This document shows positions 1 through 64,000 of a stretch of 64,000 bases of DNA, piece by piece; position 1 is the first letter of the stretch; each line of letters opens with the position of its first letter. The stretch spans positions 1 to 64,000 of the forward strand of contig NZ_ANAC01000018.1 of NCBI RefSeq assembly GCF_000341225.1, in the 5' to 3' direction. This DNA comes from Nocardiopsis alba DSM 43377 (GTDB lineage: Bacteria > Actinomycetota > Actinomycetes > Streptosporangiales > Streptosporangiaceae). Under the pieces are notes generated by a model, which was not told the DNA's origin, made no database searches, and was given only the letters and a program-made list of their open reading frames with translations. The position numbers were made by a program, and so were the translations under genes.

Positions 1-310
1 GGTCGTTGTGGTAGGCGTGCCTGACCAGCATCTGCATGAGGATGGTCTCGAACCAGATGCCCGTCGCCATGGTGGAGGCGACCTCCAGGCGGGACAGCTC
101 CTTGCGCTCTTCCTCGGTGAGCCGGTCCCACAGGTGGGTGCCGTAGAGGGATACGCGCTCGGGGCGCATGCCCCAGAGGTCCTTCAGTGGCGCGTCCCAG
201 TCGATCTGGACCAGGGGGTCGTAGGAGGCCTTGGCCGATCCGCGCAGGAGACGCTTGGCGATGTCCTCGCGGTCGGTGGGCGCGACCTCAGGGGTTCGGG
301 CTGCGGACAT
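1..310 (-). CDS. AurF-family diiron oxygenase (3' part missing)
   Basis: Only the N-terminal 103 residues are in the window; the gene runs off the left edge. The peptide, including SLYGTHLWDRLTEEER and GIWFETILMQML, matches the start of actinobacterial AurF-like proteins. These are p-aminobenzoate N-oxygenase relatives with a ferritin-like non-haem diiron centre. The ATG at 310 is preceded by a strong GGGAGGG ribosome site four bases away. It is divergent from the MerR gene at 486, a common pairing, so the MerR protein probably controls it. The substrate cannot be told from this fragment, and the metal ligands beyond the first helices are not visible. Family call is good; function is open. 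Confidence 0.75.
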   Translation of the reverse strand, partial: MSAARTPEVAPTDREDIAKRLLRGSAKASYDPLVQIDWDAPLKDLWGMRPERVSLYGTHLWDRLTEEERKELSRLEVASTMATGIWFETILMQMLVRHAYHND

Positions 311-395
311 GGATCCCTCCCGAGGGTGTTCCGTGTCGGAGGCGCGCCGAACGAGGGGTTCGTCTGATGTGACCCTGTTCACTCCGTTTGGTTAA

Positions 396-422
396 AACGT
401 TACAATCTTCATTGACAACGTT
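396..422. promoter_or_regulatory. Putative MerR operator/promoter between divergent genes
   Basis: An imperfect inverted repeat AACGTTACAAT-cttc-ATTGACAACGTT lies between the diiron oxygenase and its divergent MerR gene. On the minus strand TTGTCA (420-415) could be a -35 box, with a TAACC-type -10 about 18-19 bases further on. That would place the dyad in the spacer, as is usual for MerR-activated promoters. The repeat is visible; its use by this MerR protein is inferred. Confidence 0.45.
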
Positions 423-485
423 CAATGGCGGGAAAGGATCGGAACACCGATGAGTACGGCTCTCACGGATCTCTAGGCTGGTCCC

Positions 486-1265
486 ATGGCCGAATACCGT
501 ATTGACGAACTGGCCCGGCTCGCCGAGACGACGGTGCGCAACGTCCGGGTCTACCAGGACAGAGGGCTGCTCGCCCCACCCCGACGCCAAGGCCGCGTCG
601 GAATCTACTCCGAGGCGCACCTGGCGCGCCTGCGGTTGATCGGCCAACTCCTCCGTCGCGGCTACACCTTCGCCAACATCGGAGAGATGTTCCAGGTATG
701 GGAACGCGGCGGCGACCTGTCCGAGATCCTCGGCTTCGAGTCCGCCATCGGCGACGCCTGGAGCGACGAGATCGCCGACTACGTCGGGATCGGCGAACTG
801 CGGGAGATCTTCGGCAAGGAGGTGACCCCGCGGACGATAAAGCGCGCCCTCGACCTGCGCCTGCTCGAACGCGACGGTCTGCGTTTCCGGATCCCCAGCC
901 CGCGCCTGTTCCACGCCGGCGTCGAACTGGTCCGCCTGGGCATGAGCGTCTCCTCGGTGCTCGACATCGCGGAGAACCTGAGGGAGCACATCGGCGACGT
1001 CTCCGAGCACATGGTGCGGCTGGTCTCGGACCACATCATCCACGAGTACGCGCCGGGGACCGTCGTCCAGAGCGAGGACGTCGCCCAGATCGCCGAACTG
1101 GTCCGACGCGTGCGCCCCCTGGCGCAGCAGGCGGTCGACGCGGTCCTGGCCCAGGAGATGGCCCACCACCTCGCCAACGCCATGGGCGACCACTTCGCCG
1201 AGGCCATGGAGCACCTCGGAACGAGGGAGACGGACGGGGACGAGGGGCCCGCGGGCCCCGCCTGA
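486..1265 (+). CDS. MerR family transcriptional regulator
   Basis: The 259-residue protein opens with a MerR winged helix (YRIDELARLAETTVRNVRVYQDRGLL, split here as residues 4-29), including the RxYxxxGLL signature. A long helical C-terminal region of about 180 residues follows, with no metal-binding cysteines, so a small organic ligand or an unliganded role is likelier than metal sensing. No ribosome site precedes the ATG. Instead TAGGCT ends six bases upstream, so the transcript is probably leaderless. It is divergent from the diiron oxygenase, and the intergenic palindrome at 396-422 is its likely operator. The gene converges on the GMC oxidoreductase gene. Confidence 0.85.
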   Translation: MAEYRIDELARLAETTVRNVRVYQDRGLLAPPRRQGRVGIYSEAHLARLRLIGQLLRRGYTFANIGEMFQVWERGGDLSEILGFESAIGDAWSDEIADYVGIGELREIFGKEVTPRTIKRALDLRLLERDGLRFRIPSPRLFHAGVELVRLGMSVSSVLDIAENLREHIGDVSEHMVRLVSDHIIHEYAPGTVVQSEDVAQIAELVRRVRPLAQQAVDAVLAQEMAHHLANAMGDHFAEAMEHLGTRETDGDEGPAGPA

Positions 1266-1271
1266 CCGGGA

Positions 1272-1303
1272 GGGCCCGAACGCCGCGAGCGACGTCCGGG
1301 CCC
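1272..1303. terminator. Bidirectional terminator-like hairpin
   Basis: GGGCCCG and CGGGCCC pair, extended to 11 bp with one mismatch and a loop of about ten bases. The hairpin lies in the 46-base gap between two convergent genes, so it could end both transcripts. There is no T-run. Confidence 0.4.
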
Positions 1304-1311
1304 CGGAGGCC

Positions 1312-3171
1312 TCACCCCGAAGGACGGTCCTCGACCCGCACGGGGGACCCGCCCGTCTCGGAGGAGCGCTTCGTGACCACCGAGATCGGAAGCGACCCGG
1401 TGTGCCGTAGTTCGGCGAAGGAGCCGGCCGGTACGGCGGGAGCGTGGGGGAAGACCGGGTCGACCCTGCGGTACGCCTCGCCCTGGGGCGGTCGGGCGTC
1501 CTTCTCGCCCTTGTTCGGCCACAACGACATCGCCCGTTCGGCCTGCGCGGTGATCGTCAACGACGGGTTCACCCCCAGGTTGGCGGTGACCGCCGAACCG
1601 TCCACCACGTGCAGCCCCGGGTATCCGTACAGCCGGTGGTAGGGGTCGATCACCCCGGTGTCCGGGCCGTCCCCGATCGGGCAGCCGCCCAGGAAGTGCG
1701 CGGTCATCGGGATGTTGAACGGGTCCCCGATGGTGCCGCCGGGGTAGCCGTCGATCCGCTCGGCCAGCCGCGTGGCGGCCTCCTGGCCGGCGGGGATCCA
1801 GGTCGGGTTGGGCTCCCCGTGGCCCTGGCGCGAGGTGAGTCGTTTCCGGCCGCCGAACGGTCCACGCTTGACCGAGGTGGTCAACGAGTTGTCCAACGAC
1901 TGCATCACCAGACCGATGATGATCCGCTCCGACCAGCGCCGGTTGGAGAGGCTGCGGGCGAACACGTACGGGTTGCGCGCGATCAGCCCCAGGTAGCGGA
2001 GCCAGCGCGGGATCCTCCCGCCGCCCGGGACCTGGATGGTGGTGAGCAGCCCCATCGCGTTGGAGCCCTTGCCGTAGCGCACCGGTTCGATGTGGGTGTT
2101 CTCGTCGGGGTGGATGGAGGAGGTGATGGCGACGCCGTGGGTGAGGTCCTCGGGCGGCGGCACCTGCTTGCTCATGGCCCCCACCAGCGCCTCGGAGTTG
2201 GTGCGGGTGAGGGTGCCCAACCTGGAGGACAGGCGCGGCAGCAGACCGTCGTCGCGCATCCGGTGCAGGAGGTCCTGCGTGTTGTAGGTGCCCGCGGCCA
2301 CCACCACCTGACGGGCGGTGAACGTGCGGGCGTTCTCCCTCCGTCGCGGGGCGTCGGTGCGGAGGGTGTCGACGGCGAAACCGCCGCCCTCGGCGTCGGG
2401 GCGGACCCGGAGCCGTTCCACCGTGGTCAGGGGGTGGATCTCGGCGCCCCCGCGTTCGGCGAAGTACAGGTAGTTCTCGGTGAGGGTGTTCTTGGCGCCG
2501 TGCCGGCAGCCGGTCATGCACTCACCGCATTCGGTGCAGGCCCTGCGCTCGGGGCCCGCGCCGCCGAAGTAGGGGTCCCCCACGGACTCGCCGGGGGCGG
2601 CCTTGTTCCCCTCCCCGTCCCGTCCGTCGCCGAAGCACACGCCCACCGGGGTCAGCCGGAAGGTGTCACCGACGCCCATGTCCTCGGCGACCGCCTTCAG
2701 ATGGACGTCGGAGGGGGTCATCGTGGGGTTGGTGCGCACGCCGAGCATGCGACGGGCCTGGTCGTAGAAGGGGGCCAGCTCCGTCTTCCAGTCGGTGATG
2801 TGCCGCCACTGGGGGTCTTCGAAGAAGGGGTCCATCGGGTGGTACAGGGTGTTCGCGTAGTTGAGCGAACCACCTCCCACCCCGGCCCCGGCCAGGATCA
2901 TCACGTCGCGCAGCAGGTGGATGCGCTGGATCCCGTACATGCCGGCCTTCGGGGCCCAGAGGAAGTTCCTCAGGTCCCAGGAGGACGAGGGCAGGGTCTC
3001 GGGGGTGAAACGGCGTCCGGCCTCCAGGACACCGACGCGGTATCCCTTCTCGGTGAGGCGGAGCGCGCTCACCGATCCGCCGAACCCCGACCCGATCACG
3101 ACGACGTCGTAGTCGAAGTCGTCGTCCGATGCGTATCGATCGGCGGGGGCCTCTGTGCTCTGAGGGGGCAT
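1312..3171 (-). CDS. GMC family oxidoreductase (cholesterol-oxidase-like)
   Basis: A 619-residue flavoenzyme of the GMC superfamily. The N-terminus carries the FAD Rossmann motif GSGFGGSVSALRL followed by an acidic LEAGRR. The C-terminus has the GMC signature region HFLGGCPIG, then VVDGSAVTANLGVNPS, where the family keeps its catalytic His/Asn. In the middle CTECGECMTGC gives a CxxCxxCxxxC pattern, as in the ChoD-like branch of the family. The likely role is oxidation of a sterol or other alcohol, but the substrate is not determined. I chose the ATG at 3171 because GGAGAGAGG sits nine bases upstream; an in-frame extension to 3264 lacks a site. The gene is convergent with the MerR gene and divergent from the DUF6230 gene. 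Confidence 0.85.
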   Translation of the reverse strand: MPPQSTEAPADRYASDDDFDYDVVVIGSGFGGSVSALRLTEKGYRVGVLEAGRRFTPETLPSSSWDLRNFLWAPKAGMYGIQRIHLLRDVMILAGAGVGGGSLNYANTLYHPMDPFFEDPQWRHITDWKTELAPFYDQARRMLGVRTNPTMTPSDVHLKAVAEDMGVGDTFRLTPVGVCFGDGRDGEGNKAAPGESVGDPYFGGAGPERRACTECGECMTGCRHGAKNTLTENYLYFAERGGAEIHPLTTVERLRVRPDAEGGGFAVDTLRTDAPRRRENARTFTARQVVVAAGTYNTQDLLHRMRDDGLLPRLSSRLGTLTRTNSEALVGAMSKQVPPPEDLTHGVAITSSIHPDENTHIEPVRYGKGSNAMGLLTTIQVPGGGRIPRWLRYLGLIARNPYVFARSLSNRRWSERIIIGLVMQSLDNSLTTSVKRGPFGGRKRLTSRQGHGEPNPTWIPAGQEAATRLAERIDGYPGGTIGDPFNIPMTAHFLGGCPIGDGPDTGVIDPYHRLYGYPGLHVVDGSAVTANLGVNPSLTITAQAERAMSLWPNKGEKDARPPQGEAYRRVDPVFPHAPAVPAGSFAELRHTGSLPISVVTKRSSETGGSPVRVEDRPSG

Positions 3172-3299
3172 GGAACTCGGCCTCTCTCCAGGTCGGAAGC
3201 GGTTGCCCGTAATGCGCCGGATACGAGTCCGCAACGATGAACTAGTCATCTGGAAATGTGACAACCAATATTGTAATGTTCGTCACTACCGCCGAGTAG

Positions 3300-3319
3300 G
3301 TGTGTTCCATATAACACAC
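3300..3319. promoter_or_regulatory. Perfect inverted repeat upstream of the DUF6230 gene
   Basis: GTGTGTT-N6-AACACAC lies 71 bases before the ATG at 3391, in an AT-richer stretch between divergent genes. A second looser pair, GTGAC and GTCAC, flanks a 19-base spacer at about 3258-3286. This looks like a repressor operator; the protein that binds it is unknown. Confidence 0.4.
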
Positions 3320-3390
3320 GTGGCGCGCGTCGGCGCAAGTCTCCTTCCCCCTCGTCGCCCCCAGGGGTGACGGAACCTCTGGAGGTACAG

Positions 3391-4038
3391 ATGCCCAAGG
3401 CCCCGGAAGAGGTGCCGGAGGCGCCTCAAGACGCGTCCGGAACGAACGAAGGCCGAGGCGGTACCCGTTGGCGCAGGTTCGCCCTGGTCGCGGTCCCCGG
3501 TCTGGTGGCGGCGGCGGTGCTCGGCGGCATGACCACGCAGGGGTTGCTGGCCGCCTCCTTCGCGGTCTCCGGCGACAGCTTCAAGATGTCCGCCGACCGA
3601 CTCTCCGGCACCGGGTTCAGCCAGTACGGGGACGTCGCCTCCTCGGTCGACGGCTCCGCCCGGCCGGTGGGACTCTCCACCGTCGACTCCGCCGAACTCG
3701 AGAACCTGTGCATGTCCTCTCTGTGGGACCTGCCCATCGGGGAGGCGACCCTGGTCATCACCGCCGGTGCCGACACCCCGGTCGAGGGCACCTCGATGGT
3801 CATCGACATCGAACAGCTCCAGGGCAACGCCGAGTTCGGCGCCATCGAGATCGGCCGTGACGCCAGCACACTGGACAAGGCCGACGGAGGTCAGGGGCCG
3901 GCCGGGGGCTTCGGACTCCAGGCCGACACCATCACCGTCTCCGAGATGGAGATGACCTCTTGGGCGGTCAGTTCCGGCTCCCTGCGGCTGAGCGGGCTCG
4001 GACTGGCGATCCGCCCCGGCAACCACGAGTGCTTCTGA
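3391..4038 (+). CDS. DUF6230 family secreted/membrane-anchored protein
   Basis: The 215-residue protein matches the actinobacterial DUF6230 family, sometimes labelled cholesterol esterase, by the order of ASFAVSGDSFK, GTGFSQYG, LTAGAD-like, and GGFGLQADT. It ends in the conserved Cys-aromatic (NHECF). A single hydrophobic segment at about residues 30-52 acts as signal anchor. No enzyme motif was recognised, so the esterase name is not supported here. The start is the ATG at 3391, five bases after GGAGG; an earlier GTG at 3367 has no site. It is followed four bases later by a DUF6114 gene, the usual partner, so the two are co-transcribed. Confidence 0.85.
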   Translation: MPKAPEEVPEAPQDASGTNEGRGGTRWRRFALVAVPGLVAAAVLGGMTTQGLLAASFAVSGDSFKMSADRLSGTGFSQYGDVASSVDGSARPVGLSTVDSAELENLCMSSLWDLPIGEATLVITAGADTPVEGTSMVIDIEQLQGNAEFGAIEIGRDASTLDKADGGQGPAGGFGLQADTITVSEMEMTSWAVSSGSLRLSGLGLAIRPGNHECF

Positions 4039-4042
4039 TCCC

Positions 4043-5443
4043 ATGGCCCAAGCGATGACCCTCTTCCGGGCGGGGCGGGAGCGGTTCCGCGACTGGCGGC
4101 GCACACGGCCGTTCTGGGGCGGACTCCTCCTCGTCGTGGCCGGAATCGAGCTGCTGGTCGCCCCCGCCGCCCAGAGTCTGATCCTGCCGATCGACCTGAT
4201 CGTCTACGCCGGTGTCGCCGGAGTCTCCGGCACCCTCATCGGCTTCCTGCTGATCGCGCTCGGTGTGCTGAGCTGGCTGCAACCGGCCCAGAACGTCTTC
4301 TTCGGCCTGGTCGGGGTCATGCTCTCCCTGGCCTCCTTCGTCACCTCCAACTTCGGCGGCTTCGTCATCGGCATGCTGGTCGGCATCGTCGGCGGGGCGC
4401 TCGTGTTCGCCTGGGGGCCCAAGGCCCTCGACCAGCGCCGAGCACGCCGCGCGAGGAAGGGGGAGACCTCGGAACGGCCCGAAGAGGAGGACGAGGACAC
4501 ACGGGACGTCGAGGACACCGGCACCGACGTCCCCGAACCCGCGGAGGGGGCCCCCGATACCCCTGCCTCCGAGCCTTCGGTCGACGGTCCGGGGCGGGGG
4601 GCCCGCCCCCTGGCCGCGCTGGCGCTTCCCCTGGCCGTCGCGGTCGCCCTCACCGCCGCCCCCACGTCCTCAGCGGGCTGGCCCTGGGACTGGCTGTTCC
4701 CCGGGGACGGAGACGAGAGTTCGGAGGAGGAGCCCGAACGGGATCCCTCTCCCGAACCCTCCGACGGGGCCTCCGTGCCTCCCGAACGACCCGACCCCGG
4801 AGAGGGCGACGGTGACGAGGAGGAAGAGGAGGAGAAGGAGGACGACGGGCGCGAGGAGGACGAGGAGACCGACGAGGAGGAAGAGGACGCGGCTCCGGAG
4901 GACTGTGACCTGCGGGTCGGGGATTCCGCCGTCGTCGAGGACGAGGACGACTTCCTCGAAGCGGTCATGGCCTGTCGGGCCGCGGAGGAGGCGGGGGACT
5001 ACCCCGAGGTCATGGTCGACTCCGACTACGACTGTTTCCGAGGGTCGGTCCGTGACTCCGGGCTGACCGCCGACAGCCTCGCCATGTTCGGTGCCCGCTA
5101 CGAGGGAGTGGTCGAATGCCCCACCGCCGACGGGCCGCGCCGCTACATCCGGATCACGATGAGCAGCACCGTCCTCGAAGGCGGCGAGCTGTGGTTCGAC
5201 GACGCCGGAAGCCGCAGGTCGCTGGGGTTGCCCACGATGAACCTCGACGGCGACGTCGAACTGCACGTCACGAGCATGCACGTCCGCATTCTGGGGATCC
5301 CGCTGACCTTCACCCCGGACTTCCCGCCGCCCCTGCTGTTGCCGATCATGTACGTCACCGACGTCGACGTCGGTGACCCGATGGCCTCGACCGATCTCAT
5401 GACCATCCCGGGTCTGGACGGTCGGTACGGCGGAGGAACCTGA
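4043..5443 (+). CDS. DUF6114 membrane protein with long acidic extension
   Basis: Residues 20-135 form the DUF6114 core: four hydrophobic segments (starting FWGGLLLVVAGIELL and ending FGGFVIGMLVGIVGGALVFAWGP). A charged cytoplasmic or periplasmic stretch follows, then a fifth hydrophobic segment near residue 190 ending PTSSAGWPWDW. After that comes an extremely Asp/Glu-rich linker at about residues 215-290. A compact 180-residue C-terminal domain contains CDLRVGD, CRAAEEAG, DCFRG and VECPTADG, whose cysteines suggest disulfides outside the cell. That domain shares a beta-rich look with DUF6230 proteins. The gene sits in an operon with the DUF6230 gene and is closed by a strong hairpin. Biochemical role unknown. 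Confidence 0.75.
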   Translation: MAQAMTLFRAGRERFRDWRRTRPFWGGLLLVVAGIELLVAPAAQSLILPIDLIVYAGVAGVSGTLIGFLLIALGVLSWLQPAQNVFFGLVGVMLSLASFVTSNFGGFVIGMLVGIVGGALVFAWGPKALDQRRARRARKGETSERPEEEDEDTRDVEDTGTDVPEPAEGAPDTPASEPSVDGPGRGARPLAALALPLAVAVALTAAPTSSAGWPWDWLFPGDGDESSEEEPERDPSPEPSDGASVPPERPDPGEGDGDEEEEEEKEDDGREEDEETDEEEEDAAPEDCDLRVGDSAVVEDEDDFLEAVMACRAAEEAGDYPEVMVDSDYDCFRGSVRDSGLTADSLAMFGARYEGVVECPTADGPRRYIRITMSSTVLEGGELWFDDAGSRRSLGLPTMNLDGDVELHVTSMHVRILGIPLTFTPDFPPPLLLPIMYVTDVDVGDPMASTDLMTIPGLDGRYGGGT

Positions 5444-5455
5444 CAGGACGGGAGA

Positions 5456-5482
5456 GGGGGCACCGCGTCACGCGGTGCCCCC
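5456..5482. terminator. Strong hairpin terminator
   Basis: A perfect 12-bp stem, GGGGGCACCGCG with its complement, closes on a three-base loop. It lies between the convergent DUF6114 and helicase genes and probably serves both strands. Confidence 0.75.
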
Positions 5483-5519
5483 CGTCCGTCGGAACGCCCC
5501 GGGGACGTTCTCGGAACGA

Positions 5520-7358
5520 TCAGATCTCGTCGCCGGTGATCAACCTGCTGGGGCGGCCCACGTGGGACACGTACAGAGCGTCTCGGGCACGGGTGCAGGC
5601 CACGAACAGCAGTGTCCGCTCCTGCTGGACGACGTGCTCCAACGCGACGGGGTCGCCCTCGGCCGCCTCGATGGCCGCCTTGGGAGGCAAGAGGTGATCA
5701 CTGACCCCGACCAGGGCCACGCATCGGAACTCCTGCCCCTTCATCCGGTGCATCGTGCCGACCCGGACCGCCTCCGACCGTCCGGCGCCCTCCAGAGGCG
5801 AGGTGGGAACGCCCCTGGCCTCCAACTCCTTGGCGACCTCGCGCGCCACCCAGTGATTGCGTCCGGCCACCGCGATCTCTCCGGGCAGTACCCCGGCCGC
5901 CAGCCACACCTCGACCCACTCGCCCAGGGCACGGAGCTCCTCGGCCCGGTTGTCGCAGCCCCGCACCACGGGCTCGGGGCCGTGCAGTGAGGAGCGGAGC
6001 CCGGCGAGGGTGTCGGCGTTGTCGTCCATTCCCAGAGCCGCCCGCCGCCCCAGGATCGGAAGGCTCCAATCCAGGATCTCCTGCGTCACCCGGTAACCGA
6101 CCCGGAGCCGGTGACCGCGTCCGCGCACATTGATACCGAGCGAGGCCAACGAGACCCGGTTGTCGGAGACCCGCTGGTTCGGGTCGCCCACGATGAACAG
6201 ATCGTCCGGCCCCTCGGGGACGGCCGCGCGCAGCATCCGCCACTGGGCCGGGTGCAGGTCCTGGGACTCGTCGACCACCACGTGGCGGTACAACGGGCCG
6301 GAACGTTCGAGCAACCGCGCGGCCTCGGCGGCCAGCTGCGGGTAGGCCCACAGGCCCTCCACCCGCATCGCCCCCACATAGCGTCGGATCGTCTCCCAGA
6401 CCTGACGCCGGTGTTCGGGGGCCAGGTGCTGGATACGACCGCTGCGTTCACAACGGATGTAGTCGACCGGCGACTCCAATCCCTTGGCCAGCACGACCTG
6501 TTCCCACTCGTCCACGAGGAACCGGCCGGAGAAGGGCAGACCGTCGGCCAGGGCGACCGCGCGCCAACGCTGCGCGAGCTCGTCGCCGTCGATCATCCGG
6601 GGCGCCATGCCGCTGTGCGACTGGACGACGGAACGGGCCAGTCCGTCGATGGTGACGACCCGCACCCGGGCGCGGGCTCCGGGAGAGGTCAGGAGCCGGT
6701 CGAGCCGGTCGGAGAGGGTCTGGGCCAGAGCCCGGTTGTAGGTGGTGAGCAGGACCGACTCCCGGTTCCGTTCGGGGTGGGCCTCGGCGTCCATCTCGGC
6801 CAGGTACGCGGCTCGATAGAGGGCCAGTACGGTCTTGCCGGTCCCGGGCCCGCCCGTGACCTGGACGGAGCCCTTGAACTCCCCCTCGGCCAGACGGTGC
6901 TGGTCGGGGTGGAGGGTGATCCGCCACTGGTCGAAGGGGGCGGTGAGGGCGCCGGAGAGCTCGGGAGGGCCGGAGGGGGCCAGATCGGCCGGGCCGACGC
7001 CGGCCGCGGAGGGCGGGTTCGTCAGGGCCTCCGGACGCAGGTCGCGGGCGTAGCGGAGGGCTTCGTCGCGCGGGCGCACGGTGAGGAGTCGATAGTCCGG
7101 CCCCTCCTCTTCGGCGTCCTCCCGTTCGTGGAGGTCCGCCTCCTGTTCGGAGCGGGGGTCGGGAACGATGACGCCGGACCAGTCGGGGGCGATGTCGACG
7201 ACCCTGACACGAGGGTCGGCGGCGCCCGCGACCGATTCCAGGTCGGGGTGCTCGCCGGCCTGGTAGGCGCGCATCACGTCCAGCGTGCCGAGCTGGACGT
7301 CCGGCGTGAGACGGGCGAAATCGCTGAGAAACGTCGGGGCGATCGCAAGGGCGGACAC
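5520..7358 (-). CDS. UvrD/Rep-type helicase with RelE/ParE-like N-terminus
   Basis: The 612-residue protein has Walker A GGPGTGKT near residue 170, Walker B VVDESQDLHP near 365, motif III GDPNQR and the C-terminal motifs GTMHRMKGQEF and VACTRARDAL. It is therefore a superfamily 1 UvrD-like ATPase/helicase with a C-terminal UvrD_C core. The first 120 residues (APTFLSDFARL, VAGAADPRVRVVDI, WSGVIV, LLTVRPRDEALRYA) have the order of strands seen in RelE/ParE-fold proteins. Actinobacterial helicases with such a front end are known. The GTG at 7358 is chosen because GGAGG lies ten bases upstream. It probably acts in repair or processing of DNA, or possibly RNA. Confidence 0.8.
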   Translation of the reverse strand: MSALAIAPTFLSDFARLTPDVQLGTLDVMRAYQAGEHPDLESVAGAADPRVRVVDIAPDWSGVIVPDPRSEQEADLHEREDAEEEGPDYRLLTVRPRDEALRYARDLRPEALTNPPSAAGVGPADLAPSGPPELSGALTAPFDQWRITLHPDQHRLAEGEFKGSVQVTGGPGTGKTVLALYRAAYLAEMDAEAHPERNRESVLLTTYNRALAQTLSDRLDRLLTSPGARARVRVVTIDGLARSVVQSHSGMAPRMIDGDELAQRWRAVALADGLPFSGRFLVDEWEQVVLAKGLESPVDYIRCERSGRIQHLAPEHRRQVWETIRRYVGAMRVEGLWAYPQLAAEAARLLERSGPLYRHVVVDESQDLHPAQWRMLRAAVPEGPDDLFIVGDPNQRVSDNRVSLASLGINVRGRGHRLRVGYRVTQEILDWSLPILGRRAALGMDDNADTLAGLRSSLHGPEPVVRGCDNRAEELRALGEWVEVWLAAGVLPGEIAVAGRNHWVAREVAKELEARGVPTSPLEGAGRSEAVRVGTMHRMKGQEFRCVALVGVSDHLLPPKAAIEAAEGDPVALEHVVQQERTLLFVACTRARDALYVSHVGRPSRLITGDEI

Positions 7359-8094
7359 GTCGTGGTTTCCTCCGGTCTTCGACCTGATGATGGCTCTGTC
7401 GGACGGTCGGATCGGACGGGTGTCGTGCGAGGGGAGATCGCTCGGGCGACCGTTCGCTTTCACTGTGAACATGCTCGCCGGGGAATTTGGGCAAACGCCC
7501 TTAACCGGGCGATCACGGGCAGATTCCGGGAACCCTTGGGGTGCGGTGTTTTCGCAGATCAAAGGATGTTTTACGGAGAGGTGTTCGAAGATTTGCGATG
7601 AGGCTTCGAAGGGTCTTCGGAGGCGGCTCGTCGACCTGCGTCTTTGTGGGGGGCTTCTTGGTCCGAAACATGGTTAATGTGCCGTCCGAAATCTGGTTCT
7701 CCAAGGCGTGAAGGGCCGCCCTCGAGTGGTCTTCACAGTGGGATGAGGGGTGGTGGTCGGCTCGGAGGCCTCGACCGAAACCCGGTGCGGGTGACGTCGA
7801 GGTTCCGGCCTCCCGGAAGGTCGCTCTCTGGCCGGATGAGGACACGCTCTGTGCAGACGGCGCACGGTGCGAGATCGTTGATCCACCCGGGGAGGGGATC
7901 TCCTGTGGTCGAGGACGCTGCCGGGGCCCGTCCTGCCTCGGCAGCGTCCTCGACCACTCCAGGGAAGCGACGCCCCGTCCCGCCCCCTCCGAAGCGGGGC
8001 GGGGCGGTGCCCCGGTGAGAGGCTCGCCGCTCCGTTCGTTCCTCATGCTCTACCGTGGGTCTGACAAAACGGGTGGAAGGAACGGTGCGCGCAC
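7359..8094. other. 735-base intergenic region with long hairpins
   Basis: No convincing gene is seen here. The 5' part is AT-richer than average and should hold the helicase promoter. The 3' part has two inverted repeats, a 19-bp perfect stem at 7905-7957 and a GC-rich pair at about 7978-8005. TACCGT at 8051-8056 is a possible -10 box for the DUF1707 gene. The overlapping frames that stay open have poor codon-position bias and no ribosome sites. Confidence 0.6.
7905..7957. repeat. 19-bp perfect inverted repeat with 15-base loop
   Basis: The left arm 7905-7923 and right arm 7939-7957 are exact complements, and the loop can pair a little further (GGG with CCT). It is 138 bases before the DUF1707 start and over 500 bases from the helicase start. 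It could be a terminator of an unseen transcript, a small structured RNA or a repeat element. No T-run follows. Confidence 0.7.
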
Positions 8095-8715
8095 GTGGCC
8101 CCCAACGACATGAGCAGGATGCGGATCTCGGACGCGGAACGCGACCAGGTCGCCGAGATCCTGAGGGAGGCGGCCGGCGAAGGGCGTCTGGACCTCGACG
8201 AACTGGACGAACGGCTCAACGCCGTCTACGCGGCCAAGACCTACGCCGACCTCGAACCCATCGTGGCCGACCTCCCCACCGGGGCCACGGGACCGATCGT
8301 GGGGACCTCCCCGGCGGTGCCCGCCCACGGGGCCGTGGTCGGCGGCGGACCGCCCCTGGTGCTCCAGGCCAAGGGCCAGCCGATGGTCCGTAAGGGCGAA
8401 TGGACCGTGCCGCACCGTATCGAGGTGGACGGCCGCTTCGGTTCCATCCGCCTCGACTTCCGAGAGGCCCTCATCTCCACCCCCGTGGTGGAGGTCCACC
8501 TGGACGCCTCCTGGGGCGGGGCCGACCTGATCCTTCCCGAGACCGCCACCGCCGAGGTCGACGTCGACTCCTCATGGTTCGGCAGTCTGCGTTCGGACGT
8601 GGACTCCATCCGTCGGGCCGGCGTCACCCACTTCGTCATCACCGGGGCCTGCCAGGGCGGAAGCCTTCGAGTGCGCCACAAGAGTGCCAAGGGCTGGGGC
8701 GGCCTCTTCGGCTGA
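8095..8715 (+). CDS. DUF1707 (SHOCT-like) protein with LiaF-like C-terminus
   Basis: Residues 8-60 (MRISDAERDQVAEILREA to VADLP) form the DUF1707 domain, an acidic helix pair with the RLDLDELDERL core common in actinobacterial regulators and membrane proteins. The rest, about residues 95-200, resembles the LiaF/DUF2154 beta-helix-type domain (GSIRLDFREALI, VEVHLDASWGGADLILP) linked to cell-envelope stress. There is no membrane segment. The GTG at 8095 follows GGAAGGA by 13 bases; an ATG at 8110 has no site. The gene stands alone between a hairpin-rich gap and the YdcF gene. Precise role unknown. Confidence 0.8.
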   Translation: MAPNDMSRMRISDAERDQVAEILREAAGEGRLDLDELDERLNAVYAAKTYADLEPIVADLPTGATGPIVGTSPAVPAHGAVVGGGPPLVLQAKGQPMVRKGEWTVPHRIEVDGRFGSIRLDFREALISTPVVEVHLDASWGGADLILPETATAEVDVDSSWFGSLRSDVDSIRRAGVTHFVITGACQGGSLRVRHKSAKGWGGLFG

Positions 8716-8723
8716 CGCCTCCT

Positions 8724-8738
8724 CGCGGGGTCCCCGCG
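8724..8738 (+). terminator. Short GC-rich hairpin
   Basis: CGCGGGG and CCCCGCG flank a single base nine bases after the DUF1707 stop. It may weakly end that transcript before the YdcF-like gene. Confidence 0.3.
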
Positions 8739-8791
8739 CCGGTCTCCGTACGCCATGATGGTGGGATCCACGGCACGGGAGGACGGCAGGG

Positions 8792-9415
8792 TTGCTCACC
8801 ACGATGATGATCACCGGCGTGGGAGTGTGCGCCCTGGCGCTGGCCCCCCTCGCCTGGACCCGCCTGGCCGCCGCGGGCCGCCGTTCCGACGTCGAACGTG
8901 TGGCGCACCGTCCCGTCGCCGTCGTCCTGGGCGCCGCGGCCTGGCCCGAAGGGCCCTCGCCCCTGCTCGCCCGGCGGCTCGACCTGGCCGTGGCCCTCAT
9001 GGAACGGGGGCGCGTCGACCGGATCCTGGTCTCGGGCGACAACCGCGAGGTCTCCAACCGGGAGACCGACACCATGACCCGGTACCTCGTCGAACGCGGA
9101 GTCCCCGCGGACCGCGTCGAGGCGGACCCCTGGGGATACCGGACCTGGGACACCTGCACCAGAGTGGGACGCTGGTACGGAGTGGACGCCGCCGTCATGG
9201 TCACCCAGTCGTTCCACCTGCCGAGGACCATCGCCCTGGCCCGCGCCGCCGGAATCGACGCCCTGGGGGTCGGGGACTCGAGCATGGGCGCCCGCCGACG
9301 CTCCACCCTCATCGGCTACCTGCGCGAGATCCCCGCGGCGGCCAAGGCCCTGCGCGACGCCCTGACCCGACCGGACCCCCTGCGGAGCGGACGCCCCGAC
9401 CCCACCGACATCTGA
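8792..9415 (+). CDS. SanA/YdcF (DUF218) family protein
   Basis: The 207-residue protein has the DUF218 core: a strand with VVLGAAAWPEG, the helix LARRLDLAVAL, then LVSGDN, ETDTMTRYLVERGVP, TWDTC, VMVTQSFHLPR and GIDALGV. Family members (SanA, ElyC, YdcF) act in the envelope and affect peptidoglycan or antibiotic tolerance, though the reaction is not settled. A hydrophobic N-terminus (residues 5-28) suggests a membrane anchor. The TTG at 8792 is favoured since GGGAGGA ends eight bases before it; ATG codons at 8804 and 8807 are too far away. A paralogue lies at 10973-11716 in the opposite orientation. Confidence 0.8.
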   Translation: MLTTMMITGVGVCALALAPLAWTRLAAAGRRSDVERVAHRPVAVVLGAAAWPEGPSPLLARRLDLAVALMERGRVDRILVSGDNREVSNRETDTMTRYLVERGVPADRVEADPWGYRTWDTCTRVGRWYGVDAAVMVTQSFHLPRTIALARAAGIDALGVGDSSMGARRRSTLIGYLREIPAAAKALRDALTRPDPLRSGRPDPTDI

Positions 9416-9481
9416 TCGGTCCGCCGTGTGAACCCCGCCCCTTCGATACGCGCACCCCTTCCGAGCCGGGATAATCGGCGT

Positions 9482-10918
9482 ATGAACGCGACCACGGGAA
9501 ACGAAGAACACGACCACGCCGCCGAGGTCGACTGGGCCTCCCTCGCGCCCGAGGGCGGAGAACGCATCCCCGAGCTGCTCGAAACGGCCGCGACCAGCGA
9601 TGGCGCGCTGTCCGACCTCCACGACATCATCCGCTTCCCCGCCCCCGGCCACCGTGCCGCGCCCAAGGTCGTCGACCGCCTCGTCGACCTCGCGGTCTCC
9701 CCGGAGACCTCCGACATGGACCGGTGGCGTCCCCTCAGCCTCCTGCTGGAACTGGTCGCCGCGCACCCGGAGGACCGTCTTCCCCGGACCACCGACCTCG
9801 CTCAGTGGCGTGACGAGGTGGCCTGGGCCTCCTCCAACGACCTGGAGAAGGTGCGCGCCCAGTACCGGACCTGGAGCGAGGAGGCACCCGACGAACAGCA
9901 CCACCACCGCATGCGCAACCGTCTCGCGGTGCTGGAGGCCGACGACGGCGTCGCCCTCCTCCAGGCCGAACTGGACACCTACGAGGCCGTGCTCGCCCGC
10001 GTCCCCGACCTGGTCGCCCTCCTGCACGACGACAGGAACCGCAGCGGGATGGACCGGGCGGGGGAGTGGGTGAGCTACCTGCTCGCCTTCCTGCCCACCG
10101 AGTCCGAGCGCATCGTCTCCGAGATCACCTCGGCCTCCCAGGTCCTGCTCGCCAAGGACCTGCGCCCCACCCCGGGCGCCTCCGCGACCTCGGTGAGCGA
10201 GGCCATCAGGCAGGCCGCGCTCGGCAGCGGCGGAGAGCCCCTGCCCGCCGAACTGTTCGCCCTCGGTCTGCTCGGCGACCCCACCGACGTCGACCTCACC
10301 GTGGGCCTGACCCATCAGATGGCCGGCGGGAACCTCTACAACTCCTTCGCCGCCTCCGTCGCCCTGGTCCTCATCCACGGAGAGAACACCCCGCGCGAGG
10401 GGCTGCGCCGGATCGGGCGGGGCGGCGGCACCTCCATGGGCTACGAGGGCCTCTTCAACGAGTCCTGGCCGCACTGCGGTAACCGTTCGCCCCAGGTCCT
10501 GGGCCTCCTGGCGCTGGGGAGGGCCGGAGACCGCTCCCGCCGCCTGCGTCTCGACATCCTGCCCGACCTGCTCAAGAGCGACGAGGAGTCCCGCGCCCTG
10601 GTCGCCGGGGTCGGCCTCGAACTGGTCCTCGGCCCCCGATCCAAGGAGCGCACGCTCGAAGAGCACACCCGCGCCGACTACGACGAGGAGACCCTCAAGG
10701 TCCTGTGGGCCATCGGAGAACTCCCCGACGACGCCTGGGAGGACGAGGAGTTCACCGCGACCCTGGCGGCCTGGGCGTTCCCCGAGAACGCCGAGGAGTA
10801 CCGCGCCCTGGTCGGCGTGGAGCCCGACGACGAGCCCGAGCCCGAGGCCCCTCAGAGCCCCGCGCAGGCCGCGCCCGCCCCCGGCGGACTGTTCGGAAGG
10901 CTCTTCGGCGGACGCTAG
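9482..10918 (+). CDS. Hypothetical protein, 478 residues
   Basis: I do not recognise a family. The protein is acidic and mostly helical in character, with many Leu/Ala-rich stretches (LSLLLELVAAHPEDRL, LALGRAGDRSRRLRLDILPDLL) that could form HEAT-like repeats. It ends in a Pro/Ala linker and a short basic amphipathic tail, GGLFGRLFGGR. There are no membrane spans and no signal peptide. The ATG at 9482 has no ribosome site, but GATAAT ends six bases upstream, so the message is probably leaderless. Codon-position GC is fully typical of a coding region. It is flanked by two SanA/YdcF paralogues; no functional link is shown. Confidence 0.75.
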   Translation: MNATTGNEEHDHAAEVDWASLAPEGGERIPELLETAATSDGALSDLHDIIRFPAPGHRAAPKVVDRLVDLAVSPETSDMDRWRPLSLLLELVAAHPEDRLPRTTDLAQWRDEVAWASSNDLEKVRAQYRTWSEEAPDEQHHHRMRNRLAVLEADDGVALLQAELDTYEAVLARVPDLVALLHDDRNRSGMDRAGEWVSYLLAFLPTESERIVSEITSASQVLLAKDLRPTPGASATSVSEAIRQAALGSGGEPLPAELFALGLLGDPTDVDLTVGLTHQMAGGNLYNSFAASVALVLIHGENTPREGLRRIGRGGGTSMGYEGLFNESWPHCGNRSPQVLGLLALGRAGDRSRRLRLDILPDLLKSDEESRALVAGVGLELVLGPRSKERTLEEHTRADYDEETLKVLWAIGELPDDAWEDEEFTATLAAWAFPENAEEYRALVGVEPDDEPEPEAPQSPAQAAPAPGGLFGRLFGGR

Positions 10919-10923
10919 AAGGT

Positions 10924-10969
10924 GGTGCCCGGTCGGGTGTCCGTAGCGGCCTCGGCCGGGACGGGCACC
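10924..10969. terminator. Inverted repeat between convergent genes
   Basis: GGTGCCCG (10924-10931) and CGGGCACC (10962-10969) enclose a 30-base GC-rich segment that can fold further. It fills the short gap between convergent stops at 10918 and 10973. Confidence 0.35.
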
Positions 10970-10972
10970 CGA

Positions 10973-11716
10973 TCAGCCGCGGTCCGCCCCCTCGGCCTCG
11001 TCGGCTTCGGCGAGGGCCTCGTCCACACCGGGCTCGTAGTCGCCCAGGAACCGCGGATCGGGGCGGAAGAGGATCTTGCCCAGCGCCGAGACCGCCGCCG
11101 GGACCTCGCGCGCCCACCCGTACACCGTGGCCGTCGTGCGCTCGCGCATGCTGTCGTCGCCCACCCCGACGGCGTCGATCCCCGCGGCCCGGCACAGTCG
11201 CACACTCCGTGACAGGTGGAACTCCTGGGTCAGCACGACGGCCTCCTCCACCCCGAACACCTCACGGGCCCGTACACACGAGTCCCACGTGTTGAACCCG
11301 GCGTGATCTCCCACGATCCGCTCCGGCGGGACCCCCGCGGCGATCAGGTGGTCGCGCATGGTGTCGGTCTCGTTGTAGTGCTCCTCACCGTTGTCCCCGG
11401 TGACCAGGACCGCCCGGATCCGCCCCGCCTCGTACAACTCGACCGCCAGTTCCAGCCGCTGGGCCAGCAGATGACTGGGAAGACCGTCGGGGCGCACCCC
11501 GGCGCCCAGCACCACGCCGACCGGGCGTTCGGGCACGTCGTCGACCGTGTACCGGTACTCCGCGGTGGCGGCCGTCTGCCACAGGAACGGCGCGCACCCC
11601 AGAAGGACCAGGACCGAGACCGACCAGAGCAGGATCCGGTGGCGCGGCGTGGGCCCTCTTCCGCTCCGGGAGGCCTCGTCGTCGGGATCGGGAGAGGAGG
11701 GTTCGGAGGTCTTCAC
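10973..11716 (-). CDS. SanA/YdcF (DUF218) family protein, second copy
   Basis: The 247-residue protein shows the same motif order as its paralogue at 8792: GVVLGAGVRPDG, LVTGDNGEEHYNETDTM, TWDSC, VVLTQEFHLSRS, GIDAVGVGDDSM. It has a clear N-terminal membrane helix at about residues 25-50 (LLWSVSVLVLLGCAPFLW), so the catalytic domain should face outside. The start is taken as the GTG at 11716, since no in-frame ATG precedes the membrane helix; the ribosome site is weak. It is divergent from the DUF885 gene, with a 110-base shared promoter region. A role in envelope maintenance is inferred from the family only. Confidence 0.8.
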   Translation of the reverse strand: MKTSEPSSPDPDDEASRSGRGPTPRHRILLWSVSVLVLLGCAPFLWQTAATAEYRYTVDDVPERPVGVVLGAGVRPDGLPSHLLAQRLELAVELYEAGRIRAVLVTGDNGEEHYNETDTMRDHLIAAGVPPERIVGDHAGFNTWDSCVRAREVFGVEEAVVLTQEFHLSRSVRLCRAAGIDAVGVGDDSMRERTTATVYGWAREVPAAVSALGKILFRPDPRFLGDYEPGVDEALAEADEAEGADRG

Positions 11717-11790
11717 ACCAGGGGAGACGCGTGGGGCGGCGCCGGGGTTCCCGATCGGGCCGGGGCGGGCGGCCGGGCCCCGATAAGGGT

Positions 11791-11820
11791 TTTCCCTCCG
11801 GGAAAGGCCCGGGTTAGGGT
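11791..11820. promoter_or_regulatory. Inverted repeat and -10 box before the DUF885 gene
   Basis: TTTCCC-tcc-GGGAAA lies at 11791-11805. TAGGGT at 11815-11820 ends six bases before the ATG at 11827, the layout of a leaderless promoter. The repeat could be an operator shared with the divergent YdcF-like gene. Confidence 0.35.
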
Positions 11821-11826
11821 CACCGC

Positions 11827-13389
11827 ATGTCCGAACGAATCCATCCGGAACTCCCCCCGAGGTTGAGGGCCATCGCGGAACTGCTTCCCGACGCCATGCG
11901 CGGGCACGCGGGGCTGCACGAGTACGACGGCACGGCCGCGGACCTGTCCCCCGAAGGTGTCCGCGCCCATCTGGAACGTCTGGGCGGCGACCCCCTCGAG
12001 GACCCGCACGACGAGGCCCACCTGACCGCCTTCGAGAACGGTCTCCGCTACGAACTGGGGGAACTCCAGTCGCATCGGGACAACCCGCTCGTCCACATCG
12101 GTGGGATGGACCTGTCCGACTACGAACGCGAGTACGCCCCGGCCGCCGAGAGGGACGCGGCGCGGATCGCCCACCTGCGCCTATGGCCCCGTCTGGTCGA
12201 TCACGCGATCGCCTCCCTGGACCGCGTCGGCGCTCCGACCGCGAAGTCCCTGCTCGGAGCGGCCCGGGGGCTCTCCGGCTCCCTGCCCGACGAGATGCCC
12301 GAGGACGTGCGCCGTGACGCCCTCGCCGCCCACGCGCGCCTGGTGGCACACCTGGAGCACGCCGCGGAGCACGGCCCGGAGGACGTCTCCCTGGGCGGCG
12401 AGGCCCTCGCCCGCCTGATGGGGACGCCCGAGGCGATGGAGGTCGACCTGACCGACCTCGCCGCGCGCGCCGACGCCGAACGCGACCGTCTGCGCGCCCT
12501 CCTGGCCGAGGCCACCGGCCGCCTGGCACCCGGTCGGGAGCCGCTGGAGGTCGCCCGCGAGCTGACCCGGGATCACCCCGACACCGAGGGTGTCCTGGAA
12601 TCCGCGCGACGCTGGACCGAACTCTGCCTGGAGTTCACCGCCGAACGCGGGTTGGCGCCCTACAGCGACGGCGAGTGCCGGGTGGACGTGCCCCCGCCGG
12701 CCCAGCGCTGGGCGACCGCGATGATGGCCTGGTCCGGGCCGTGGGAGAGGGACACCCCCTCCTTCTACTACGTGAACCCGCCGGACCCGGAGTGGTCCGA
12801 GCAGGAGGCCGACGAGTGGCTGGAGATGTTCAGCCACACCACGCTGCCCGCCGTGAGCGTGCACGAGGTGGCCCCCGGCCACTACTCGCACGGACGGGCC
12901 CTGCGTCGACTCCAGAGCCCGGTCCGACGGGCCCTGCCCTCCATGTCGTTCGTCGAAGGATGGGCGCACTATGTGGAGGAGGTGTGCGTCGAAGAGGGGT
13001 TCGGCGAGTACGCCGCCGAGCGTTTGGGCGACCCCGACTGGACCGCCGACCACTTCGAGATCGGTGTGTGGTTGGAGGCGCTCATCCGGGTCACCCGTCT
13101 GGCGGTCGCCATCGGCGTGCACTCCGGCTCGATGACGGTGGAGGAGGCCACCACGCGTTTCGTCGAGGACACGCCCCTCCAGGGACCGGCCGCGCTGGCC
13201 GAGGCCCAGAGGGCCACCTTCGACCCCACCTACGGTCGCTACACCTGGGGCAAGCTGGAGATCCTGGCGCTGCGCGAACGGGCCCGGGAACGGTGGGGGA
13301 GCGGATTCTCCCTCCAGCGGTTCCACCGTGAGCTCCTGGCGCTGGGCGCGCCTCCGCTCGGTCTGATCGACGCGATCCTGGACGACTGA
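11827..13389 (+). CDS. DUF885 family metallopeptidase-like protein
   Basis: This 520-residue protein is a full-length DUF885 member. The zinc-site-like motif HEVAPGH occupies residues 346-352 and is followed about 35 residues later by SFVEGWAHYVEEVC, which carries the conserved glutamate of gluzincin-like proteins. No signal peptide is present, so it should be cytoplasmic. Family members are usually uncharacterised and peptidase activity is inferred from the motif alone. There is no ribosome site; TAGGGT six bases upstream of the ATG suggests a leaderless start. It converges on murQ, with a strong hairpin between. Confidence 0.8.
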   Translation: MSERIHPELPPRLRAIAELLPDAMRGHAGLHEYDGTAADLSPEGVRAHLERLGGDPLEDPHDEAHLTAFENGLRYELGELQSHRDNPLVHIGGMDLSDYEREYAPAAERDAARIAHLRLWPRLVDHAIASLDRVGAPTAKSLLGAARGLSGSLPDEMPEDVRRDALAAHARLVAHLEHAAEHGPEDVSLGGEALARLMGTPEAMEVDLTDLAARADAERDRLRALLAEATGRLAPGREPLEVARELTRDHPDTEGVLESARRWTELCLEFTAERGLAPYSDGECRVDVPPPAQRWATAMMAWSGPWERDTPSFYYVNPPDPEWSEQEADEWLEMFSHTTLPAVSVHEVAPGHYSHGRALRRLQSPVRRALPSMSFVEGWAHYVEEVCVEEGFGEYAAERLGDPDWTADHFEIGVWLEALIRVTRLAVAIGVHSGSMTVEEATTRFVEDTPLQGPAALAEAQRATFDPTYGRYTWGKLEILALRERARERWGSGFSLQRFHRELLALGAPPLGLIDAILDD

Positions 13390-13395
13390 CCCGAC

Positions 13396-13426
13396 CGGGC
13401 CCGCGCGCCCTCGGCACGCGGGCCCG
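13396..13426. terminator. Bidirectional hairpin terminator
   Basis: A perfect 10-bp stem (CGGGCCCGCG and complement) with an 11-base loop lies exactly between the convergent DUF885 and murQ stops. Confidence 0.6.
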
Positions 13427-13430
13427 ACGG

Positions 13431-14324
13431 TCAGATACCGAGTTCGCCCAAGGCCACCCGGACCCGTCCACGTGCCACGTCCAGGGCGGACGCCGCCCGT
13501 TCGGCGTCGACCCCGGCCAGCAACGACACCAGGGCCACCCGGGTGTCGCCCTCGGCCGCGTTCAACGCCTCGGCGCAGGCCTCCTCGGACAGGCCGGTGG
13601 CCTCGACCAGGATCGTCACCACGCGTCCTCGCAGCTTGCCGTTGGTGGCGTCCACCCCGACCATCAGGTTGGAGTAGGTCCGACCCATCCGCACCATCAC
13701 GGCGGTGGAAAAGGAGTTCAGCAACAGTTTCTGCGCCGTGCCGGCCTTCATCCGGGTCGATCCCGCGATCACCTCGGCGCCCGTGGAGACACCCACGTGC
13801 ACGTCGGCGGAGGAGGCCAGTGGCGCGTCCGGGTTGGCGCTGATCAGCACGGTCGCGCACGACCTCTCCCGCGCCGCCTCCAGAGCGCCCCCCACGTACG
13901 GGGTGCGGCCGCTGGCGGCCAGACCGACCACCAGGGAGCCCTCCGGCACCTCGGCCGCGTCGGCCCGCCCCGCCTCCCGGCTGTCCTCGACCCCCTCCAG
14001 GGCCTTGGTCAAGGCGTCGCCGCCGCCCGCGTGGTGGGCCACGACCCACTCGGGAGGGACCCCGTAGGTGGGCGGCAGCTCCGCGGCGTCCTGGGCCGCG
14101 ATCCGCCCCGAGGTGCCGGCCCCGAAGTAGTGGATGGCGGCGCCCGACTCCAGCGCCTTCACCCCCAGCTCCACGGCCTCGGCCAGTTCGGGCAGGACCG
14201 CGCCCACGGCCGCCGCGACCGTGGTGTCCTCGGCGTTGATCTGTCGCAGGATCTCCAGAGCCGAGAGCAGGTCGATGTCGTAGGTGCCCGAGTTCCGGGC
14301 CTCCGTGGGAGACCGCACGATCAC
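13431..14324 (-). CDS. murQ: N-acetylmuramic acid 6-phosphate etherase
   Basis: MurQ cleaves the D-lactyl ether of MurNAc-6-phosphate to give GlcNAc-6-phosphate in peptidoglycan recycling. The 297-residue protein has the SIS-fold sugar-phosphate motifs HYFGAGTSGRIAAQDAAE and GLAASGRTPYV, plus the EVIAGSTRMKAGTAQK signature of etherases and the family's C-terminal UBA-like helices (LSEEACAEALNAAEGDTRVAL). The GTG at 14324 is chosen because GGAGGA lies nine bases before; this also gives the normal family length. The gene follows the RpiR-type regulator on the same strand (162-base gap), so murR-murQ is a recycling operon. Cytoplasmic. Confidence 0.93.
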   Translation of the reverse strand: MIVRSPTEARNSGTYDIDLLSALEILRQINAEDTTVAAAVGAVLPELAEAVELGVKALESGAAIHYFGAGTSGRIAAQDAAELPPTYGVPPEWVVAHHAGGGDALTKALEGVEDSREAGRADAAEVPEGSLVVGLAASGRTPYVGGALEAARERSCATVLISANPDAPLASSADVHVGVSTGAEVIAGSTRMKAGTAQKLLLNSFSTAVMVRMGRTYSNLMVGVDATNGKLRGRVVTILVEATGLSEEACAEALNAAEGDTRVALVSLLAGVDAERAASALDVARGRVRVALGELGI

Positions 14325-14485
14325 GGCCTCGTCTCCTCCCGGTCCGGTCCGGTCCGGTCGCTGTCCGTCACTACCGCCGCGCACTGGGGTCTCCTGTTCG
14401 GTCCGCACCCGGGCTCGTCCTTCCATCCGGTGGCGTCGGCCCCGGGCCCGGAGGGGTTCCGGGAGAGGCCGACGCGGGTCGAGGG

Positions 14486-15478
14486 TCAGTCGTCGTTGCC
14501 GGTGGGGTTCTCGGTCTTCTTATCGGGGGTCTCGTTCCGGCGACGTCTGCGGTCCTCGTGCATTCTCAGGCCGCGCACCGCCTCGTACGTGGTCTCCAGG
14601 GCCGTGCGACTGTCCGTGTAGCGGATCTGGGCCAGACCCACGAACAGGCAGTCCACCACCGTCAACTGGGCCAGCCGGGAGGCGGTGGCGCCCGAGCGGA
14701 ACATGGTCTCGCGCGCCGCCGTGGTCAGGACGTGGTCGGCGAAGCCGATGGGGGAGCGGGGGAAGTTGGTGATCGCGACGGTCCGGGCGCCCCTGCGTCC
14801 GGCCTCGGTGAGCGCCTGGACGGTATCGATGGTGGTGCCGCTGTGCGAGATGCCGATCGCCACGTCGCTCTCCTCCAGGAGCGCGGCACTGGTCAACATC
14901 ACGTGCGCGTCCGACCAGGCGAACGACGTCAGACCGATCCGGTGCAGCTTCTGCTGGAGGTCGGCCCCCACGAACGCGCTGGCGCCCACGCCGTACACGT
15001 CGATGCGTCGGGCGTTGGCCAGCGCGTCGATGACCGTGCGCAGGACCTCCACGTCCAGGGCGGCCCCGGTCTCCTCCACGGCGCGGGCGTCGGTGTAGGC
15101 GATCTTCTGGACGACGGTGACCAGGGTGTCGTCGGGGTTGATGTCGCCGGCGAGCTCGGGGATGTTGGTCCGGGCGCCCCGGGCCTGCCCGGCCTCGGTG
15201 GCCAGGGCCAGCCGCAGTTCGCGGTATCCGCTGAAGTCGATGGTGCGGCAGAAGCGGATGACGGTGGCCTCGGAGGTGGCGCAGTCCTTGGCGAGTTGGG
15301 TGATGGAGGAGGCGGCCGCGCGTTCGGGGTCGTCGATGACCCGCTGGGCCACCCGCTGTTCCGCGGGGGCGAGCGAGGGGAGCAGCGACCGGATCCTCAG
15401 CACCGTGGTCGGGGCCGGTGGCGCGGGGGCCTCCCCCCGGCTCGGTCGTTCGCCCATCGGTTTCGGGATTTGCGCCAT
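14486..15478 (-). CDS. murR: MurR/RpiR family transcriptional regulator
   Basis: The 330-residue regulator has an N-terminal RpiR helix-turn-helix (LAPAEQRVAQRVIDDP, TQLAKDCATSEATVIRFCR) and a C-terminal SIS domain (YGVGASAFVGADLQQKL, VAIGISHSGTTIDTV). SIS domains bind phosphosugars, and the gene next to murQ points to MurNAc-6-phosphate or a derivative as effector. A Lys/Arg-rich tail of about 30 residues follows the SIS domain. The ATG at 15478 has only a weak GAAAG-type site, which lies inside a palindrome (15483-15495) that may let the protein repress itself. The symbol is assigned by context and family. Confidence 0.85.
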   Translation of the reverse strand: MAQIPKPMGERPSRGEAPAPPAPTTVLRIRSLLPSLAPAEQRVAQRVIDDPERAAASSITQLAKDCATSEATVIRFCRTIDFSGYRELRLALATEAGQARGARTNIPELAGDINPDDTLVTVVQKIAYTDARAVEETGAALDVEVLRTVIDALANARRIDVYGVGASAFVGADLQQKLHRIGLTSFAWSDAHVMLTSAALLEESDVAIGISHSGTTIDTVQALTEAGRRGARTVAITNFPRSPIGFADHVLTTAARETMFRSGATASRLAQLTVVDCLFVGLAQIRYTDSRTALETTYEAVRGLRMHEDRRRRRNETPDKKTENPTGNDD

Positions 15479-15482
15479 GGAT

Positions 15483-15495
15483 GAAAGTTTCTTTC
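15483..15495. promoter_or_regulatory. Putative RpiR operator at the murR start
   Basis: GAAAG-TTT-CTTTC begins five bases upstream of the murR ATG and overlaps its ribosome site. RpiR-type repressors bind such A/T-rich dyads, so autoregulation is plausible but untested. Confidence 0.4.
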
Positions 15496-15689
15496 GGTCA
15501 AGGGTCAGAGTCAACGCGCTGACGGGAAAAACCGGGAGATTCAAGGATTTCAAGGGACGGTCCGTGCGGCAAGTATCCCCGTTCTGATTGCGGAATCCCA
15601 GTTCAGGCGGGACGCTTGGGGTCCAGGTGACGCGCCCTGCCGCACAGGGTCGCGTTCCCACCGCATCGGGGTCAGGGGAGGAGAACGCG

Positions 15690-17474
15690 GTGTCGCTGTT
15701 CGGCCCGGCGGGGACACGGGGCGAGGTGGCCGACAACGGATCCCCCGAACCCGCCCGCGAGGGCCTCTACGTCCGGTTGCTCGGGCGGTTCGGTCTGCAT
15801 GTCGACGGTGCCCCTCTGAGCCTGCGCGGAGAACGTCGTCGAGCGCTGCTCGCGACCCTGCTGCTCAACGCGGGCAGGACCGTCTCCACGGCCTCTCTCA
15901 TCGCCCGTGTCTGGCACGAACCGGGGCCCGCCGCCAGGGGAGCGCTCCAGGTGCACGTCGCCCGGGTACGGGCCCTGCTCGCCCAGACCCTGGGACACCC
16001 CCTGATCCACAGCTCCGACGGCGGCTATCGGATCGAGCTCGACGACCATCGCAGTGACCTGCTGACGTTGAGGTCCCTGGTGCGGGAGGCCGATCTCGCG
16101 GCGGACCGGGGGGACACCGACGCCCACGCCGACCTGCTCGGCGAGGCCCTGTCACTGTGGCGCGGCCCTGTGCTGGCCGACATCGACTCGCCCCTGCTGA
16201 GGGAACACGACGTGCCGCCGCTCCACGAGGAGCTGCTGCGCGTGGCGGAGACCGGCTTCGGCGCGGCACTGGCACGTGGTGAGCACGAGAGGGTCGCCAC
16301 CCGTATCGCCTCCATCACCGCCGACCACCCCCAGCGTGAACCCCTCGTCCGGGTCCAGATGATCGCCCTCTACCGCTGCGGGCGTCGGAGCGAGGCCCTG
16401 CGCGTCTACTCGCGCACCCGTGCGGCTCTGGCCCAGGCGCTCGGCGTCGATCCGGGGCGGGAACTCCAGGACACCTTCCACGGCGTCCTGAGGGGGGACC
16501 TGGACGATCGGCCCGAGCACGGGCCCCTTCCCGCCGGGGCTCTGCGGGGTGGGGACGGCGTCCCACGATCAGTGGTGCCCCGCCAGCGCTCCCACCGCGA
16601 CGTCCACGCCCGTACCGTCCGAGGAGGGGGCAGGGGGAGGCGGGGTCTCGTGCCCGCGGAACTCCCGGCCGCCCCTCGCGGCCTCATCGGACGCGCCGAC
16701 GCCCTGGCCGAGCTCGATCGTCTCGTCGACCCCTGTTCGACCACCCCCGGGAGCGTCCTGGTCCGCGGCCCGGCGGGGGCGGGAGGCAGCGCTCTCGCGC
16801 TCTACTGGGCGTATTCGGTGACCTCTCACTTTCCCGACGGCCAGCTCTACGTCAACCTGCGCGACGCGGACGGCGAGCCACGAGAACCGGGGGAGGTGGT
16901 GCGACGCCTGGTCCGCTCGCTGTCGGTGGGGGCGGTGGGCACCGGTCCCTCGGACATCGGGGCCGACGAGCCGGAGGAGGCGGCGGCCCGTCTGCGTTCC
17001 CTGCTGGCCGGGCGGCGGGTGCTCGTGGTCCTGGACAACGCCGCGACCGCCCGCCAGGTGCGGCCACTCCTGCCGGGCGGGCCCGGCAGCGCGGCGGTGG
17101 TGACCAGCCGCAACTGGCTCACGGACCTGCTGGTCAGGGACGGGCTCCGAGCGCTCCCCGTGGGAGCTCTGGAGACGGAGGACGCCGTGGCGTTGCTGCG
17201 CTCGCTCCTGGGAACGGACCGGCACCGAGGGGAGACGCTGCGTCGGGTCGCGGAGCTGGCCGGACGGCTGCCGCTGTCGCTGAGGATGGCCGTGGCCTGG
17301 TTGGACGCCCACCCGGAGCGGGACGCCGAGGAACTGGTGCGATTGGTGGAACGGGTGGACCCGGCGCGCGGGGTCTCTCCCACGGCCAGGATGGCCGCGG
17401 TCCTGCGCGCCGGGCCCCTGGGCTCGGGCACGGCCGCGGGGAAGTACCGGTCGGGCGCCGAGCACCCGACCTGA
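15690..17474 (+). CDS. SARP/AfsR-like regulator with defective NB-ARC P-loop
   Basis: Residues 20-105 form an OmpR-type winged helix (VRLLGRFGLHVDGAPLSL, LIARVWHEP). Residues 112-260 form the BTAD domain typical of Streptomyces antibiotic regulatory proteins. An NB-ARC/STAND-like ATPase follows from about residue 330, with Walker B RVLVVLDNAA and the sensor VVTSRNW. Walker A reads GPAGAGGSA: Gly366 stands where Lys is required. The protein ends soon after the ATPase, without the TPR arm of AfsR (594 versus about 990 residues). The GTG at 15690 follows GGAGG by eight bases. It is divergent from murR. Targets are unknown; the PKS lies 18 kb away. Confidence 0.85.
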   Translation: MSLFGPAGTRGEVADNGSPEPAREGLYVRLLGRFGLHVDGAPLSLRGERRRALLATLLLNAGRTVSTASLIARVWHEPGPAARGALQVHVARVRALLAQTLGHPLIHSSDGGYRIELDDHRSDLLTLRSLVREADLAADRGDTDAHADLLGEALSLWRGPVLADIDSPLLREHDVPPLHEELLRVAETGFGAALARGEHERVATRIASITADHPQREPLVRVQMIALYRCGRRSEALRVYSRTRAALAQALGVDPGRELQDTFHGVLRGDLDDRPEHGPLPAGALRGGDGVPRSVVPRQRSHRDVHARTVRGGGRGRRGLVPAELPAAPRGLIGRADALAELDRLVDPCSTTPGSVLVRGPAGAGGSALALYWAYSVTSHFPDGQLYVNLRDADGEPREPGEVVRRLVRSLSVGAVGTGPSDIGADEPEEAAARLRSLLAGRRVLVVLDNAATARQVRPLLPGGPGSAAVVTSRNWLTDLLVRDGLRALPVGALETEDAVALLRSLLGTDRHRGETLRRVAELAGRLPLSLRMAVAWLDAHPERDAEELVRLVERVDPARGVSPTARMAAVLRAGPLGSGTAAGKYRSGAEHPT

Positions 17475-17652
17475 GTGTGCGGCACGGGCCTTACGTTCGG
17501 TTTTCAGTCGCGGCGCGTCGGGTGCGGGGAAGGACCGAAGGTCATCCGAAAGGCGGGCCCGGGTATGTGTTCCGTCAACGAACGGTTGTGAGATCGACCG
17601 GATCTTCGGTGAGGGGTGCTCAGTGGTCCCATGAGTCGCTAGTGTCAACCCC

Positions 17653-17838
17653 ATGACGCAGAACAACGATCCCAGCATGGACCCGGCGGGTACCACACAG
17701 CACTTCCGCCGTTTCGTCGACGAGAACCCCGAGCCCGAGGAGGCCCCGCGCCGCCCCATCCTGCCGTTGGTGCTGGCGGGTGTGGGTGTGCTTCTGGCCA
17801 TCGCGATCATCGTCGCCCTGGTCCTGGCGTTCTCCTGA
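17653..17838 (+). CDS. Small single-span membrane protein
   Basis: This 61-residue protein has a charged, Pro/Glu-rich N-terminal half (TTQHFRRFVDENPEPEEAPRR) and one C-terminal transmembrane helix (PLVLAGVGVLLAIAIIVALVL), giving an N-in, tail-anchored shape. There is no ribosome site, but TAGTGT ends seven bases before the ATG, so a leaderless message is likely. Codon-position GC is high, which supports a real gene. I recognise no named family. Confidence 0.65.
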   Translation: MTQNNDPSMDPAGTTQHFRRFVDENPEPEEAPRRPILPLVLAGVGVLLAIAIIVALVLAFS

Positions 17839-17961
17839 CGGACGCCACCCCGTGACGGGGCCGACCCAGGCCGGCCCCGCGAACGGTTCGCGACCACTCC
17901 GCGGCCCTGCTAGAGTTAACTCCGTTGCCGCAGAGAGCCGGAAGGCCTCGGCGGGGAACAG

Positions 17962-18035
17962 GCGTCATTAGCTCAGTTGGTCAGAGCAGCTGACTCTTAA
18001 TCAGCGGGTCCGGGGTTCGAGTCCCTGATGACGCA
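17962..18035 (+). tRNA. tRNA-Lys (anticodon CTT), copy 1
   Basis: A complete cloverleaf: acceptor GCGTCAT pairs with ATGACGC, the D-arm is GCTCAGTTGGTCAGAGC, and the anticodon loop CTCTTAA reads CTT. The T-arm is CGGGG-TTCGAGT-CCCTG and the discriminator is A. The 3' CCA is not fully encoded (CCG follows). Confidence 0.97.
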
Positions 18036-18042
18036 CCGGAGC

Positions 18043-18085
18043 CGAAGGGCCCGGACGACGGAAGTACCGTCGTCCGGGCCCTTCG
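18043..18085 (+). terminator. Strong hairpin after tRNA-Lys copy 1
   Basis: A 19-bp perfect stem (18043-18061 with 18067-18085) with loop AAGTA starts seven bases after the tRNA. Confidence 0.8.
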
Positions 18086-18242
18086 TCGTCCCACGGGTTC
18101 GGGCGTGTGACGTGGTCGAACATCTCGCGTGGTCTGGAGCACAACATCGGAGGAAGGGGGTCGAACGGCGCGAGCCGCTCGGAAGTTCCTGTAGAGTTGA
18201 GTTCGTTGCCGCGGAGAGCCGGAAGGTCTCGGCGGGAAGCGG

Positions 18243-18316
18243 GCGCCATTAGCTCAGTTGGTCAGAGCAGCTGACTCTTAATCAGCGGGTCCGGGGTTCG
18301 AGTCCCTGATGGCGCA
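18243..18316 (+). tRNA. tRNA-Lys (anticodon CTT), copy 2
   Basis: Same as copy 1 except for two compensating acceptor changes (GCGCCAT with ATGGCGC), so pairing is kept. Here CCA is encoded (18317-18319). The paired substitution argues that both copies are functional. Confidence 0.97.
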
Positions 18317-18323
18317 CCACATG

Positions 18324-18358
18324 ATCCCGGTCGGAGGGCGAAGCCCACCGGCCGGGAT
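18324..18358 (+). terminator. Hairpin after tRNA-Lys copy 2
   Basis: ATCCCGGTCGG and CCGGCCGGGAT form an 11-bp stem with one wobble pair, followed by TTCTT. Confidence 0.65.
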
Positions 18359-18596
18359 TCTTCGTGTTCAGGGGTCTGTCGGGAGACTGTCGGGGGGCCG
18401 TCGGTCGGTTCTGTCCTTACCCTCCTCTAAAGTTCTTTTCGGTTCTTCGCACATGTCCTGATCGTTACGCCACATGGGGTTTCGTCCCGTGGCCCCTCCG
18501 TGACCAGGCTGAATCGGATTGACAGTCAGGGCTTGTGTGGTGAATTGTCTTCCTGCCATCCCCCTCTCACATCCCTTGACCCGACCGGAGCCATCA

Positions 18597-19157
18597 ATGC
18601 CCGCTCTCTCCCCTGCCCTCCGTAACATCTCCCTCACCGTGGGTGCCGTCGCGGCCGCCTTCGCCCTGTCCTCCTGCGGGATCGCGCAGTCCATCATTCA
18701 AGAGGCGGCCGGTGGCGCCGACGGCGGTTCCGGTGGCACCACCGGGACCGACTCCGGCGCCGGCAGCGTCGGCTCCAACGAGAACAACGTGATGGAGCTC
18801 ACCGTCGGTGACTGCTTCAACGAGTCCGAGATGAACTCGGCCCTCATGGGCTCCGAGGTCCAGGGCGTCCCCGTGGTCGACTGCTCGGAGCCGCACGACT
18901 CCGAGTTCTTCTACAGCGAGATCCTCCCGGAGGGCGACTTCCCCGGCACGGAGTCGGTCAACGCCTCCGCCGAGGAGGCCTGCTACGGCCAGCCCTTCAT
19001 GGACTTCGTCGGCGTCGACTACGCGGTCTCCGAGATCTACGCCTCGTACCTGACCCCGATCGAGGCGGGCTGGGAGGCCGGTGACCGCGAGATCCTCTGC
19101 TACGTCATGCTCCCGGACGAGACCACGACCGGCACCCTCGAAGGCGCCGGCCGCTAG
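18597..19157 (+). CDS. Septum-formation-family lipoprotein
   Basis: The 186-residue protein starts with a lipoprotein signal: a hydrophobic stretch ending ALSSCG, with Cys as the lipidation site near residue 24. A Gly/Ser/Thr-rich linker follows, then a domain typical of the actinobacterial Septum_form/DUF4190-associated family (LTVGDCFNE, VPVVDCSEPHDSEFFY, CYGQPFMDFVG, LCYVM). Four cysteines spaced this way probably make two disulfides. It should sit outside the cell, anchored in the membrane. GGAG precedes the ATG at 18597 by seven bases; an upstream in-frame GTG extension lacks a site. Its link to septation rests on the family name only. Confidence 0.8.
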   Translation: MPALSPALRNISLTVGAVAAAFALSSCGIAQSIIQEAAGGADGGSGGTTGTDSGAGSVGSNENNVMELTVGDCFNESEMNSALMGSEVQGVPVVDCSEPHDSEFFYSEILPEGDFPGTESVNASAEEACYGQPFMDFVGVDYAVSEIYASYLTPIEAGWEAGDREILCYVMLPDETTTGTLEGAGR

Positions 19158-19285
19158 CTCGTATCCCGGACACGGAGAGAATTCGTGTTCGGGCGGAACC
19201 GTTCTCGCTTCGGACGCGTCTGCTCCTGATGTACCGGTCGTCGAGCCTCGACCGGTCCCGTTACGAGCGAACCGATGGAGTGAGC

Positions 19286-19783
19286 ATGCCGTCCGCGACA
19301 CGTCGTCCCCAGCGCGATCACCTCGCCTCGGGCGCGGCGGTGGGCACGGCGCTCACCCTCTCGGAACGCGGACTTCCGTCGCCCCCTCCCTTCTCCCACG
19401 ATGACGCGGAGCCCGTCCCTGCCCCGGAGACCGCCATCGTCGAGACGGAGGAGCCGGAGACCTTCGAGAACGAGAAGCCGTTCGCCATCGAGACGCCCCT
19501 GACCCTCGGCGAAGAGGACCAGGACGCCCTGACCCTCGAGGCGGACGTCGACCACACGGTGGCCCGTGCCGATTCGGCGCGGGCCACCGCTCCGTTCCCC
19601 GGAGCCCGGATGGTCGGAACTCAGCCGATCGGTGCCGTCGGTACGGGCCCGGCCTGCGGGAGCGGTCGGCCCGGCTCCCAGAGGGGTGCGATCGGCGCCT
19701 CGTCCGGAACGTCGGTGACCGACGTGGGTCGAGGTCGACCCGGGCAGGTCGTATCGTCGGGCAGATCCCCGTCGATCAGGTAG
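19286..19783 (+). CDS. Hypothetical acidic protein (uncertain)
   Basis: The frame opens at an ATG with GGAG five bases upstream and has strong third-position GC over its first 110 residues. These residues are Pro/Glu/Thr-rich (ETAIVETEEPETF, LTLGEEDQDALTLEADVD). No signal peptide and no known domain are seen. Oddly, it reads straight through a 14-bp hairpin at 19558-19588 and then overlaps the last 163 bases of the convergent peptidase gene, where its codon use becomes poor. Either the gene is real with a misplaced stop (frameshift near 19550-19620), or the frame is open by chance. Moderate support only. Confidence 0.4.
   Translation: MPSATRRPQRDHLASGAAVGTALTLSERGLPSPPPFSHDDAEPVPAPETAIVETEEPETFENEKPFAIETPLTLGEEDQDALTLEADVDHTVARADSARATAPFPGARMVGTQPIGAVGTGPACGSGRPGSQRGAIGASSGTSVTDVGRGRPGQVVSSGRSPSIR
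19558..19588 (-). terminator. Hairpin after the aminopeptidase gene
   Basis: GGTGGCCCG pairs with CGGGCCACC and the stem continues through GCCG/CGGC with a three-base loop, about 14 bp in all. It lies 33 bases beyond the peptidase stop on the minus strand. Confidence 0.6.
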
Positions 19784-21246
19784 GAGTCCACCTTCTCCCG
19801 CACGCACGGGTACGGGTCCTGAGCGCCGACCCCGGGCAGATAGAAGCCGTGGGCCCCGTCATCGGTGACGGTGATCAGCGGGCCGTCGAGCCGTTCGGCC
19901 AGGCTCACCGACCCGGCGAGCGGGGTCTGCGGGTCGAACTCGCCACCGATGATCACCCCCGGCTCGTAACCGTCCCGGGTCACCTCGACCGGAGCCTCGG
20001 TCGGCCGATACTCGGTGAAGGTACAGCTCTGGACCGCGGCGAAGAAGGCTCCGACCCCGAACGGGTAGAGCTCCCGGTGCTCACGGACGTCCTGCCGGTA
20101 GGTGGAGATCCGTCGCGGCCACTCCGCCTCGCACACCAGCGCGGAGAAGAGGTCCATGTTGGAGGCGTACAGAGTCGGGTCGATGTCGGGGAGCTCCCTC
20201 TGGAGCGGGGGAGGCGGCACCTCCTTCTCTTCGAGGGCGAGCGCGGCCAGGAAGGGAGCGGTCTCGGCCCAGGACTCCTGGTAACGGGCGTACTCGCCGG
20301 CCGAGGCGTCGAAGAACGCCCCGTCGTAGGCCTCGCCGCCCATCCCCGGAACGTCGGTACGGGGTTCCTCGGTGAGTCGGGCCGAGGTCGTGTGGAAGGT
20401 GTCCATGACTTCCGTCGTGGTGGAGCCGAGCCCGTACTCGTCGTTCTGCTCGGCGATCCACTCCGCGTATCGTTCGACCCCCTCGGTGTAGCCGGGGGCC
20501 TGGTTCATGAAGGTCGCGCGCCAGATCTCGTCCGGGTCGATCGCGCTGTCCAGGACGCTGCGGTCCAGGCGTTCGGGGAACAGACTTCCGTACACCGCGC
20601 CCAGGTAGGTGCCGTAGGAGTAGCCGAGGTAGTTGAGCCTCTCCTCGCCCAGGACGGCGCGGACCACGTCCATGTCACGTGCGGTGTTGGCGGTGGTCAT
20701 GTGCCGGCGGAGTTCGCCTTGGGCGGCGTCGCAGGCCCGGCTGTAGCGGATCGTCTCGCGAGTGTACGCGGAGATCTCGGCGTCCGTGGGTCGCGGGCCC
20801 ATCATGGGGAAATCGACACCGCAGTCGAGCGGGGTGGAGGCGCCGACGCCGCGCGGGTCCATGCCGATGATGTCGTAGACCTCGTTGAGCTCCGTTCCGG
20901 CGTAGCCGGTGGCGGAGAGTCGGGCCGGGCCGCCGGGGCCGCCGAAGTTGAGGAACAGGGCCCCGCGCGCGGCCTCGGGGTCGGTGGCGGGGATACGTAG
21001 GACGCCCAGTTCGATGCGTTCTCCGTCGAGGTCGGAGTAGTCGAGGGGGACCTCGACGCGCGCGCACTCCAGGGAGGAGAGGATCTCCTCCTCACAAGGG
21101 GTCCAGTCGATCTCCTGCTCGTGGAAGAGGACGGGCTCGGGGAGAGGGGTGTCGGCCGTCGCCGGTGAGGCCGCGATCAGGGTCAGGGCCAGCCCGGAGG
21201 CCAGGACCGCGGCGGTTCCGCGTACGGCCGGGTGTTTCGGGGGCAC
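19621..21246 (-). CDS. Secreted tripeptidyl aminopeptidase-like alpha/beta hydrolase
   Basis: This 541-residue exported serine hydrolase belongs to the Streptomyces SlpD/SlpE and TAP family, which removes N-terminal tripeptides. A Sec signal peptide (about residues 1-32) ends ASPATA-D. The oxyanion-type region NFGGPGGPA precedes MDPRGVGAS. The nucleophile elbow is GYSYGT, the acid is in GGEFDPQTP and the histidine in DDGAHGFY. The C-terminal TAP_C domain carries paired cysteines (CTF, YPCVREK, DDTTCPG). The GTG at 21246 follows GGAGGAG by nine bases. It is divergent from the peptide/sugar ABC importer, so it may supply extracellular peptides to that system, though nothing proves this. Confidence 0.88.
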   Translation of the reverse strand: MPPKHPAVRGTAAVLASGLALTLIAASPATADTPLPEPVLFHEQEIDWTPCEEEILSSLECARVEVPLDYSDLDGERIELGVLRIPATDPEAARGALFLNFGGPGGPARLSATGYAGTELNEVYDIIGMDPRGVGASTPLDCGVDFPMMGPRPTDAEISAYTRETIRYSRACDAAQGELRRHMTTANTARDMDVVRAVLGEERLNYLGYSYGTYLGAVYGSLFPERLDRSVLDSAIDPDEIWRATFMNQAPGYTEGVERYAEWIAEQNDEYGLGSTTTEVMDTFHTTSARLTEEPRTDVPGMGGEAYDGAFFDASAGEYARYQESWAETAPFLAALALEEKEVPPPPLQRELPDIDPTLYASNMDLFSALVCEAEWPRRISTYRQDVREHRELYPFGVGAFFAAVQSCTFTEYRPTEAPVEVTRDGYEPGVIIGGEFDPQTPLAGSVSLAERLDGPLITVTDDGAHGFYLPGVGAQDPYPCVREKVDSYLIDGDLPDDTTCPGRPRPTSVTDVPDEAPIAPLWEPGRPLPQAGPVPTAPIG

Positions 21247-21514
21247 GGGGGGTCTCCTCCGTCTTCTGGGGTGCCGCGGAGGAGGGCGGGGGCTCCCCGG
21301 CGGTGTGGTCGTGCGGCAACCGTACGAATCGGACCCTGTCTTCGAACACTCACAAATGTCATCACTCGGTCCAATGGCCGAATGAGGACGTTTCTCCTGT
21401 TGCCTTATGGGCTGTTTGTCATCTTTTGTTCTTTTTGTGATGCCGATCATGTCGCACGAAAGACGCCTTTTGGTCACGAGGGTGGTGTGAGCCACATGAG
21501 GGGCGTTACCGTGA

Positions 21515-21545
21515 TCATCTATTAGGAAAGTTTCCTAATAGATGA
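21515..21545. promoter_or_regulatory. 31-bp perfect palindromic operator before the ABC operon
   Basis: Fifteen-base arms (21515-21529 and 21531-21545) surround a single G; the core is TTAGGAAA-G-TTTCCTAA. It ends 47 bases before the chosen GTG start. The core reminds me of operators of ROK-family sugar-responsive repressors in streptomycetes, a recollection I cannot check. It is almost certainly a dimer-binding site that controls the importer. Confidence 0.75.
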
Positions 21546-21592
21546 AAGAGGTCCCTTCACCTCAGCTGTCCCCCCATGCCCGAAGGAGCCCC

Positions 21593-22681
21593 GTGGCCAC
21601 CGAACTCGCGGCCGCCCCACCACCGGAGACCGGTGATTCGGGGCCCTCCGCCCCCCGGAAGTCCAGACCCCTCCTCGCACGGATCTGGCGCAACTACGTG
21701 TTCGTCAAGGTCCGCAAGGCCGCCGTCGTGGTCTTCGTCGTGGCCAACGTGACGTTCTTCCTGGGACGCGCGATGCCGGGCGACCCGATCGACGTCATGG
21801 CGGGCCGCCTCACCCAGGGCGGCATGTCGATGAACGAGGCACGCGCCATCGCGATGCACTCGCTCGCCTACGACCCCGACGCCCCCCTCTACGAGCAGTG
21901 GTGGGAGTTCATCACCGGGATCCTCACCTTCGACCTCGGCGGCACCATCAACCGGCCCGGATTCAGCGTCACCGACGCCATCGGCGCCTATCTCCCCTGG
22001 ACGCTCTTCAGCATCGGCGTCGGCACGCTCATCGCCATCTCCCTGGGCCTGGCCCTGGGCATGGTCATGGCCTACAAGCGCAACAAGGTCGTCGACCACG
22101 TCCTCAGTGTCGTCGCCTCGGTCCTGGGCGCCATCCCCAACTACCTCATCGCCATGGTGCTCGTCGTCGGTGGAGGCATGTACCTGGGGTGGTTCAACCC
22201 GATCGAACTACGGGGCACGCTCAGCCCCGGGGTCCAGCCGGAGTTCTCGTTCGTCTTCATCGGAGACGCGTTCTTCCACGCGGCCCTGCCGATCATCACC
22301 TACGTGCTCGCCATCATCGGCACCTGGATGCTCATCATGAAGGCCTCCACCACCGAGGTGCTCGGCGAGGACTACGTGACGGTCGCCCGCGCCCGCGGTC
22401 TGCGCGACGCGCGCATCGCCACCGCCTACGTCGGACGCAACGCCGTCCTGCCCCTGGTGGCCCAGATCGCCATCTCCTTCGGCACCCTCGTCGGCGGCGC
22501 GATCTTCGTGGAACAGGTCCTGGTCTACAAGGGGGTCGGCGGACTCCTGCTGGACGCGGTCAACTACCGCGACTACCCGCTGCTCCAAGGCCTGCTCATC
22601 ATCATCACCTCGTGCGTGGTGATCGCCAACCTCGTCTCCGACCTGCTCTACAGCAGGCTCGATCCGCGCATCCAGAACTGA
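21593..22681 (+). CDS. ABC transporter permease (OppB/DppB type)
   Basis: The 362-residue inner-membrane protein has six predicted spans, with the long first periplasmic loop typical of OppB/DppB. The EAA signature lies near residue 260 (EDYVTVARARGLRDARI). It forms the channel of a family-5-type importer with the next permease. I prefer the GTG at 21593, four bases after AAGGAG, to the in-frame ATG at 21542, which lies inside the operator palindrome. It is the first gene of a six-gene operon with short gaps or overlaps throughout. Confidence 0.88.
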   Translation: MATELAAAPPPETGDSGPSAPRKSRPLLARIWRNYVFVKVRKAAVVVFVVANVTFFLGRAMPGDPIDVMAGRLTQGGMSMNEARAIAMHSLAYDPDAPLYEQWWEFITGILTFDLGGTINRPGFSVTDAIGAYLPWTLFSIGVGTLIAISLGLALGMVMAYKRNKVVDHVLSVVASVLGAIPNYLIAMVLVVGGGMYLGWFNPIELRGTLSPGVQPEFSFVFIGDAFFHAALPIITYVLAIIGTWMLIMKASTTEVLGEDYVTVARARGLRDARIATAYVGRNAVLPLVAQIAISFGTLVGGAIFVEQVLVYKGVGGLLLDAVNYRDYPLLQGLLIIITSCVVIANLVSDLLYSRLDPRIQN

Positions 22682-22697
22682 GGGGGACGACGACACC

Positions 22698-23576
22698 ATG
22701 GCCGTCACCACCACGGCGCCCGCCACCGGGGTCTGGGGCACCATCTGGCAGGGCATCACCCGGAGCACCAGCGGTTTCATCGGACTCTGCCTGGTCATCG
22801 GCGTTCTGCTCTTCGCCTTCGTCGGGCCCCTGCTGATCGACCACCACAACCCCACGGACGTCTCCAGGATCTGGGGGCCGATGAGCGCCGAGCACTGGCT
22901 CGGTACCAACCACGAGGGCAAGGACACCTTCACCCAGCTCGTCCTGGGCGGGCGCGAACCCATCCTCGTCGGTTTCATGGCCGCCCTCATCACGGTCGCC
23001 ATCGCCGTCGTCCTCGGCGCGGTCGCCGGGTACGTCCGAGGCCGGATCGACCACCTGCTGCTCCAGCTCACCGACATCACGATGACCATTCCGTTCATCG
23101 TCCTGATGCTGGTCATCGCGTCCTTCTACCGCACCTCCTCTCCGATGGTGGTCTCCTTCATCATCGGTCTGGTCACCTGGCCCTTCCTGATGCGATCGAT
23201 CCGGGCGCAGGTGCTCACCCTCAAGGAACGCGAGTTCATCGAGGCCGCCCGCCTCCAGGACCTGGGCACCGCCCGGATCATCTTCGTCGAGGTGCTGCCC
23301 AACATGCTGGGCTACATCTTCATCAACTTCATCATCGCCATCACCAACGCGATCTACGCCGTGGTCGGCATGTACCTGCTGGGCCTGTTGCCCAGCACCG
23401 CCGACAACTGGGGCCTGATGATCCAGCAGGCCTGGGACAACAACGCCTTCCTCCTGCCCCAGGCGGCGCCCTTCCTGATCGCCCCGATGGTCATGATCAT
23501 GCTCTTCCAGATCGGGCTCGTCACCATGACCCGATCCCTGGAACAGGCCCTCAACCCCCGACTCCGGGACAGGTGA
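22698..23576 (+). CDS. ABC transporter permease (OppC/DppC type)
   Basis: A 292-residue partner permease with an N-terminal OppC_N segment (GFIGLCLVIGVLLFAFVG, then HWLGTNHEGKDTFTQLV) and an EAA loop (KEREFIEAARLQDLGTARI). Five to six spans are visible. GAGGGGG lies before the ATG, 17 bases after the upstream stop. It overlaps the next gene by four bases (GTGA), so the two are translationally coupled. Substrate specificity is set mainly by the binding protein at 25918. Confidence 0.9.
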   Translation: MAVTTTAPATGVWGTIWQGITRSTSGFIGLCLVIGVLLFAFVGPLLIDHHNPTDVSRIWGPMSAEHWLGTNHEGKDTFTQLVLGGREPILVGFMAALITVAIAVVLGAVAGYVRGRIDHLLLQLTDITMTIPFIVLMLVIASFYRTSSPMVVSFIIGLVTWPFLMRSIRAQVLTLKEREFIEAARLQDLGTARIIFVEVLPNMLGYIFINFIIAITNAIYAVVGMYLLGLLPSTADNWGLMIQQAWDNNAFLLPQAAPFLIAPMVMIMLFQIGLVTMTRSLEQALNPRLRDR

Positions 23577-24652
23577 GCCCAGTGAACGACCTCCCCACCG
23601 CCCCGGACCCCTCCGAGGGCGCCCTGCTGTCGGTCCGCGGGGTCGACGTCGGTTACCGCACCGGACGTCGGAGCCACGTCACCGCGGTGCACGACGTCTC
23701 CTTCGACCTCCATCCGGGACAGTCGATGGCCCTGGTCGGAGAGTCCGGCTGTGGGAAGACCACCCTCGGACTCGGCCTGCTCCGTCTGCTCCCGCGCGCC
23801 GGTGTGGTCCCCAAGGGAGAGATCCTCTTCCGACGCAAGGACGGCACCCGAGTCGACGTGCGCACCCTGGAGAAGGAACGCCTGCGCCGCTTCCGCTGGA
23901 ACGAGGCGGCCATGGTCTTCCAAGGCGCCATGAACGCCTTCAACCCGGTGCTGCGGATCGAGGACCACTTCGTCGACACCTTCCGCGCCCACGAAGGGGG
24001 GAGACGACGGCCTCGCAAGGAGATCGTGGAACGCTCCGCCGAGCTCCTGGAGATGGTCCGCCTCGACCCCTCCCGGGTCCTGCGCAGCTTCCCCCACGAG
24101 CTCTCCGGCGGTATGCGTCAACGCAGCCTCATCGCCCTGGCCCTGGCGCTCGAACCGCAGCTGATCATCCTGGACGAGCCCACCACCGCCCTGGACCTGC
24201 TCACCCAGCGCTCCATCGTCGAACGCCTCGCGGAGCTGCGCGAGGAGCTGCGCTTCTCGATGATCTTCATCACCCACGACCTGGGACTGGCCGCGGAGCT
24301 CGCCGACCGCGTCGGCACGATGTACGCGGGACGCCTCATCGAGACCGGCACCACCGGCGACATCTTCTACCGCTCCCGCCACCCCTACACCACGGCGCTC
24401 ATCAACTCGGTCCCTCCGGTCGTGGGCGACCTCCACGTCCCCGAGTCGCTCCCCGGCGGGCCGCCCAGCCTGACCTCGCTTCCGCCCGGCTGCTCCTTCG
24501 CGCCGCGTTGTTCCCTCGCCATCGCCGACTGCACCACCGGTCGCCCCTCCCTGGACGTGCTCACCCCCCGGGGCGAGGGGCTGAGCCACGCCGCCGCCTG
24601 CCTGCGCGCCACCGACGCCGAACTCCACGCCGAGGGGGTCTCCCGTGATTGA
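23573..24652 (+). CDS. ABC transporter ATP-binding protein (OppD/DppD type)
   Basis: A 359-residue ATPase with Walker A GESGCGKTT, signature LSGGMRQR, Walker B LIILDEPTTALD and the switch His in FITHDLG. The C-terminal oligopeptide/dipeptide transporter extension contains PPGCSFAPRCSLAIADC, whose Cys cluster in this family can bind an Fe-S centre. The GTG overlaps the upstream stop (GTGA), and the gene overlaps the following ATPase gene by eight bases. It acts on the cytoplasmic face as half of a heterodimeric motor. Confidence 0.9.
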   Translation: MSPVNDLPTAPDPSEGALLSVRGVDVGYRTGRRSHVTAVHDVSFDLHPGQSMALVGESGCGKTTLGLGLLRLLPRAGVVPKGEILFRRKDGTRVDVRTLEKERLRRFRWNEAAMVFQGAMNAFNPVLRIEDHFVDTFRAHEGGRRRPRKEIVERSAELLEMVRLDPSRVLRSFPHELSGGMRQRSLIALALALEPQLIILDEPTTALDLLTQRSIVERLAELREELRFSMIFITHDLGLAAELADRVGTMYAGRLIETGTTGDIFYRSRHPYTTALINSVPPVVGDLHVPESLPGGPPSLTSLPPGCSFAPRCSLAIADCTTGRPSLDVLTPRGEGLSHAAACLRATDAELHAEGVSRD

Positions 24653-25724
24653 CCGCACCTTCGACTCCACGACCTCCCGGGCTCCGATCGACGGCCCTCC
24701 CGGCGCGGACCCGTCCGCGCGAGGGGCGGTCGAAGACCGGATCCGGGCCGAACCCCCGGTACTCGCGCTCAAGGGGGCTCGGCAGATCTTCAAGACGCCC
24801 CGGGGGGAGGTCCCGGCGGTGGCCGGGGTCGACCTCGAAGTGCGCCCCGGAGAGGTCCTGTGTCTCGTGGGCGAGTCCGGCTGCGGCAAGACCACCACGG
24901 CGCGCATGGCGGCCGCGCTCTCCGAGCCCACGTCGGGCTCGGTCCTGTACCGGGGCAAGGACGTGTCCGAGATGGACCGGAAGGAGCGGGCGGCCTTCCG
25001 CCGCTCCGTCCAGTACATCCACCAGGATCCCTACGCCTCCCTCAACCCGGTCCGCACCGTCTACTCCACGGTCTCCGCGGGCCTGCGCCGCCACAAGCTG
25101 GTCAAGGACGCCAAGGAGGCCCGACGCGCCACCATCGAGCTGCTCGAACGCGTCGACCTCACCCCGGCCGAGGACTACCTGGACAAGTACCCCCACCAGA
25201 TGTCCGGCGGTCAGCGTCAGCGCGTCGCCGTGGCCCGGGCCCTGGCGATGAACCCCGAGGTGATCATCGCCGACGAGTCCACGTCCATGCTGGACGTGTC
25301 CATCCGGGTCAGCCTCCTCAACACCCTGGGCAGGCTCCGCGACGAACTCGGTGTCGGCTTCCTGTTCATCACCCACGACCTCGCCGTGGCGAAGTACTTC
25401 GCCTGGCGCGGCGAGATCGCCGTCATGTACCTCGGCAAGGTCGTGGAACAGGGCGCCACCCCCAAGGTGGTCAACGATCCTCGACACCCCTACACCAAGG
25501 CGTTGATCTCCGCGGTCTGCGAACCCGACCCGGACCTGGCGCGGAACAAGGAACGGGTGCGGCTGCGCAGCGCCGACATCCCCGACCTCACCGACCTGCC
25601 TCCGGGTTGCGACTTCCATCCGCGTTGTCCGATCTACGTGGAGGGCGACTGCGACGCCGTACGGCCGCCGCTGGAGCGCGCCCACGATCGGTCGCTCGCC
25701 TGCCACGTCGTCACGAGGGAGTGA
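24645..25724 (+). CDS. ABC transporter ATP-binding protein (OppF/DppF type)
   Basis: A 359-residue second ATPase. Motifs are Walker A GESGCGKTT, signature MSGGQRQR, Walker B VIIADESTSMLD and the switch His in FITHDLA, plus the C-terminal PPGCDFHPRCPIYVEGDC cluster. Walker B has Ser in place of the usual Pro after DE (DEST rather than DEPT), seen in some family members. GAGGGGG is placed before the GTG inside the previous gene. It pairs with the ATPase at 23573 to drive import. Confidence 0.9.
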   Translation: MIDRTFDSTTSRAPIDGPPGADPSARGAVEDRIRAEPPVLALKGARQIFKTPRGEVPAVAGVDLEVRPGEVLCLVGESGCGKTTTARMAAALSEPTSGSVLYRGKDVSEMDRKERAAFRRSVQYIHQDPYASLNPVRTVYSTVSAGLRRHKLVKDAKEARRATIELLERVDLTPAEDYLDKYPHQMSGGQRQRVAVARALAMNPEVIIADESTSMLDVSIRVSLLNTLGRLRDELGVGFLFITHDLAVAKYFAWRGEIAVMYLGKVVEQGATPKVVNDPRHPYTKALISAVCEPDPDLARNKERVRLRSADIPDLTDLPPGCDFHPRCPIYVEGDCDAVRPPLERAHDRSLACHVVTRE

Positions 25725-25729
25725 GGGCG

Positions 25730-25921
25730 GTGTTGCTCCTCATCGGCCGTTTCGGCCTGTTCGTCGGGCTCTTCCTCGTCCTCGCCTGCACCCTCATGGC
25801 CGTGTTCACATCCCCCGGCACAGCCGAGTTCGTCATCAGCGTCGTCACGATCGGGATCGGCCTGGTCGTCCTCGCCCTCGGTCTGCTCGCCCTCCTTCTG
25901 GAAAGGAAGCGTCAAGAATGA
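25730..25921 (+). CDS. Small two-span membrane protein in the importer operon
   Basis: A 63-residue protein made of two hydrophobic helices (LLLIGRFGLFVGLFLVLACTL and VTIGIGLVVLALGLLALLL) joined by a short loop and ended by ERKRQE. GAGGGA lies nine bases before the GTG at 25730; another in-frame GTG at 25721 overlaps the upstream stop but is too close to that site. Its own stop overlaps the ATG of the binding-protein gene (ATGA). Tight coupling on both sides argues for a real gene. It may be an accessory subunit of the importer; no family is recognised. Confidence 0.65.
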   Translation: MLLLIGRFGLFVGLFLVLACTLMAVFTSPGTAEFVISVVTIGIGLVVLALGLLALLLERKRQE

Positions 25922-27729
25922 CCTCCTACCCCCCGCGCAACGCGATCCTTCAAGACCTGAGCAGGCGCCGCCTTCTCAAGGCCGTCGGCCTCGGCGCGGC
26001 CGGAGCGGCGGGCGCAGGGGCCCTCTCCGCCTGTTCCGCGGGCGGCGGTTCCACCTCCGGCGCCACACAGTTCACCGGGGTCTTCGACTTCGACCTCGAC
26101 TCCATGACGCGCAACGTCCACCGGGAGGACGGGGCGCTCCTGCTCAACTCCGTGTACAAGGACCTCTTCCTGTGCCCGGGCGGAGTCTTCAACTGGAGCA
26201 CCCACGAGTGGGACTATCTCCTGCTCGAAGGGCACGAGTGGGACGGCGACGACCTCATCGTCTCCCTGCGTTCCGGGCTGAAGTGGAGCGACGGCAGCGA
26301 CCTGAACGCGGACGACATGATCCGCAGCTACGCGATGCGCGTCCTGGAGGCCCCGCCGTGGGGCTTCGGCTTCCCCCAGGTCCAGGACCTGGAGAAGCTC
26401 GACGACCAGAGCGTGCGCGTGGGTTTCGAGAACCCCTTCCCCAACATCGAACGCAGCATCATCAAGCACCGTGTCGTCTCCAAGGTCACGTACGAGAACT
26501 TCGGCGAACGAGCCTTGGAGATGGTCAACGACGGTGTCCGTCAGGGCGACGACGAGCACGCCGAATGGAACTCCGAGTTCATCGAGTTCGACCCGGACGA
26601 GATCGTCTGTAGTGGCCCGTACATGTTCGACGAGGCGCAGATGTCGGATGCACGCATCACCCTGGTGCGCAATGAGAACGGCTACCAGGGGACCGAGGTC
26701 GAGTTCGACGAGGTCGTCATCCACAAGGGCGACAACCGCCAGTCGGCGCTCCTGGTGCAGCAGGGAGAGGTCGACTACTCCAGTCTCGCCCCCTCCGCGG
26801 CCGACCAGCAGGCCTTCCAGAGCGTGGAGGGTTTCCGCTGGATCGAGCACGCCGGTTACGACGGTGTCGGTCTGATGTTCAACCACAAGGCCAAGCCCGA
26901 GGTCCAGGACGTACGCGTGCGCAAGGCGCTCGCCTACATCCTCGACGGCGAGCAGATCGGTCAGGTCGCCCGAGGCGAGGCCTACAGCCGGGTCGAGTAC
27001 TACGCCGGTCTCGCGGACATCCAGGCCGAGGAGATCTTCACCTCGGAGGAGCTCGCGGACTTCGAGAACTTCGACCAGGACCATGACAAGGCCACGGAGC
27101 TGTTGGAGGAGGCCGGCTGGACCAAGGAGGACGGCAGGTGGTACCTCCCGGACGGTGAGGAGGCGAGTTTCGAGGTCATCGGTGTCGCGGGTTGGGGCGA
27201 CTTCGAACTGACCGCCACCCAGGTCGAGGAGGCGTGGAACGACTTCGGGATCAAGACCGAGGCCCGTAACGTGCCGGAGGACAACCCGTGGGGCATCTGG
27301 GGCGCGGGTGACTTCGAGGTCGCCGTCCGCCACTGGGGCAACCCCGAGCAGCCCGATTACTGGGGCGCCTTCCAGATGAACTTCCTGACGGAGAACGCGG
27401 GCACGGAGGACTCCCCGGGGCAGGGCTTCGACCTTCAGGTGGAGAGCCCGAGTCAGGGGGAGGTCGACCTCGCCGAGCTGGTGGACACCGCTCAGCGGGC
27501 CGAGAGCGACGAGGAGCAGATGGAGGCCCTGAAGGCGCTGTCCATCGTCTTCAACGAGCTGCTGCCCCGCATCCCGATCTGGACGTACAAGTACCTTTCG
27601 CCCGCGATCGAGGGCAAGCGGGTCGAGGAGTTCCCGGTGGACACCCCGACCTCGCAGAACGAGCAGTACCAGGACAACCACATCATCCTGGCGCTGATCC
27701 AGGGCGAGCTGAAGCCGGTCCGGGACTGA
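25918..27729 (+). CDS. Family 5 extracellular solute-binding lipoprotein
   Basis: The 603-residue protein has a twin-arginine signal (SRRRLLKAVGLG) ending in a lipobox, LSAC, so it is probably exported folded by Tat and lipid-anchored. The mature part is a SBP_bac_5 domain: LRSGLKWSDGSDLNADDMI, DVRVRKALAYILDGEQIG and the C-terminal ELLPRIPIWTYKYLSPA region. Family 5 binds peptides, nickel, opines or oligosaccharides. Many aromatic and acidic residues, plus the sugar-type operator upstream, leave oligosaccharide uptake as open as peptide uptake. Last gene of the operon, followed by a hairpin terminator. Confidence 0.9.
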   Translation: MTSYPPRNAILQDLSRRRLLKAVGLGAAGAAGAGALSACSAGGGSTSGATQFTGVFDFDLDSMTRNVHREDGALLLNSVYKDLFLCPGGVFNWSTHEWDYLLLEGHEWDGDDLIVSLRSGLKWSDGSDLNADDMIRSYAMRVLEAPPWGFGFPQVQDLEKLDDQSVRVGFENPFPNIERSIIKHRVVSKVTYENFGERALEMVNDGVRQGDDEHAEWNSEFIEFDPDEIVCSGPYMFDEAQMSDARITLVRNENGYQGTEVEFDEVVIHKGDNRQSALLVQQGEVDYSSLAPSAADQQAFQSVEGFRWIEHAGYDGVGLMFNHKAKPEVQDVRVRKALAYILDGEQIGQVARGEAYSRVEYYAGLADIQAEEIFTSEELADFENFDQDHDKATELLEEAGWTKEDGRWYLPDGEEASFEVIGVAGWGDFELTATQVEEAWNDFGIKTEARNVPEDNPWGIWGAGDFEVAVRHWGNPEQPDYWGAFQMNFLTENAGTEDSPGQGFDLQVESPSQGEVDLAELVDTAQRAESDEEQMEALKALSIVFNELLPRIPIWTYKYLSPAIEGKRVEEFPVDTPTSQNEQYQDNHIILALIQGELKPVRD

Positions 27730-27763
27730 CCGTGGACGGACGGCCCGGTCGGGGCCGGACGTC

Positions 27764-27789
27764 GGGGCGACCGTCGAGGCGGTCGCCCC
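27764..27789 (+). terminator. Terminator of the ABC importer operon
   Basis: GGGGCGACCG and CGGTCGCCCC form a perfect 10-bp stem with a six-base loop, followed by TTCGTCGTGTT, 35 bases after the operon's last stop. Confidence 0.7.
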
Positions 27790-27991
27790 TTCGTCGTGTT
27801 CGGGACGCATAACGTCGATTACGGTCCATAAGAATTTTGTTCTGTCGGAGACCGTTTATGCGCGTATGAGATGAATGTAGGTAGTCTCGTGTTCGTTGAG
27901 AGTGTGCATTGGCACGCGCATTTTCCCTTGCTCCATTTCGTCCCCTCGCCCCCGCCTCATCCCCCCGACCTTCGAAAGGAACCGGTGCACC

Positions 27992-29230
27992 ATGCCCAAG
28001 GACCTGTACGAACTCGGAGAGGTGCCGCCCCTGGGCCACGTGCCCGCGCGAATGCACGCCTTCACCATTCGGCGTGAGCGCTACGGCGAGCCGCGCGACG
28101 CCTTCGCCCACGAGATCGTCCCCGTACCCGAGCTGCGGCCCGGGCACGTGCTCATCTGGACGATGTCGGCCGGGATCAACTACAACAACATCTGGGCGGC
28201 CAAGGGGCACCCCGCCGACGTCATCGCCGCGCGGGAGAAGGCCGGAGAGACGGAGGACTACCACGTCGGCGGTTCCGACGGGGCCGGGGTGGTCTGGGCC
28301 GTCGGCGAGGGGGTCAGCGGGGTCGAGGTCGGCGACCACGTCATCATCGCCCCCGGGCAGTGGGACGAGACCGCGGACGACATCCGCATGGGCGGCGATC
28401 CCATCGCCTCCAAGACCATGCGGGTGTGGGGGTACGAGAACAACCACGGGTCCTTCGGGCAGTTCACCCTCGCCCGCGACGTCCAGCTCCATCGCAAGCC
28501 CGCCGACCTTCCCTGGGACGTCGCCGGAGGCTTCCTGGTCAGCGCCGCCACCTCCTACCGTCAGCTCTTCGGCTGGGAGCCCAACGTGGTCCGTCCCGGG
28601 GACCCCGTCCTGATCTGGGGCGGCGCGGGTGGTCTGGGCACCTCGGCGATCCAGTTGGCGAGCATGGTCGGAGGCAAGCCGGTCGCCGTGGTCTCCACGG
28701 AGGAGAAGGCGAAGGTGTGCCGTGAGCTCGGAGCCGTGGGCACCATCCTGCGCACCGAGTTCGACCACTGGGGCCGTGTCCCCGACGAGGGCGACATCCA
28801 GGCCTACTCCGAGTGGATGCGCGGTGTGCGCTCCTTCGGGAAGAGGTTCTGGGCCGAGCTCGGGGAGCGGCGCGCCCCCCGCATCGTGTTCGAGCACACC
28901 GGTGCCGACACCCTGCCCACCTCCCTGTACCTGTGCGACAACTCCGGCATGGTGGTGATCTGCGGGGCCACCTCGGGCTTCCAGGCCGACGTCGACCTCC
29001 GATTCCTCTGGATGCGCCTCAAGCGGCTCCAGGGCTCCCACTTCGCCTCGCCGGCCCAGTGCCGCATGGTCATCGATCTGGTCGAGAACGGGCGCCTCGA
29101 CCCCTGTGTGACCCGCGTCGTGGGCTTCCACGAGATCGGTGAGGCCCACCAGCTCCTGCGGGACAACAGGCAGCCTCCCGGCAACATGGCCGCTCTCGTC
29201 AACGCCGCACCGGGCCAGACCGGCCTGTAG
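27992..29230 (+). CDS. ccr: Crotonyl-CoA carboxylase/reductase-like enzyme
   Basis: The 412-residue MDR-fold protein matches crotonyl-CoA carboxylase/reductase, which reductively carboxylates enoyl-CoA to alkylmalonyl-CoA, for example ethylmalonyl-CoA. Seen motifs are INYNNIW, YHVGGSDGAGVVW, the cofactor loop WGGAGGLGTSAIQLA, RRAPRIVFEHTG and LWMRLKRLQGSHF. Of the four CO2-pocket residues described for the family (Asn, Phe, Glu, His), the Phe appears as Tyr148 while Glu149 and His350 are kept. It is shorter than the usual 445 residues. AAAGGA precedes the ATG at 27992. Standing 6.4 kb from the PKS genes on the same strand, it may supply their extender unit; it could also serve the ethylmalonyl-CoA pathway. 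Confidence 0.85.
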   Translation: MPKDLYELGEVPPLGHVPARMHAFTIRRERYGEPRDAFAHEIVPVPELRPGHVLIWTMSAGINYNNIWAAKGHPADVIAAREKAGETEDYHVGGSDGAGVVWAVGEGVSGVEVGDHVIIAPGQWDETADDIRMGGDPIASKTMRVWGYENNHGSFGQFTLARDVQLHRKPADLPWDVAGGFLVSAATSYRQLFGWEPNVVRPGDPVLIWGGAGGLGTSAIQLASMVGGKPVAVVSTEEKAKVCRELGAVGTILRTEFDHWGRVPDEGDIQAYSEWMRGVRSFGKRFWAELGERRAPRIVFEHTGADTLPTSLYLCDNSGMVVICGATSGFQADVDLRFLWMRLKRLQGSHFASPAQCRMVIDLVENGRLDPCVTRVVGFHEIGEAHQLLRDNRQPPGNMAALVNAAPGQTGL

Positions 29231-29332
29231 CGGATCGAGGGGGCGGGGCCGTCCTCGGGGGTGGAGGAAGACCCGGACGCGGGCCCGTCCGGGCCTCTCG
29301 CGGACCCGGTTCCTTGAGAGGATCGGGGTTTC

Positions 29333-29354
29333 GTCTCATCTTTCGAGATGAGGC
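29333..29354 (+). terminator. UUCG-loop hairpin after ccr
   Basis: CTCATCT-TTCG-AGATGAG, a 7-bp stem capped by a stable tetraloop and extendable by two pairs, lies about 100 bases after the ccr stop, with GATTTT a few bases later. Confidence 0.55.
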
Positions 29355-29901
29355 GGAAAGGATTTTCGAGGTGGGGGAGAGGGGTCTCCGGGAGGCCTTC
29401 GAGGAAGTGCCCAGGTAGGCGGGGTGCGGAGGTTCCTTGGGGGAGTTGGGAAAGAAGGGAAGGTGTTGGTGGTCACAAGGTGATGACTCTTGGCGAGAAC
29501 CGGACAAAATAGTGCAAATCGGACAAAAGGCTTCTGTTCGGGATGCTGATCCCACGCTGTTCGCGCACGTCACAAGGGTCTCGGGGGGTGCTTTTTCAGT
29601 GCTTCTTTGATTCTTCTGTCAAGGCGGGCGACCTTTGTTAGTCTGGCGAACCGAACGACGGTTCCCGGTGGAAGAGCAGGAATTGGGCGGAGTGCGTACT
29701 CTTGTCCTTCGGATCAGGGGTCCGGTCGCCGCTCGCGGCGACGGACGCCGAGGCCCCACCGAAACCGTCGAGGCGTTCCCCCGACGATCGGGACGCCTGG
29801 CCGCCAGGGACCGATCGTGGCCCCCGATGGCTTCCTCCCTGGTCAGGGCGGTGGTGCGGGGCCGCCGCCAATCCGCCCACCTGATTCGAGGAGACGAGAT
29901 T
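29355..29901. other. Intergenic region upstream of the conservon
   Basis: No gene is supported between ccr and the conservon. The stretch 29480-29640 is AT-richer than its surroundings and must contain the conservon promoter. It holds the direct repeat described at 29501-29528. Frames that stay open from 29635 have no ribosome site before 29902. Confidence 0.6.
29501..29528. promoter_or_regulatory. Direct repeat CGGACAAAA
   Basis: CGGACAAAA occurs at 29501-29509 and again at 29520-29528, a 19-base period close to two helical turns. Tandem sites on one face of the DNA suggest a cooperative regulator of the conservon operon. The regulator is unknown. Confidence 0.4.
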
Positions 29902-32440
29902 GTGGCACAGGCGCAGTCACCGCATGAGCGCGATGACCTCCCCCTGGCCAAGATGATGTCGACGGAGGATGGGCGTGGAGCCAGGCGTGAAGGAAGGTTC
30001 CGCCGGGCCATCTCCCGGATGGTCAAGTCCCAGGAACCCCCGTCACCGGAGACCGAGCAAGGACATCCCGTGCATAAGCCCGTGCATCCGCACTCGCACA
30101 GCCCCGACCGGAAGTCGGACGGCGAGGAGACATCCGCGACGGAGCCCCCCCACCGGACCCTTCTCCGCGTCCGCCGAGAACGGTTACCGCCCCACATCCC
30201 GGGTGAGCGTACCGAATCCCTACACGACCAGGCGGGTCGAGGTCGACGATGTCGACACCGGCGCCAATCCGGTCGGTCAGTGGCGCGGTGTCGGCCTCGA
30301 CGAGCCCGAACCACGCAGCAAGCCCACCCTCGCCACCACGGACACCATGACCGAGACGCCCTCCTCACCAGAGAGCACAGAGCGGCCCGAGGCCCCTGTG
30401 CCCCCCACGACCGAACAGCGGCCGACCCCCGGCCCGTCCGCGCCCCCGGTCGAACCCGCGCGGCTCCTCGCCGAGCCCGCGCAGCGAACGCAGCCCCAGC
30501 CCCACCACCAGCCCACGGAGGTCGCGATGCCCGAGGCCTCCGGCGCCCCTCGCCCCGAAGCGGACCGCCCGATCCCGCAGGGAGCCCCCGCGCCCTCGTC
30601 CTACGCGGGCCCGAGCGAGCCCGCGTACGACCCGCGCGGCCAAGAGCCGCCGGCGCACCACCCGCAGCAGCCGGCCCCTCAGGGCCCGCCGCCCGCCTAC
30701 GACCCCTACGCCCAGCAGGGTCACCCCTTCCAGGGGCACGTGCCCCCGGGCTACGGGCACCAGGGCCAGGGCTACCCGGCCCGGCACGAGCCGGCCCCCT
30801 ACCAGCCGCAGCGGCACGAGGGCCACGCCCCGCCCGCACACTACCCGTCGCCCTACCAGCAGAGGGTCGACTACCCGGTCGTGCCGCCCTATCCCGCGCC
30901 GCAGCCGGCCCCGTACCCGCACCCCCTGGTGGCCTACCAGAACGCCTACCCGGCCCCCTACCAGCCGCCCGGCTACGTCCTTCCGGGACAGCCGGTGGTC
31001 TACCCGGGTCAGTTCCACCCCTACGGCCAGCCCGTCCAGCACGTCATCGTGCTCAGCGCGGGCCAGCAGCCGCAGGTGATCACCGCGGAGTCGGCCGCCA
31101 CCCTCTTCGCCGAGCGGAGCGAGACCACGGCCTCCGAGGAGGTCGCCCAGAACAAGGCCCTGACCGGGTCGGAGTCGGTGGAGGAGTCCACCGACGAGTC
31201 CCGCGCGAAGACGGAGGAGGAGACGCCCTCCCCGAGCGCGGCCGAGGACACCGACTCCTCGACCGAGGTGGCTTCGGAGAAGGACGAGATCGCCAAGGCC
31301 AAGGCCGAGGTGGCCGAGGCCGTCTCCGAGGTGCTGCGCGACTCCAAGGGAGAGCTGCTCAACGAGGCGCTGGCCGGACTGGCCATGCGCGACCTCTCCC
31401 TGGTGGACGCCCTGCTGGAGATGGTCGAGTCCCTGGAGACCGACGCCCAGGACCCGGACCTGCTCGACAAGCTGTTCCAGATCGACAACTTCGCGACCCG
31501 TATGCGACGTAACGGGGAGAACCTCCTGGTGCTGACCGGGCACGACGGTGGAGAGTCCGACGCGCACGACGAGATCGTGCCCCTGCTCGACGTCGCACGC
31601 GCCGCGACCTCGGAGATCAAGGACTATCCCAGGGTCAGTCTGGGCAAGCTTCCGCAGACCTCCATCACCGGTCTGGCCGCCGACGACATCAGCCACCTGC
31701 TCGCCGAGCTCCTGGACAACGCCACCGCGAACTCCCCGGAGCACTCCCAGGTGGTGATCAGCGCCCAGGAGATGGACGACGGTCGCCTGATGATCATCGT
31801 CGAGGACGAGGGCGTGGGTATCCCCGAGGCCCAGCTGGTCGAGCTCAACAGCCGTCTGGACGGCGAGCCGGTCCTGGACGACGAGGTGCCCAAGCACATG
31901 GGTCTGTACGTGGCCAGCCGGATCGCGCAGAAGCACGGTCTGGAGACCCGCCTGGAGTCCCGCTCCTTCCGCGGCGTCAGCGCCTACACGATCATCCCCA
32001 AGGATCTGCTCCGCGTGGCCACGACGAGACAGCCCGGCCAGGCCCGGACCTCCACGACCCCGGCGACCAACACCCCCGCGAGCCGTACCGTTCCGCAGCA
32101 GCCCTCCTACGGAGGCGGCGCGAACGGGACCACCGGCAACGGCGCCGGCGGCAACAGCGGCCCCAAGGCCTCTCCGGCGGCCTCGGGCGGGAACTCCTCG
32201 GTCACCTCCGCGGGACTGCCCCGTCGTAGTGCCACACCACACGGTTCCCCGCTGCGGATGATGCCGCACCCCGGGGCCCTCTCCGACAACCCGCCGCCCC
32301 CGCCGAAGGGCCGGGAGGACACCCCTCCCAGGCTCACCGGCGAGGCCCGAGCCGAACAGATCCGCGACGAACTCGGCGACTTCCTCGACGGAGAACGGGC
32401 GGCCCTCGAAGGCAAGGACCTCGAGGACGGCAAGGAATGA
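29902..32440 (+). CDS. cvnA: Conservon histidine-kinase-like ATPase, apparent 5' frameshift
   Basis: The kinase-like ATPase of a cvnABCD conservon. The GHKL fold is clear: N-box ELLDNATANSP, G1 EDEGVGIPEAQL, G2 KHMGLYVASRIAQKHG. It is preceded by a helical region (LAGLAMRDLSLVDALLEM, then NFATRMRRNGENLLVLTG), as in other CvnA proteins. A very Pro/Tyr/Gln-rich segment of about 170 residues comes before that, and no transmembrane segment is seen. The ATPase frame is open from ATG 29969. The only good start (GTG 29902, GGAG eight bases before) is in another frame that codes well up to a run of seven C at 30145-30151. Removing one C joins the two into an 845-residue protein. Otherwise translation may begin at GTG 30203 without a ribosome site. 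Confidence 0.8.
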
Positions 32441-32528
32441 CCTTCAGACCCAAGGCCCACACACGTGTGTGCGGGCCCATGATTCCCCCAGCGAACACAC
32501 ACTCGGCCGAGGCAGGTAGAGCGCAAGC

Positions 32529-32954
32529 ATGACTGAACCCAACAACGACAGCGTCGAGAACTTCTCGTGGCTCATCGACCGCTTCGTCCGCGACGTGCGC
32601 GGTGTCGAGCATGCCGTGGTGGTCTCCTCCGACGGCCTGGTCCTCACCCACTCCAGCGACTTCCCCGAGGAGCACGCCGAGCAGCTCGCGGCGATCGCCA
32701 GCGGTCTGCACAGCCTCGCGGTGGGCGGGGCCGGACTGTTCCAGCGGGGCGAGTGCGAGCAGCTGCTGGTGCGTTTCAACCACGGCCATCTCTTCATCAT
32801 GGCCATCAATGACGGTTCCTGCATGGCGGTGCTGACCGCACCCGGTACGGAGCTGAAGATCGTCGGTTTCCAGATGGCCAAGCTCGTGGACAACGTCGCC
32901 CATGTGCTCACGCCGCAGCTGCGCTCGCAGCTGCGTGAGGTCATCCAGAACTGA
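32529..32954 (+). CDS. cvnB: Roadblock/LC7 domain protein of the conservon
   Basis: The 141-residue protein is a single roadblock/LC7 domain (FSWLIDRFVRDVRGVEHAVVVSSDGLVL through GSCMAVLTAPGTELKIVGFQM, split in the reading here). It is the usual CvnB, a partner that bridges the kinase-like ATPase and the small GTPase. It lies 88 bases after cvnA on the same strand. GCAGGTAGAG lies upstream of the ATG at 32529. Cytoplasmic; no enzymatic residues expected. Confidence 0.92.
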   Translation: MTEPNNDSVENFSWLIDRFVRDVRGVEHAVVVSSDGLVLTHSSDFPEEHAEQLAAIASGLHSLAVGGAGLFQRGECEQLLVRFNHGHLFIMAINDGSCMAVLTAPGTELKIVGFQMAKLVDNVAHVLTPQLRSQLREVIQN

Positions 32955-33002
32955 CGACGGTGTTTTCCGTAACGGTTCGGCAGGAATGAGGTTGCCTCGG
33001 CT

Positions 33003-33362
33003 ATGAGTTTCCGAAGGCGAAGGAGTAATCGTGTTCGCCCGTTCACCTTCACGGGTGGGCGTACACGGTCGCGGCATCCGCTGATGGTGCAGACCCTGGT
33101 CTCGACGTCCGAGCCCGGGCAGGACCCTCCTGGCACCCTCATGCCGGAGTCGATCAATATCTACAAACTGTGCCGGGAGACCCGGTCTCTCGCCGAGGTC
33201 TCGGCCGAGCTGAACATCCCGCTGGGTGTCACCCAGGTTCTGGTCAGTGACCTGGCCGAGCAGGACCTGGTGTACATCCACCCGACCATCACCGGCAGCA
33301 GTCCGTCCGAAAACCAGGTTCTGGAGAGGGCTCTTCGTGGTCTCGAACGACTTTTCCAGTGA
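33003..33362 (+). CDS. cvnC: DUF742 protein of the conservon
   Basis: The 119-residue protein carries the DUF742 pattern: a basic lead, then RPFTFTGGRTRSRH, MVQTLVST, the helix-turn-helix-like SLAEVSAELNIPLGVTQVLVSDLAEQ and LERALRGLERL. This is the standard CvnC. Its role is unproven but it is thought to join the GTPase complex at the membrane. The ATG at 33003 has only a weak GAGG site. The 3' end overlaps the GTPase start by 26 bases, as in most conservons. Confidence 0.9.
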   Translation: MSFRRRRSNRVRPFTFTGGRTRSRHPLMVQTLVSTSEPGQDPPGTLMPESINIYKLCRETRSLAEVSAELNIPLGVTQVLVSDLAEQDLVYIHPTITGSSPSENQVLERALRGLERLFQ

Positions 33363-33942
33363 CAACAGGTCGAATCGCAAGAAGATGTCGAGCAAGATCG
33401 TCATCGCCGGTGGCTTCGGTGCCGGCAAGACGACCTTGGTCCGCTCGGTGTCGGAGATTCCGCCGGTCACGACTGAAGCGATAATGACCGAGGCCAGCGT
33501 CGGACACGACGACACCTCGGTCACCCCCGACAAGACGACGACCACCGTCGCGATGGACTTCGGTCGCATCACCATCGACGACGAGCTGGTCATGTACATG
33601 TTCGGTACGCCGGGCCAGGCACGGTTCTGGTTCATGTGGGACGACCTCGTGCGCGGCGCGGTGGGCGCCGTCGTCGTGGTCGACTGCCGCAGGCTCGCGG
33701 ACTCCTTCGACGCCGTCGACTACTTCGAGACGCAGAAGCGGATCCCCTACATCGTCGCGCTCAACAAGTTCGAGGGACGTCTCGACTACACCTCCGAGCA
33801 GGTCCGTGAGGCCCTGGAGGTCAGCCCGGACGTGCCCATCATCGACTTCGACGCTCGGCACCGGATGTCCGGGGGCGACGTGCTCAAGACGCTGCTGAGG
33901 TACGCGCTGGAGCACAACCGGGCGAGCGAGCCCGTCGCCTGA
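33337..33942 (+). CDS. cvnD: Ras-like GTPase of the conservon
   Basis: The 201-residue protein has the P-loop GGFGAGKTTLV, the G3 region MFGTPGQARFWFMWDDL with Thr/Pro in place of the usual Asp-containing motif, and G4 NKFEG. This is the MglA/Rab-like branch found in conservons. It should switch between GTP and GDP states in response to the kinase-like protein. I start it at the GTG 33337, seven bases after GGAGAGG, giving a 26-base overlap with cvnC; the ATG at 33385 would remove 16 residues. Confidence 0.92.
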   Translation: MVSNDFSSDNRSNRKKMSSKIVIAGGFGAGKTTLVRSVSEIPPVTTEAIMTEASVGHDDTSVTPDKTTTTVAMDFGRITIDDELVMYMFGTPGQARFWFMWDDLVRGAVGAVVVVDCRRLADSFDAVDYFETQKRIPYIVALNKFEGRLDYTSEQVREALEVSPDVPIIDFDARHRMSGGDVLKTLLRYALEHNRASEPVA

Positions 33943-33998
33943 CGGGTGGGGGTCCGTCCTCCCACTGCCCCGTAGATTCCCAGGAAAGTTAGCGACAT

Positions 33999-35255
33999 AT
34001 GCGCAAGATCCTTATCGTCGGTGCCGGCCATGCCGGCCTGCACCTGGCCCACGGTCTCCTGACCCATGGCTACGACGTCACGGTGATCACGGGGCAGTCC
34101 TCACCGGAGATCAGGACCGGGAAGCCCTCCATCTCCCAGTTCACCCTGCCCACCGCCCTGGACTATGAGCGGAAGTTCGACCTCGACTTCTGGAGCGCCC
34201 TATCGCCCCAGATCCGCGAGCAGAAGCTGTTCATGTACGTCCAGGGGCAGGCCGTCGCCTCCCTCCAGGGCCGCTCGCATCCGGGCAACGGCTACAGCGT
34301 CTCGGTGGACCGTCGGGTGAAGATGGCCGACTGGCTGGAGTTCTTCGAGGACCGGGGCGGCAGGGTGGTGATCCACGGGGTCACGGTGACCGACCTCGAC
34401 TACTTCTCCCGGATGTTCGACCTGATCATCGTCGCTGTCGGCCACGGGGAGCTTGGCCAGCTCTTCGACGATGACGACAGTCGGTTCAGCGGTACCAGGC
34501 CGCGCGCCCTCGCGCAGGCCTACATGTACGACGTCTGGCCCGACCCGGGGGAGAACGAGAACCTCGGCTGGTCCGCCGTGACCCAGGAGGCGGGGAACAT
34601 CATCTTCATCCCCATCCTGAGTCAGGAGGGGCCCTGCCACAGTCTGCTCATGGTCGACCAGAAGGGCGGCCCGATGGACGCCTGGCCGGACCGGCCGGGC
34701 CCGGAGGAGCAGCTGCGTCGGATGAAGGATCTGACGCGCAAGTACGCCCCGGACTTCTTCGAGAGGATCCGGGACGCGGTGCTCATCGATGGGCGCAGCA
34801 CCCTGGTGGAGGATCTGACCCCGCAGGTGCGCAACCCGGTGGGCAAGCTGCCCTCGGGCGGCCGTGTCCTGGGTATGGCGGACGTGGTCGTGACGATGGA
34901 CCCCTTCGTGGGGCAGACCTGGAACAACTCCACGCGCTGTGCCCAGGCCTACCTGGACAGCATCATCGAACACGGAGAGCGGCCGTTCGATGAGGAATTC
35001 CTGGTCGGAGCCTTCGACCGATTCTGGAAATTCGGACAGGACAATCAGATGTGGGCGGAGTTCGCCTCCACGATGTGGGAGCAGGACCTTCCCGAGCACA
35101 TCTCCAGCGTCATGAACGCGGCCTCGCAGTACCAGGAGATCGCCGACCGGTGGATCCAGGCCTGGGACCAGCCCTCCGACTACCAGACGTGGCTCTTCGA
35201 CAAGGAGGCCTCCCAGCGTTATCTGGAGGAGGTCAAGGCCCGTAACGGAGGATGA
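33999..35255 (+). CDS. Styrene/indole monooxygenase-like flavoprotein
   Basis: The 418-residue protein matches the StyA/indole monooxygenase family. These are two-component FAD monooxygenases that need an outside reductase. The N-terminal dinucleotide fold is ILIVGAGHAGLHLAHGL, and the second FAD contact is GRVLGMADVVVTMDPFVGQ, followed by the SMO-specific NNSTRCAQAYLDSI. No reductase (StyB) is next to it. It lies 56 bases after cvnD on the same strand and before a strong terminator, so it is probably the fifth gene of the conservon operon. Such flavoproteins recur beside conservons in actinobacteria. Substrate unknown; a link to the PKS product is possible but not shown. Confidence 0.85.
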   Translation: MRKILIVGAGHAGLHLAHGLLTHGYDVTVITGQSSPEIRTGKPSISQFTLPTALDYERKFDLDFWSALSPQIREQKLFMYVQGQAVASLQGRSHPGNGYSVSVDRRVKMADWLEFFEDRGGRVVIHGVTVTDLDYFSRMFDLIIVAVGHGELGQLFDDDDSRFSGTRPRALAQAYMYDVWPDPGENENLGWSAVTQEAGNIIFIPILSQEGPCHSLLMVDQKGGPMDAWPDRPGPEEQLRRMKDLTRKYAPDFFERIRDAVLIDGRSTLVEDLTPQVRNPVGKLPSGGRVLGMADVVVTMDPFVGQTWNNSTRCAQAYLDSIIEHGERPFDEEFLVGAFDRFWKFGQDNQMWAEFASTMWEQDLPEHISSVMNAASQYQEIADRWIQAWDQPSDYQTWLFDKEASQRYLEEVKARNGG

Positions 35256-35286
35256 CCCCTCGTCGTGGACCTCGGGTCCGCGGCCC

Positions 35287-35318
35287 GGCCCGGTGCCCGT
35301 TCGGGCGCCGGGCCTTTT
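35287..35318 (+). terminator. Rho-independent terminator of the conservon operon
   Basis: A 13-bp stem (GGCCCGGTGCCCG with CGGGCGCCGGGCC, one wobble pair) is followed directly by TTTT. It separates the conservon/flavoprotein operon from the PKS genes. Confidence 0.85.
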
Positions 35319-35651
35319 CGCGTGTGCCGGGTATCACGGTGCCGGAGAGGTGGGCGGTGGGCCGAAGGCCGAAACGCCCGACCGAAAAAGTGCTCTCCAT
35401 TGTCAGTCGTTGTGAGCAAGCGTTACGCTCATCGGGGTTGATGTCCATTTGTTCCTTAATGGCCTTTCGTGGGGTGGTTGCCGTTCTCCCCGCACGTGGT
35501 CCCCTCCTTCGGGGCGAACGTGGGGCGGTGGCCGAATCCATGGCCCAAAGACCCTGGTCTGTGCAGATGCACGGGCATAAGCATGTTCTGTCCGCCGGAT
35601 GGGACACCGAGGCGGGGACGACGGGACGGCCGAGAGTGAAAGGCAGCGATC
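35319..35651. other. Leader/promoter region of the PKS operon
   Basis: No gene is seen. A short dyad, TGAGC-N9-GCTCA (35413-35431), lies in an AT-richer patch that may hold the promoter. A GC-rich segment around 35488-35534 (CCCCGCACG and CGTGGGG around CCCC/GGGG) can fold into a long hairpin in the untranslated leader. There is no recognised riboswitch. Confidence 0.5.
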
Positions 35652-38600
35652 GTGAGTGGCGCAGCGGACGGGGCCGTATCCCCTGATACCTGGCAACCCG
35701 TCGCCGTGGTCGGCCTGGCCTGTAGGCTCCCCGGAGCGCCGGAGCCGGAGGCCTTCTGGCGATTGCTCTCGGAGGGACGCGAGGCCATCTCCGCTCCTCC
35801 CGAAAGACTGGGGACGCTCTCGCCCGAACGCGGACACGACTGGGGCGGATACCTCGACGACGTGGCCGGTTTCGACGCACCCTTCTTCGGGCTCTCCCCT
35901 CGCGAGGCGGTGGCGACCGACCCCCAACAACGCCTCATGCTCGAACTGGGCTGGGAGGCGGTGGAGAACGCCCGGGTCGCGCCGGGCACCCTGCGCGGCA
36001 GCAGGGTGGGCGTGTTCGTCGGTGCGATCGGCTCCGATCACCATCTGCTCCAGGACCGGGGCGGTGCCGACGCGATCACCCGGCACACCCTCACCGGAAC
36101 CCACCGGAGTCTGATCGCCAACCGTCTCTCCCACACCATGGGACTGCGCGGCCCCAGCCTGACCATCGACGCCGGACAGGCCTCATCCCTGGTCGGCGTG
36201 CACATGGCCGTGGAAAGCCTGCGTCGGGGGGAATCGGAGTTGGCGCTGGCCGGCGGGGTCAGCCTCATCCTCGTCCCGGAGAGCACCGAGGCGGTGGCCC
36301 GCTTCGGCGGTCTGTCCCCCGACGCGCGCTGCTACACCTTCGACTCCCGGGCCAACGGCTACGTACGAGGCGAGGGCGGGGCCGTCGTCCTGCTCAAACC
36401 GCTCTCCCGGGCCTTGGCCGACGGGGACCGCGTGCACGCGGTCGTCCACGGAGGCGCGGTCAATCACTCGGGCGCGGGCGAATACCTCACACGACCCACC
36501 GCGGCCGGCCAGGAGGCCGTCATCCGGGCCGCCTACGAGAACGCCGGCCAACGTCCCGACCGGGTCGGCTACGTGGAGCTGCACGGCACCGGTACCCCGG
36601 CCGGGGACCCCGTGGAGGCCAGGGCCCTGGGATCGGTCTTCTCCAAGGAACGTCCCGACCCCCTGCGTGTGGGGTCGGCCAAGACCAACGTCGGACACCT
36701 GGAGGGCGCGGCCGGCATCGTCGGTCTGGTCAAGACGGTACTGAGCCTGGACCATCAGACGTTGCCGCCCTCCCTCAACTTCGTCGAGCCCAACCCCGAC
36801 ATCGACCTGGAGGCCCTGCGGCTCTCGGTCCAGACCCGGCGCGAGCCCTGGCCGGGCCACGCGCCCTTGGCGGGGGTGTCGGCCTTCGCCATGGGCGGGA
36901 CCAACTGTCACATGGTGTTGGGCCCGGCACCGCTCCCCGAACAGGGCACGGTGGACAACGGGGGATCGGGCGCGCGAGCCCTCGATCCGGTCCCGTGGGT
37001 ACTGTCGGCCCGTTCGGAGACGGCCCTGCGCGAACAGGCCTCCGCCCTGCACGCGCACGTCTCCTCCCGGAAGGGGACCCGGGCCCAGGACGTGGGGCTG
37101 TCCCTGGCCATCACACGGGACGTCTTCGAACATCGGGCCGTGGTGTTCGCCTCGGGGGAGGGGAGCACCCGGGAACTGGAGTCGGTCCTGCCCGAGGGGC
37201 AGACCCCCATGGACGCCGACACGCCGGGGCCGGTGCTGGTCTTCCCCGGCCAGGGCGGCCAGTGGGCCGAGATGGGACGTGATCTGCTGGCCGGCGACGG
37301 TGTGCTCGCCCGAGCCTTCGCGCAGCGGATCCGCGCGTGCGAACGCGCTCTGGAACCCCACGTGGACTGGTCGTTGACGGCGGTGCTGCGTGGTGACCCT
37401 CAGGCCCCGGCCCTCATGGGGGAGGGGGCCCGGGTGGACGTCGTGCAACCGACCCTGTGGGCGGTCATGGTGTCCCTGGCCCGGGTATGGGAGACGCTGG
37501 GCGTCCGTCCGGCCGCGGTGGTCGGCCATTCCCAGGGCGAACTCGCGGCGGCCTGTGTCGCCGGAGCCCTGACCCTGGAGGAGGCGGCGCGTGTCATGGC
37601 CCTGCGGGGGCGGGCCCTGACCGGGCTGGGCGGCAGCGGCGCGATGGCCTCCCTGGGGATGTCCGCGATCGAGGCCGAGACCCTCACGGAGAGCCTCCCC
37701 GACCTGTACCTGGCCGCCATCAACGGACCGAACGCCGTCGTGGTCTCCGGCGACCCCGACTCGGTGCGCGAAGCGGTGCGCCGCTGCGTGGACCAGGGGT
37801 TGCACGGGTCGATGGTGGACGTCGACTACGCGTCCCACTCGGCCCAGGTGGAGCGCATTCGCGCACGCCTGTTCTCCTACCTGGGGCGGGTGCGATGGCA
37901 GCGCCCCAAGGTGCCCTTCTACTCGACCCTCACCGGCCGTGAACTGGGCGAGGACTCCCCGGATCTGGACGCCTCCTACTGGTACTCGGGGCTACGCGAA
38001 CCGGTGCTGTTCGCCCCGGCGGTGGCCGCGCTGGCCGGAGCCGGATACCGGACCTTCCTGGAGGTGGGACCGCATCCGGTGCTCTCCTACGGGATCCGAC
38101 GGACTCTGGCCGAACAGGGGATCCGGGGACGGGTCCTGGAGACGTTGCGTCGCGGCGAGGGCGATCAGGCCCGTCTGCTGACGGCGGCCGCCCACGCCTT
38201 CACCGCGGGGGTGGACGTGGACTGGGCCGGCCTCTTCGAGGGGACCGGGGCCCGCCGTACCGATCTGCCCACCTACCGGTTCCAGCGTGAGCGCCACTGG
38301 CCGCGCACACCGGCGCGGCGCCCGGAGGGGGCCTCCGGCCGCTCCGACGACCTCCTGCCCGATCAGGGGGTGGAACTGGTCGACGGCCGCACCGTGTTCT
38401 CCGGGCGGATCGACGAGGCCCATCAGCCGTGGGTCCGCGATCACGGGATGCTCGGTCGCACGGTCCTCTCGGGAACGGCGGTGCTGGAGCTGGCCCTGCA
38501 CGCGGGAGACGTGGTGGGCACCGGCGCCGTGGAAGGGCTGGACCTGACCGAACCGGTGCTGCTCTCCTCCGGAGACCGCACCACCCACGTGCAGGTGACC

Positions 38601-41600
38601 GTGGGCGCGGCGGCGGAGAACGGAACGCGCCAGGTCGAGGTGCACTCGCGAGGGACCGCGGACGGGGAGTGGGTCCACCATGCCCTCGGCACCCTGGCCC
38701 CGGACCGGGCCCGGAGGGAGACCGCCGAGCCCGCGGCCTGGCCGCCTCCGGAGGCGGTGACGGTCGACCTCGACCCGGACGAGGCCTATGGGCGGCTGGC
38801 CCGACGCGGCCACACGCACGGGCCCCTGAACCGGGGACTGCGCGAGGTCTGGCGCCTGGGCGACACCCTGCTGGCCCGGGTGGTCCTGCCCTCCGGGCAC
38901 GGCCTGCCGTCCTCCGTCACCCGCTCCCTGCTGCTCGACACCTCCCTGCACGCGGTACTCCTCTTCGGACCGCGCACCGAGGGGCCGCCCCTGGTCCCCG
39001 TCGAATGGCGCGGGGTCCGGGTCCTCTCGGCCTCGGTCCCGACCGAGGCGCGGGTGGCCCTGGAACCGGTGGGCCCCGATCGCTATCGGGTCACCGTCAC
39101 GGACCGCTCGGGCACCCCGCTGCTGGAGGCCGAACAGGTACGGCTGCGGTCGCTGGAGAGCGAGACCCTGCCCCCTCCCCAGGGGGAGGAGCCCGGCCTG
39201 TACCGCCTGTTCTGGGAACCGCTCTCCCTGCCCGAGAGCGACGGTCGGATGCCGGTGGGACTGGTCTCCCCGGCCGACCTGGCCGGAGGCGGACCGGTGC
39301 CCGACACGGTCTACGCCGAGCTGCCCGCCCGCGAGGTCTACGCCGAGCACGAGCCGGTGCCCGACGCGGTGAGCGAGGGGGTCGAGGCGGCGTTGGCGAC
39401 GGTGCGGGAGTGGCTGACCGACTCGCGCACCGTGGACTCCCGCCTGGTCCTGATCACCTGGCGTGCCGTGGTGACCTCGGGGGAGGACCGCCTGGGCGGG
39501 CCGGCCGCAGCCCCCGTCTGGGGCGTGATCCGCTCCATCCAGCGCGAACATCCCGGCCGCGTGGTCCTGGTGGACTCCGACGGTTCGGAGGACTCCCACC
39601 GCGTCCTGGTCGACGCGGTGAGCACGGGACGTCCGCAGTTGGCGCTGCGTTCGGGGGCCGCCCTCGCGCCCCGTCTGGCCCCGGCGTGCGAACCGGATCG
39701 TCCGGTCCCGCCCTCCGCCGCCTGGCGCCTGGGGCCCGACCCCTCCGGCTCCGCGCGAGGACCGATCCTGACGGCCGCCCCCGAGGCGACCGCCCGACTC
39801 GACGCGGGTCAGGTGCGGATCTCCGTCCGCGCGGCCGGGGTCGGCCAGCGTGATGTCGCGGTCGGGCTGGGGCTGCTCGACGAACGGATGGGGCTGGAAG
39901 GGGCCGGCGTGGTCGTGGAGACCGCCGCCGACGTCACCGACCTGGCCCCCGGAGACCGTGTCATGGGGGTGTTCCGCGGAGCGCTGGGACCGCTGGCGGT
40001 CGCCGATCGGCGCGCCCTGGTGCGGGTTCCCGAAGGATGGGACCTGGAACAGGCCGCCTCGGTGCCGCTGTCCTTCCTGATCGCCTACCACGCCCTGGTG
40101 GACGTGGCCGGGGTCCGACCGGGCGAGAGCGTCCTGGTGCACTCGGCCGCCGGCGGGGTGGGTCTGGCCGCGGTCCAACTGGCCCGCTACATGGGTGCCC
40201 GGGTCTTCGGCACGGCCGCCCCGCACAAGTGGGCGCTGCCGGAGGAGTACGGGGTCCCGCCGGAGAACCTGGCCTCCTCACGCGACCTGGACTTCGAGGA
40301 CCGGTTGCGCGCCGCCAACGGCGACCGCGGGCTCGACGTGGTCCTCAACTCCCTGACGGGTCGGTTCGTCGACGCCTCGCTGCGACTGTTGCGATCGCCC
40401 GCGGACGGGGCCGGAGTGGGCGGTCGCCTGGTCGAACTGGGCGTCACCGACGTGCGCTCGGAGGCCGAGGTGGCCGCGGCCCACCCGGGGCGGGGCTACC
40501 ATCCGCTCGACCTGGCCGAGGTCTGCCCCGACCGGGTGGCCACGGTGCTCACCCGCGTCACGGAGCTGTTCGAGGCCGGAACCCTGCGCCCTCTACCGGT
40601 CACCGTCTACGACGTGCACGACGCCCGTGAGGCCCTGGAGGCCCTGCGGCGTGGAGACCACGTGGGCCGCACCGTGCTGACCTTCCCCGAACCGTTCCCG
40701 GCAGGGGCGACCGTCCTGGTCACCGGGGGGACGGGGGAGATCGGACACCGGACGGCCCGTCACCTGGTCGCCGGATACGGTGTGCGCCATCTGACCCTCG
40801 TCGGGCCGGGCGGCGCCGCCGCGCCCGGTCAGGACGGCCGCACCGGCGAACTCCGCTCTCTGGGGGCCGAGGTCGAGGTCAAGGCCTGCGACGTGGCCGA
40901 TCGGGAGGCCCTGTCCCGGCTCTTGGACGGATTGGAGCGTCCGTTGGGGGCCGTCGTCCACACGGAGGACGCCGTACTCGACGAGTCCGAACCGATCGAC
41001 GGTGTGGCGGCGCTGAGGAACCGGGTGAACGCCCTCTGGAACCTGCACGAGCTCACCCTCGACCGGGAGCTCGGCTCCTTCGTCCTGTTCTCCTCTGCCG
41101 GAGGGGTGCTGGGCGCACCCGGGAGGCACCACTCGGCCGCCGCCGACGCCTTCTCCGACTCGCTCGCCCACCATCGGCGTGAGCGCGGTCTCCCCGCGAC
41201 CTCTCTGGCCTGGGGCCGGTGGGGCGGGCTCGGACCGTCCTCGGAGAACCCCTGGGACGGGGGCGTGCTCGCCCCGATGCCGCCGGACCGGGCGCTCGCC
41301 AAGCTGGACGCGGCGCTGTACCTGGAATCCGATGTGTACGTTCCGGCCCTGGTGAACAAGGACGACGCCCCCGAACATCCGTTCCTGCCCGGGGTCGGTA
41401 CGACCTCCGGCCGCGGCGGACCTCCGCGCGGCGGCGCCCGCCGGACGCGCAAGGGCCGATCCGGGCCGCCGGCCGAGCCGACACGTCCCGTCGTGGCCCC
41501 GCCTCCGCCCACCCCCTCGACGGAGCCGAAGGCGTCGCCCGAACGGCTGGCCTCCCTGTCCGAGGGAGAGCGCGAACGCGTGCTCCTGGGCAGGGTGCGG

Positions 41601-42008
41601 GCGCACACCGCGGAGGTCCTCGGTCACGCCGGGGTCGCCGCGGTCCCGGCCGACCGGTCCTTCCGCGATCTGGGGCTGGATTCGATGGGCGCGGTCGAAC
41701 TGCGCAACCGCCTCTCGGGGGAGGTCGGTGCCCGACTGACCGCGACCGCCGTGTTCGATCACCCCAACCCTCGGGCCCTGGCCCGACTGCTCGCCGGTCT
41801 GGTCGCCCTCGGGGACACGCAGCGCGCCGAGGGAACATCGGCCCCCACGAAGGGGACCGCCACCGGGCCCACACGGAATCCGAGCGCGGACGTCGATCAC
41901 GATGTCGACGACATCGATGACATGGACGTGGACGATCTGCTGGATCTCGCCCTGGGGGCGGACCATCTTCCCGACGGTGAACAGGAGACCGCCGATGGCC
42001 ACCGATAG
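35652..42008 (+). CDS. Type I PKS loading protein: KSQ-AT-DH-ER-KR-ACP
   Basis: A 2118-residue module. KS (about 15-430) reads DAGQASS at the active site, so Gln176 replaces Cys; both catalytic His regions (HGTGT, GHLEG) are present. That makes it a KSQ, expected to decarboxylate the AT-loaded unit. AT (528-830) has GHSQGE and YASH (Tyr726), a methylmalonyl signature, so propionyl starter. DH (905-1165) keeps His931, but the Pro of HxxxGxxxxP is Ser940. ER (1375-1676) keeps [11 protein letters not shown] (1688-1880) keeps TGGTG but has Arg1791, Ser1828 and Asp1832 for Lys, Tyr and Asn, so it is dead. ACP Ser2011. The acidic tail is a docking end, with no N-terminal docking helix. GTG start, eight bases after AAAGG. 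Confidence 0.92.
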   Translation: MSGAADGAVSPDTWQPVAVVGLACRLPGAPEPEAFWRLLSEGREAISAPPERLGTLSPERGHDWGGYLDDVAGFDAPFFGLSPREAVATDPQQRLMLELGWEAVENARVAPGTLRGSRVGVFVGAIGSDHHLLQDRGGADAITRHTLTGTHRSLIANRLSHTMGLRGPSLTIDAGQASSLVGVHMAVESLRRGESELALAGGVSLILVPESTEAVARFGGLSPDARCYTFDSRANGYVRGEGGAVVLLKPLSRALADGDRVHAVVHGGAVNHSGAGEYLTRPTAAGQEAVIRAAYENAGQRPDRVGYVELHGTGTPAGDPVEARALGSVFSKERPDPLRVGSAKTNVGHLEGAAGIVGLVKTVLSLDHQTLPPSLNFVEPNPDIDLEALRLSVQTRREPWPGHAPLAGVSAFAMGGTNCHMVLGPAPLPEQGTVDNGGSGARALDPVPWVLSARSETALREQASALHAHVSSRKGTRAQDVGLSLAITRDVFEHRAVVFASGEGSTRELESVLPEGQTPMDADTPGPVLVFPGQGGQWAEMGRDLLAGDGVLARAFAQRIRACERALEPHVDWSLTAVLRGDPQAPALMGEGARVDVVQPTLWAVMVSLARVWETLGVRPAAVVGHSQGELAAACVAGALTLEEAARVMALRGRALTGLGGSGAMASLGMSAIEAETLTESLPDLYLAAINGPNAVVVSGDPDSVREAVRRCVDQGLHGSMVDVDYASHSAQVERIRARLFSYLGRVRWQRPKVPFYSTLTGRELGEDSPDLDASYWYSGLREPVLFAPAVAALAGAGYRTFLEVGPHPVLSYGIRRTLAEQGIRGRVLETLRRGEGDQARLLTAAAHAFTAGVDVDWAGLFEGTGARRTDLPTYRFQRERHWPRTPARRPEGASGRSDDLLPDQGVELVDGRTVFSGRIDEAHQPWVRDHGMLGRTVLSGTAVLELALHAGDVVGTGAVEGLDLTEPVLLSSGDRTTHVQVTVGAAAENGTRQVEVHSRGTADGEWVHHALGTLAPDRARRETAEPAAWPPPEAVTVDLDPDEAYGRLARRGHTHGPLNRGLREVWRLGDTLLARVVLPSGHGLPSSVTRSLLLDTSLHAVLLFGPRTEGPPLVPVEWRGVRVLSASVPTEARVALEPVGPDRYRVTVTDRSGTPLLEAEQVRLRSLESETLPPPQGEEPGLYRLFWEPLSLPESDGRMPVGLVSPADLAGGGPVPDTVYAELPAREVYAEHEPVPDAVSEGVEAALATVREWLTDSRTVDSRLVLITWRAVVTSGEDRLGGPAAAPVWGVIRSIQREHPGRVVLVDSDGSEDSHRVLVDAVSTGRPQLALRSGAALAPRLAPACEPDRPVPPSAAWRLGPDPSGSARGPILTAAPEATARLDAGQVRISVRAAGVGQRDVAVGLGLLDERMGLEGAGVVVETAADVTDLAPGDRVMGVFRGALGPLAVADRRALVRVPEGWDLEQAASVPLSFLIAYHALVDVAGVRPGESVLVHSAAGGVGLAAVQLARYMGARVFGTAAPHKWALPEEYGVPPENLASSRDLDFEDRLRAANGDRGLDVVLNSLTGRFVDASLRLLRSPADGAGVGGRLVELGVTDVRSEAEVAAAHPGRGYHPLDLAEVCPDRVATVLTRVTELFEAGTLRPLPVTVYDVHDAREALEALRRGDHVGRTVLTFPEPFPAGATVLVTGGTGEIGHRTARHLVAGYGVRHLTLVGPGGAAAPGQDGRTGELRSLGAEVEVKACDVADREALSRLLDGLERPLGAVVHTEDAVLDESEPIDGVAALRNRVNALWNLHELTLDRELGSFVLFSSAGGVLGAPGRHHSAAADAFSDSLAHHRRERGLPATSLAWGRWGGLGPSSENPWDGGVLAPMPPDRALAKLDAALYLESDVYVPALVNKDDAPEHPFLPGVGTTSGRGGPPRGGARRTRKGRSGPPAEPTRPVVAPPPPTPSTEPKASPERLASLSEGERERVLLGRVRAHTAEVLGHAGVAAVPADRSFRDLGLDSMGAVELRNRLSGEVGARLTATAVFDHPNPRALARLLAGLVALGDTQRAEGTSAPTKGTATGPTRNPSADVDHDVDDIDDMDVDDLLDLALGADHLPDGEQETADGHR

Positions 42009-45000
42009 CGACCAGAGCGCCAAGCTCGTCACAGCGCTGAGGTCGGCGTTGAAGGAGAACGCGCGCCTACGCGACCGCAACCGTGAGTTGGACACCCGGT
42101 CCGACCCGATCGCGATCGTCGGCATGGGGTGCCGGACCCCCGGGGGCGTCGACTCTCCCGAGGCGTTGTGGCGGCTCGTGTCCGAGGGACGCGAGGCGCT
42201 CTCCCCCCTGCCTCGTGACCGGGGCTGGGACCTGGACTCCCTTTCGGGGCACGATGGATCCACGCCGTCGTCCGCCACCGACCGGGGCGGTTTCCTCGAC
42301 GGGGCCGCGGACTTCGACGCCGCCTTCTTCGGGATCTCCCCCAAGGAGGCGGCCGCCATGGAACCCCAGCAGCGACAGCTGCTGGAGGTGTCGTGGGAGG
42401 CTCTGGAGCGCTCCGGGATCGACCCCTCGTCCCTGGCCGGGACCGCGACCGGCGTCTACATGGGCGTCACCGCGGCCGAGTACGGCCCGCGCATGTCGGA
42501 GGGGCCCGAGGACGGTCACCTGCTCACGGGGACCACGCCCAGCGTCGCCTCGGGGCGGATCGCCTACCTGTTGGGGTTGGAGGGACCGGCCCTGAGCGTC
42601 GACACGGCCTGTTCCTCCTCACTGGTCGCGGTCCATCTGGCGATGCGCGCCCTGCGCGAGGGCGAGTGCACGCTGGCCCTGGCCGGAGGAGCCACCGTCA
42701 TGGGCACCGCCGGGCTGCTCGCCGAGTTCACCCGTAAGCGGGGACTGTCCGCGGACGGTCGCTGCAAGGCCTTCGGGGAAGGGGCCGACGGCACCGGTTT
42801 CTCCGAAGGCGCCGGTGTGGTGGTACTGGAACGGCTCTCCGACGCCCGCCGCAACGGGCATCGCGTACTGGCCCTGCTGCGCGGCAGCGCCATCAATCAG
42901 GACGGGGCCTCCAACGGGCTGACCGCGCCCAGCGGGCCGGCCCAGGTACGGGTGGTCCGGTCGGCCCTGGAGGACGCGGGGCTCGGCCCGACGGACGTGG
43001 ACGCCGTGGAGGCGCACGGCACCGGTACCACCCTGGGCGACCCCATCGAGGCCCAGGCGCTCATCGAATCCTACGGCGTCGACCGGGAACGTCCCCTGCT
43101 CCTCGGTTCTCTCAAGTCCAACATCGGTCACACCCAGGCCGCCGCGGGGATCAACGGGCTCATCAAGGCCGTGTGCGCGTTGCGGGCCGGCGTCATGCCG
43201 CCCACCCTGCACGCCGACACCCCCACACCGCACGTGGACTGGGGCCGGGGCACGGTCCGCGTGGCCTCTACCTCCCACCCGCTGACCGGGGACGACCGTC
43301 CCGCCCGCATGGGGGTCTCCTCCTTCGGGATCAGCGGCACCAACGCCCACGCGATCGTCGAGGCGGTCGTCGAGGACGACCCCGCGGACGAGCGCACGGG
43401 CGGGAGCGCGCTCCTGCCCTTCGCGCTCTCTGCCCGCACCGAAGCGGCCCTGCGGGAACAGGCCCTGCGTCTGCGTTCGTACCTGGCCGACGGCGGAGAG
43501 CACGCGGCGACGGCCTCTCTCGCGCGCACCCTGGCCGTGGGGCGTTCGCGCATGGAGCACCGGGCGATCGTCCTGGCCGACGGCCGGGACACCCTGTCCG
43601 ACGCACTCGACGCCTTCGCCTCCGAAACCCCCGACACCCGGGTGGTGTCCGGTCGGTCGGCCCAGGGCGGGGTGACGGCGTTCGTCTACTCCGGCCAAGG
43701 GGCCCAACGCGTCGGTATGGGGCGTGAGCTGCACCGGAGGTATCCGGTCTTCGCCACGGCCCTGGACGAGGTCGTCGACGCCTTCGACCGCCACCTGGAG
43801 AGGCCGCTGCGTTCGGTGATGTGGGCCGAACCCGGCACTCCGGAGGCGGACCTGCTCGACGAGACCCTCTACACCCAGGCGTGCGTGTTCGCCTTCGAGG
43901 TCGCGCTCACCTGTCTGTTGGAGTCGGCGGGCCTGACACCCGACTACGTGATCGGACACTCCATCGGCGAACTGGCGGCCGCGTACGTGGCCGGAGCGTT
44001 CTCCCTGGAGGACGCCGTCACCCTGGTCGCCGCGCGCGGCCGCATCATGCAGGCCCTGCCCGAGGGCGGGGTCATGGTCGCGGTCCAGGCGGGGGAGGAG
44101 GAGGTCCGCCGAGCCCTGGAGGACGTCGAGGGGGTCGTCTCCCTCGCGGCCGTCAACTCTCCCGAGGGCGTGGTGCTGTCCGGAGAGGAGGACGCCGTGC
44201 TCACCGTGGCCGGGACGTTCTCCGACCGAGGACGCCGCACCCGCCGTCTGCCCGTGCGCCGGGCCTTCCACTCGGCACTCATGGACCCCGTCCTCGCCCC
44301 CTTCGCGCGGGCCGCCGACCAGGTCTCCTACCAGCGGCCTCGGATCCCGCTGGTGTCGAACCTGTCCGGTGGCCGGGCCGGGGACGAGATCCTCGAAGGC
44401 GACTACTGGGTGCGCCACGTGCGCGAGGCGGTCCGCTTCGGCGACGGCGTCGCGTATCTGAGCGAGGCCGGGGTCACCGAGTTCGTCGAGGTGGGTCCGG
44501 ACGGTTCCCTCGGTTCCATGGTGATGTCCTGCCCGGCCGCCGAGGGGGCGGAGGTCACCTCCCTGTTCGGACGGAGCCGCTCCGAGGAGGTCCTTTTCGT
44601 CGAGGGGCTCGCGGCCCTGTACACCCGCGGCGTCGAGGTGGGCTGGGGGGCGCTGCTGCCCGAGGGGCGGCTCCTCGGTGACCTGCCCACCTACCCCTTC
44701 CAGCGCCGTCGCTACTGGATGAACCCGCCGAACGAGGGACGCGTCGTCGTCGAGACCGGCGCCGCCACGTCCTCTCCGGCCGGGGAGGAACCCGGGGAAC
44801 GCCCCCTCGACGCGTCGACCTACCAAGAGGAATGGGTCCGCGCCCCAGGCGAGGGTCGTGCGGCCTCCACCGGAGCCTGGCTGCTGTTCGCCTCGGAGGA
44901 GGGGGACCCGGCCCTCAAGGAGTGCGTCCTCGACCTCGAAGGACACGGACACCGGGTCCGGGTCCTCCCGGTCCCGGACGGGGCGGACCGGGCCGGGACG

Positions 45001-46767
45001 GCGGAGTCCGTCGCCCGGGTCGAGGCGGAGATCGGCCCGCTGACCGGGGTCGCCCTGGTCGCCACGTCGACGGGGTCCGACGACGGACCCTCGACCCCGT
45101 CCCTCTCCCGGGACCATCGGACCGCGGTCGCCCTCCTCCAAGGGCTCGGCGACCTCGGAACCTCGCTTCCCCTGTGGTGCGTCACCCGGGGCGCGGTCGC
45201 GGCCGGCGGCGCTCGGGTGGTCGATCCCGGGGCCGCTCTGATCTGGGGCCTGGGCCGGGTCGCGGCCCAAGAGCACACCGACCGTTGGGGCGGTCTCGTC
45301 GACCTGCCCTCCGTGGAGGAGTCGGGCGCGGGAGAGACCCTCGGGGCGGTTCTGCGCGGCGGGGTCGCACCCGAGGAGGACCAGCTCGCGATTCGGGAGA
45401 GGGACGTCCTCGTCCGTCGCCTCGTGCGCGCCCCGCTCGACCGGACCCCCGCGGTCCGTGACGGCTCCCCCTCGGGAACCGTGCTCGTCACCGGTGGTAC
45501 CGGGGGACTCGGAGCGCATACGGCGCGCCGACTCGCCGAACGGGGGGCCGAACACCTGCTCCTGCTGAGCCGGAGGGGGAAGGACGCTCCGGGGAGCGAG
45601 GAGCTCGTGGCCGAGTTGAGGGCCGCGGGGGCCCGGGTGAGCCTCGTCGCCTGCGACGTGGCCGACCGTTCCGCCCTGGCCGCCGTCCTGGAGGAGATCC
45701 CGGAGGAGGCCCCTCTCACCGCGGTCTTCCATACGGCCGCCGCGCTCGACGACGCCTCCCTCGACGACCTCGGCCCCGAACAGATCGGCCGAGCCCTTCG
45801 GGCCAAGGCGGACGGTGCCGTGAACCTGCACCTCCTGACCCGGGACCACGACCTGTCGACCTTCGTCCTGTTCTCCTCGGTGGCGGCGGTCTTCGGGGTG
45901 ACGGGGCAGGGCAACTACGCCCCGGGCAACACCTTCTGTGAGGCGTTCGCCCACTACCGCAGGGGGCTGGGCCTGCCCGCGACCTCCATCGCCTGGGGCA
46001 CCTGGGCGGGGGCCGGGATGGCGGACGACGAGGTCGTGGCCGAACTCCTGCGCGGACACGGTCTGCCCCCGATGGACCCCCGACGCGCGGTGGGCGCCCT
46101 GGACCGGGTGCTCGAACGCGATCTCACGGCGCTCGCCGTCGCCGACATCGACTGGCCGAGGTTCCGTGCGGCCTTCACCGCGGCTCGTCCGAGTCCGCTC
46201 ATCGAGGGGATCGACCCCCACGAAGGTCGGGTCGGGGACACCGACGGGTCCGCCTCGGGCCCCGGGCGTCTGCGCGACCGGCTCTCGGAGCTCGGCCGTC
46301 CGGACCGGGAGCAGGCCCTCATCGCGCTCGTTCGTGACCAGGTGGCCGTGATCCTCGGTCACGGAAGCGGGGAGGAGGTGGAGGTGGACCGGAACCTGAA
46401 GGATCTGGGGATGGACTCGGCCGCGGCGGTCATGCTCCGCGGCAGGCTCGCCGGCCTGACCGGCCTGCCCCTGCCCGCCGCGCTCGCCTTCGACCATCCC
46501 ACCTGTGAGGCCCTGGGCCGTACGGTCGAGGAACGGATGTTCGGGGACTCCGAGCAGGTGGTGATGGAGCGGCTCGACGGTCTGGAGTCGGCCATGGGCG
46601 AGTACGACGGTTCGGGGGAAGGGCGGGAGGCCGTGGTCGAACGCCTTCGCGACCTGCTGCGCCGCTGGTCCCCCGAGGAATCACGTCCCACCGCCACCGA
46701 CCGAGAGGTCGAGTCGGCGTCCCGAGAGGAGCTCTTCGCCCTCATCGACGAGACGCTGAGCGACTGA
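41995..46767 (+). CDS. Type I PKS extension module 1: KS-AT(malonyl)-KR-ACP
   Basis: A 1590-residue protein. It opens with a coiled-coil docking helix (LVTALRSALKENARLRDRN), followed by KS (36-460) with TACSSS (Cys206), HGTGT and [12 protein letters not shown] (562-845) has GHSIGE and RAFHS (756-760), the malonyl-CoA signature. Next come the KR structural half (from about 942) and catalytic half (1162-1335), with TGGTGGLG, LDD (B-type stereochemistry) and Tyr1308/Asn1312 intact. ACP Ser1475. There is no DH or ER. The C-terminal docking helices end SREELFALIDETLSD. The ATG at 41995 (GGAG eight bases before) overlaps the PKS-1 stop by 14 bases. It should add two carbons and leave a beta-hydroxyl. 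Confidence 0.93.
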   Translation: MATDSDQSAKLVTALRSALKENARLRDRNRELDTRSDPIAIVGMGCRTPGGVDSPEALWRLVSEGREALSPLPRDRGWDLDSLSGHDGSTPSSATDRGGFLDGAADFDAAFFGISPKEAAAMEPQQRQLLEVSWEALERSGIDPSSLAGTATGVYMGVTAAEYGPRMSEGPEDGHLLTGTTPSVASGRIAYLLGLEGPALSVDTACSSSLVAVHLAMRALREGECTLALAGGATVMGTAGLLAEFTRKRGLSADGRCKAFGEGADGTGFSEGAGVVVLERLSDARRNGHRVLALLRGSAINQDGASNGLTAPSGPAQVRVVRSALEDAGLGPTDVDAVEAHGTGTTLGDPIEAQALIESYGVDRERPLLLGSLKSNIGHTQAAAGINGLIKAVCALRAGVMPPTLHADTPTPHVDWGRGTVRVASTSHPLTGDDRPARMGVSSFGISGTNAHAIVEAVVEDDPADERTGGSALLPFALSARTEAALREQALRLRSYLADGGEHAATASLARTLAVGRSRMEHRAIVLADGRDTLSDALDAFASETPDTRVVSGRSAQGGVTAFVYSGQGAQRVGMGRELHRRYPVFATALDEVVDAFDRHLERPLRSVMWAEPGTPEADLLDETLYTQACVFAFEVALTCLLESAGLTPDYVIGHSIGELAAAYVAGAFSLEDAVTLVAARGRIMQALPEGGVMVAVQAGEEEVRRALEDVEGVVSLAAVNSPEGVVLSGEEDAVLTVAGTFSDRGRRTRRLPVRRAFHSALMDPVLAPFARAADQVSYQRPRIPLVSNLSGGRAGDEILEGDYWVRHVREAVRFGDGVAYLSEAGVTEFVEVGPDGSLGSMVMSCPAAEGAEVTSLFGRSRSEEVLFVEGLAALYTRGVEVGWGALLPEGRLLGDLPTYPFQRRRYWMNPPNEGRVVVETGAATSSPAGEEPGERPLDASTYQEEWVRAPGEGRAASTGAWLLFASEEGDPALKECVLDLEGHGHRVRVLPVPDGADRAGTAESVARVEAEIGPLTGVALVATSTGSDDGPSTPSLSRDHRTAVALLQGLGDLGTSLPLWCVTRGAVAAGGARVVDPGAALIWGLGRVAAQEHTDRWGGLVDLPSVEESGAGETLGAVLRGGVAPEEDQLAIRERDVLVRRLVRAPLDRTPAVRDGSPSGTVLVTGGTGGLGAHTARRLAERGAEHLLLLSRRGKDAPGSEELVAELRAAGARVSLVACDVADRSALAAVLEEIPEEAPLTAVFHTAAALDDASLDDLGPEQIGRALRAKADGAVNLHLLTRDHDLSTFVLFSSVAAVFGVTGQGNYAPGNTFCEAFAHYRRGLGLPATSIAWGTWAGAGMADDEVVAELLRGHGLPPMDPRRAVGALDRVLERDLTALAVADIDWPRFRAAFTAARPSPLIEGIDPHEGRVGDTDGSASGPGRLRDRLSELGRPDREQALIALVRDQVAVILGHGSGEEVEVDRNLKDLGMDSAAAVMLRGRLAGLTGLPLPAALAFDHPTCEALGRTVEERMFGDSEQVVMERLDGLESAMGEYDGSGEGREAVVERLRDLLRRWSPEESRPTATDREVESASREELFALIDETLSD

Positions 46768-46914
46768 CCCCGACCCCGCGACGGCGAGGACATGGGCCGG
46801 GACGCCCCCAGGGCGCTCCCGGTCCCGCTCGCGGGCGCCCGAGACCACCATCCAACGCGAACCCCCGTGCCTGGCCACCAGCGCGCGGGAAGACGAAGCG
46901 GTGAGGCAGAAGCA

Positions 46915-49900
46915 ATGACCGACGACGCCCGGCTCCTCGACTACCTCAAACGGGTCACGACCGACCTGCGCCGAACGCGCTCGGAGCTCGACACGCTCAA
47001 GGAGCGGGACTCCGAGCCGATCGCGATCGTGGGGACGGGATGCCGCCTGCCCGGCGGCACGGACACCCCCGACGCCCTCTGGGACCTGCTCGACGCCGGA
47101 GAGGAGGTGATCGGGGGACTGCCGACCGACCGGGGGTGGAACCTCGACGACATGCTCGGGCGCCCGGGCATGTCCCGGAGGGGCGGTTTCCTCAGGGACG
47201 CCGCGGGCTTCGACGCCGGGTTCTTCGGGATCTCCTCCCGAGAGGCGGAGGCGATGGACCCGCAGCAACGGCTGATGCTGGAGGTGACCTGGGAGGCCCT
47301 CGAACGCGCCGGTATCGACCCGGACTCCTTGAGCGAGAGCCCCACCGGCGTGTTCACCGGCATCAGCATGGTCGACTACGCCGGAGCCCTGACCTCCGGG
47401 ACCCACCCCGTCCCCCCGGGAGCCGAGGGGTACCTGATGGCCGGAACGGCCCCCAGCGTGGCCTCGGGCCGGATCGCCTACACCCTGGGGCTCCACGGCC
47501 CCGCGTTGACCGTGGACACGGCCTGTTCCTCCTCCCTCGTGGCCATCCACCTGGCGGCTCGTGCCCTACGCCGGGGCGAGTGCTCCCTCGCGCTGGCCGG
47601 AGGCGCGACGGTCCTGACCGGTCCGAGCCTGTTCACCGAGTCCGCGAAACAGGGCGCGCTCTCCCCGGACGGTCGCTGCAAGGCCTTCGGTGAGGGGGCC
47701 GACGGAACCGGCTTCGGTGAGGGGGCCGCCGTCGTCGTGCTGGAACGGCTCTCGGACGCCGTCCGCAACGGTCACCGGGTCCTCGCCGTCGTCCGAGGCG
47801 GAGCCGTGAACCAGGACGGGGCCTCCAACGGGCTGACCGCGCCGAACGGCCGGGCCCAGGTACGGGTCCTGCGCGAGGCCCTCGCCGACGCGGCCCTGAC
47901 CGTCGACGACATCGACGTGATCGAGGCCCACGGCACCGGGACGCGTCTGGGCGACCCGATCGAGGCCGGGGCCCTGCTGGAGGTGTACTCCCGGAGGCGG
48001 ACCCCGGACCCGCTGTGGCTCGGGTCGGTGAAGTCGAACCTGGGCCACACCCAGGCCGCGGCGGGCGTGGCGTCCGTCATCAAGATGGTGTCGGCCCTGG
48101 AGCACGAGAGGCTCCCCCGCACCCTGCACGCCGACGAGCCCTCCCCCTTGGTGGACTGGTCCTCGGGGCCGGTCCGAGTACTGAACGAGCCGGTGTCGTG
48201 GCCTCGCGGCGAGCGTCCGCGCCGGGCCGGGATCTCCTCGTTCGGGATCAGCGGCACCAACGCGCACCTGATCGTCGAGGAGGCGCCCACGAACGAGGAC
48301 GCGGAGCCCGCGCCCCCGCGGCCCCCGCTGATCCGGGGCGGTCGCGTGTGGCCGCTGTCCGCCCGCGGTGACGGGGCCCTGACCGAACAGGCCGACCGAC
48401 TGCGCACGAGCCTGGAGGGGGCCGACCGTTCGGTCGTCTCCGGCGCCGCGCGGACCCTGGCGACCGCGCGCCCCCACTTCTCCCAGCGGGCCGCGGTGGT
48501 CGGCGGTGACGAGGAACGGTTGTTCGAGGGGCTTCGCGCCCTCGCGGCCGGAGAGTCCTCGGAACGGGTGGTCACCGGTCGCGTCCCCCGGAAGGGGCGT
48601 GGCCGTCCCGTGTTCGTCTTTCCCGGTCATGGAGGCCAGTGGGAGGGTATGGCGAAGGAGCTGCTCGACGCCTCGCCGCTCTTCGCCGAGTCCATCGAGG
48701 AGTGCGAACGCGCCCTGGAGCCGTACGTCGACTGGTCCTTGAAGGCCGTCCTTCGGGGAGAGCCGGGGGCGCCTCCGCTGCTCGGCGAGGGGTCCCGGGT
48801 CGAGGTGCTGCAACCCGCGTCGTGGGCGGTCCTGGTGTCCCTGTCACGCCTGTGGCGGGCGGCGGGCGTGGAACCCGCCGCCGTGGTCGGTCACTCGCAG
48901 GGCGAGGTGGCCGCCGCCTGCGCGGCCGGCATCCTCTCCCTGGAGGACGGGGCCCGGGTCGCCACGTGCCGTAGCGGTGTCCTGCGCGAACTGGCCGGAG
49001 AGGGCGGGGCCGCGGTGGTCTCCCTCGGAGCCGGTCGGACCGCCGAACTGGTGGCGCCCTGGGGCGACCGGATCGGCGTGGCCGGGGCCAACGGTCCGGA
49101 ATCGACGGTGGTCACCGGGGAAGGGGGCGCGATCGCCGAGTTCGTCGAATGGTGCGAACACCACGGCGAACACGCGCGCGCCTTCGACGTGGACTACACA
49201 TCGCACTGCTCCCTGGTGGACCGGGTCGAGGACCGTATGCGTTCCGGTCTCGCCGGTATCGCTCCGCGGGCGGGCGACGTGCCCTTCTACTCCACGGTGG
49301 CGCCCCGACCCACCCTGGAACCGGGGGACGAGCCGGAGGAGCGGCCTCTGGACGGAGCCTCCCTCGACGCCGATTACTGGTACCGCAACCTGAGGCACGG
49401 TGTGCTCCTGGAACCGGTGATCCGCCGTCTGGTGGAACGGACCGACGCGTTCGTCGAGATCGGTCCGCACCCGGTCCTCTCCGTACCGATCAGGCAGACA
49501 CTGGAGGCGACGGGGAACGCCGACCGGCCGGTCGTGCACACGCTCCGACGGGGAGAGGACTCCGCGGAACGCTTCGCCAAGGCCCTGGCCGAGGCGCACT
49601 GCGTCGGTGTCGACATCGACTGGGGTCGAGTCCTCGGGGACGAGGAGAAGGCCCCGACGCCGGCCGAACTTCCCACCTACCCCTTCCAACACGAGCGGTA
49701 CTGGATCGAGACCCCCAAGGGAACGGCCGACCCCGAGGCCCTGGGGCTCCAGAGCGCGGACCACCCCCTCCTCGGGGCGCGTGTCCCGGTGGCGGGCACG
49801 GGGCAGGTCCTGCTGACCGGCTCCCTGGATCCCGCCAGGACCACCTGGCTGGCCGACCACGGCCTGTCGGGCCGTGTCCTGCTCGCCGGCTGCGCGACCG

Positions 49901-52900
49901 TGGAGATGCTCCTGCACGCCGGTCGACTCTGCGACGGCCCGGAGATCGCCGACCTGACCCTGCACACCCCCTTGGAACTGGACGAGGACGGGACCGCGGT
50001 CCAGGTCGTCGTCGACGGGCCCGACGTTCGGGGCCGACGCGGGGTGCGTGTCCTGTCCGCCTCCGCCGACGGCCGGACGTGGACCGTGCACGCCGAAGGC
50101 GGACTCGCGCCCGCCACCGGCACCGAACCGATCGCGGCGACGCTCCCCGGACCGGAGGCCCGGCCCCTGCCCGCGCAGGACGCCTACGCCTTCTTCGAGA
50201 CCCAGGGGATCCACTACGGCGAGTCCTTCCGCGGCCTTCGGAAGGCGTGGGCCGACTCCGAACGGGTGTGGGCCGAGATCGCCCTGGACACGCCGCCCTC
50301 GGACGCCCACGCCATGGCGGGCCCCCACCCGGCCTTGCTGGACGCCGGGTTGCAGGCGCTCATGCTGCGTCACCTGTTCGACGGCTCCCGTGCCCGCCGG
50401 CTGATGCCCTTCGGGTGGAGCGGGGTCCGTCTGCACGCCACCGCCACCCCCTCCCGCGCGCGGGTCGAGCTCACGGAGACCGGCCCCGACGTCTACCGGG
50501 TCCTGGTCACCGACCCCGAGGGCACGCCCCTGCTGTCGGTGGACGAACTGACCGTGCGCGAGGCCCCTGCGGACCGGGACACCGGGAACGGGGCGCTCTT
50601 CCGGCAGGTGTGGGAGGGGCCCATGGGCCCGCGGGAGGGCACGACCGTTCCCGAACCGGGCCGATGGGTCCTACTCGGTGGAGAGCCCCTGGACGGGGTG
50701 CCCCACCACCATGACCTCCAGGCTCTGAGGGCCGAGCTGGACGGTGGAGCGGCCGCCCCCGAACTGATCCTCTGGGAGGCGGGGGTGGACGAGGGCGTCG
50801 AACCCGCCCGGGTCCTCTCCGAACTGCGCCGTACCCTGGCGACCCTGCGAGGATGGCTGGACGACGAACGTCTCGCCGCGACGAGGTTCCTCGTCCTCAC
50901 CCGGGGCGCCGTCCATCCGACGGACGACGACGAGGCCCCGCGCGCCAACCCCGTGGGCGGAGCGGTATGGGGTCTGGTGGCCTCCGCCGACACCGAACAC
51001 CCGGGCCGATTCCTCCTGCTGGACACCGACCGGACCACCACGTCCCTCGTGGCCGAGGCGGTCGGGGCCGGCGAGCCGCGTCTGGCCGCCCGGGGCGGCC
51101 TACTGTACGCGCCGCGCCTGGCCGAGACCGAGCCGGAGGGGGAGGGCTTCACCCTGCCGATCCGCGAGCCCTCCTGGCGCCTGCGTACCGAGGGCGGAGG
51201 GGTCGTCGACGGCATCGACGCCGTCCCCGACCCGGACCAGTGGCGGGCCCTGGAACCCCGGGAGATCCGCGTGGCGGTACGGGCCGCCGGAGTCAACTTC
51301 CGCGACGTCCTGATGTGCGTGGGGATGTATCCCGAGCCGGGCAACATCGGCAACGAGGGATCCGGTGTGGTCCTGGAGGTCGGACCGGACGTCGAGGGCA
51401 TGGTCCCCGGAGACCGGGTCATGGGACTGTTCCCGGGGGCGTTCGGGCCGGTCGCGGTCGCCGACCACCGCTATCTGACGAAGGTCCCCGAGGGATGGGA
51501 CCACGCCGACGCGGCGGCGCTCCCGGTCGTCTACCTGACCGCCTACCTCGCGCTGGTCGAGGAGGCCGACCTGAGGACGGGGGAGACCCTGCTCGTCCAC
51601 TCGGCGGCCGGCGGCGTCGGTCTGGCGGCCCTGGGCATCGCCCGTCACCTGGGCGTGCGCGTCCTGGCGACCGCCAGCCCGGAGAAGTGGGACCTGCTCA
51701 GGGAGGCCGGGCTCGGCGAGGACGAGATCTCCGGCTCCCGCGACCTCGACTTCGAGGAACGGTTCCGCGCGGTGGCCGGCGGCGTGGACGTGGTGCTCAA
51801 CTCCCTCACCGGTGAGGCGATCGACGCCTCCCTGCGACTGCTGAGGCCCGGAGGGCGCTTCGCCGAACTGGGACGCAACGAGCTGCGCGACCCCGAACGG
51901 ATCGCGGCCGAACACGACGGAGTCCGGTACCGCGCCTTCAACGTGCTGGAGCTGGGCCCCGACCGGATCCAGCGCGCCTTCGACGCGCTGGTGCCGCTCT
52001 GGGAGAGCGGGGCCCTGCCCGCCATCCCGATCACCCGCCATCCGATCGAGAACGCGGTCGAGGCCTTCCGGGCCATGCAGCAGGGACGGAACGTCGGAAA
52101 GATCGTCCTGGAGCAGTCCACCCGCTTCCGCCCGGGCGGCACGGTGATGATCACCGGAGGGGTCGGCCGACTCGGCGTGCTGTTCGCGCGCCACCTCGTG
52201 ATCCGTCACGGTGTCCGGGAACTGCTCCTGCTCGGACGCAAGGGGATCGAGACCCCCGGCGCACGTGAACTCGTCGCCGAGCTGGAGGTCCTCGGAGCGC
52301 GTGTGCGGATCGAGGCCTGCGACGTCGCCGACGAGGACCGTCTCGCGGAGGTCCTGGCCGGTGTCCCGGAGGAGCACCCGCTCACCGCGGTGGTGCACGG
52401 GGCGGCCCGGATCGACGACGCGACGGTCGCCGGTCTGACCGAGGAGACCATGGAGCGGGTGCTCCGTCCCAAGGTCCAAGGCGCGTGGAACCTCCACAGG
52501 CTGACCGCCGACCTCGACCTGGACGCCTTCGTCCTGTTCTCCTCCGCCGCCGGTGTGCTCGGCAACGCCGGACAGTCCGCCTACGCCGCGGCCAACTCCT
52601 ACCTGGACGTCCTGGCGCGGCACCGCCGTGAACAGGGTCTTCCGGCGCAGTCGCTGGCCTGGGGGCGTTGGGGCGATGGAAGCCAGGTGTGGGAGGAGCT
52701 GGACGAGGTCACGACCGCGCGCATGTCCCGCGTGTGGGGTATGGAGGCCATCGAGGAGGACGAGGGACGCGCTCTGCTGGACGCGGCCCTGGCCACCGGA
52801 CACGCCCACGTGATCCCGCTCCCGCTCGACCTGGCCGGGCTCCGGGGACGGGCGGCCACCGGGGGCTCGATCCCCGCGATACTTCGAGGACTGGTGACGA

Positions 52901-54066
52901 TGCCCGCCGACGGAGCCGGGGGGACGGTCGGGCACGACACCGCCGAACGGGTGCGCGCCGCCCGCCCCGGCACGGAGCGCAGGGAACTGTTCACCCGTCT
53001 GATCGGCGAGCGGGCCGCCGAGATCCTCGGTCATCGAGAGGGTTTCGGAGACGACCGGGACTTCCTGGAGTCCGGGTTCGATTCGCTCACGGCGGTCGAA
53101 CTCCGGAATCACCTCCAAGAGCTCAGCGGGACCCACCTGCGCTCCTCCCTGGTGTTCCAGTACCGGTCGCCCCGTTCCCTGGCCGAGTACGTCGACGAGC
53201 GGATGAGCGAGGACGTCACCGACGCCCCGTCGTCGGCTCCGGAGGAGACGGAGGGCAACGGCAGCCTCGTCGGCCTCTTCCTGGAGGCCTGCGAGTCGGG
53301 GCGTCACCAGGACGCGATGAGTCTGGCCGTGACGGCGTCGAGGGCGCGGAAGGTCTTCACCGACCGGGACGCCCCGGTGGTCCGGGCCACCGCCCTGGCG
53401 TCGGGGGAACGTGAGCCCGTGCTGATCTGCCACCCGTCGCTGGTGATGACCTCGGGACCCCAGGAGTTCTCCCGGTTCGCCACCACCTGGCACGGCCGAC
53501 GCGACCTGTACTCCCTGTCCGCTCCCGGCTATCTTCCCGGAGAACCCCTCCCCACCGACCTGGACACCTTCGTCCGATTGCAGACGGAGGCCACCCTGGA
53601 GGCCGCCGGAGGACGCCCGTTCGTCCTGGTCGGCCGCTCCTCGGGGGGATGGGCCGCGCACGCGGTCGCCGAGGAACTGGTCAGGAGGGGGACCCCCGCC
53701 ACCGGCCTGATCCTGCTCGACACGGCCTACCCCGGGGACGCCGAACTCCTGCCTCTGGTCACCGAGTTCGTCACCGAGCGGGCCGGTGAGTTCGAGCTCA
53801 TGGACACCACGAGGCTCACCGCCATGGGCGCCTACCTCGACCTCTTCGCCGACTGGCGGCCGAGCATGACCGTGCCCGGCACGGTCCAGCTACGACCCAC
53901 CAGTCCGGTGGTGACCTCCACCGGGGCGAAGTTGGCGATGGACTGGATCTGGCCCGGAGAGCACACCCGGGTCGACGTGCCCGGCGACCACTTCACCATG
54001 CTGGAGGAGCACGCGGCGGCCTCCGCCGTCGCGGTGGAGGAGGTCCTCGGCGGAGACCGGGGCTGA
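46915..54066 (+). CDS. Type I PKS extension module 2 with release: KS-AT-DH-ER-KR-ACP-TE
   Basis: A 2383-residue protein. Docking helix [21 protein letters not shown] (32-458) with Cys204; AT (565-855) with GHSQGE and an unusual YTSH (761-764), so methylmalonyl or a larger alkylmalonyl unit. DH (948-1218) has His982 and [10 protein letters not shown], but Ala991 stands in place of the usual Pro. ER (1442-1732) has VNFRDVL and [11 protein letters not shown] (1742-1922) has [11 protein letters not shown] and intact Lys, Tyr1890, Asn1894. ACP Ser2057. TE (2168-2381) has GRSSGG (Ser2242), LLDTAYP and GDHF. Full beta-reduction and then hydrolysis or lactonisation are expected. GTGAGG precedes the ATG. 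The protein ends the PKS operon. Confidence 0.93.
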
Positions 54067-54113
54067 GCCCGGTCCGGGCCCTGGACGTGCCCCGGACACG
54101 ACGTCTCTCCCCG

Positions 54114-54147
54114 CGGGGCCTCTCGGTGTCGACACCGAGAGGCCCCG
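54114..54147 (+). terminator. Palindromic terminator after the PKS operon
   Basis: A perfect 34-base palindrome (17-bp arms around TC|GA) starts 48 bases after the last PKS stop and gives a very stable hairpin. Confidence 0.75.
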
Positions 54148-54323
54148 TTCTCGGTGAGGCCTCTCCTCGGAACAAACCGTCCCTCGGGGGCGTTCTCAAC
54201 GAGGTGCGCCCGGGGGCCGCCCCCGGCCCGGAGCCGCCCGCGCCGTCCGGCTCCACCGGCCGGCCCCGTGTCGGCCCGCCCACCGGGAAAACCGGTTGCG
54301 GTCCCTCTTAACCTTGAGTACTG

Positions 54324-57300
54324 ATGAGCACCACCACGCCCGCGCGCTCGTCCGCGCACACATCCTCCTCCGACGCGGATCCTCTCCGCTCCCGGTTGCG
54401 GGGCCTCATGCCCGCGGACCGTCACCGGCTCCGTCGACGTATCGACGGACTGGCCAAGATCCGCGACGAGCGCCGCCGCGCCTCCGTGCGGAACGACATC
54501 GCCGAGGACATCGACCGAGCGCGGGTCCGCGTCGAGTCGCGTCGTGAGTCCGTCCCCGAACTCCACTACCCCGAGGCGCTGCCGGTCAGCGCCCGCCGCG
54601 AGGACATCGCCGAGGCGATCCGCGACCATCAGGTCGTCATCGTCGCCGGTGAGACCGGCTCGGGAAAGACCACCCAGCTCCCCAAGATCTGTCTGGAGCT
54701 GGGCCGCGGCGTCATGGGCACGGTCGGTCACACCCAGCCGCGTCGGCTGGCCGCCCGCACGGTCGCCGAGCGCATCGCCGACGAGATCGGCACCCCCTTG
54801 GGCGAGACGGTCGGCTACAAGGTCCGCTTCACCGACTCCTCCGGCGACAACACCCTCGTCAAACTGATGACCGACGGCATCCTGCTCGCCGAGATCCAGC
54901 ACGACCGGATGCTGCGCCAGTACGACACCCTCATCATCGACGAGGCGCACGAACGCAGCCTCAACATCGACTTCCTGCTCGGGTACCTCAAGCAGCTCCT
55001 GCCCAAGCGTCCCGACCTCAAGGTGATCATCACCTCGGCCACCATCGACCCCGAACGGTTCTCCCGCCACTTCGACGACGCCCCCATCGTCGAGGTCTCC
55101 GGGCGCACCTACCCCGTCGAGGTCCGCTACCGGCCGATTACCGACGAGATCCTCGACCCGGACGAGAAGAACCCGGGCGGGGGCACCGACAAGGACCAGA
55201 CCCAGGCCATCCTCGAGGCCGTCGACGAGCTGTCGGGGGAGGCCCCCGGCGACATCCTGGTCTTCCTCAGCGGGGAACGCGAGATCCGCGACACCGCCGA
55301 GGCCCTGGAGAAGAAGAGACTCCGCGGCACCGAGATCCTCCCCCTCTACGCCCGCCTGTCGGTGGCCGAGCAGCGGCGCGTCTGGTCCTCGCACGGAGGA
55401 CGCCGCATCGTCCTGGCCACCAACGTCGCCGAGACCTCGTTGACGGTGCCGGGCATCAAGTACGTCATCGACCCGGGCACCGCGCGCATCTCCCGCTACT
55501 CCCATCGCACCAAGGTGCAGCGGCTGCCGATCGAGGCGATCTCCCAGGCCTCGGCCAACCAGCGCAAGGGCCGCTGTGGTCGTGTGTCCGAGGGCATCTG
55601 CATCCGGCTGTACTCCGAGGAGGACTTCCTCTCCCGCCCGGAGTACACCGACCCCGAGATCCTGCGCACCAACCTGGCCTCGGTCATCCTCCAGATGGCC
55701 TCCCTCGGGCTGGGCGACGTCGCCGCCTTCCCGTTCGTGGACGGCCCCGACCACCGTCAGATCAAGGACGGCGTCAACCTCCTCACCGAGCTGGGGGCCC
55801 TGCACCCCGAACCCGCGGGCGGGCAGGGGCGGAAGCGCCGCCTCACCCCGACGGGTCGCCGCCTGGCCCAGTTGCCCATCGACCCCCGCCTGGGCCGTAT
55901 GGTCCTGGAGGCCGAGAAGCGCGACTGTCTGGCCGAGGTCATGGTCATCACCTCGGCGCTGTCCATCCAGGATCCGCGCGAGCGCCCCACCGAGAAGCAG
56001 CAACAGGCCCAACAGGCCCACGCCCGGTTCGTCGACAAGGAATCGGACTTCCTGGCCTTCCTCAACCTCTGGAACCATCTGCGCGAACGGCAGCGCGAGC
56101 TGTCCGGCAACCGGTTCCGCAAGGAATGCCGTGAGGAGTTCCTGAACTATCTGCGCGTCCGTGAGTGGCAGGACATCCATTCCCAGCTCAAGCAGGTCCT
56201 GCGGCAGATGGACATCGAGGTGCCGCCCCTGCGCGAGGAGGCCGCCGACCCGCGCGCCGTCCACATGTCGCTGTTGGCCGGTCTGCTCTCCCACGTCGGT
56301 CTGAAGGATCCGGAGAAGCACGAGTACCTGGGCGGACGAGGGGCGCGCTTCGCGATCTTCCCCGGATCGGCCCTGTTCAAGAAGCAACCGCGCTACGTGA
56401 TGGCCGCCGAACTGGTGGAGACCTCCAAGCTCTGGGGTCGCATGGTCGCCAGGATCGAGCCCGAGTGGGCCGAGGAGCTCGGCGCGGACATCGTCAAGCG
56501 CTCCTACAGCGAGCCGCACTGGGAACGTAAACGCGGCGCCGTCATGGCCTTCGAACGGGTCACCCTGTACGGGGTGCCGATCGTGGTCCAGCGCAAGGTC
56601 TCCTACGGCCGGATCGACCCCGGGCTCTCCCGTGAGCTCTTCATCCGGCGTGCCCTCGTCGAGGGCGACTGGGAGACCCGCCACCGCTTCTTCCACGAGA
56701 ACCGCAGACTCCTCGACGAGGTGGAGGACCTGGAACACCGGGCCCGACGCCGTGACATCGTCGTGGACGACGACACCCTCTTCGACTTCTATGACCGTCG
56801 CGTCGACGAGTCGGCGATCTCGGCCGCCCACTTCGACTCCTGGTGGAAGAAGGCCCACCGCGCCGACCCGAAGCTCCTCGACTTCACCCGTGAGGAGCTC
56901 ATCAACGACGGTGTGGACGTGGTCAGCGAGGACGACTACCCGGACACGTGGCGTCAGGGTTCGTTCGTCTTCCCCCTCACCTACCAGTTCGAGCCGGGCA
57001 GCGACTCGGACGGGGTCACCGCGCACATCCCGGTCAAGTTCCTCAACCAGGTGGAGAACACCGGTTTCGACTGGCAGATCCCCGGTCTGCGCGACGAACT
57101 CATCACCGCGATGATCCGTTCGCTGCCCAAGCCGCTGCGGCGCAACTTCGTGCCCGTCCCGGACCACGCGGCCCGGGCCCGGGGTGCCCTGGTCCCGTAC
57201 GAGGGCTCCCTCACCGAGGCCCTGGCCGCCGAACTCACCCGCATGGCCTACGGGGAGCGCGTTCGCGCGGAGGACTTCCAGCTCGATCGGGTCCCCGACC

Positions 57301-58310
57301 ACCTGCGCATCACCTTCCGCGCGGTGGACGATCGCAAGCGCACCCTCGCCGAGTCCAAGGACCTCGAAGGGCTGCGCGCCGCGCTCAAGCCCCGGCTGCG
57401 GGAGGCCATCGCCACCGAGGCCAAGGGCGTGGAGCGCAAGGGCATCACCTCCTGGGACTTCGGGCCCCTCGAACGGACCCTGGAGCGCAAGGCGCTCGGT
57501 CCCAAGGTCAAGGGCTATCCGGCGCTGGTGGACGAGGGCGAGAGCGTCGCCATCCGTATCTTCGACACCCGCCCGGAACAGCGCGCCGCCATGCGCGCGG
57601 GCACCCGTCGCCTGCTCATGCTCACGATCCCGTCCCCGGCGACGGTCGTGAGCAAGGGGCTGAACAACCCGGACAAGCTCGCCCTGGCCGACAACCCGCA
57701 CGGTTCGATCAAGAAGATGCTGGCCGACGCCGAGGCCGCGGCCGTCGACCACCTGCTCACCCGTGAGGGAGGGCCGGTGTGGAACGGCGAGGACTTCGCC
57801 CGGCTCGCCGACCGGATCCGGGCCGACCTGGGCGATACCCTCGCCGAGGTCCTCGACAAGGTCGCCCGGGTCCTGGTCCTGTGGCGCAAGGTGTCCAAGA
57901 AGATCAAGGGGACCACCTCCCTGTCGGTGCTGCCCTCGCTCAACGACGTCCAGGGGCAGCTCGCCGGTCTGGTCGGGGACGGGTTCATCACCCGGGCCGG
58001 ACTCTCCCGCCTGGACGATCTGCACCGCTACCTGCGGGGCATCGAGTACCGGCTGGGCAAACTCGCGGAGAACCCGCGCCGCGATCAGGTCAACATGGCC
58101 AAGGTCGAACAGATGCGCCAGGCCGTGACCAAGGTCCGAGGGGTTCTCAAGGCGGGTCGTGCCGAGGACCCCGACGTGGTGGAACTGGGCTGGATGCTGG
58201 AGGAGTACCGCGTCAGCCTGTTCGCCCAGGAACTGCGGACCGCCTACCCGGTGTCCGACAAACGCATCATGAAGGCCCTCGAAGCGGTCAAGACCGCCGA
58301 CGGGAAATAG
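54324..58310 (+). CDS. hrpA: ATP-dependent RNA helicase HrpA
   Basis: A 1328-residue DEAH-box helicase of HrpA type and normal length. Walker A GETGSGKT occupies residues 109-116, DEAH 206-209, SAT is in IITSATIDPERF, and motif VI is in QRKGRCGRVSEG. HA2/OB-type regions follow, and a long C-terminal part (DUF3418-like, ending KRIMKALEAVKTA) is special to HrpA. It unwinds structured RNA, for example in mRNA processing or stalled-ribosome rescue. The ATG at 54324 has only a weak site (TTGAG). It is separated from the PKS by a strong terminator and is not expected to be part of the cluster. Confidence 0.95.
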   Translation: MSTTTPARSSAHTSSSDADPLRSRLRGLMPADRHRLRRRIDGLAKIRDERRRASVRNDIAEDIDRARVRVESRRESVPELHYPEALPVSARREDIAEAIRDHQVVIVAGETGSGKTTQLPKICLELGRGVMGTVGHTQPRRLAARTVAERIADEIGTPLGETVGYKVRFTDSSGDNTLVKLMTDGILLAEIQHDRMLRQYDTLIIDEAHERSLNIDFLLGYLKQLLPKRPDLKVIITSATIDPERFSRHFDDAPIVEVSGRTYPVEVRYRPITDEILDPDEKNPGGGTDKDQTQAILEAVDELSGEAPGDILVFLSGEREIRDTAEALEKKRLRGTEILPLYARLSVAEQRRVWSSHGGRRIVLATNVAETSLTVPGIKYVIDPGTARISRYSHRTKVQRLPIEAISQASANQRKGRCGRVSEGICIRLYSEEDFLSRPEYTDPEILRTNLASVILQMASLGLGDVAAFPFVDGPDHRQIKDGVNLLTELGALHPEPAGGQGRKRRLTPTGRRLAQLPIDPRLGRMVLEAEKRDCLAEVMVITSALSIQDPRERPTEKQQQAQQAHARFVDKESDFLAFLNLWNHLRERQRELSGNRFRKECREEFLNYLRVREWQDIHSQLKQVLRQMDIEVPPLREEAADPRAVHMSLLAGLLSHVGLKDPEKHEYLGGRGARFAIFPGSALFKKQPRYVMAAELVETSKLWGRMVARIEPEWAEELGADIVKRSYSEPHWERKRGAVMAFERVTLYGVPIVVQRKVSYGRIDPGLSRELFIRRALVEGDWETRHRFFHENRRLLDEVEDLEHRARRRDIVVDDDTLFDFYDRRVDESAISAAHFDSWWKKAHRADPKLLDFTREELINDGVDVVSEDDYPDTWRQGSFVFPLTYQFEPGSDSDGVTAHIPVKFLNQVENTGFDWQIPGLRDELITAMIRSLPKPLRRNFVPVPDHAARARGALVPYEGSLTEALAAELTRMAYGERVRAEDFQLDRVPDHLRITFRAVDDRKRTLAESKDLEGLRAALKPRLREAIATEAKGVERKGITSWDFGPLERTLERKALGPKVKGYPALVDEGESVAIRIFDTRPEQRAAMRAGTRRLLMLTIPSPATVVSKGLNNPDKLALADNPHGSIKKMLADAEAAAVDHLLTREGGPVWNGEDFARLADRIRADLGDTLAEVLDKVARVLVLWRKVSKKIKGTTSLSVLPSLNDVQGQLAGLVGDGFITRAGLSRLDDLHRYLRGIEYRLGKLAENPRRDQVNMAKVEQMRQAVTKVRGVLKAGRAEDPDVVELGWMLEEYRVSLFAQELRTAYPVSDKRIMKALEAVKTADGK

Positions 58311-58313
58311 GAC

Positions 58314-58344
58314 GCGCCCCGACCGAGCACATCGGTCGGGGCGC
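58314..58344. terminator. Bidirectional hairpin terminator
   Basis: A perfect 13-bp stem (GCGCCCCGACCGA and complement) with loop GCACA lies between the convergent hrpA and PNPOx-like genes. Confidence 0.75.
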
Positions 58345-58360
58345 CCTCGCGTTCACGGGG

Positions 58361-59101
58361 TCACGATCGTCCGTACCATCCCCGGTACGATTCGGCGCCC
58401 ACGGTGTACCCCTGCCCCGCGTGCTCCTCCACGCGACGGTGACGACCGTCCATGCGGGGCGCCTCCGCGACGACCGCCTCGCGCCGGGCCTCGTTCTCTT
58501 TCTTCGCCTCGAAGAAGTCGCCGCCCTTGCGCAGGGTGTCGTCGGTTCCCCAGGACTCCTCGGCGCCGACCTTGCGCAGGTGGGGGATGTGCTTGCGGCA
58601 GTGGATGTAGGCCTCCTCCACCTGGACCAGCATCCACATCTGCGCGCGCTGTCCCGGCATCTGCGGCAGCGGCAGGGTCGGCACATGGGGTCGTAGAGCC
58701 TCGTCCTCCATGATCTTCACCCGACCATTGACGTGCAGACCGATCCGGTTATGGAAGAAGTCGAGGAACATCAGACCGATGTGCGGGTTCTGGGTGACGT
58801 TGCCCGCGCTGGCGAACACCCCGTTGCCCCGGTACTCGGGGAAGGCCAGGGTGCGATCGTCGATGACGTGGACGAACCCCGGCGGCCCGGCCCGGAAGCT
58901 GGAGTCGCACTCGCCCCGCCCGTCCGCCGTGGCGATGAACAGCATCTCCTGGTGGGCGATGAACTCCTTCATCGCCGGGTTCAGGTGGTCCAGCATCTGG
59001 TCGCGGTAGAACCGGGCGGCGCGTTCGGCCGTACCCATGACCCGCTGTACGTGATGCTCGCCCTCGCTGCCGGGCAGGCGGTTCTGGCTGGGCTGTGTCA
59101 T
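58361..59101 (-). CDS. Pyridoxamine 5'-phosphate oxidase family flavoprotein
   Basis: The 246-residue protein has a PNPOx split-barrel core (FIAHQEMLFIATADGRGECDSS split by strands, FPEYRGNGVFASAGN, NPHIGLMFLDFF, LHVNGRVKI). It belongs to the large group of FMN- or F420-binding oxidoreductases near general stress proteins. An N-terminal helix region and a charged C-terminal tail of about 60 residues (AKKENEARREAVVAEAP) extend the usual domain. The start ATG at 59101 has a poor ribosome site. The next gene on the same strand is the globin, 55 bases upstream, so the two may be co-transcribed and share a redox or nitric-oxide-related role. Substrate unknown. Confidence 0.82.
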   Translation of the reverse strand: MTQPSQNRLPGSEGEHHVQRVMGTAERAARFYRDQMLDHLNPAMKEFIAHQEMLFIATADGRGECDSSFRAGPPGFVHVIDDRTLAFPEYRGNGVFASAGNVTQNPHIGLMFLDFFHNRIGLHVNGRVKIMEDEALRPHVPTLPLPQMPGQRAQMWMLVQVEEAYIHCRKHIPHLRKVGAEESWGTDDTLRKGGDFFEAKKENEARREAVVAEAPRMDGRHRRVEEHAGQGYTVGAESYRGWYGRS

Positions 59102-59156
59102 GAACGGAGGCTTTCGACGATGGGTGTGGGGGAATGTGCCTGAGCGCCGTCATCGG

Positions 59157-59621
59157 TCAACGGCGGGCCCTGCGCGGTGTGTAGGGGGCGCCCTCGGAGC
59201 CGTCGTCGGCCTGGGCACCGGCCATCATGTGCGCGGTGATCCACTGATAGACGAGCACCCAGGCCGAGCTCATCGAGGACGTCCAGGTGGGGGAGACCTC
59301 GCTGACTGCGCGTACGAGGGCGCGCCCGACGTGCGGATAGTGCTCGGGCCGCACACCGAGTTCCCGGTGGTGCTGTCGCCCCAGACGCCGGAGGTACTCC
59401 GCGATCTCGTCGGGCGAGTCGAGGTGGCGCACCACGGCCAAGAGGGCGTCGGCCATCCGCTGCTGCTGAGGCCGGATGTCGGAGGGGAACATGTCCCGCA
59501 CCTCGGGCACCATCGCGAAGAGGTTGTCGTAGAAACACTTGGCCAGGCGGGTCGACCCCTCGGGCACATCGGCGCACGACCGGCGCACCAGATCGATGAC
59601 GTCCCGGTCGGGGAGCGGCAC
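59157..59621 (-). CDS. Single-domain globin-like protein
   Basis: A 154-residue globin: VIDLVRRSCADV (helix A/B), FYDNLFAMVPEVRDMFP (B-C-D), MADALLAVVRHLDSP (E) and LGRQHHRELGVRPEHYPHVG, where the F-helix His should bind haem. It resembles the globin part of flavohaemoglobins without a reductase domain, so it could detoxify nitric oxide with an outside reductase or act as a sensor. The GTG at 59621 has no ribosome site; GATACAT about seven bases upstream fits a leaderless promoter. A longer in-frame extension to 60032 lacks start signals and homology. It is upstream of the PNPOx-like gene. Confidence 0.82.
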   Translation of the reverse strand: MPLPDRDVIDLVRRSCADVPEGSTRLAKCFYDNLFAMVPEVRDMFPSDIRPQQQRMADALLAVVRHLDSPDEIAEYLRRLGRQHHRELGVRPEHYPHVGRALVRAVSEVSPTWTSSMSSAWVLVYQWITAHMMAGAQADDGSEGAPYTPRRARR

Positions 59622-60136
59622 TTCGGAGATGTATCGGAGGGTCAAGGGCAGGTCCAGACTTCGGGTGAGCGGGGAACCACGGTCCGCGAGCGCGCGTGGT
59701 CGCGCGTACTCGCCGTCACCGAGGGGGGATGAGGTCTTGATCGGGGTCGTCCCTCCGGGGGCCGGAGCGGCTGTTCGAGGGGGCCCGGAGGCCGCCCGTC
59801 CGGTCGCGATCCCCGTCGGTACGGTCAGCCGAATCCGGAGATCTCGAACAGGACGGGTGTGATGGAGGAGACCCTTACCTTCCCATCTCGGCCTGTTGAG
59901 GAGGAACTGTAACAGATGTACTACGAGTCGGATGGTCGTCGTTTTACGAAATTCCGTATACGAACCACCCGGTCCGAGCCATCGAAACGAGGGGGATCGG
60001 CGGGGTGACAGGCGTTCCACCTGCCCCTCCACCCGCGCCGGAGCAGCGCCGCGATCCCGCCGGCACCGATGAGTCCTCGCCCCTGGGGAGGTCGATACGG
60101 AAGGACCGTTCGACCCCGACGGAAGAGGTGGGTTCC
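59622..60136. other. Intergenic region between divergent globin and SDR genes
   Basis: No gene is supported. The segment 59885-59965 is AT-rich and contains a small dyad, TACG-AAATTC-CGTA (59945-59958), which could be an operator for either gene. The remaining GC-rich parts stay open in several frames but lack ribosome sites. Confidence 0.5.
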
Positions 60137-60958
60137 GTGTTGTTGAAGGACAGGATCGCGATCGTGCACGGCGCGGGAGGTTTCGTGGGCGGCGCCGTGG
60201 CGCGCGCGTTCGCCGAGGAGGGGGCCCGGCTCTTCCTCACCGGTCGTAGGGAGGGGAGGCTCGCGGCCGTCGCCGAGGAGATCGGCCGCCTCGGTGGGCC
60301 CGAACCCGGCATCGCCCGTCTGGACGTCACCGACCCCGAAGAAGTGGGGCGGCACGCCGACTCGGTGGTCTCCGAGGCCGGACGCGTCGACATCGTCTTC
60401 AACGCGGTCTCCTACGGCGACGTTCAAGGGGCGCCGTTGGAACGGATGCCCTTCGACCGTTTCGCCGCCCCGGTCACGACCGCCCTGGCCGCGCAGTTCC
60501 ACCCTGTCCGGGCCACGGCCCGGCACATGGCGGAACGGGGCTCCGGTGTGGTGCTGACGGTGATCGGGCACGGCCCGCCCTCCCCGGAGCCGGGCGGTAC
60601 CCGGGTGGCCTGGGAGACGGTGGAGGCGATGTACCGCCAGTGGGCCTGTGAGCTGGGCTCGCGAGGGGTGCGCATCGCCTGGTTGCGCACCGGCGGGTTC
60701 GCCGAGTCCGTGGCGGGGGCCGACGCCTACGGGGAAGACCTGAAGGTGATCGTGGAGGGGAGGGAGGTACCGCTCTCCTCGCGTTCGGACGAGGCCACCA
60801 CGGAGCGCGAGCTCGACGAACTCGCCCGGAGCACGGTGCTCGGAGCGTTGCCCACGCTCGCCGACGCCGGGCACGCGGCGGTCTTCCTCGCCTCGGACCG
60901 GGCCCGTCACGTCTCGGGGGCGGCCCTCAACCTCACCGCGGGGGCCGTGATCGACTGA
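60137..60958 (+). CDS. SDR-fold protein lacking the YxxxK catalytic pair
   Basis: The 273-residue protein has the short-chain dehydrogenase architecture: a nucleotide-binding HGAGGFVGGAVA, DVTDPEEV, VFNAVSYG in place of NNAG, GVRIAWLRTGG and C-terminal FLASDRARHVSGAALNLTAG. Where active SDRs carry YxxxK before the ELG helix, the sequence reads TRVAWETVE, so Tyr and Lys are missing. The catalytic Ser region reads TVIGHG. It is either an enzyme with another mechanism or a non-catalytic binding protein. The GTG at 60137 follows GAGGTGGG by four bases. It is followed by a lactonase-like gene with its own promoter. Confidence 0.8.
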   Translation: MLLKDRIAIVHGAGGFVGGAVARAFAEEGARLFLTGRREGRLAAVAEEIGRLGGPEPGIARLDVTDPEEVGRHADSVVSEAGRVDIVFNAVSYGDVQGAPLERMPFDRFAAPVTTALAAQFHPVRATARHMAERGSGVVLTVIGHGPPSPEPGGTRVAWETVEAMYRQWACELGSRGVRIAWLRTGGFAESVAGADAYGEDLKVIVEGREVPLSSRSDEATTERELDELARSTVLGALPTLADAGHAAVFLASDRARHVSGAALNLTAGAVID

Positions 60959-61004
60959 GTCGGGGTTTCCGGCCTCGTCCCTTCCCGGGCAGGGCGGGGA
61001 CGGG

Positions 61005-61010
61005 TAGCAT
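61005..61010 (+). promoter_or_regulatory. -10 box of the lactonase-like gene
   Basis: TAGCAT fits the -10 consensus and would place the transcript start near 61018. That excludes the in-frame ATG at 61009 as the protein start. Confidence 0.35.
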
Positions 61011-61065
61011 GCCGCGGGCGGTATGGACCACACGTCCGCTCCAGTCGACGGAAACGAGGCTCCCG

Positions 61066-62265
61066 GTGGACACACCACGACGACTCCTGCTCGTGGGGAC
61101 CTACACCCCCGACTCCGATCCCCCGGGCGAGGGGCGGGGCATCCACCGGGTCTGGTTCGACCCGAGCACAGGAGAGTTGACCGACGGAGGGGTCGCCGCC
61201 CGCGCCTCCGGGCCCTCCTTTCTGGCCTACCGGCCCGAGCCGCCCACCGTGTACGCGGTCAACGAGCGGGCCGAAGGGGCCCTCACGGCCTTCCGGCCGC
61301 ACGGCGACGCCTCTCTCACCGAGTTGGGTTCCGTGCCCACCGGCGGCGGTTCTCCCTGCCACGTCCGTTACCTCGGCCCGCGCGAGGTGGCCGTCGCCGG
61401 GTACGCCGATGGTCTGGTCTCTCTCGTCGCGACCGCCGAGGACGGGTCGCCCACCGGGGAGGTCCGGTCGCTCGCGCACCGTGGGAAGGGGCCGGTGGCC
61501 GACCGTCAGGAGGGCCCGCACGCGCACAGCACGGCGGTGGCCCTCGACTCCTTCGAGCCGGCGGCCCGCTATCTTCTCGCCGCCGACCTGGGCACCGACG
61601 ACCTGCGCGTCTACCACTACACGCCGTTGCCCGAACAGGTCACCGACGAGGTGCCCGAACCGAACGAGGACGATTTCCCCGTCGTTCCGCTGCCGCCCGG
61701 CACCGGCCCCCGGCACATGGTCGTCAACGGCGACCACGTGTACGTGGTGGGCGAACTCGACTCCCGAGTGCACGTCGTGCGCTGGGACGGGGTGGCCGGC
61801 GCCGGCGAACACCTGGGGTCGGTCCCCGCCACCGCGGAGGAGGCCGCGGGGAGCAACTTCCCCGCCGAGATCGTCCTGCACCGTCTCAAGGTCGAGGGGC
61901 GCGAGATCGCGGAGGGCGACGTCCTCCCCCTCACGAGCACCTATGAGGGTCGTGTCTACGTCTCCAACCGGGGGGCCGACGTCATCTCGACCTTCGCGGT
62001 CCGCGACGGCGGCGCCCGTCTGGAGCACCTGGCCGACACGCCTGTGGGCGCCTGGCCGCGCCACTTCACGGTCGTGCGCGGTCACCGCGACGAGCCCGAT
62101 CACCTGGTCGCCGCCGCCCAGAACGGCGATGAGCTCAGGTCGCTGCTCATCGATCCCGACACCGGGATCCCCACCGACACCGGTCATCGCCTGGAGGTCC
62201 CGGTCCCGGTGTGCGTTCTGCCGATCCCGATCAAGCGCATCCGCCGCGCCGAGACGGCCGAGTAG
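61066..62265 (+). CDS. Lactonase-family beta-propeller protein
   Basis: The 399-residue protein is a seven-bladed-propeller lactonase-family (PF10282-type) protein, often annotated as 6-phosphogluconolactonase. Typical elements are LLLVGTYTP, GIHRVWFDPSTGELT, PSFLAYRPEPPTVYAVNE, GPHAHSTAVAL, DLGTDDLRVY, GTGPRHMVVN, YVSNRGADVISTF and WPRHFTVV. No signal peptide, so it is cytoplasmic. The true substrate may be a sugar lactone or another cyclic ester. The GTG at 61066 follows ACGAGG by six bases and agrees with the promoter at 61005. It converges on the GntR gene behind two hairpins. Confidence 0.85.
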   Translation: MDTPRRLLLVGTYTPDSDPPGEGRGIHRVWFDPSTGELTDGGVAARASGPSFLAYRPEPPTVYAVNERAEGALTAFRPHGDASLTELGSVPTGGGSPCHVRYLGPREVAVAGYADGLVSLVATAEDGSPTGEVRSLAHRGKGPVADRQEGPHAHSTAVALDSFEPAARYLLAADLGTDDLRVYHYTPLPEQVTDEVPEPNEDDFPVVPLPPGTGPRHMVVNGDHVYVVGELDSRVHVVRWDGVAGAGEHLGSVPATAEEAAGSNFPAEIVLHRLKVEGREIAEGDVLPLTSTYEGRVYVSNRGADVISTFAVRDGGARLEHLADTPVGAWPRHFTVVRGHRDEPDHLVAAAQNGDELRSLLIDPDTGIPTDTGHRLEVPVPVCVLPIPIKRIRRAETAE

Positions 62266-62275
62266 GGGGAGGGCG

Positions 62276-62338
62276 GCCCCCGGCGTGCCGGGGGCGTCGA
62301 GGGGGTGAGGGCGCCGGGCCGCGGTGGAGGGCCCGGCG
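62276..62338. terminator. Two adjacent hairpins between convergent genes
   Basis: GCCCCCGGC/GCCGGGGGC (62276-62295, tiny loop) probably ends the lactonase transcript. CGCCGGGCC/GGCCCGGCG (62312-62338, nine-base loop) abuts the GntR stop and probably ends that one. Confidence 0.65.
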
Positions 62339-63022
62339 TCACTCCGAGAAGGCCTGGACGAGCTCGGGCACCTCCTGGAGGTGGACGTTGAGGATCGCCG
62401 TGCCCAGGGGGCCGTCGTGCGCGTCGAGGGCGGCCTTCAGTTCGCGGTGTTCGCGTTCGATGATGGGGAGCCGTTCGGGGCCCCGGCCGATGGTGCGTAC
62501 CGCCAGGCGCACCTGACGGGGGCGCAGGGAGTCGTACATCTCGCCCAGGACGGCGTTGCCCTGATGCCGGACGATGGAGCAGTGGAAGCGCTGGTCGAGT
62601 TGGGCGAGCGCGTTCCAGTCCCGGTTCCGGCCGGCGGCCTCCATCGCCTCGATGAGTTCCTCCGCGTCGGGGGGAGAACCCAGTCGACGGTCGCAGATCT
62701 TGGCGATGGCGTCGGACTCGATGACGAAGCGCGCCTGATAGATCTCGCGCATCTCCGTGGCGGTGACGACCCGTACCTGGGCCCCGCGTCGGGGGACGAG
62801 GTCGACGAAGCGTTCCGCCTGGAGCCGGTGGAGGGCCTCGCGTACGGGGGTCCGTGAGGTTCCGACCTCTCGGGCCAGAACGGCCTCGTCGAGGAATTCG
62901 CCCTCGGCGAACGTCCCGACCAGGATGGCGGCCCCGATCATCTCGTAAGCGCGTTCCCGCGCGGACTGTCGAGGTCGAGTACTCCCGGCTGAGGTCTTCC
63001 TTTGATCTGACACAAAGAGCAT
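62339..63022 (-). CDS. GntR family regulator (FCD subfamily)
   Basis: The 227-residue regulator has an N-terminal GntR winged helix (RAYEMIGAAILVGTFAEGEFL, DEAVLAREVGTSRTPVREALHRL) and a helical FCD ligand domain. The FCD domain contains metal-binding acidic/His positions (EIYQARFVIES, QLDQRFHCSIV, EHRELKAAL). Such proteins repress catabolic genes and release DNA on binding a small carboxylate. The ATG at 63022 is preceded by AAAGG. It is divergent from the aldolase-nitrilase operon, with a TGTATACA site in between, so that operon is the likely target along with its own gene. Confidence 0.9.
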   Translation of the reverse strand: MLFVSDQRKTSAGSTRPRQSARERAYEMIGAAILVGTFAEGEFLDEAVLAREVGTSRTPVREALHRLQAERFVDLVPRRGAQVRVVTATEMREIYQARFVIESDAIAKICDRRLGSPPDAEELIEAMEAAGRNRDWNALAQLDQRFHCSIVRHQGNAVLGEMYDSLRPRQVRLAVRTIGRGPERLPIIEREHRELKAALDAHDGPLGTAILNVHLQEVPELVQAFSE

Positions 63023-63050
63023 CCTACCTTTACACGCCTTGGATGCTACG

Positions 63051-63071
63051 TGTATACAAGGTGTCCACACC
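63051..63071. promoter_or_regulatory. Putative GntR/FCD operators
   Basis: TGTATACA (63051-63058) is the usual core of FadR-subfamily sites. GGTGT-CC-ACACC (63060-63071) follows at once. Both lie between the divergent starts at 63022 and 63115. Confidence 0.55.
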
Positions 63072-63114
63072 AGATATTTAGGGATGTGGGTCACATCCCG
63101 TGAAGGGGGACGGC

Positions 63115-63873
63115 GTGAACGACCAAGTGGAGAAACGGCACGCGATCTGGCTCTCCGAGCCTTCCGCGGCGGCGGTGGAGATCGCCCACCTGGCCGGCTA
63201 CGGGACCGTCGTGCTCGACATCGAACACGGTCTCTTCGACCTGGCGGCCCTGGACTGGCTGATCCCGCTCATCCGTTCCAAGGGCATGAGCGTCATCGCG
63301 AAGGTGTTGGGACCGGAGAGGGGGCCGATCCAGCAGGCCCTGGACTTCGGGGCCGACATCGTGGCCATCCCGCACGTGGAATCGGCGGCGCACGCCGAGA
63401 AGGTCTGCGGGTACGCGAAGTTCCCGCCTCTGGGCGACCGTTCCTTCGCGGGCGGCCGGACCTCCGACTTCCGGGGGTTCACCGACGAGTGGGTCGCCCG
63501 TCAGGACACGGGGACCCGCTGCTACCCCATGATCGAGGACGCCTCGGCGTTCGAACAGATCGAGGAGATCCTCGCTCTGCCGGTCGTCGACGGTATCTTC
63601 ATCGGCCCCTCGGACCTGTCGCTACGTCGTGACCGGGGCGCCTACACCGCCGGAGAGGCCGACCTCGCGGACCTGCGACACCTGGCCCGCGCGGCGGGGG
63701 CCGCCGGGAAGCCCTGGGTCCTGCCGGCCTGGAGCGACGCGGAGAAACGTCTCGCGGTCGAGGAGAACGCCGAGACCATCGTGACCACCATGCAGTACGG
63801 GGCGCTGCTGTCCGGTTTCACCGGAGCCCTCGAAACCCTGCGAGAGATCGAGAACGAGCTGAGGAGCCGTTGA
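63115..63873 (+). CDS. HpcH/HpaI aldolase/citrate lyase family protein
   Basis: The 252-residue TIM-barrel protein matches class II HpcH/HpaI aldolases. Seen are VVLDIEHGLFDLAAL, KVLGPERGPIQQALDFGADIVAIPHVESAAHAEK with the metal-ligand Glu, and GIFIGPSDLSL with the ligand Asp. These enzymes reversibly split 2-keto-4-hydroxy acids to pyruvate or oxaloacetate-type products and an aldehyde. The GTG at 63115 lies four bases after AGGGGGA; an earlier GTG at 63100 lacks a site. Its stop overlaps the next start (TGATG), so it is co-translated with the nitrilase-like gene. Probably controlled by the divergent GntR protein. Confidence 0.88.
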   Translation: MNDQVEKRHAIWLSEPSAAAVEIAHLAGYGTVVLDIEHGLFDLAALDWLIPLIRSKGMSVIAKVLGPERGPIQQALDFGADIVAIPHVESAAHAEKVCGYAKFPPLGDRSFAGGRTSDFRGFTDEWVARQDTGTRCYPMIEDASAFEQIEEILALPVVDGIFIGPSDLSLRRDRGAYTAGEADLADLRHLARAAGAAGKPWVLPAWSDAEKRLAVEENAETIVTTMQYGALLSGFTGALETLREIENELRSR

Positions 63874-64000
63874 TGACCCTGAACGTCGCAGTCGTACAGT
63901 TCGCGCCCGCCGAGGACAAGGCCGAGAACCTGGCGGAGATCGAGAGGATGCTGCGTCGGGCCGCCGATCTCGGTGTGCGCCTGGCGGTCCTGCCCGAGTA
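63873..64000 (+). CDS. Carbon-nitrogen hydrolase (nitrilase superfamily), 3' part missing
   Basis: Only the first 42 complete codons are present, the sequence running off the right edge. They read VAVVQFAPAEDKAENLAEIE and RAADLGVRLAVLPEY, the classic start of nitrilase-superfamily amidases, with the catalytic Glu in LPE. The reaction is hydrolysis of an amide, carbamoyl or nitrile bond; the branch cannot be told. Translation is coupled to the aldolase gene by a one-base overlap. The two may degrade an amide of a hydroxy-keto acid. Confidence 0.8.
   Translation, partial: MTLNVAVVQFAPAEDKAENLAEIERMLRRAADLGVRLAVLPE

Follow-up and report, generated by a model that had tools for sequence, protein, structure and literature searches.

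What does it mean when a kinase gene at the head of a signalling operon changes reading frame at a run of seven C, and is such a run a device of the gene or an accident of its sequence? The gene in question, cvnA of Nocardiopsis alba DSM 43377, lies in a stretch of DNA of 64,000 nucleotides from contig NZ_ANAC01000018.1 (called the window throughout), and judged by its sequence it is the head of a conservon, that is, of an operon for an actinobacterial G-protein system. Our answer, in which we have high confidence, is that a normally continuous cvnA has undergone a one-base expansion from C6 to C7, in the N. alba sequence only and without any regulatory programme; the base was presumably added by slippage, whether as a recent replication slip in the cell or as an error of sequencing or assembly. 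The parts of the locus are these:

29890 to 29893, plus strand: GGAG, resembling a ribosome site, eight bases 5' of GTG 29902, in a near-invariant flanking stretch.
29902 to 30144, plus strand: N-terminal 81 codons of cvnA (VAQAQSPHERDD...SATE) in frame 1; in all 36 relatives this part is open and continues in frame into the ATPase part.
29902 to 31512, plus strand: the unshifted product, 536 codons, out of frame and without the ATPase.
29964 to 29977, plus strand: GGAGG and GTG 29975, where translation might begin internally in the ATPase frame and give an unrelated N-terminus; unsupported by relatives.
30145 to 30151, plus strand: the run of seven C and frame break, one base longer than in all relatives (alignment of 37 loci).
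30152 to 32440, plus strand: the remainder of cvnA in the other frame, with a Pro-rich linker, a DHp-like helix and HATPase_c, and the stop at 32438-32440.

An earlier note on this DNA had described a GTG start with a ribosome site at 29902, a frame break at seven C and a protein of 845 residues on dropping one C, and in all of this it was right: GAGGAG precedes the GTG, the run and the break are present in the sequence as claimed, and the two parts minus the extra base come, by simple arithmetic, to 845 codons. It was mistaken in denying the downstream frame a start with a ribosome site, since GTG 29975 has GGAGG at 29964-29968 with six bases between them, and another GTG in the ATPase frame, at 29987, has GGAG at 29977-29980. 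A ribosome that keeps to the broken frame would read the run as CCC CCC CAC, and the frame from 29902 stops at 31510 after 536 codons, in which a Pfam profile search found no domain; the ATPase frame, free of stops between 29957 and 32437, carries an HATPase_c match (Pfam E 4.5e-11).

The evidence that carries our answer comes from relatives in the same genus. A DNA search of 40 genus genomes, one per species and including our own, matched the region in 37, so that it is present in 36 of the 39 others, with three genomes giving no match, and the 37 loci were aligned. All 36 relatives have the N-terminal part and the ATPase part in one open frame (31 by script, from the same GTG start and an ATPase-side motif, and five that the pattern had missed and that were read separately), and the fused N-terminus reading EPPTGPF, which the earlier note had told us to look for, stands exactly so in eight of them. 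Indels between relatives over the N-terminal part are multiples of three, as read by eye from the alignment, and no second break of the cvnA frame was seen among the 36. As far as homologous sequences can tell, cvnA ancestrally and normally encodes a single fused protein. At the site itself none of the 36 relatives has seven C; there are six in seven of them (L002-L005 and L007-L009, with L008 identical to L009 over the part compared), and the run is interrupted in the other 29, reading CCCTCC in L006, CCGCCC in L010 and quite different codons elsewhere. Because the extra C is absent from all relatives, it is a change in the N. alba sequence alone, an additional base inside a homopolymer that intact homologues do without.

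The same relatives weigh on two other accounts of the locus. It might consist of two separate genes, or of a shorter CvnA that starts downstream (for example at GTG 29975, 29987 or 30203), and the well-spaced GGAGG before GTG 29975 would suit such a start; but the N-terminal part is fused in frame to the ATPase part in the relatives, none of the 36 backs GTG 29975 or GTG 29987 as a real start, and homologues that begin near 30203 with nothing of the 29902 frame were looked for among them and not found, all of which makes this account extremely improbable. Programmed +1 ribosomal frameshifting at CCC-CCC-C would join both frames at a site of the CCC-C type, a slippery sequence that passages of PMC4519876 treat as known and as causing, at the second codon in E. 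coli, +1 shifts at rates of up to 1%. Not one of the 36 relatives needs a shift, however, nor is a frame transition conserved in any of them, and we regard programming as very unlikely.

Could the run instead be a switch? It is the only C7 in the 64 kb on both strands, against 75.4 (sd 11.9) expected from dinucleotide shuffles; C6 has 35 matches in the window against 220 expected, and C7 has 114 overlapping matches in the 5.8 Mb of the whole genome. Strong avoidance of C7 in the window is what one would expect if such tracts slip, and a case for phase variation, with the C tract turning the conservon reversibly ON and OFF, could draw on this as well as on a regulatory gene having seven C in a row close to its 5' end, in a genome with no detectable MutS. 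With MutS lacking, slippage at a C6/C7 off switch would generate a cvnA-off sub-population that leaks slightly, by +1 slippage at CCC-CCC-C or a restart at GTG 29975, and the G-protein module would come to differ from cell to cell, a scheme to which we accord little probability. Set against phase variation is the fact that the relatives have not kept a slippery tract, the run being absent as C7 and mostly interrupted, and we think it improbable. Among the causes that the earlier note had offered, then, programmed frameshifting and a conserved form of phase variation are without support, and the choice is between a slip in sequencing and a slippage mutation that happened once.

We are thus back at a single-base expansion in a normally continuous gene, and it is natural to ask whether it happened in the cell or in the data. 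Beyond the break cvnA shows no further damage in its frame (open to 32437), its dN/dS or its identity: downstream of 30203, dN/dS is 0.37-0.54 between our sequence and eight relatives against 0.39-0.58 among the relatives (among the pairs listed), and over the ATPase part nucleotide identity is 0.897 between our sequence and relatives and 0.896 between one relative and another. A gene that is otherwise undamaged implies a break that is either very recent or not real. The absence of decay, the extra C being a singleton among 37 loci, and the expectation, in passages of PMC3711429, that homology-validated single frameshifts are mostly sequencing errors all favour a base-calling or assembly error, with C6 and an intact cvnA in the living strain, and to this we give almost an even chance. 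Somewhat under an even chance goes to a real recent slippage mutation that leaves this strain with an inactive or weakened conservon, as a culture- or niche-related loss; that cvnA has not decayed further counts against it, as does the presence of the region in so many other genus genomes with no second break.

How other tracts of the genome behave is informative for both. We compared the coding frame on both sides of each tract by codon bias in 63 stretches (249 kb) round C/G tracts of at least seven, among the matches listed, a sample therefore centred on tracts of that length. The frame changed at 5 of the 15 scorable tracts of 7-9 bases (among the matches listed) and at none of the 46 of length six, with 48 of the 63 tracts of 7-9 and 90 of the 136 of length six set aside as unclear or as strand changes; the difference has a Fisher p of 5e-4, or of 0.009 with only the three homologue-confirmed cases (tracts listed). 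Shorter tracts in the 249 kb showed a change in 9 of 374 cases (length five) and 16 of 1211 (length four). That length-six runs keep frame in every scorable case indicates an assembly not generally poor at homopolymers, and it speaks against error at the C7. The three confirmed cases among the five are the window C7, L099, where a G7 tract has one base more than in seven of seven relatives, and L111, where a G8 tract has one base more than in four of four. The last two look like decayed genes in sequence comparison, L099 having an identity of 0.70 to its relatives, which share 0.81 with one another, and L111 one of 0.69, where its relatives share 0.83, and their signs of decay suggest real slippage in the lineage more than poor assembly, in favour of a real mutation in cvnA too; the resemblance of both to real pseudogenes is a further point against error. 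Their shift sites are both found at about 1497-1506. Putative shifts at L094 and L119 lie where relatives barely match, and that at L103 was called by the codon-bias test at one setting only; one at L126, from an intrinsic frame test at one setting, was rejected, since homologues show it to be in frame and close to the gene end. A C13 run at L073 (G000:C3:242445-242457) is followed by the contig end six bases further on and is possibly an assembly end effect. Two relatives' genomes had shifts at 1 of 6 and 0 of 3 tracts, the codon-bias test calling one at L153 of relative G037, and the comparison of our genome with these two (5/17 against 1/9) is not significant (p 0.38).

The repair systems of the genome are also relevant. 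No match to MutS_V was found in it, while 11 of 14 control genomes matched, and it has one NucS. Passages of a review (PMC8228993) describe NucS repair as unable to correct indels, and according to passages of PMC11109965 one Streptomyces that lost NucS had no considerable change in its indel rate. With NucS present and MutS not detectable, indels in tracts would go unrepaired, which makes a real slip plausible, and the breaks at tracts of at least seven are in line with mismatch repair that leaves indels unfixed. One-base expansion of a G7 tract, with inactivation of the gene, is moreover documented for glpK of Mycobacterium tuberculosis in passages of PMC6667613. If the C7 is real, the main product would be the ATPase-less protein of 536 residues; +1 slippage at CCC-CCC-C, restoring the ATPase frame, might still yield traces of full-length CvnA, and initiation at GTG 29975 would produce an ATPase whose N-terminus is foreign.

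The N-terminal part of cvnA has a second peculiarity, which is synonymous conservation over 29902-30144 (the first 80 or so codons), with a peak at about 30022-30099. Between our sequence and relatives dS is 0.02-0.20 here against 0.50-0.62 in the rest of cvnA, and among six relatives the columns of invariant residues show one and the same codon in 41 of 50 cases over the first 82 codons, compared with 207 of 383 further on (Fisher p 1.2e-4); a doubled GTGCAT does not vary across 36 aligned loci, its CAT codons included. Tests of a second frame, an RNA fold and a dispersed motif did not find the cause. Dual coding was rejected, since only the cvnA frame is stop-free in all of L001-L027 (27 of the 37 loci); Rfam gave no meaningful match in 29200-30600, with one miRNA family far below cut-off; RNAalifold on 36 sequences, over a region ending at 30110 and so short of the C7 run, returned a covariation term of just -0.33, both sides having changed in 4 of 27 pairs; and CCGTGCATNNNCCNGTGCAT, considered as a dispersed DNA motif, occurs once without mismatch in each of six genomes, its counts at up to two mismatches looking overall no higher than in a reversed control. 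Upstream, an AGGAGA..GA stretch before the cvnA start is near-invariant, and the leader at 29842-29900 is conserved, with an inverted repeat GGCGGTGG...CCACCGCC 5' of the start in many relatives. A block at 29602-29690, 83-96% conserved in seven close relatives within a poorly conserved intergenic region, is perhaps a promoter.

Downstream of cvnA the operon continues with four further genes:

32529 to 32954, plus strand: cvnB, Roadblock/LC7 (Pfam E 5.9e-23).
33003 to 33362, plus strand: cvnC, DUF742 (Pfam E 7.9e-31).
33226 to 33942, plus strand: cvnD, small GTPase, longest open reading frame (PF03029 E 7.3e-29).
33999 to 35255, plus strand: fifth gene, StyA-like FAD monooxygenase (PF17885 E 9e-33).

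The window thus has, by Pfam, the four-gene conservon order of ATPase kinase, Roadblock/LC7, DUF742 and small GTPase. The real start of cvnD is probably near 33331, from where relatives match. Among the 27 named loci, some of them cut by ends, cvnB and cvnC are matched in all and cvnD in 25, and in 24 the StyA-like gene comes next after cvnD, with one more locus matching in part where its sequence ends (L063 and L064 stop short of the gene); against NF045732 the fifth gene scores 139.8 bits, below the cut-off of 550. In CvnA itself we found no TM, NIT or HAMP, its Pfam matches being to HATPase families only, and its best 19-residue hydropathy, 1.27, falls short of the 1.6 usually required of a membrane helix. 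At the presumed phospho-acceptor (about 31480-31515 in the window), where we take the usual residue to be His (DHp helix, H183 in CvnA8), an Asn follows ID (LFQIDNFATRMR, IDNFATRMR and variants) in 56 of the 56 readable loci among 64, a count with eight loci not readable and with some genomes, our own included, counted twice. After cvnD stands the StyA-like gene and not an accessory fifth gene of the CvnE (P450) or CvnF (GAF) type. Passages of PMC13343842 report accessory conservon genes of these two types where CvnA is without an extracytoplasmic sensor, and that they accompany a sensor-less CvnA fits our own CvnA, in which no sensor domain is recognised; it is possible that the StyA-like gene is a third accessory type beside them. 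The titles listed from one literature collection contained nothing on point for a conservon with a frameshift, in Nocardiopsis or with StyA.

What follows is first a corrected annotation, in which cvnA is one open reading frame; left uncorrected, it would be entered as a pseudogene or be given a wrong start. The second consequence is a view of where this genome is fragile, as frames within genes break at tracts of at least seven (tracts listed) and the window has far fewer C7 runs than expected. With cvnA whole in all 36 relatives, the frame break is best taken as an ordinary one-off slip or sequencing error and not as a control device.

Known systems offer three comparisons. The first is Cvn8 of Streptomyces coelicolor, which, as described in passages of PMC13343842, resembles our operon in its cvnA-B-C-D order and domains, in a fifth gene adjoining cvnD and in a CvnA with no recognised sensor domain; the differences are that our fifth gene is StyA-like and neither a P450 (CvnE) nor a GAF protein (CvnF), and that our CvnA showed no TM, NIT or HAMP in our searches and has Asn at the presumed phospho-acceptor. 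A second is glpK of M. tuberculosis, where passages of PMC6667613 describe the gain of one base in a G/C tract of seven that lies within the 5' half of the frame, likewise in an actinobacterium with non-canonical mismatch repair; glpK, however, varies in many isolates with a drug-tolerance phenotype, whereas the C7 of cvnA is known from one sequence and its relatives have six C at most. The third is with the singleton frameshifts of the GeneTack survey, as passages of PMC3711429 present them, since the break in cvnA is equally single, confirmed by homologues and without a conserved shift site, and we saw no difference between the two.
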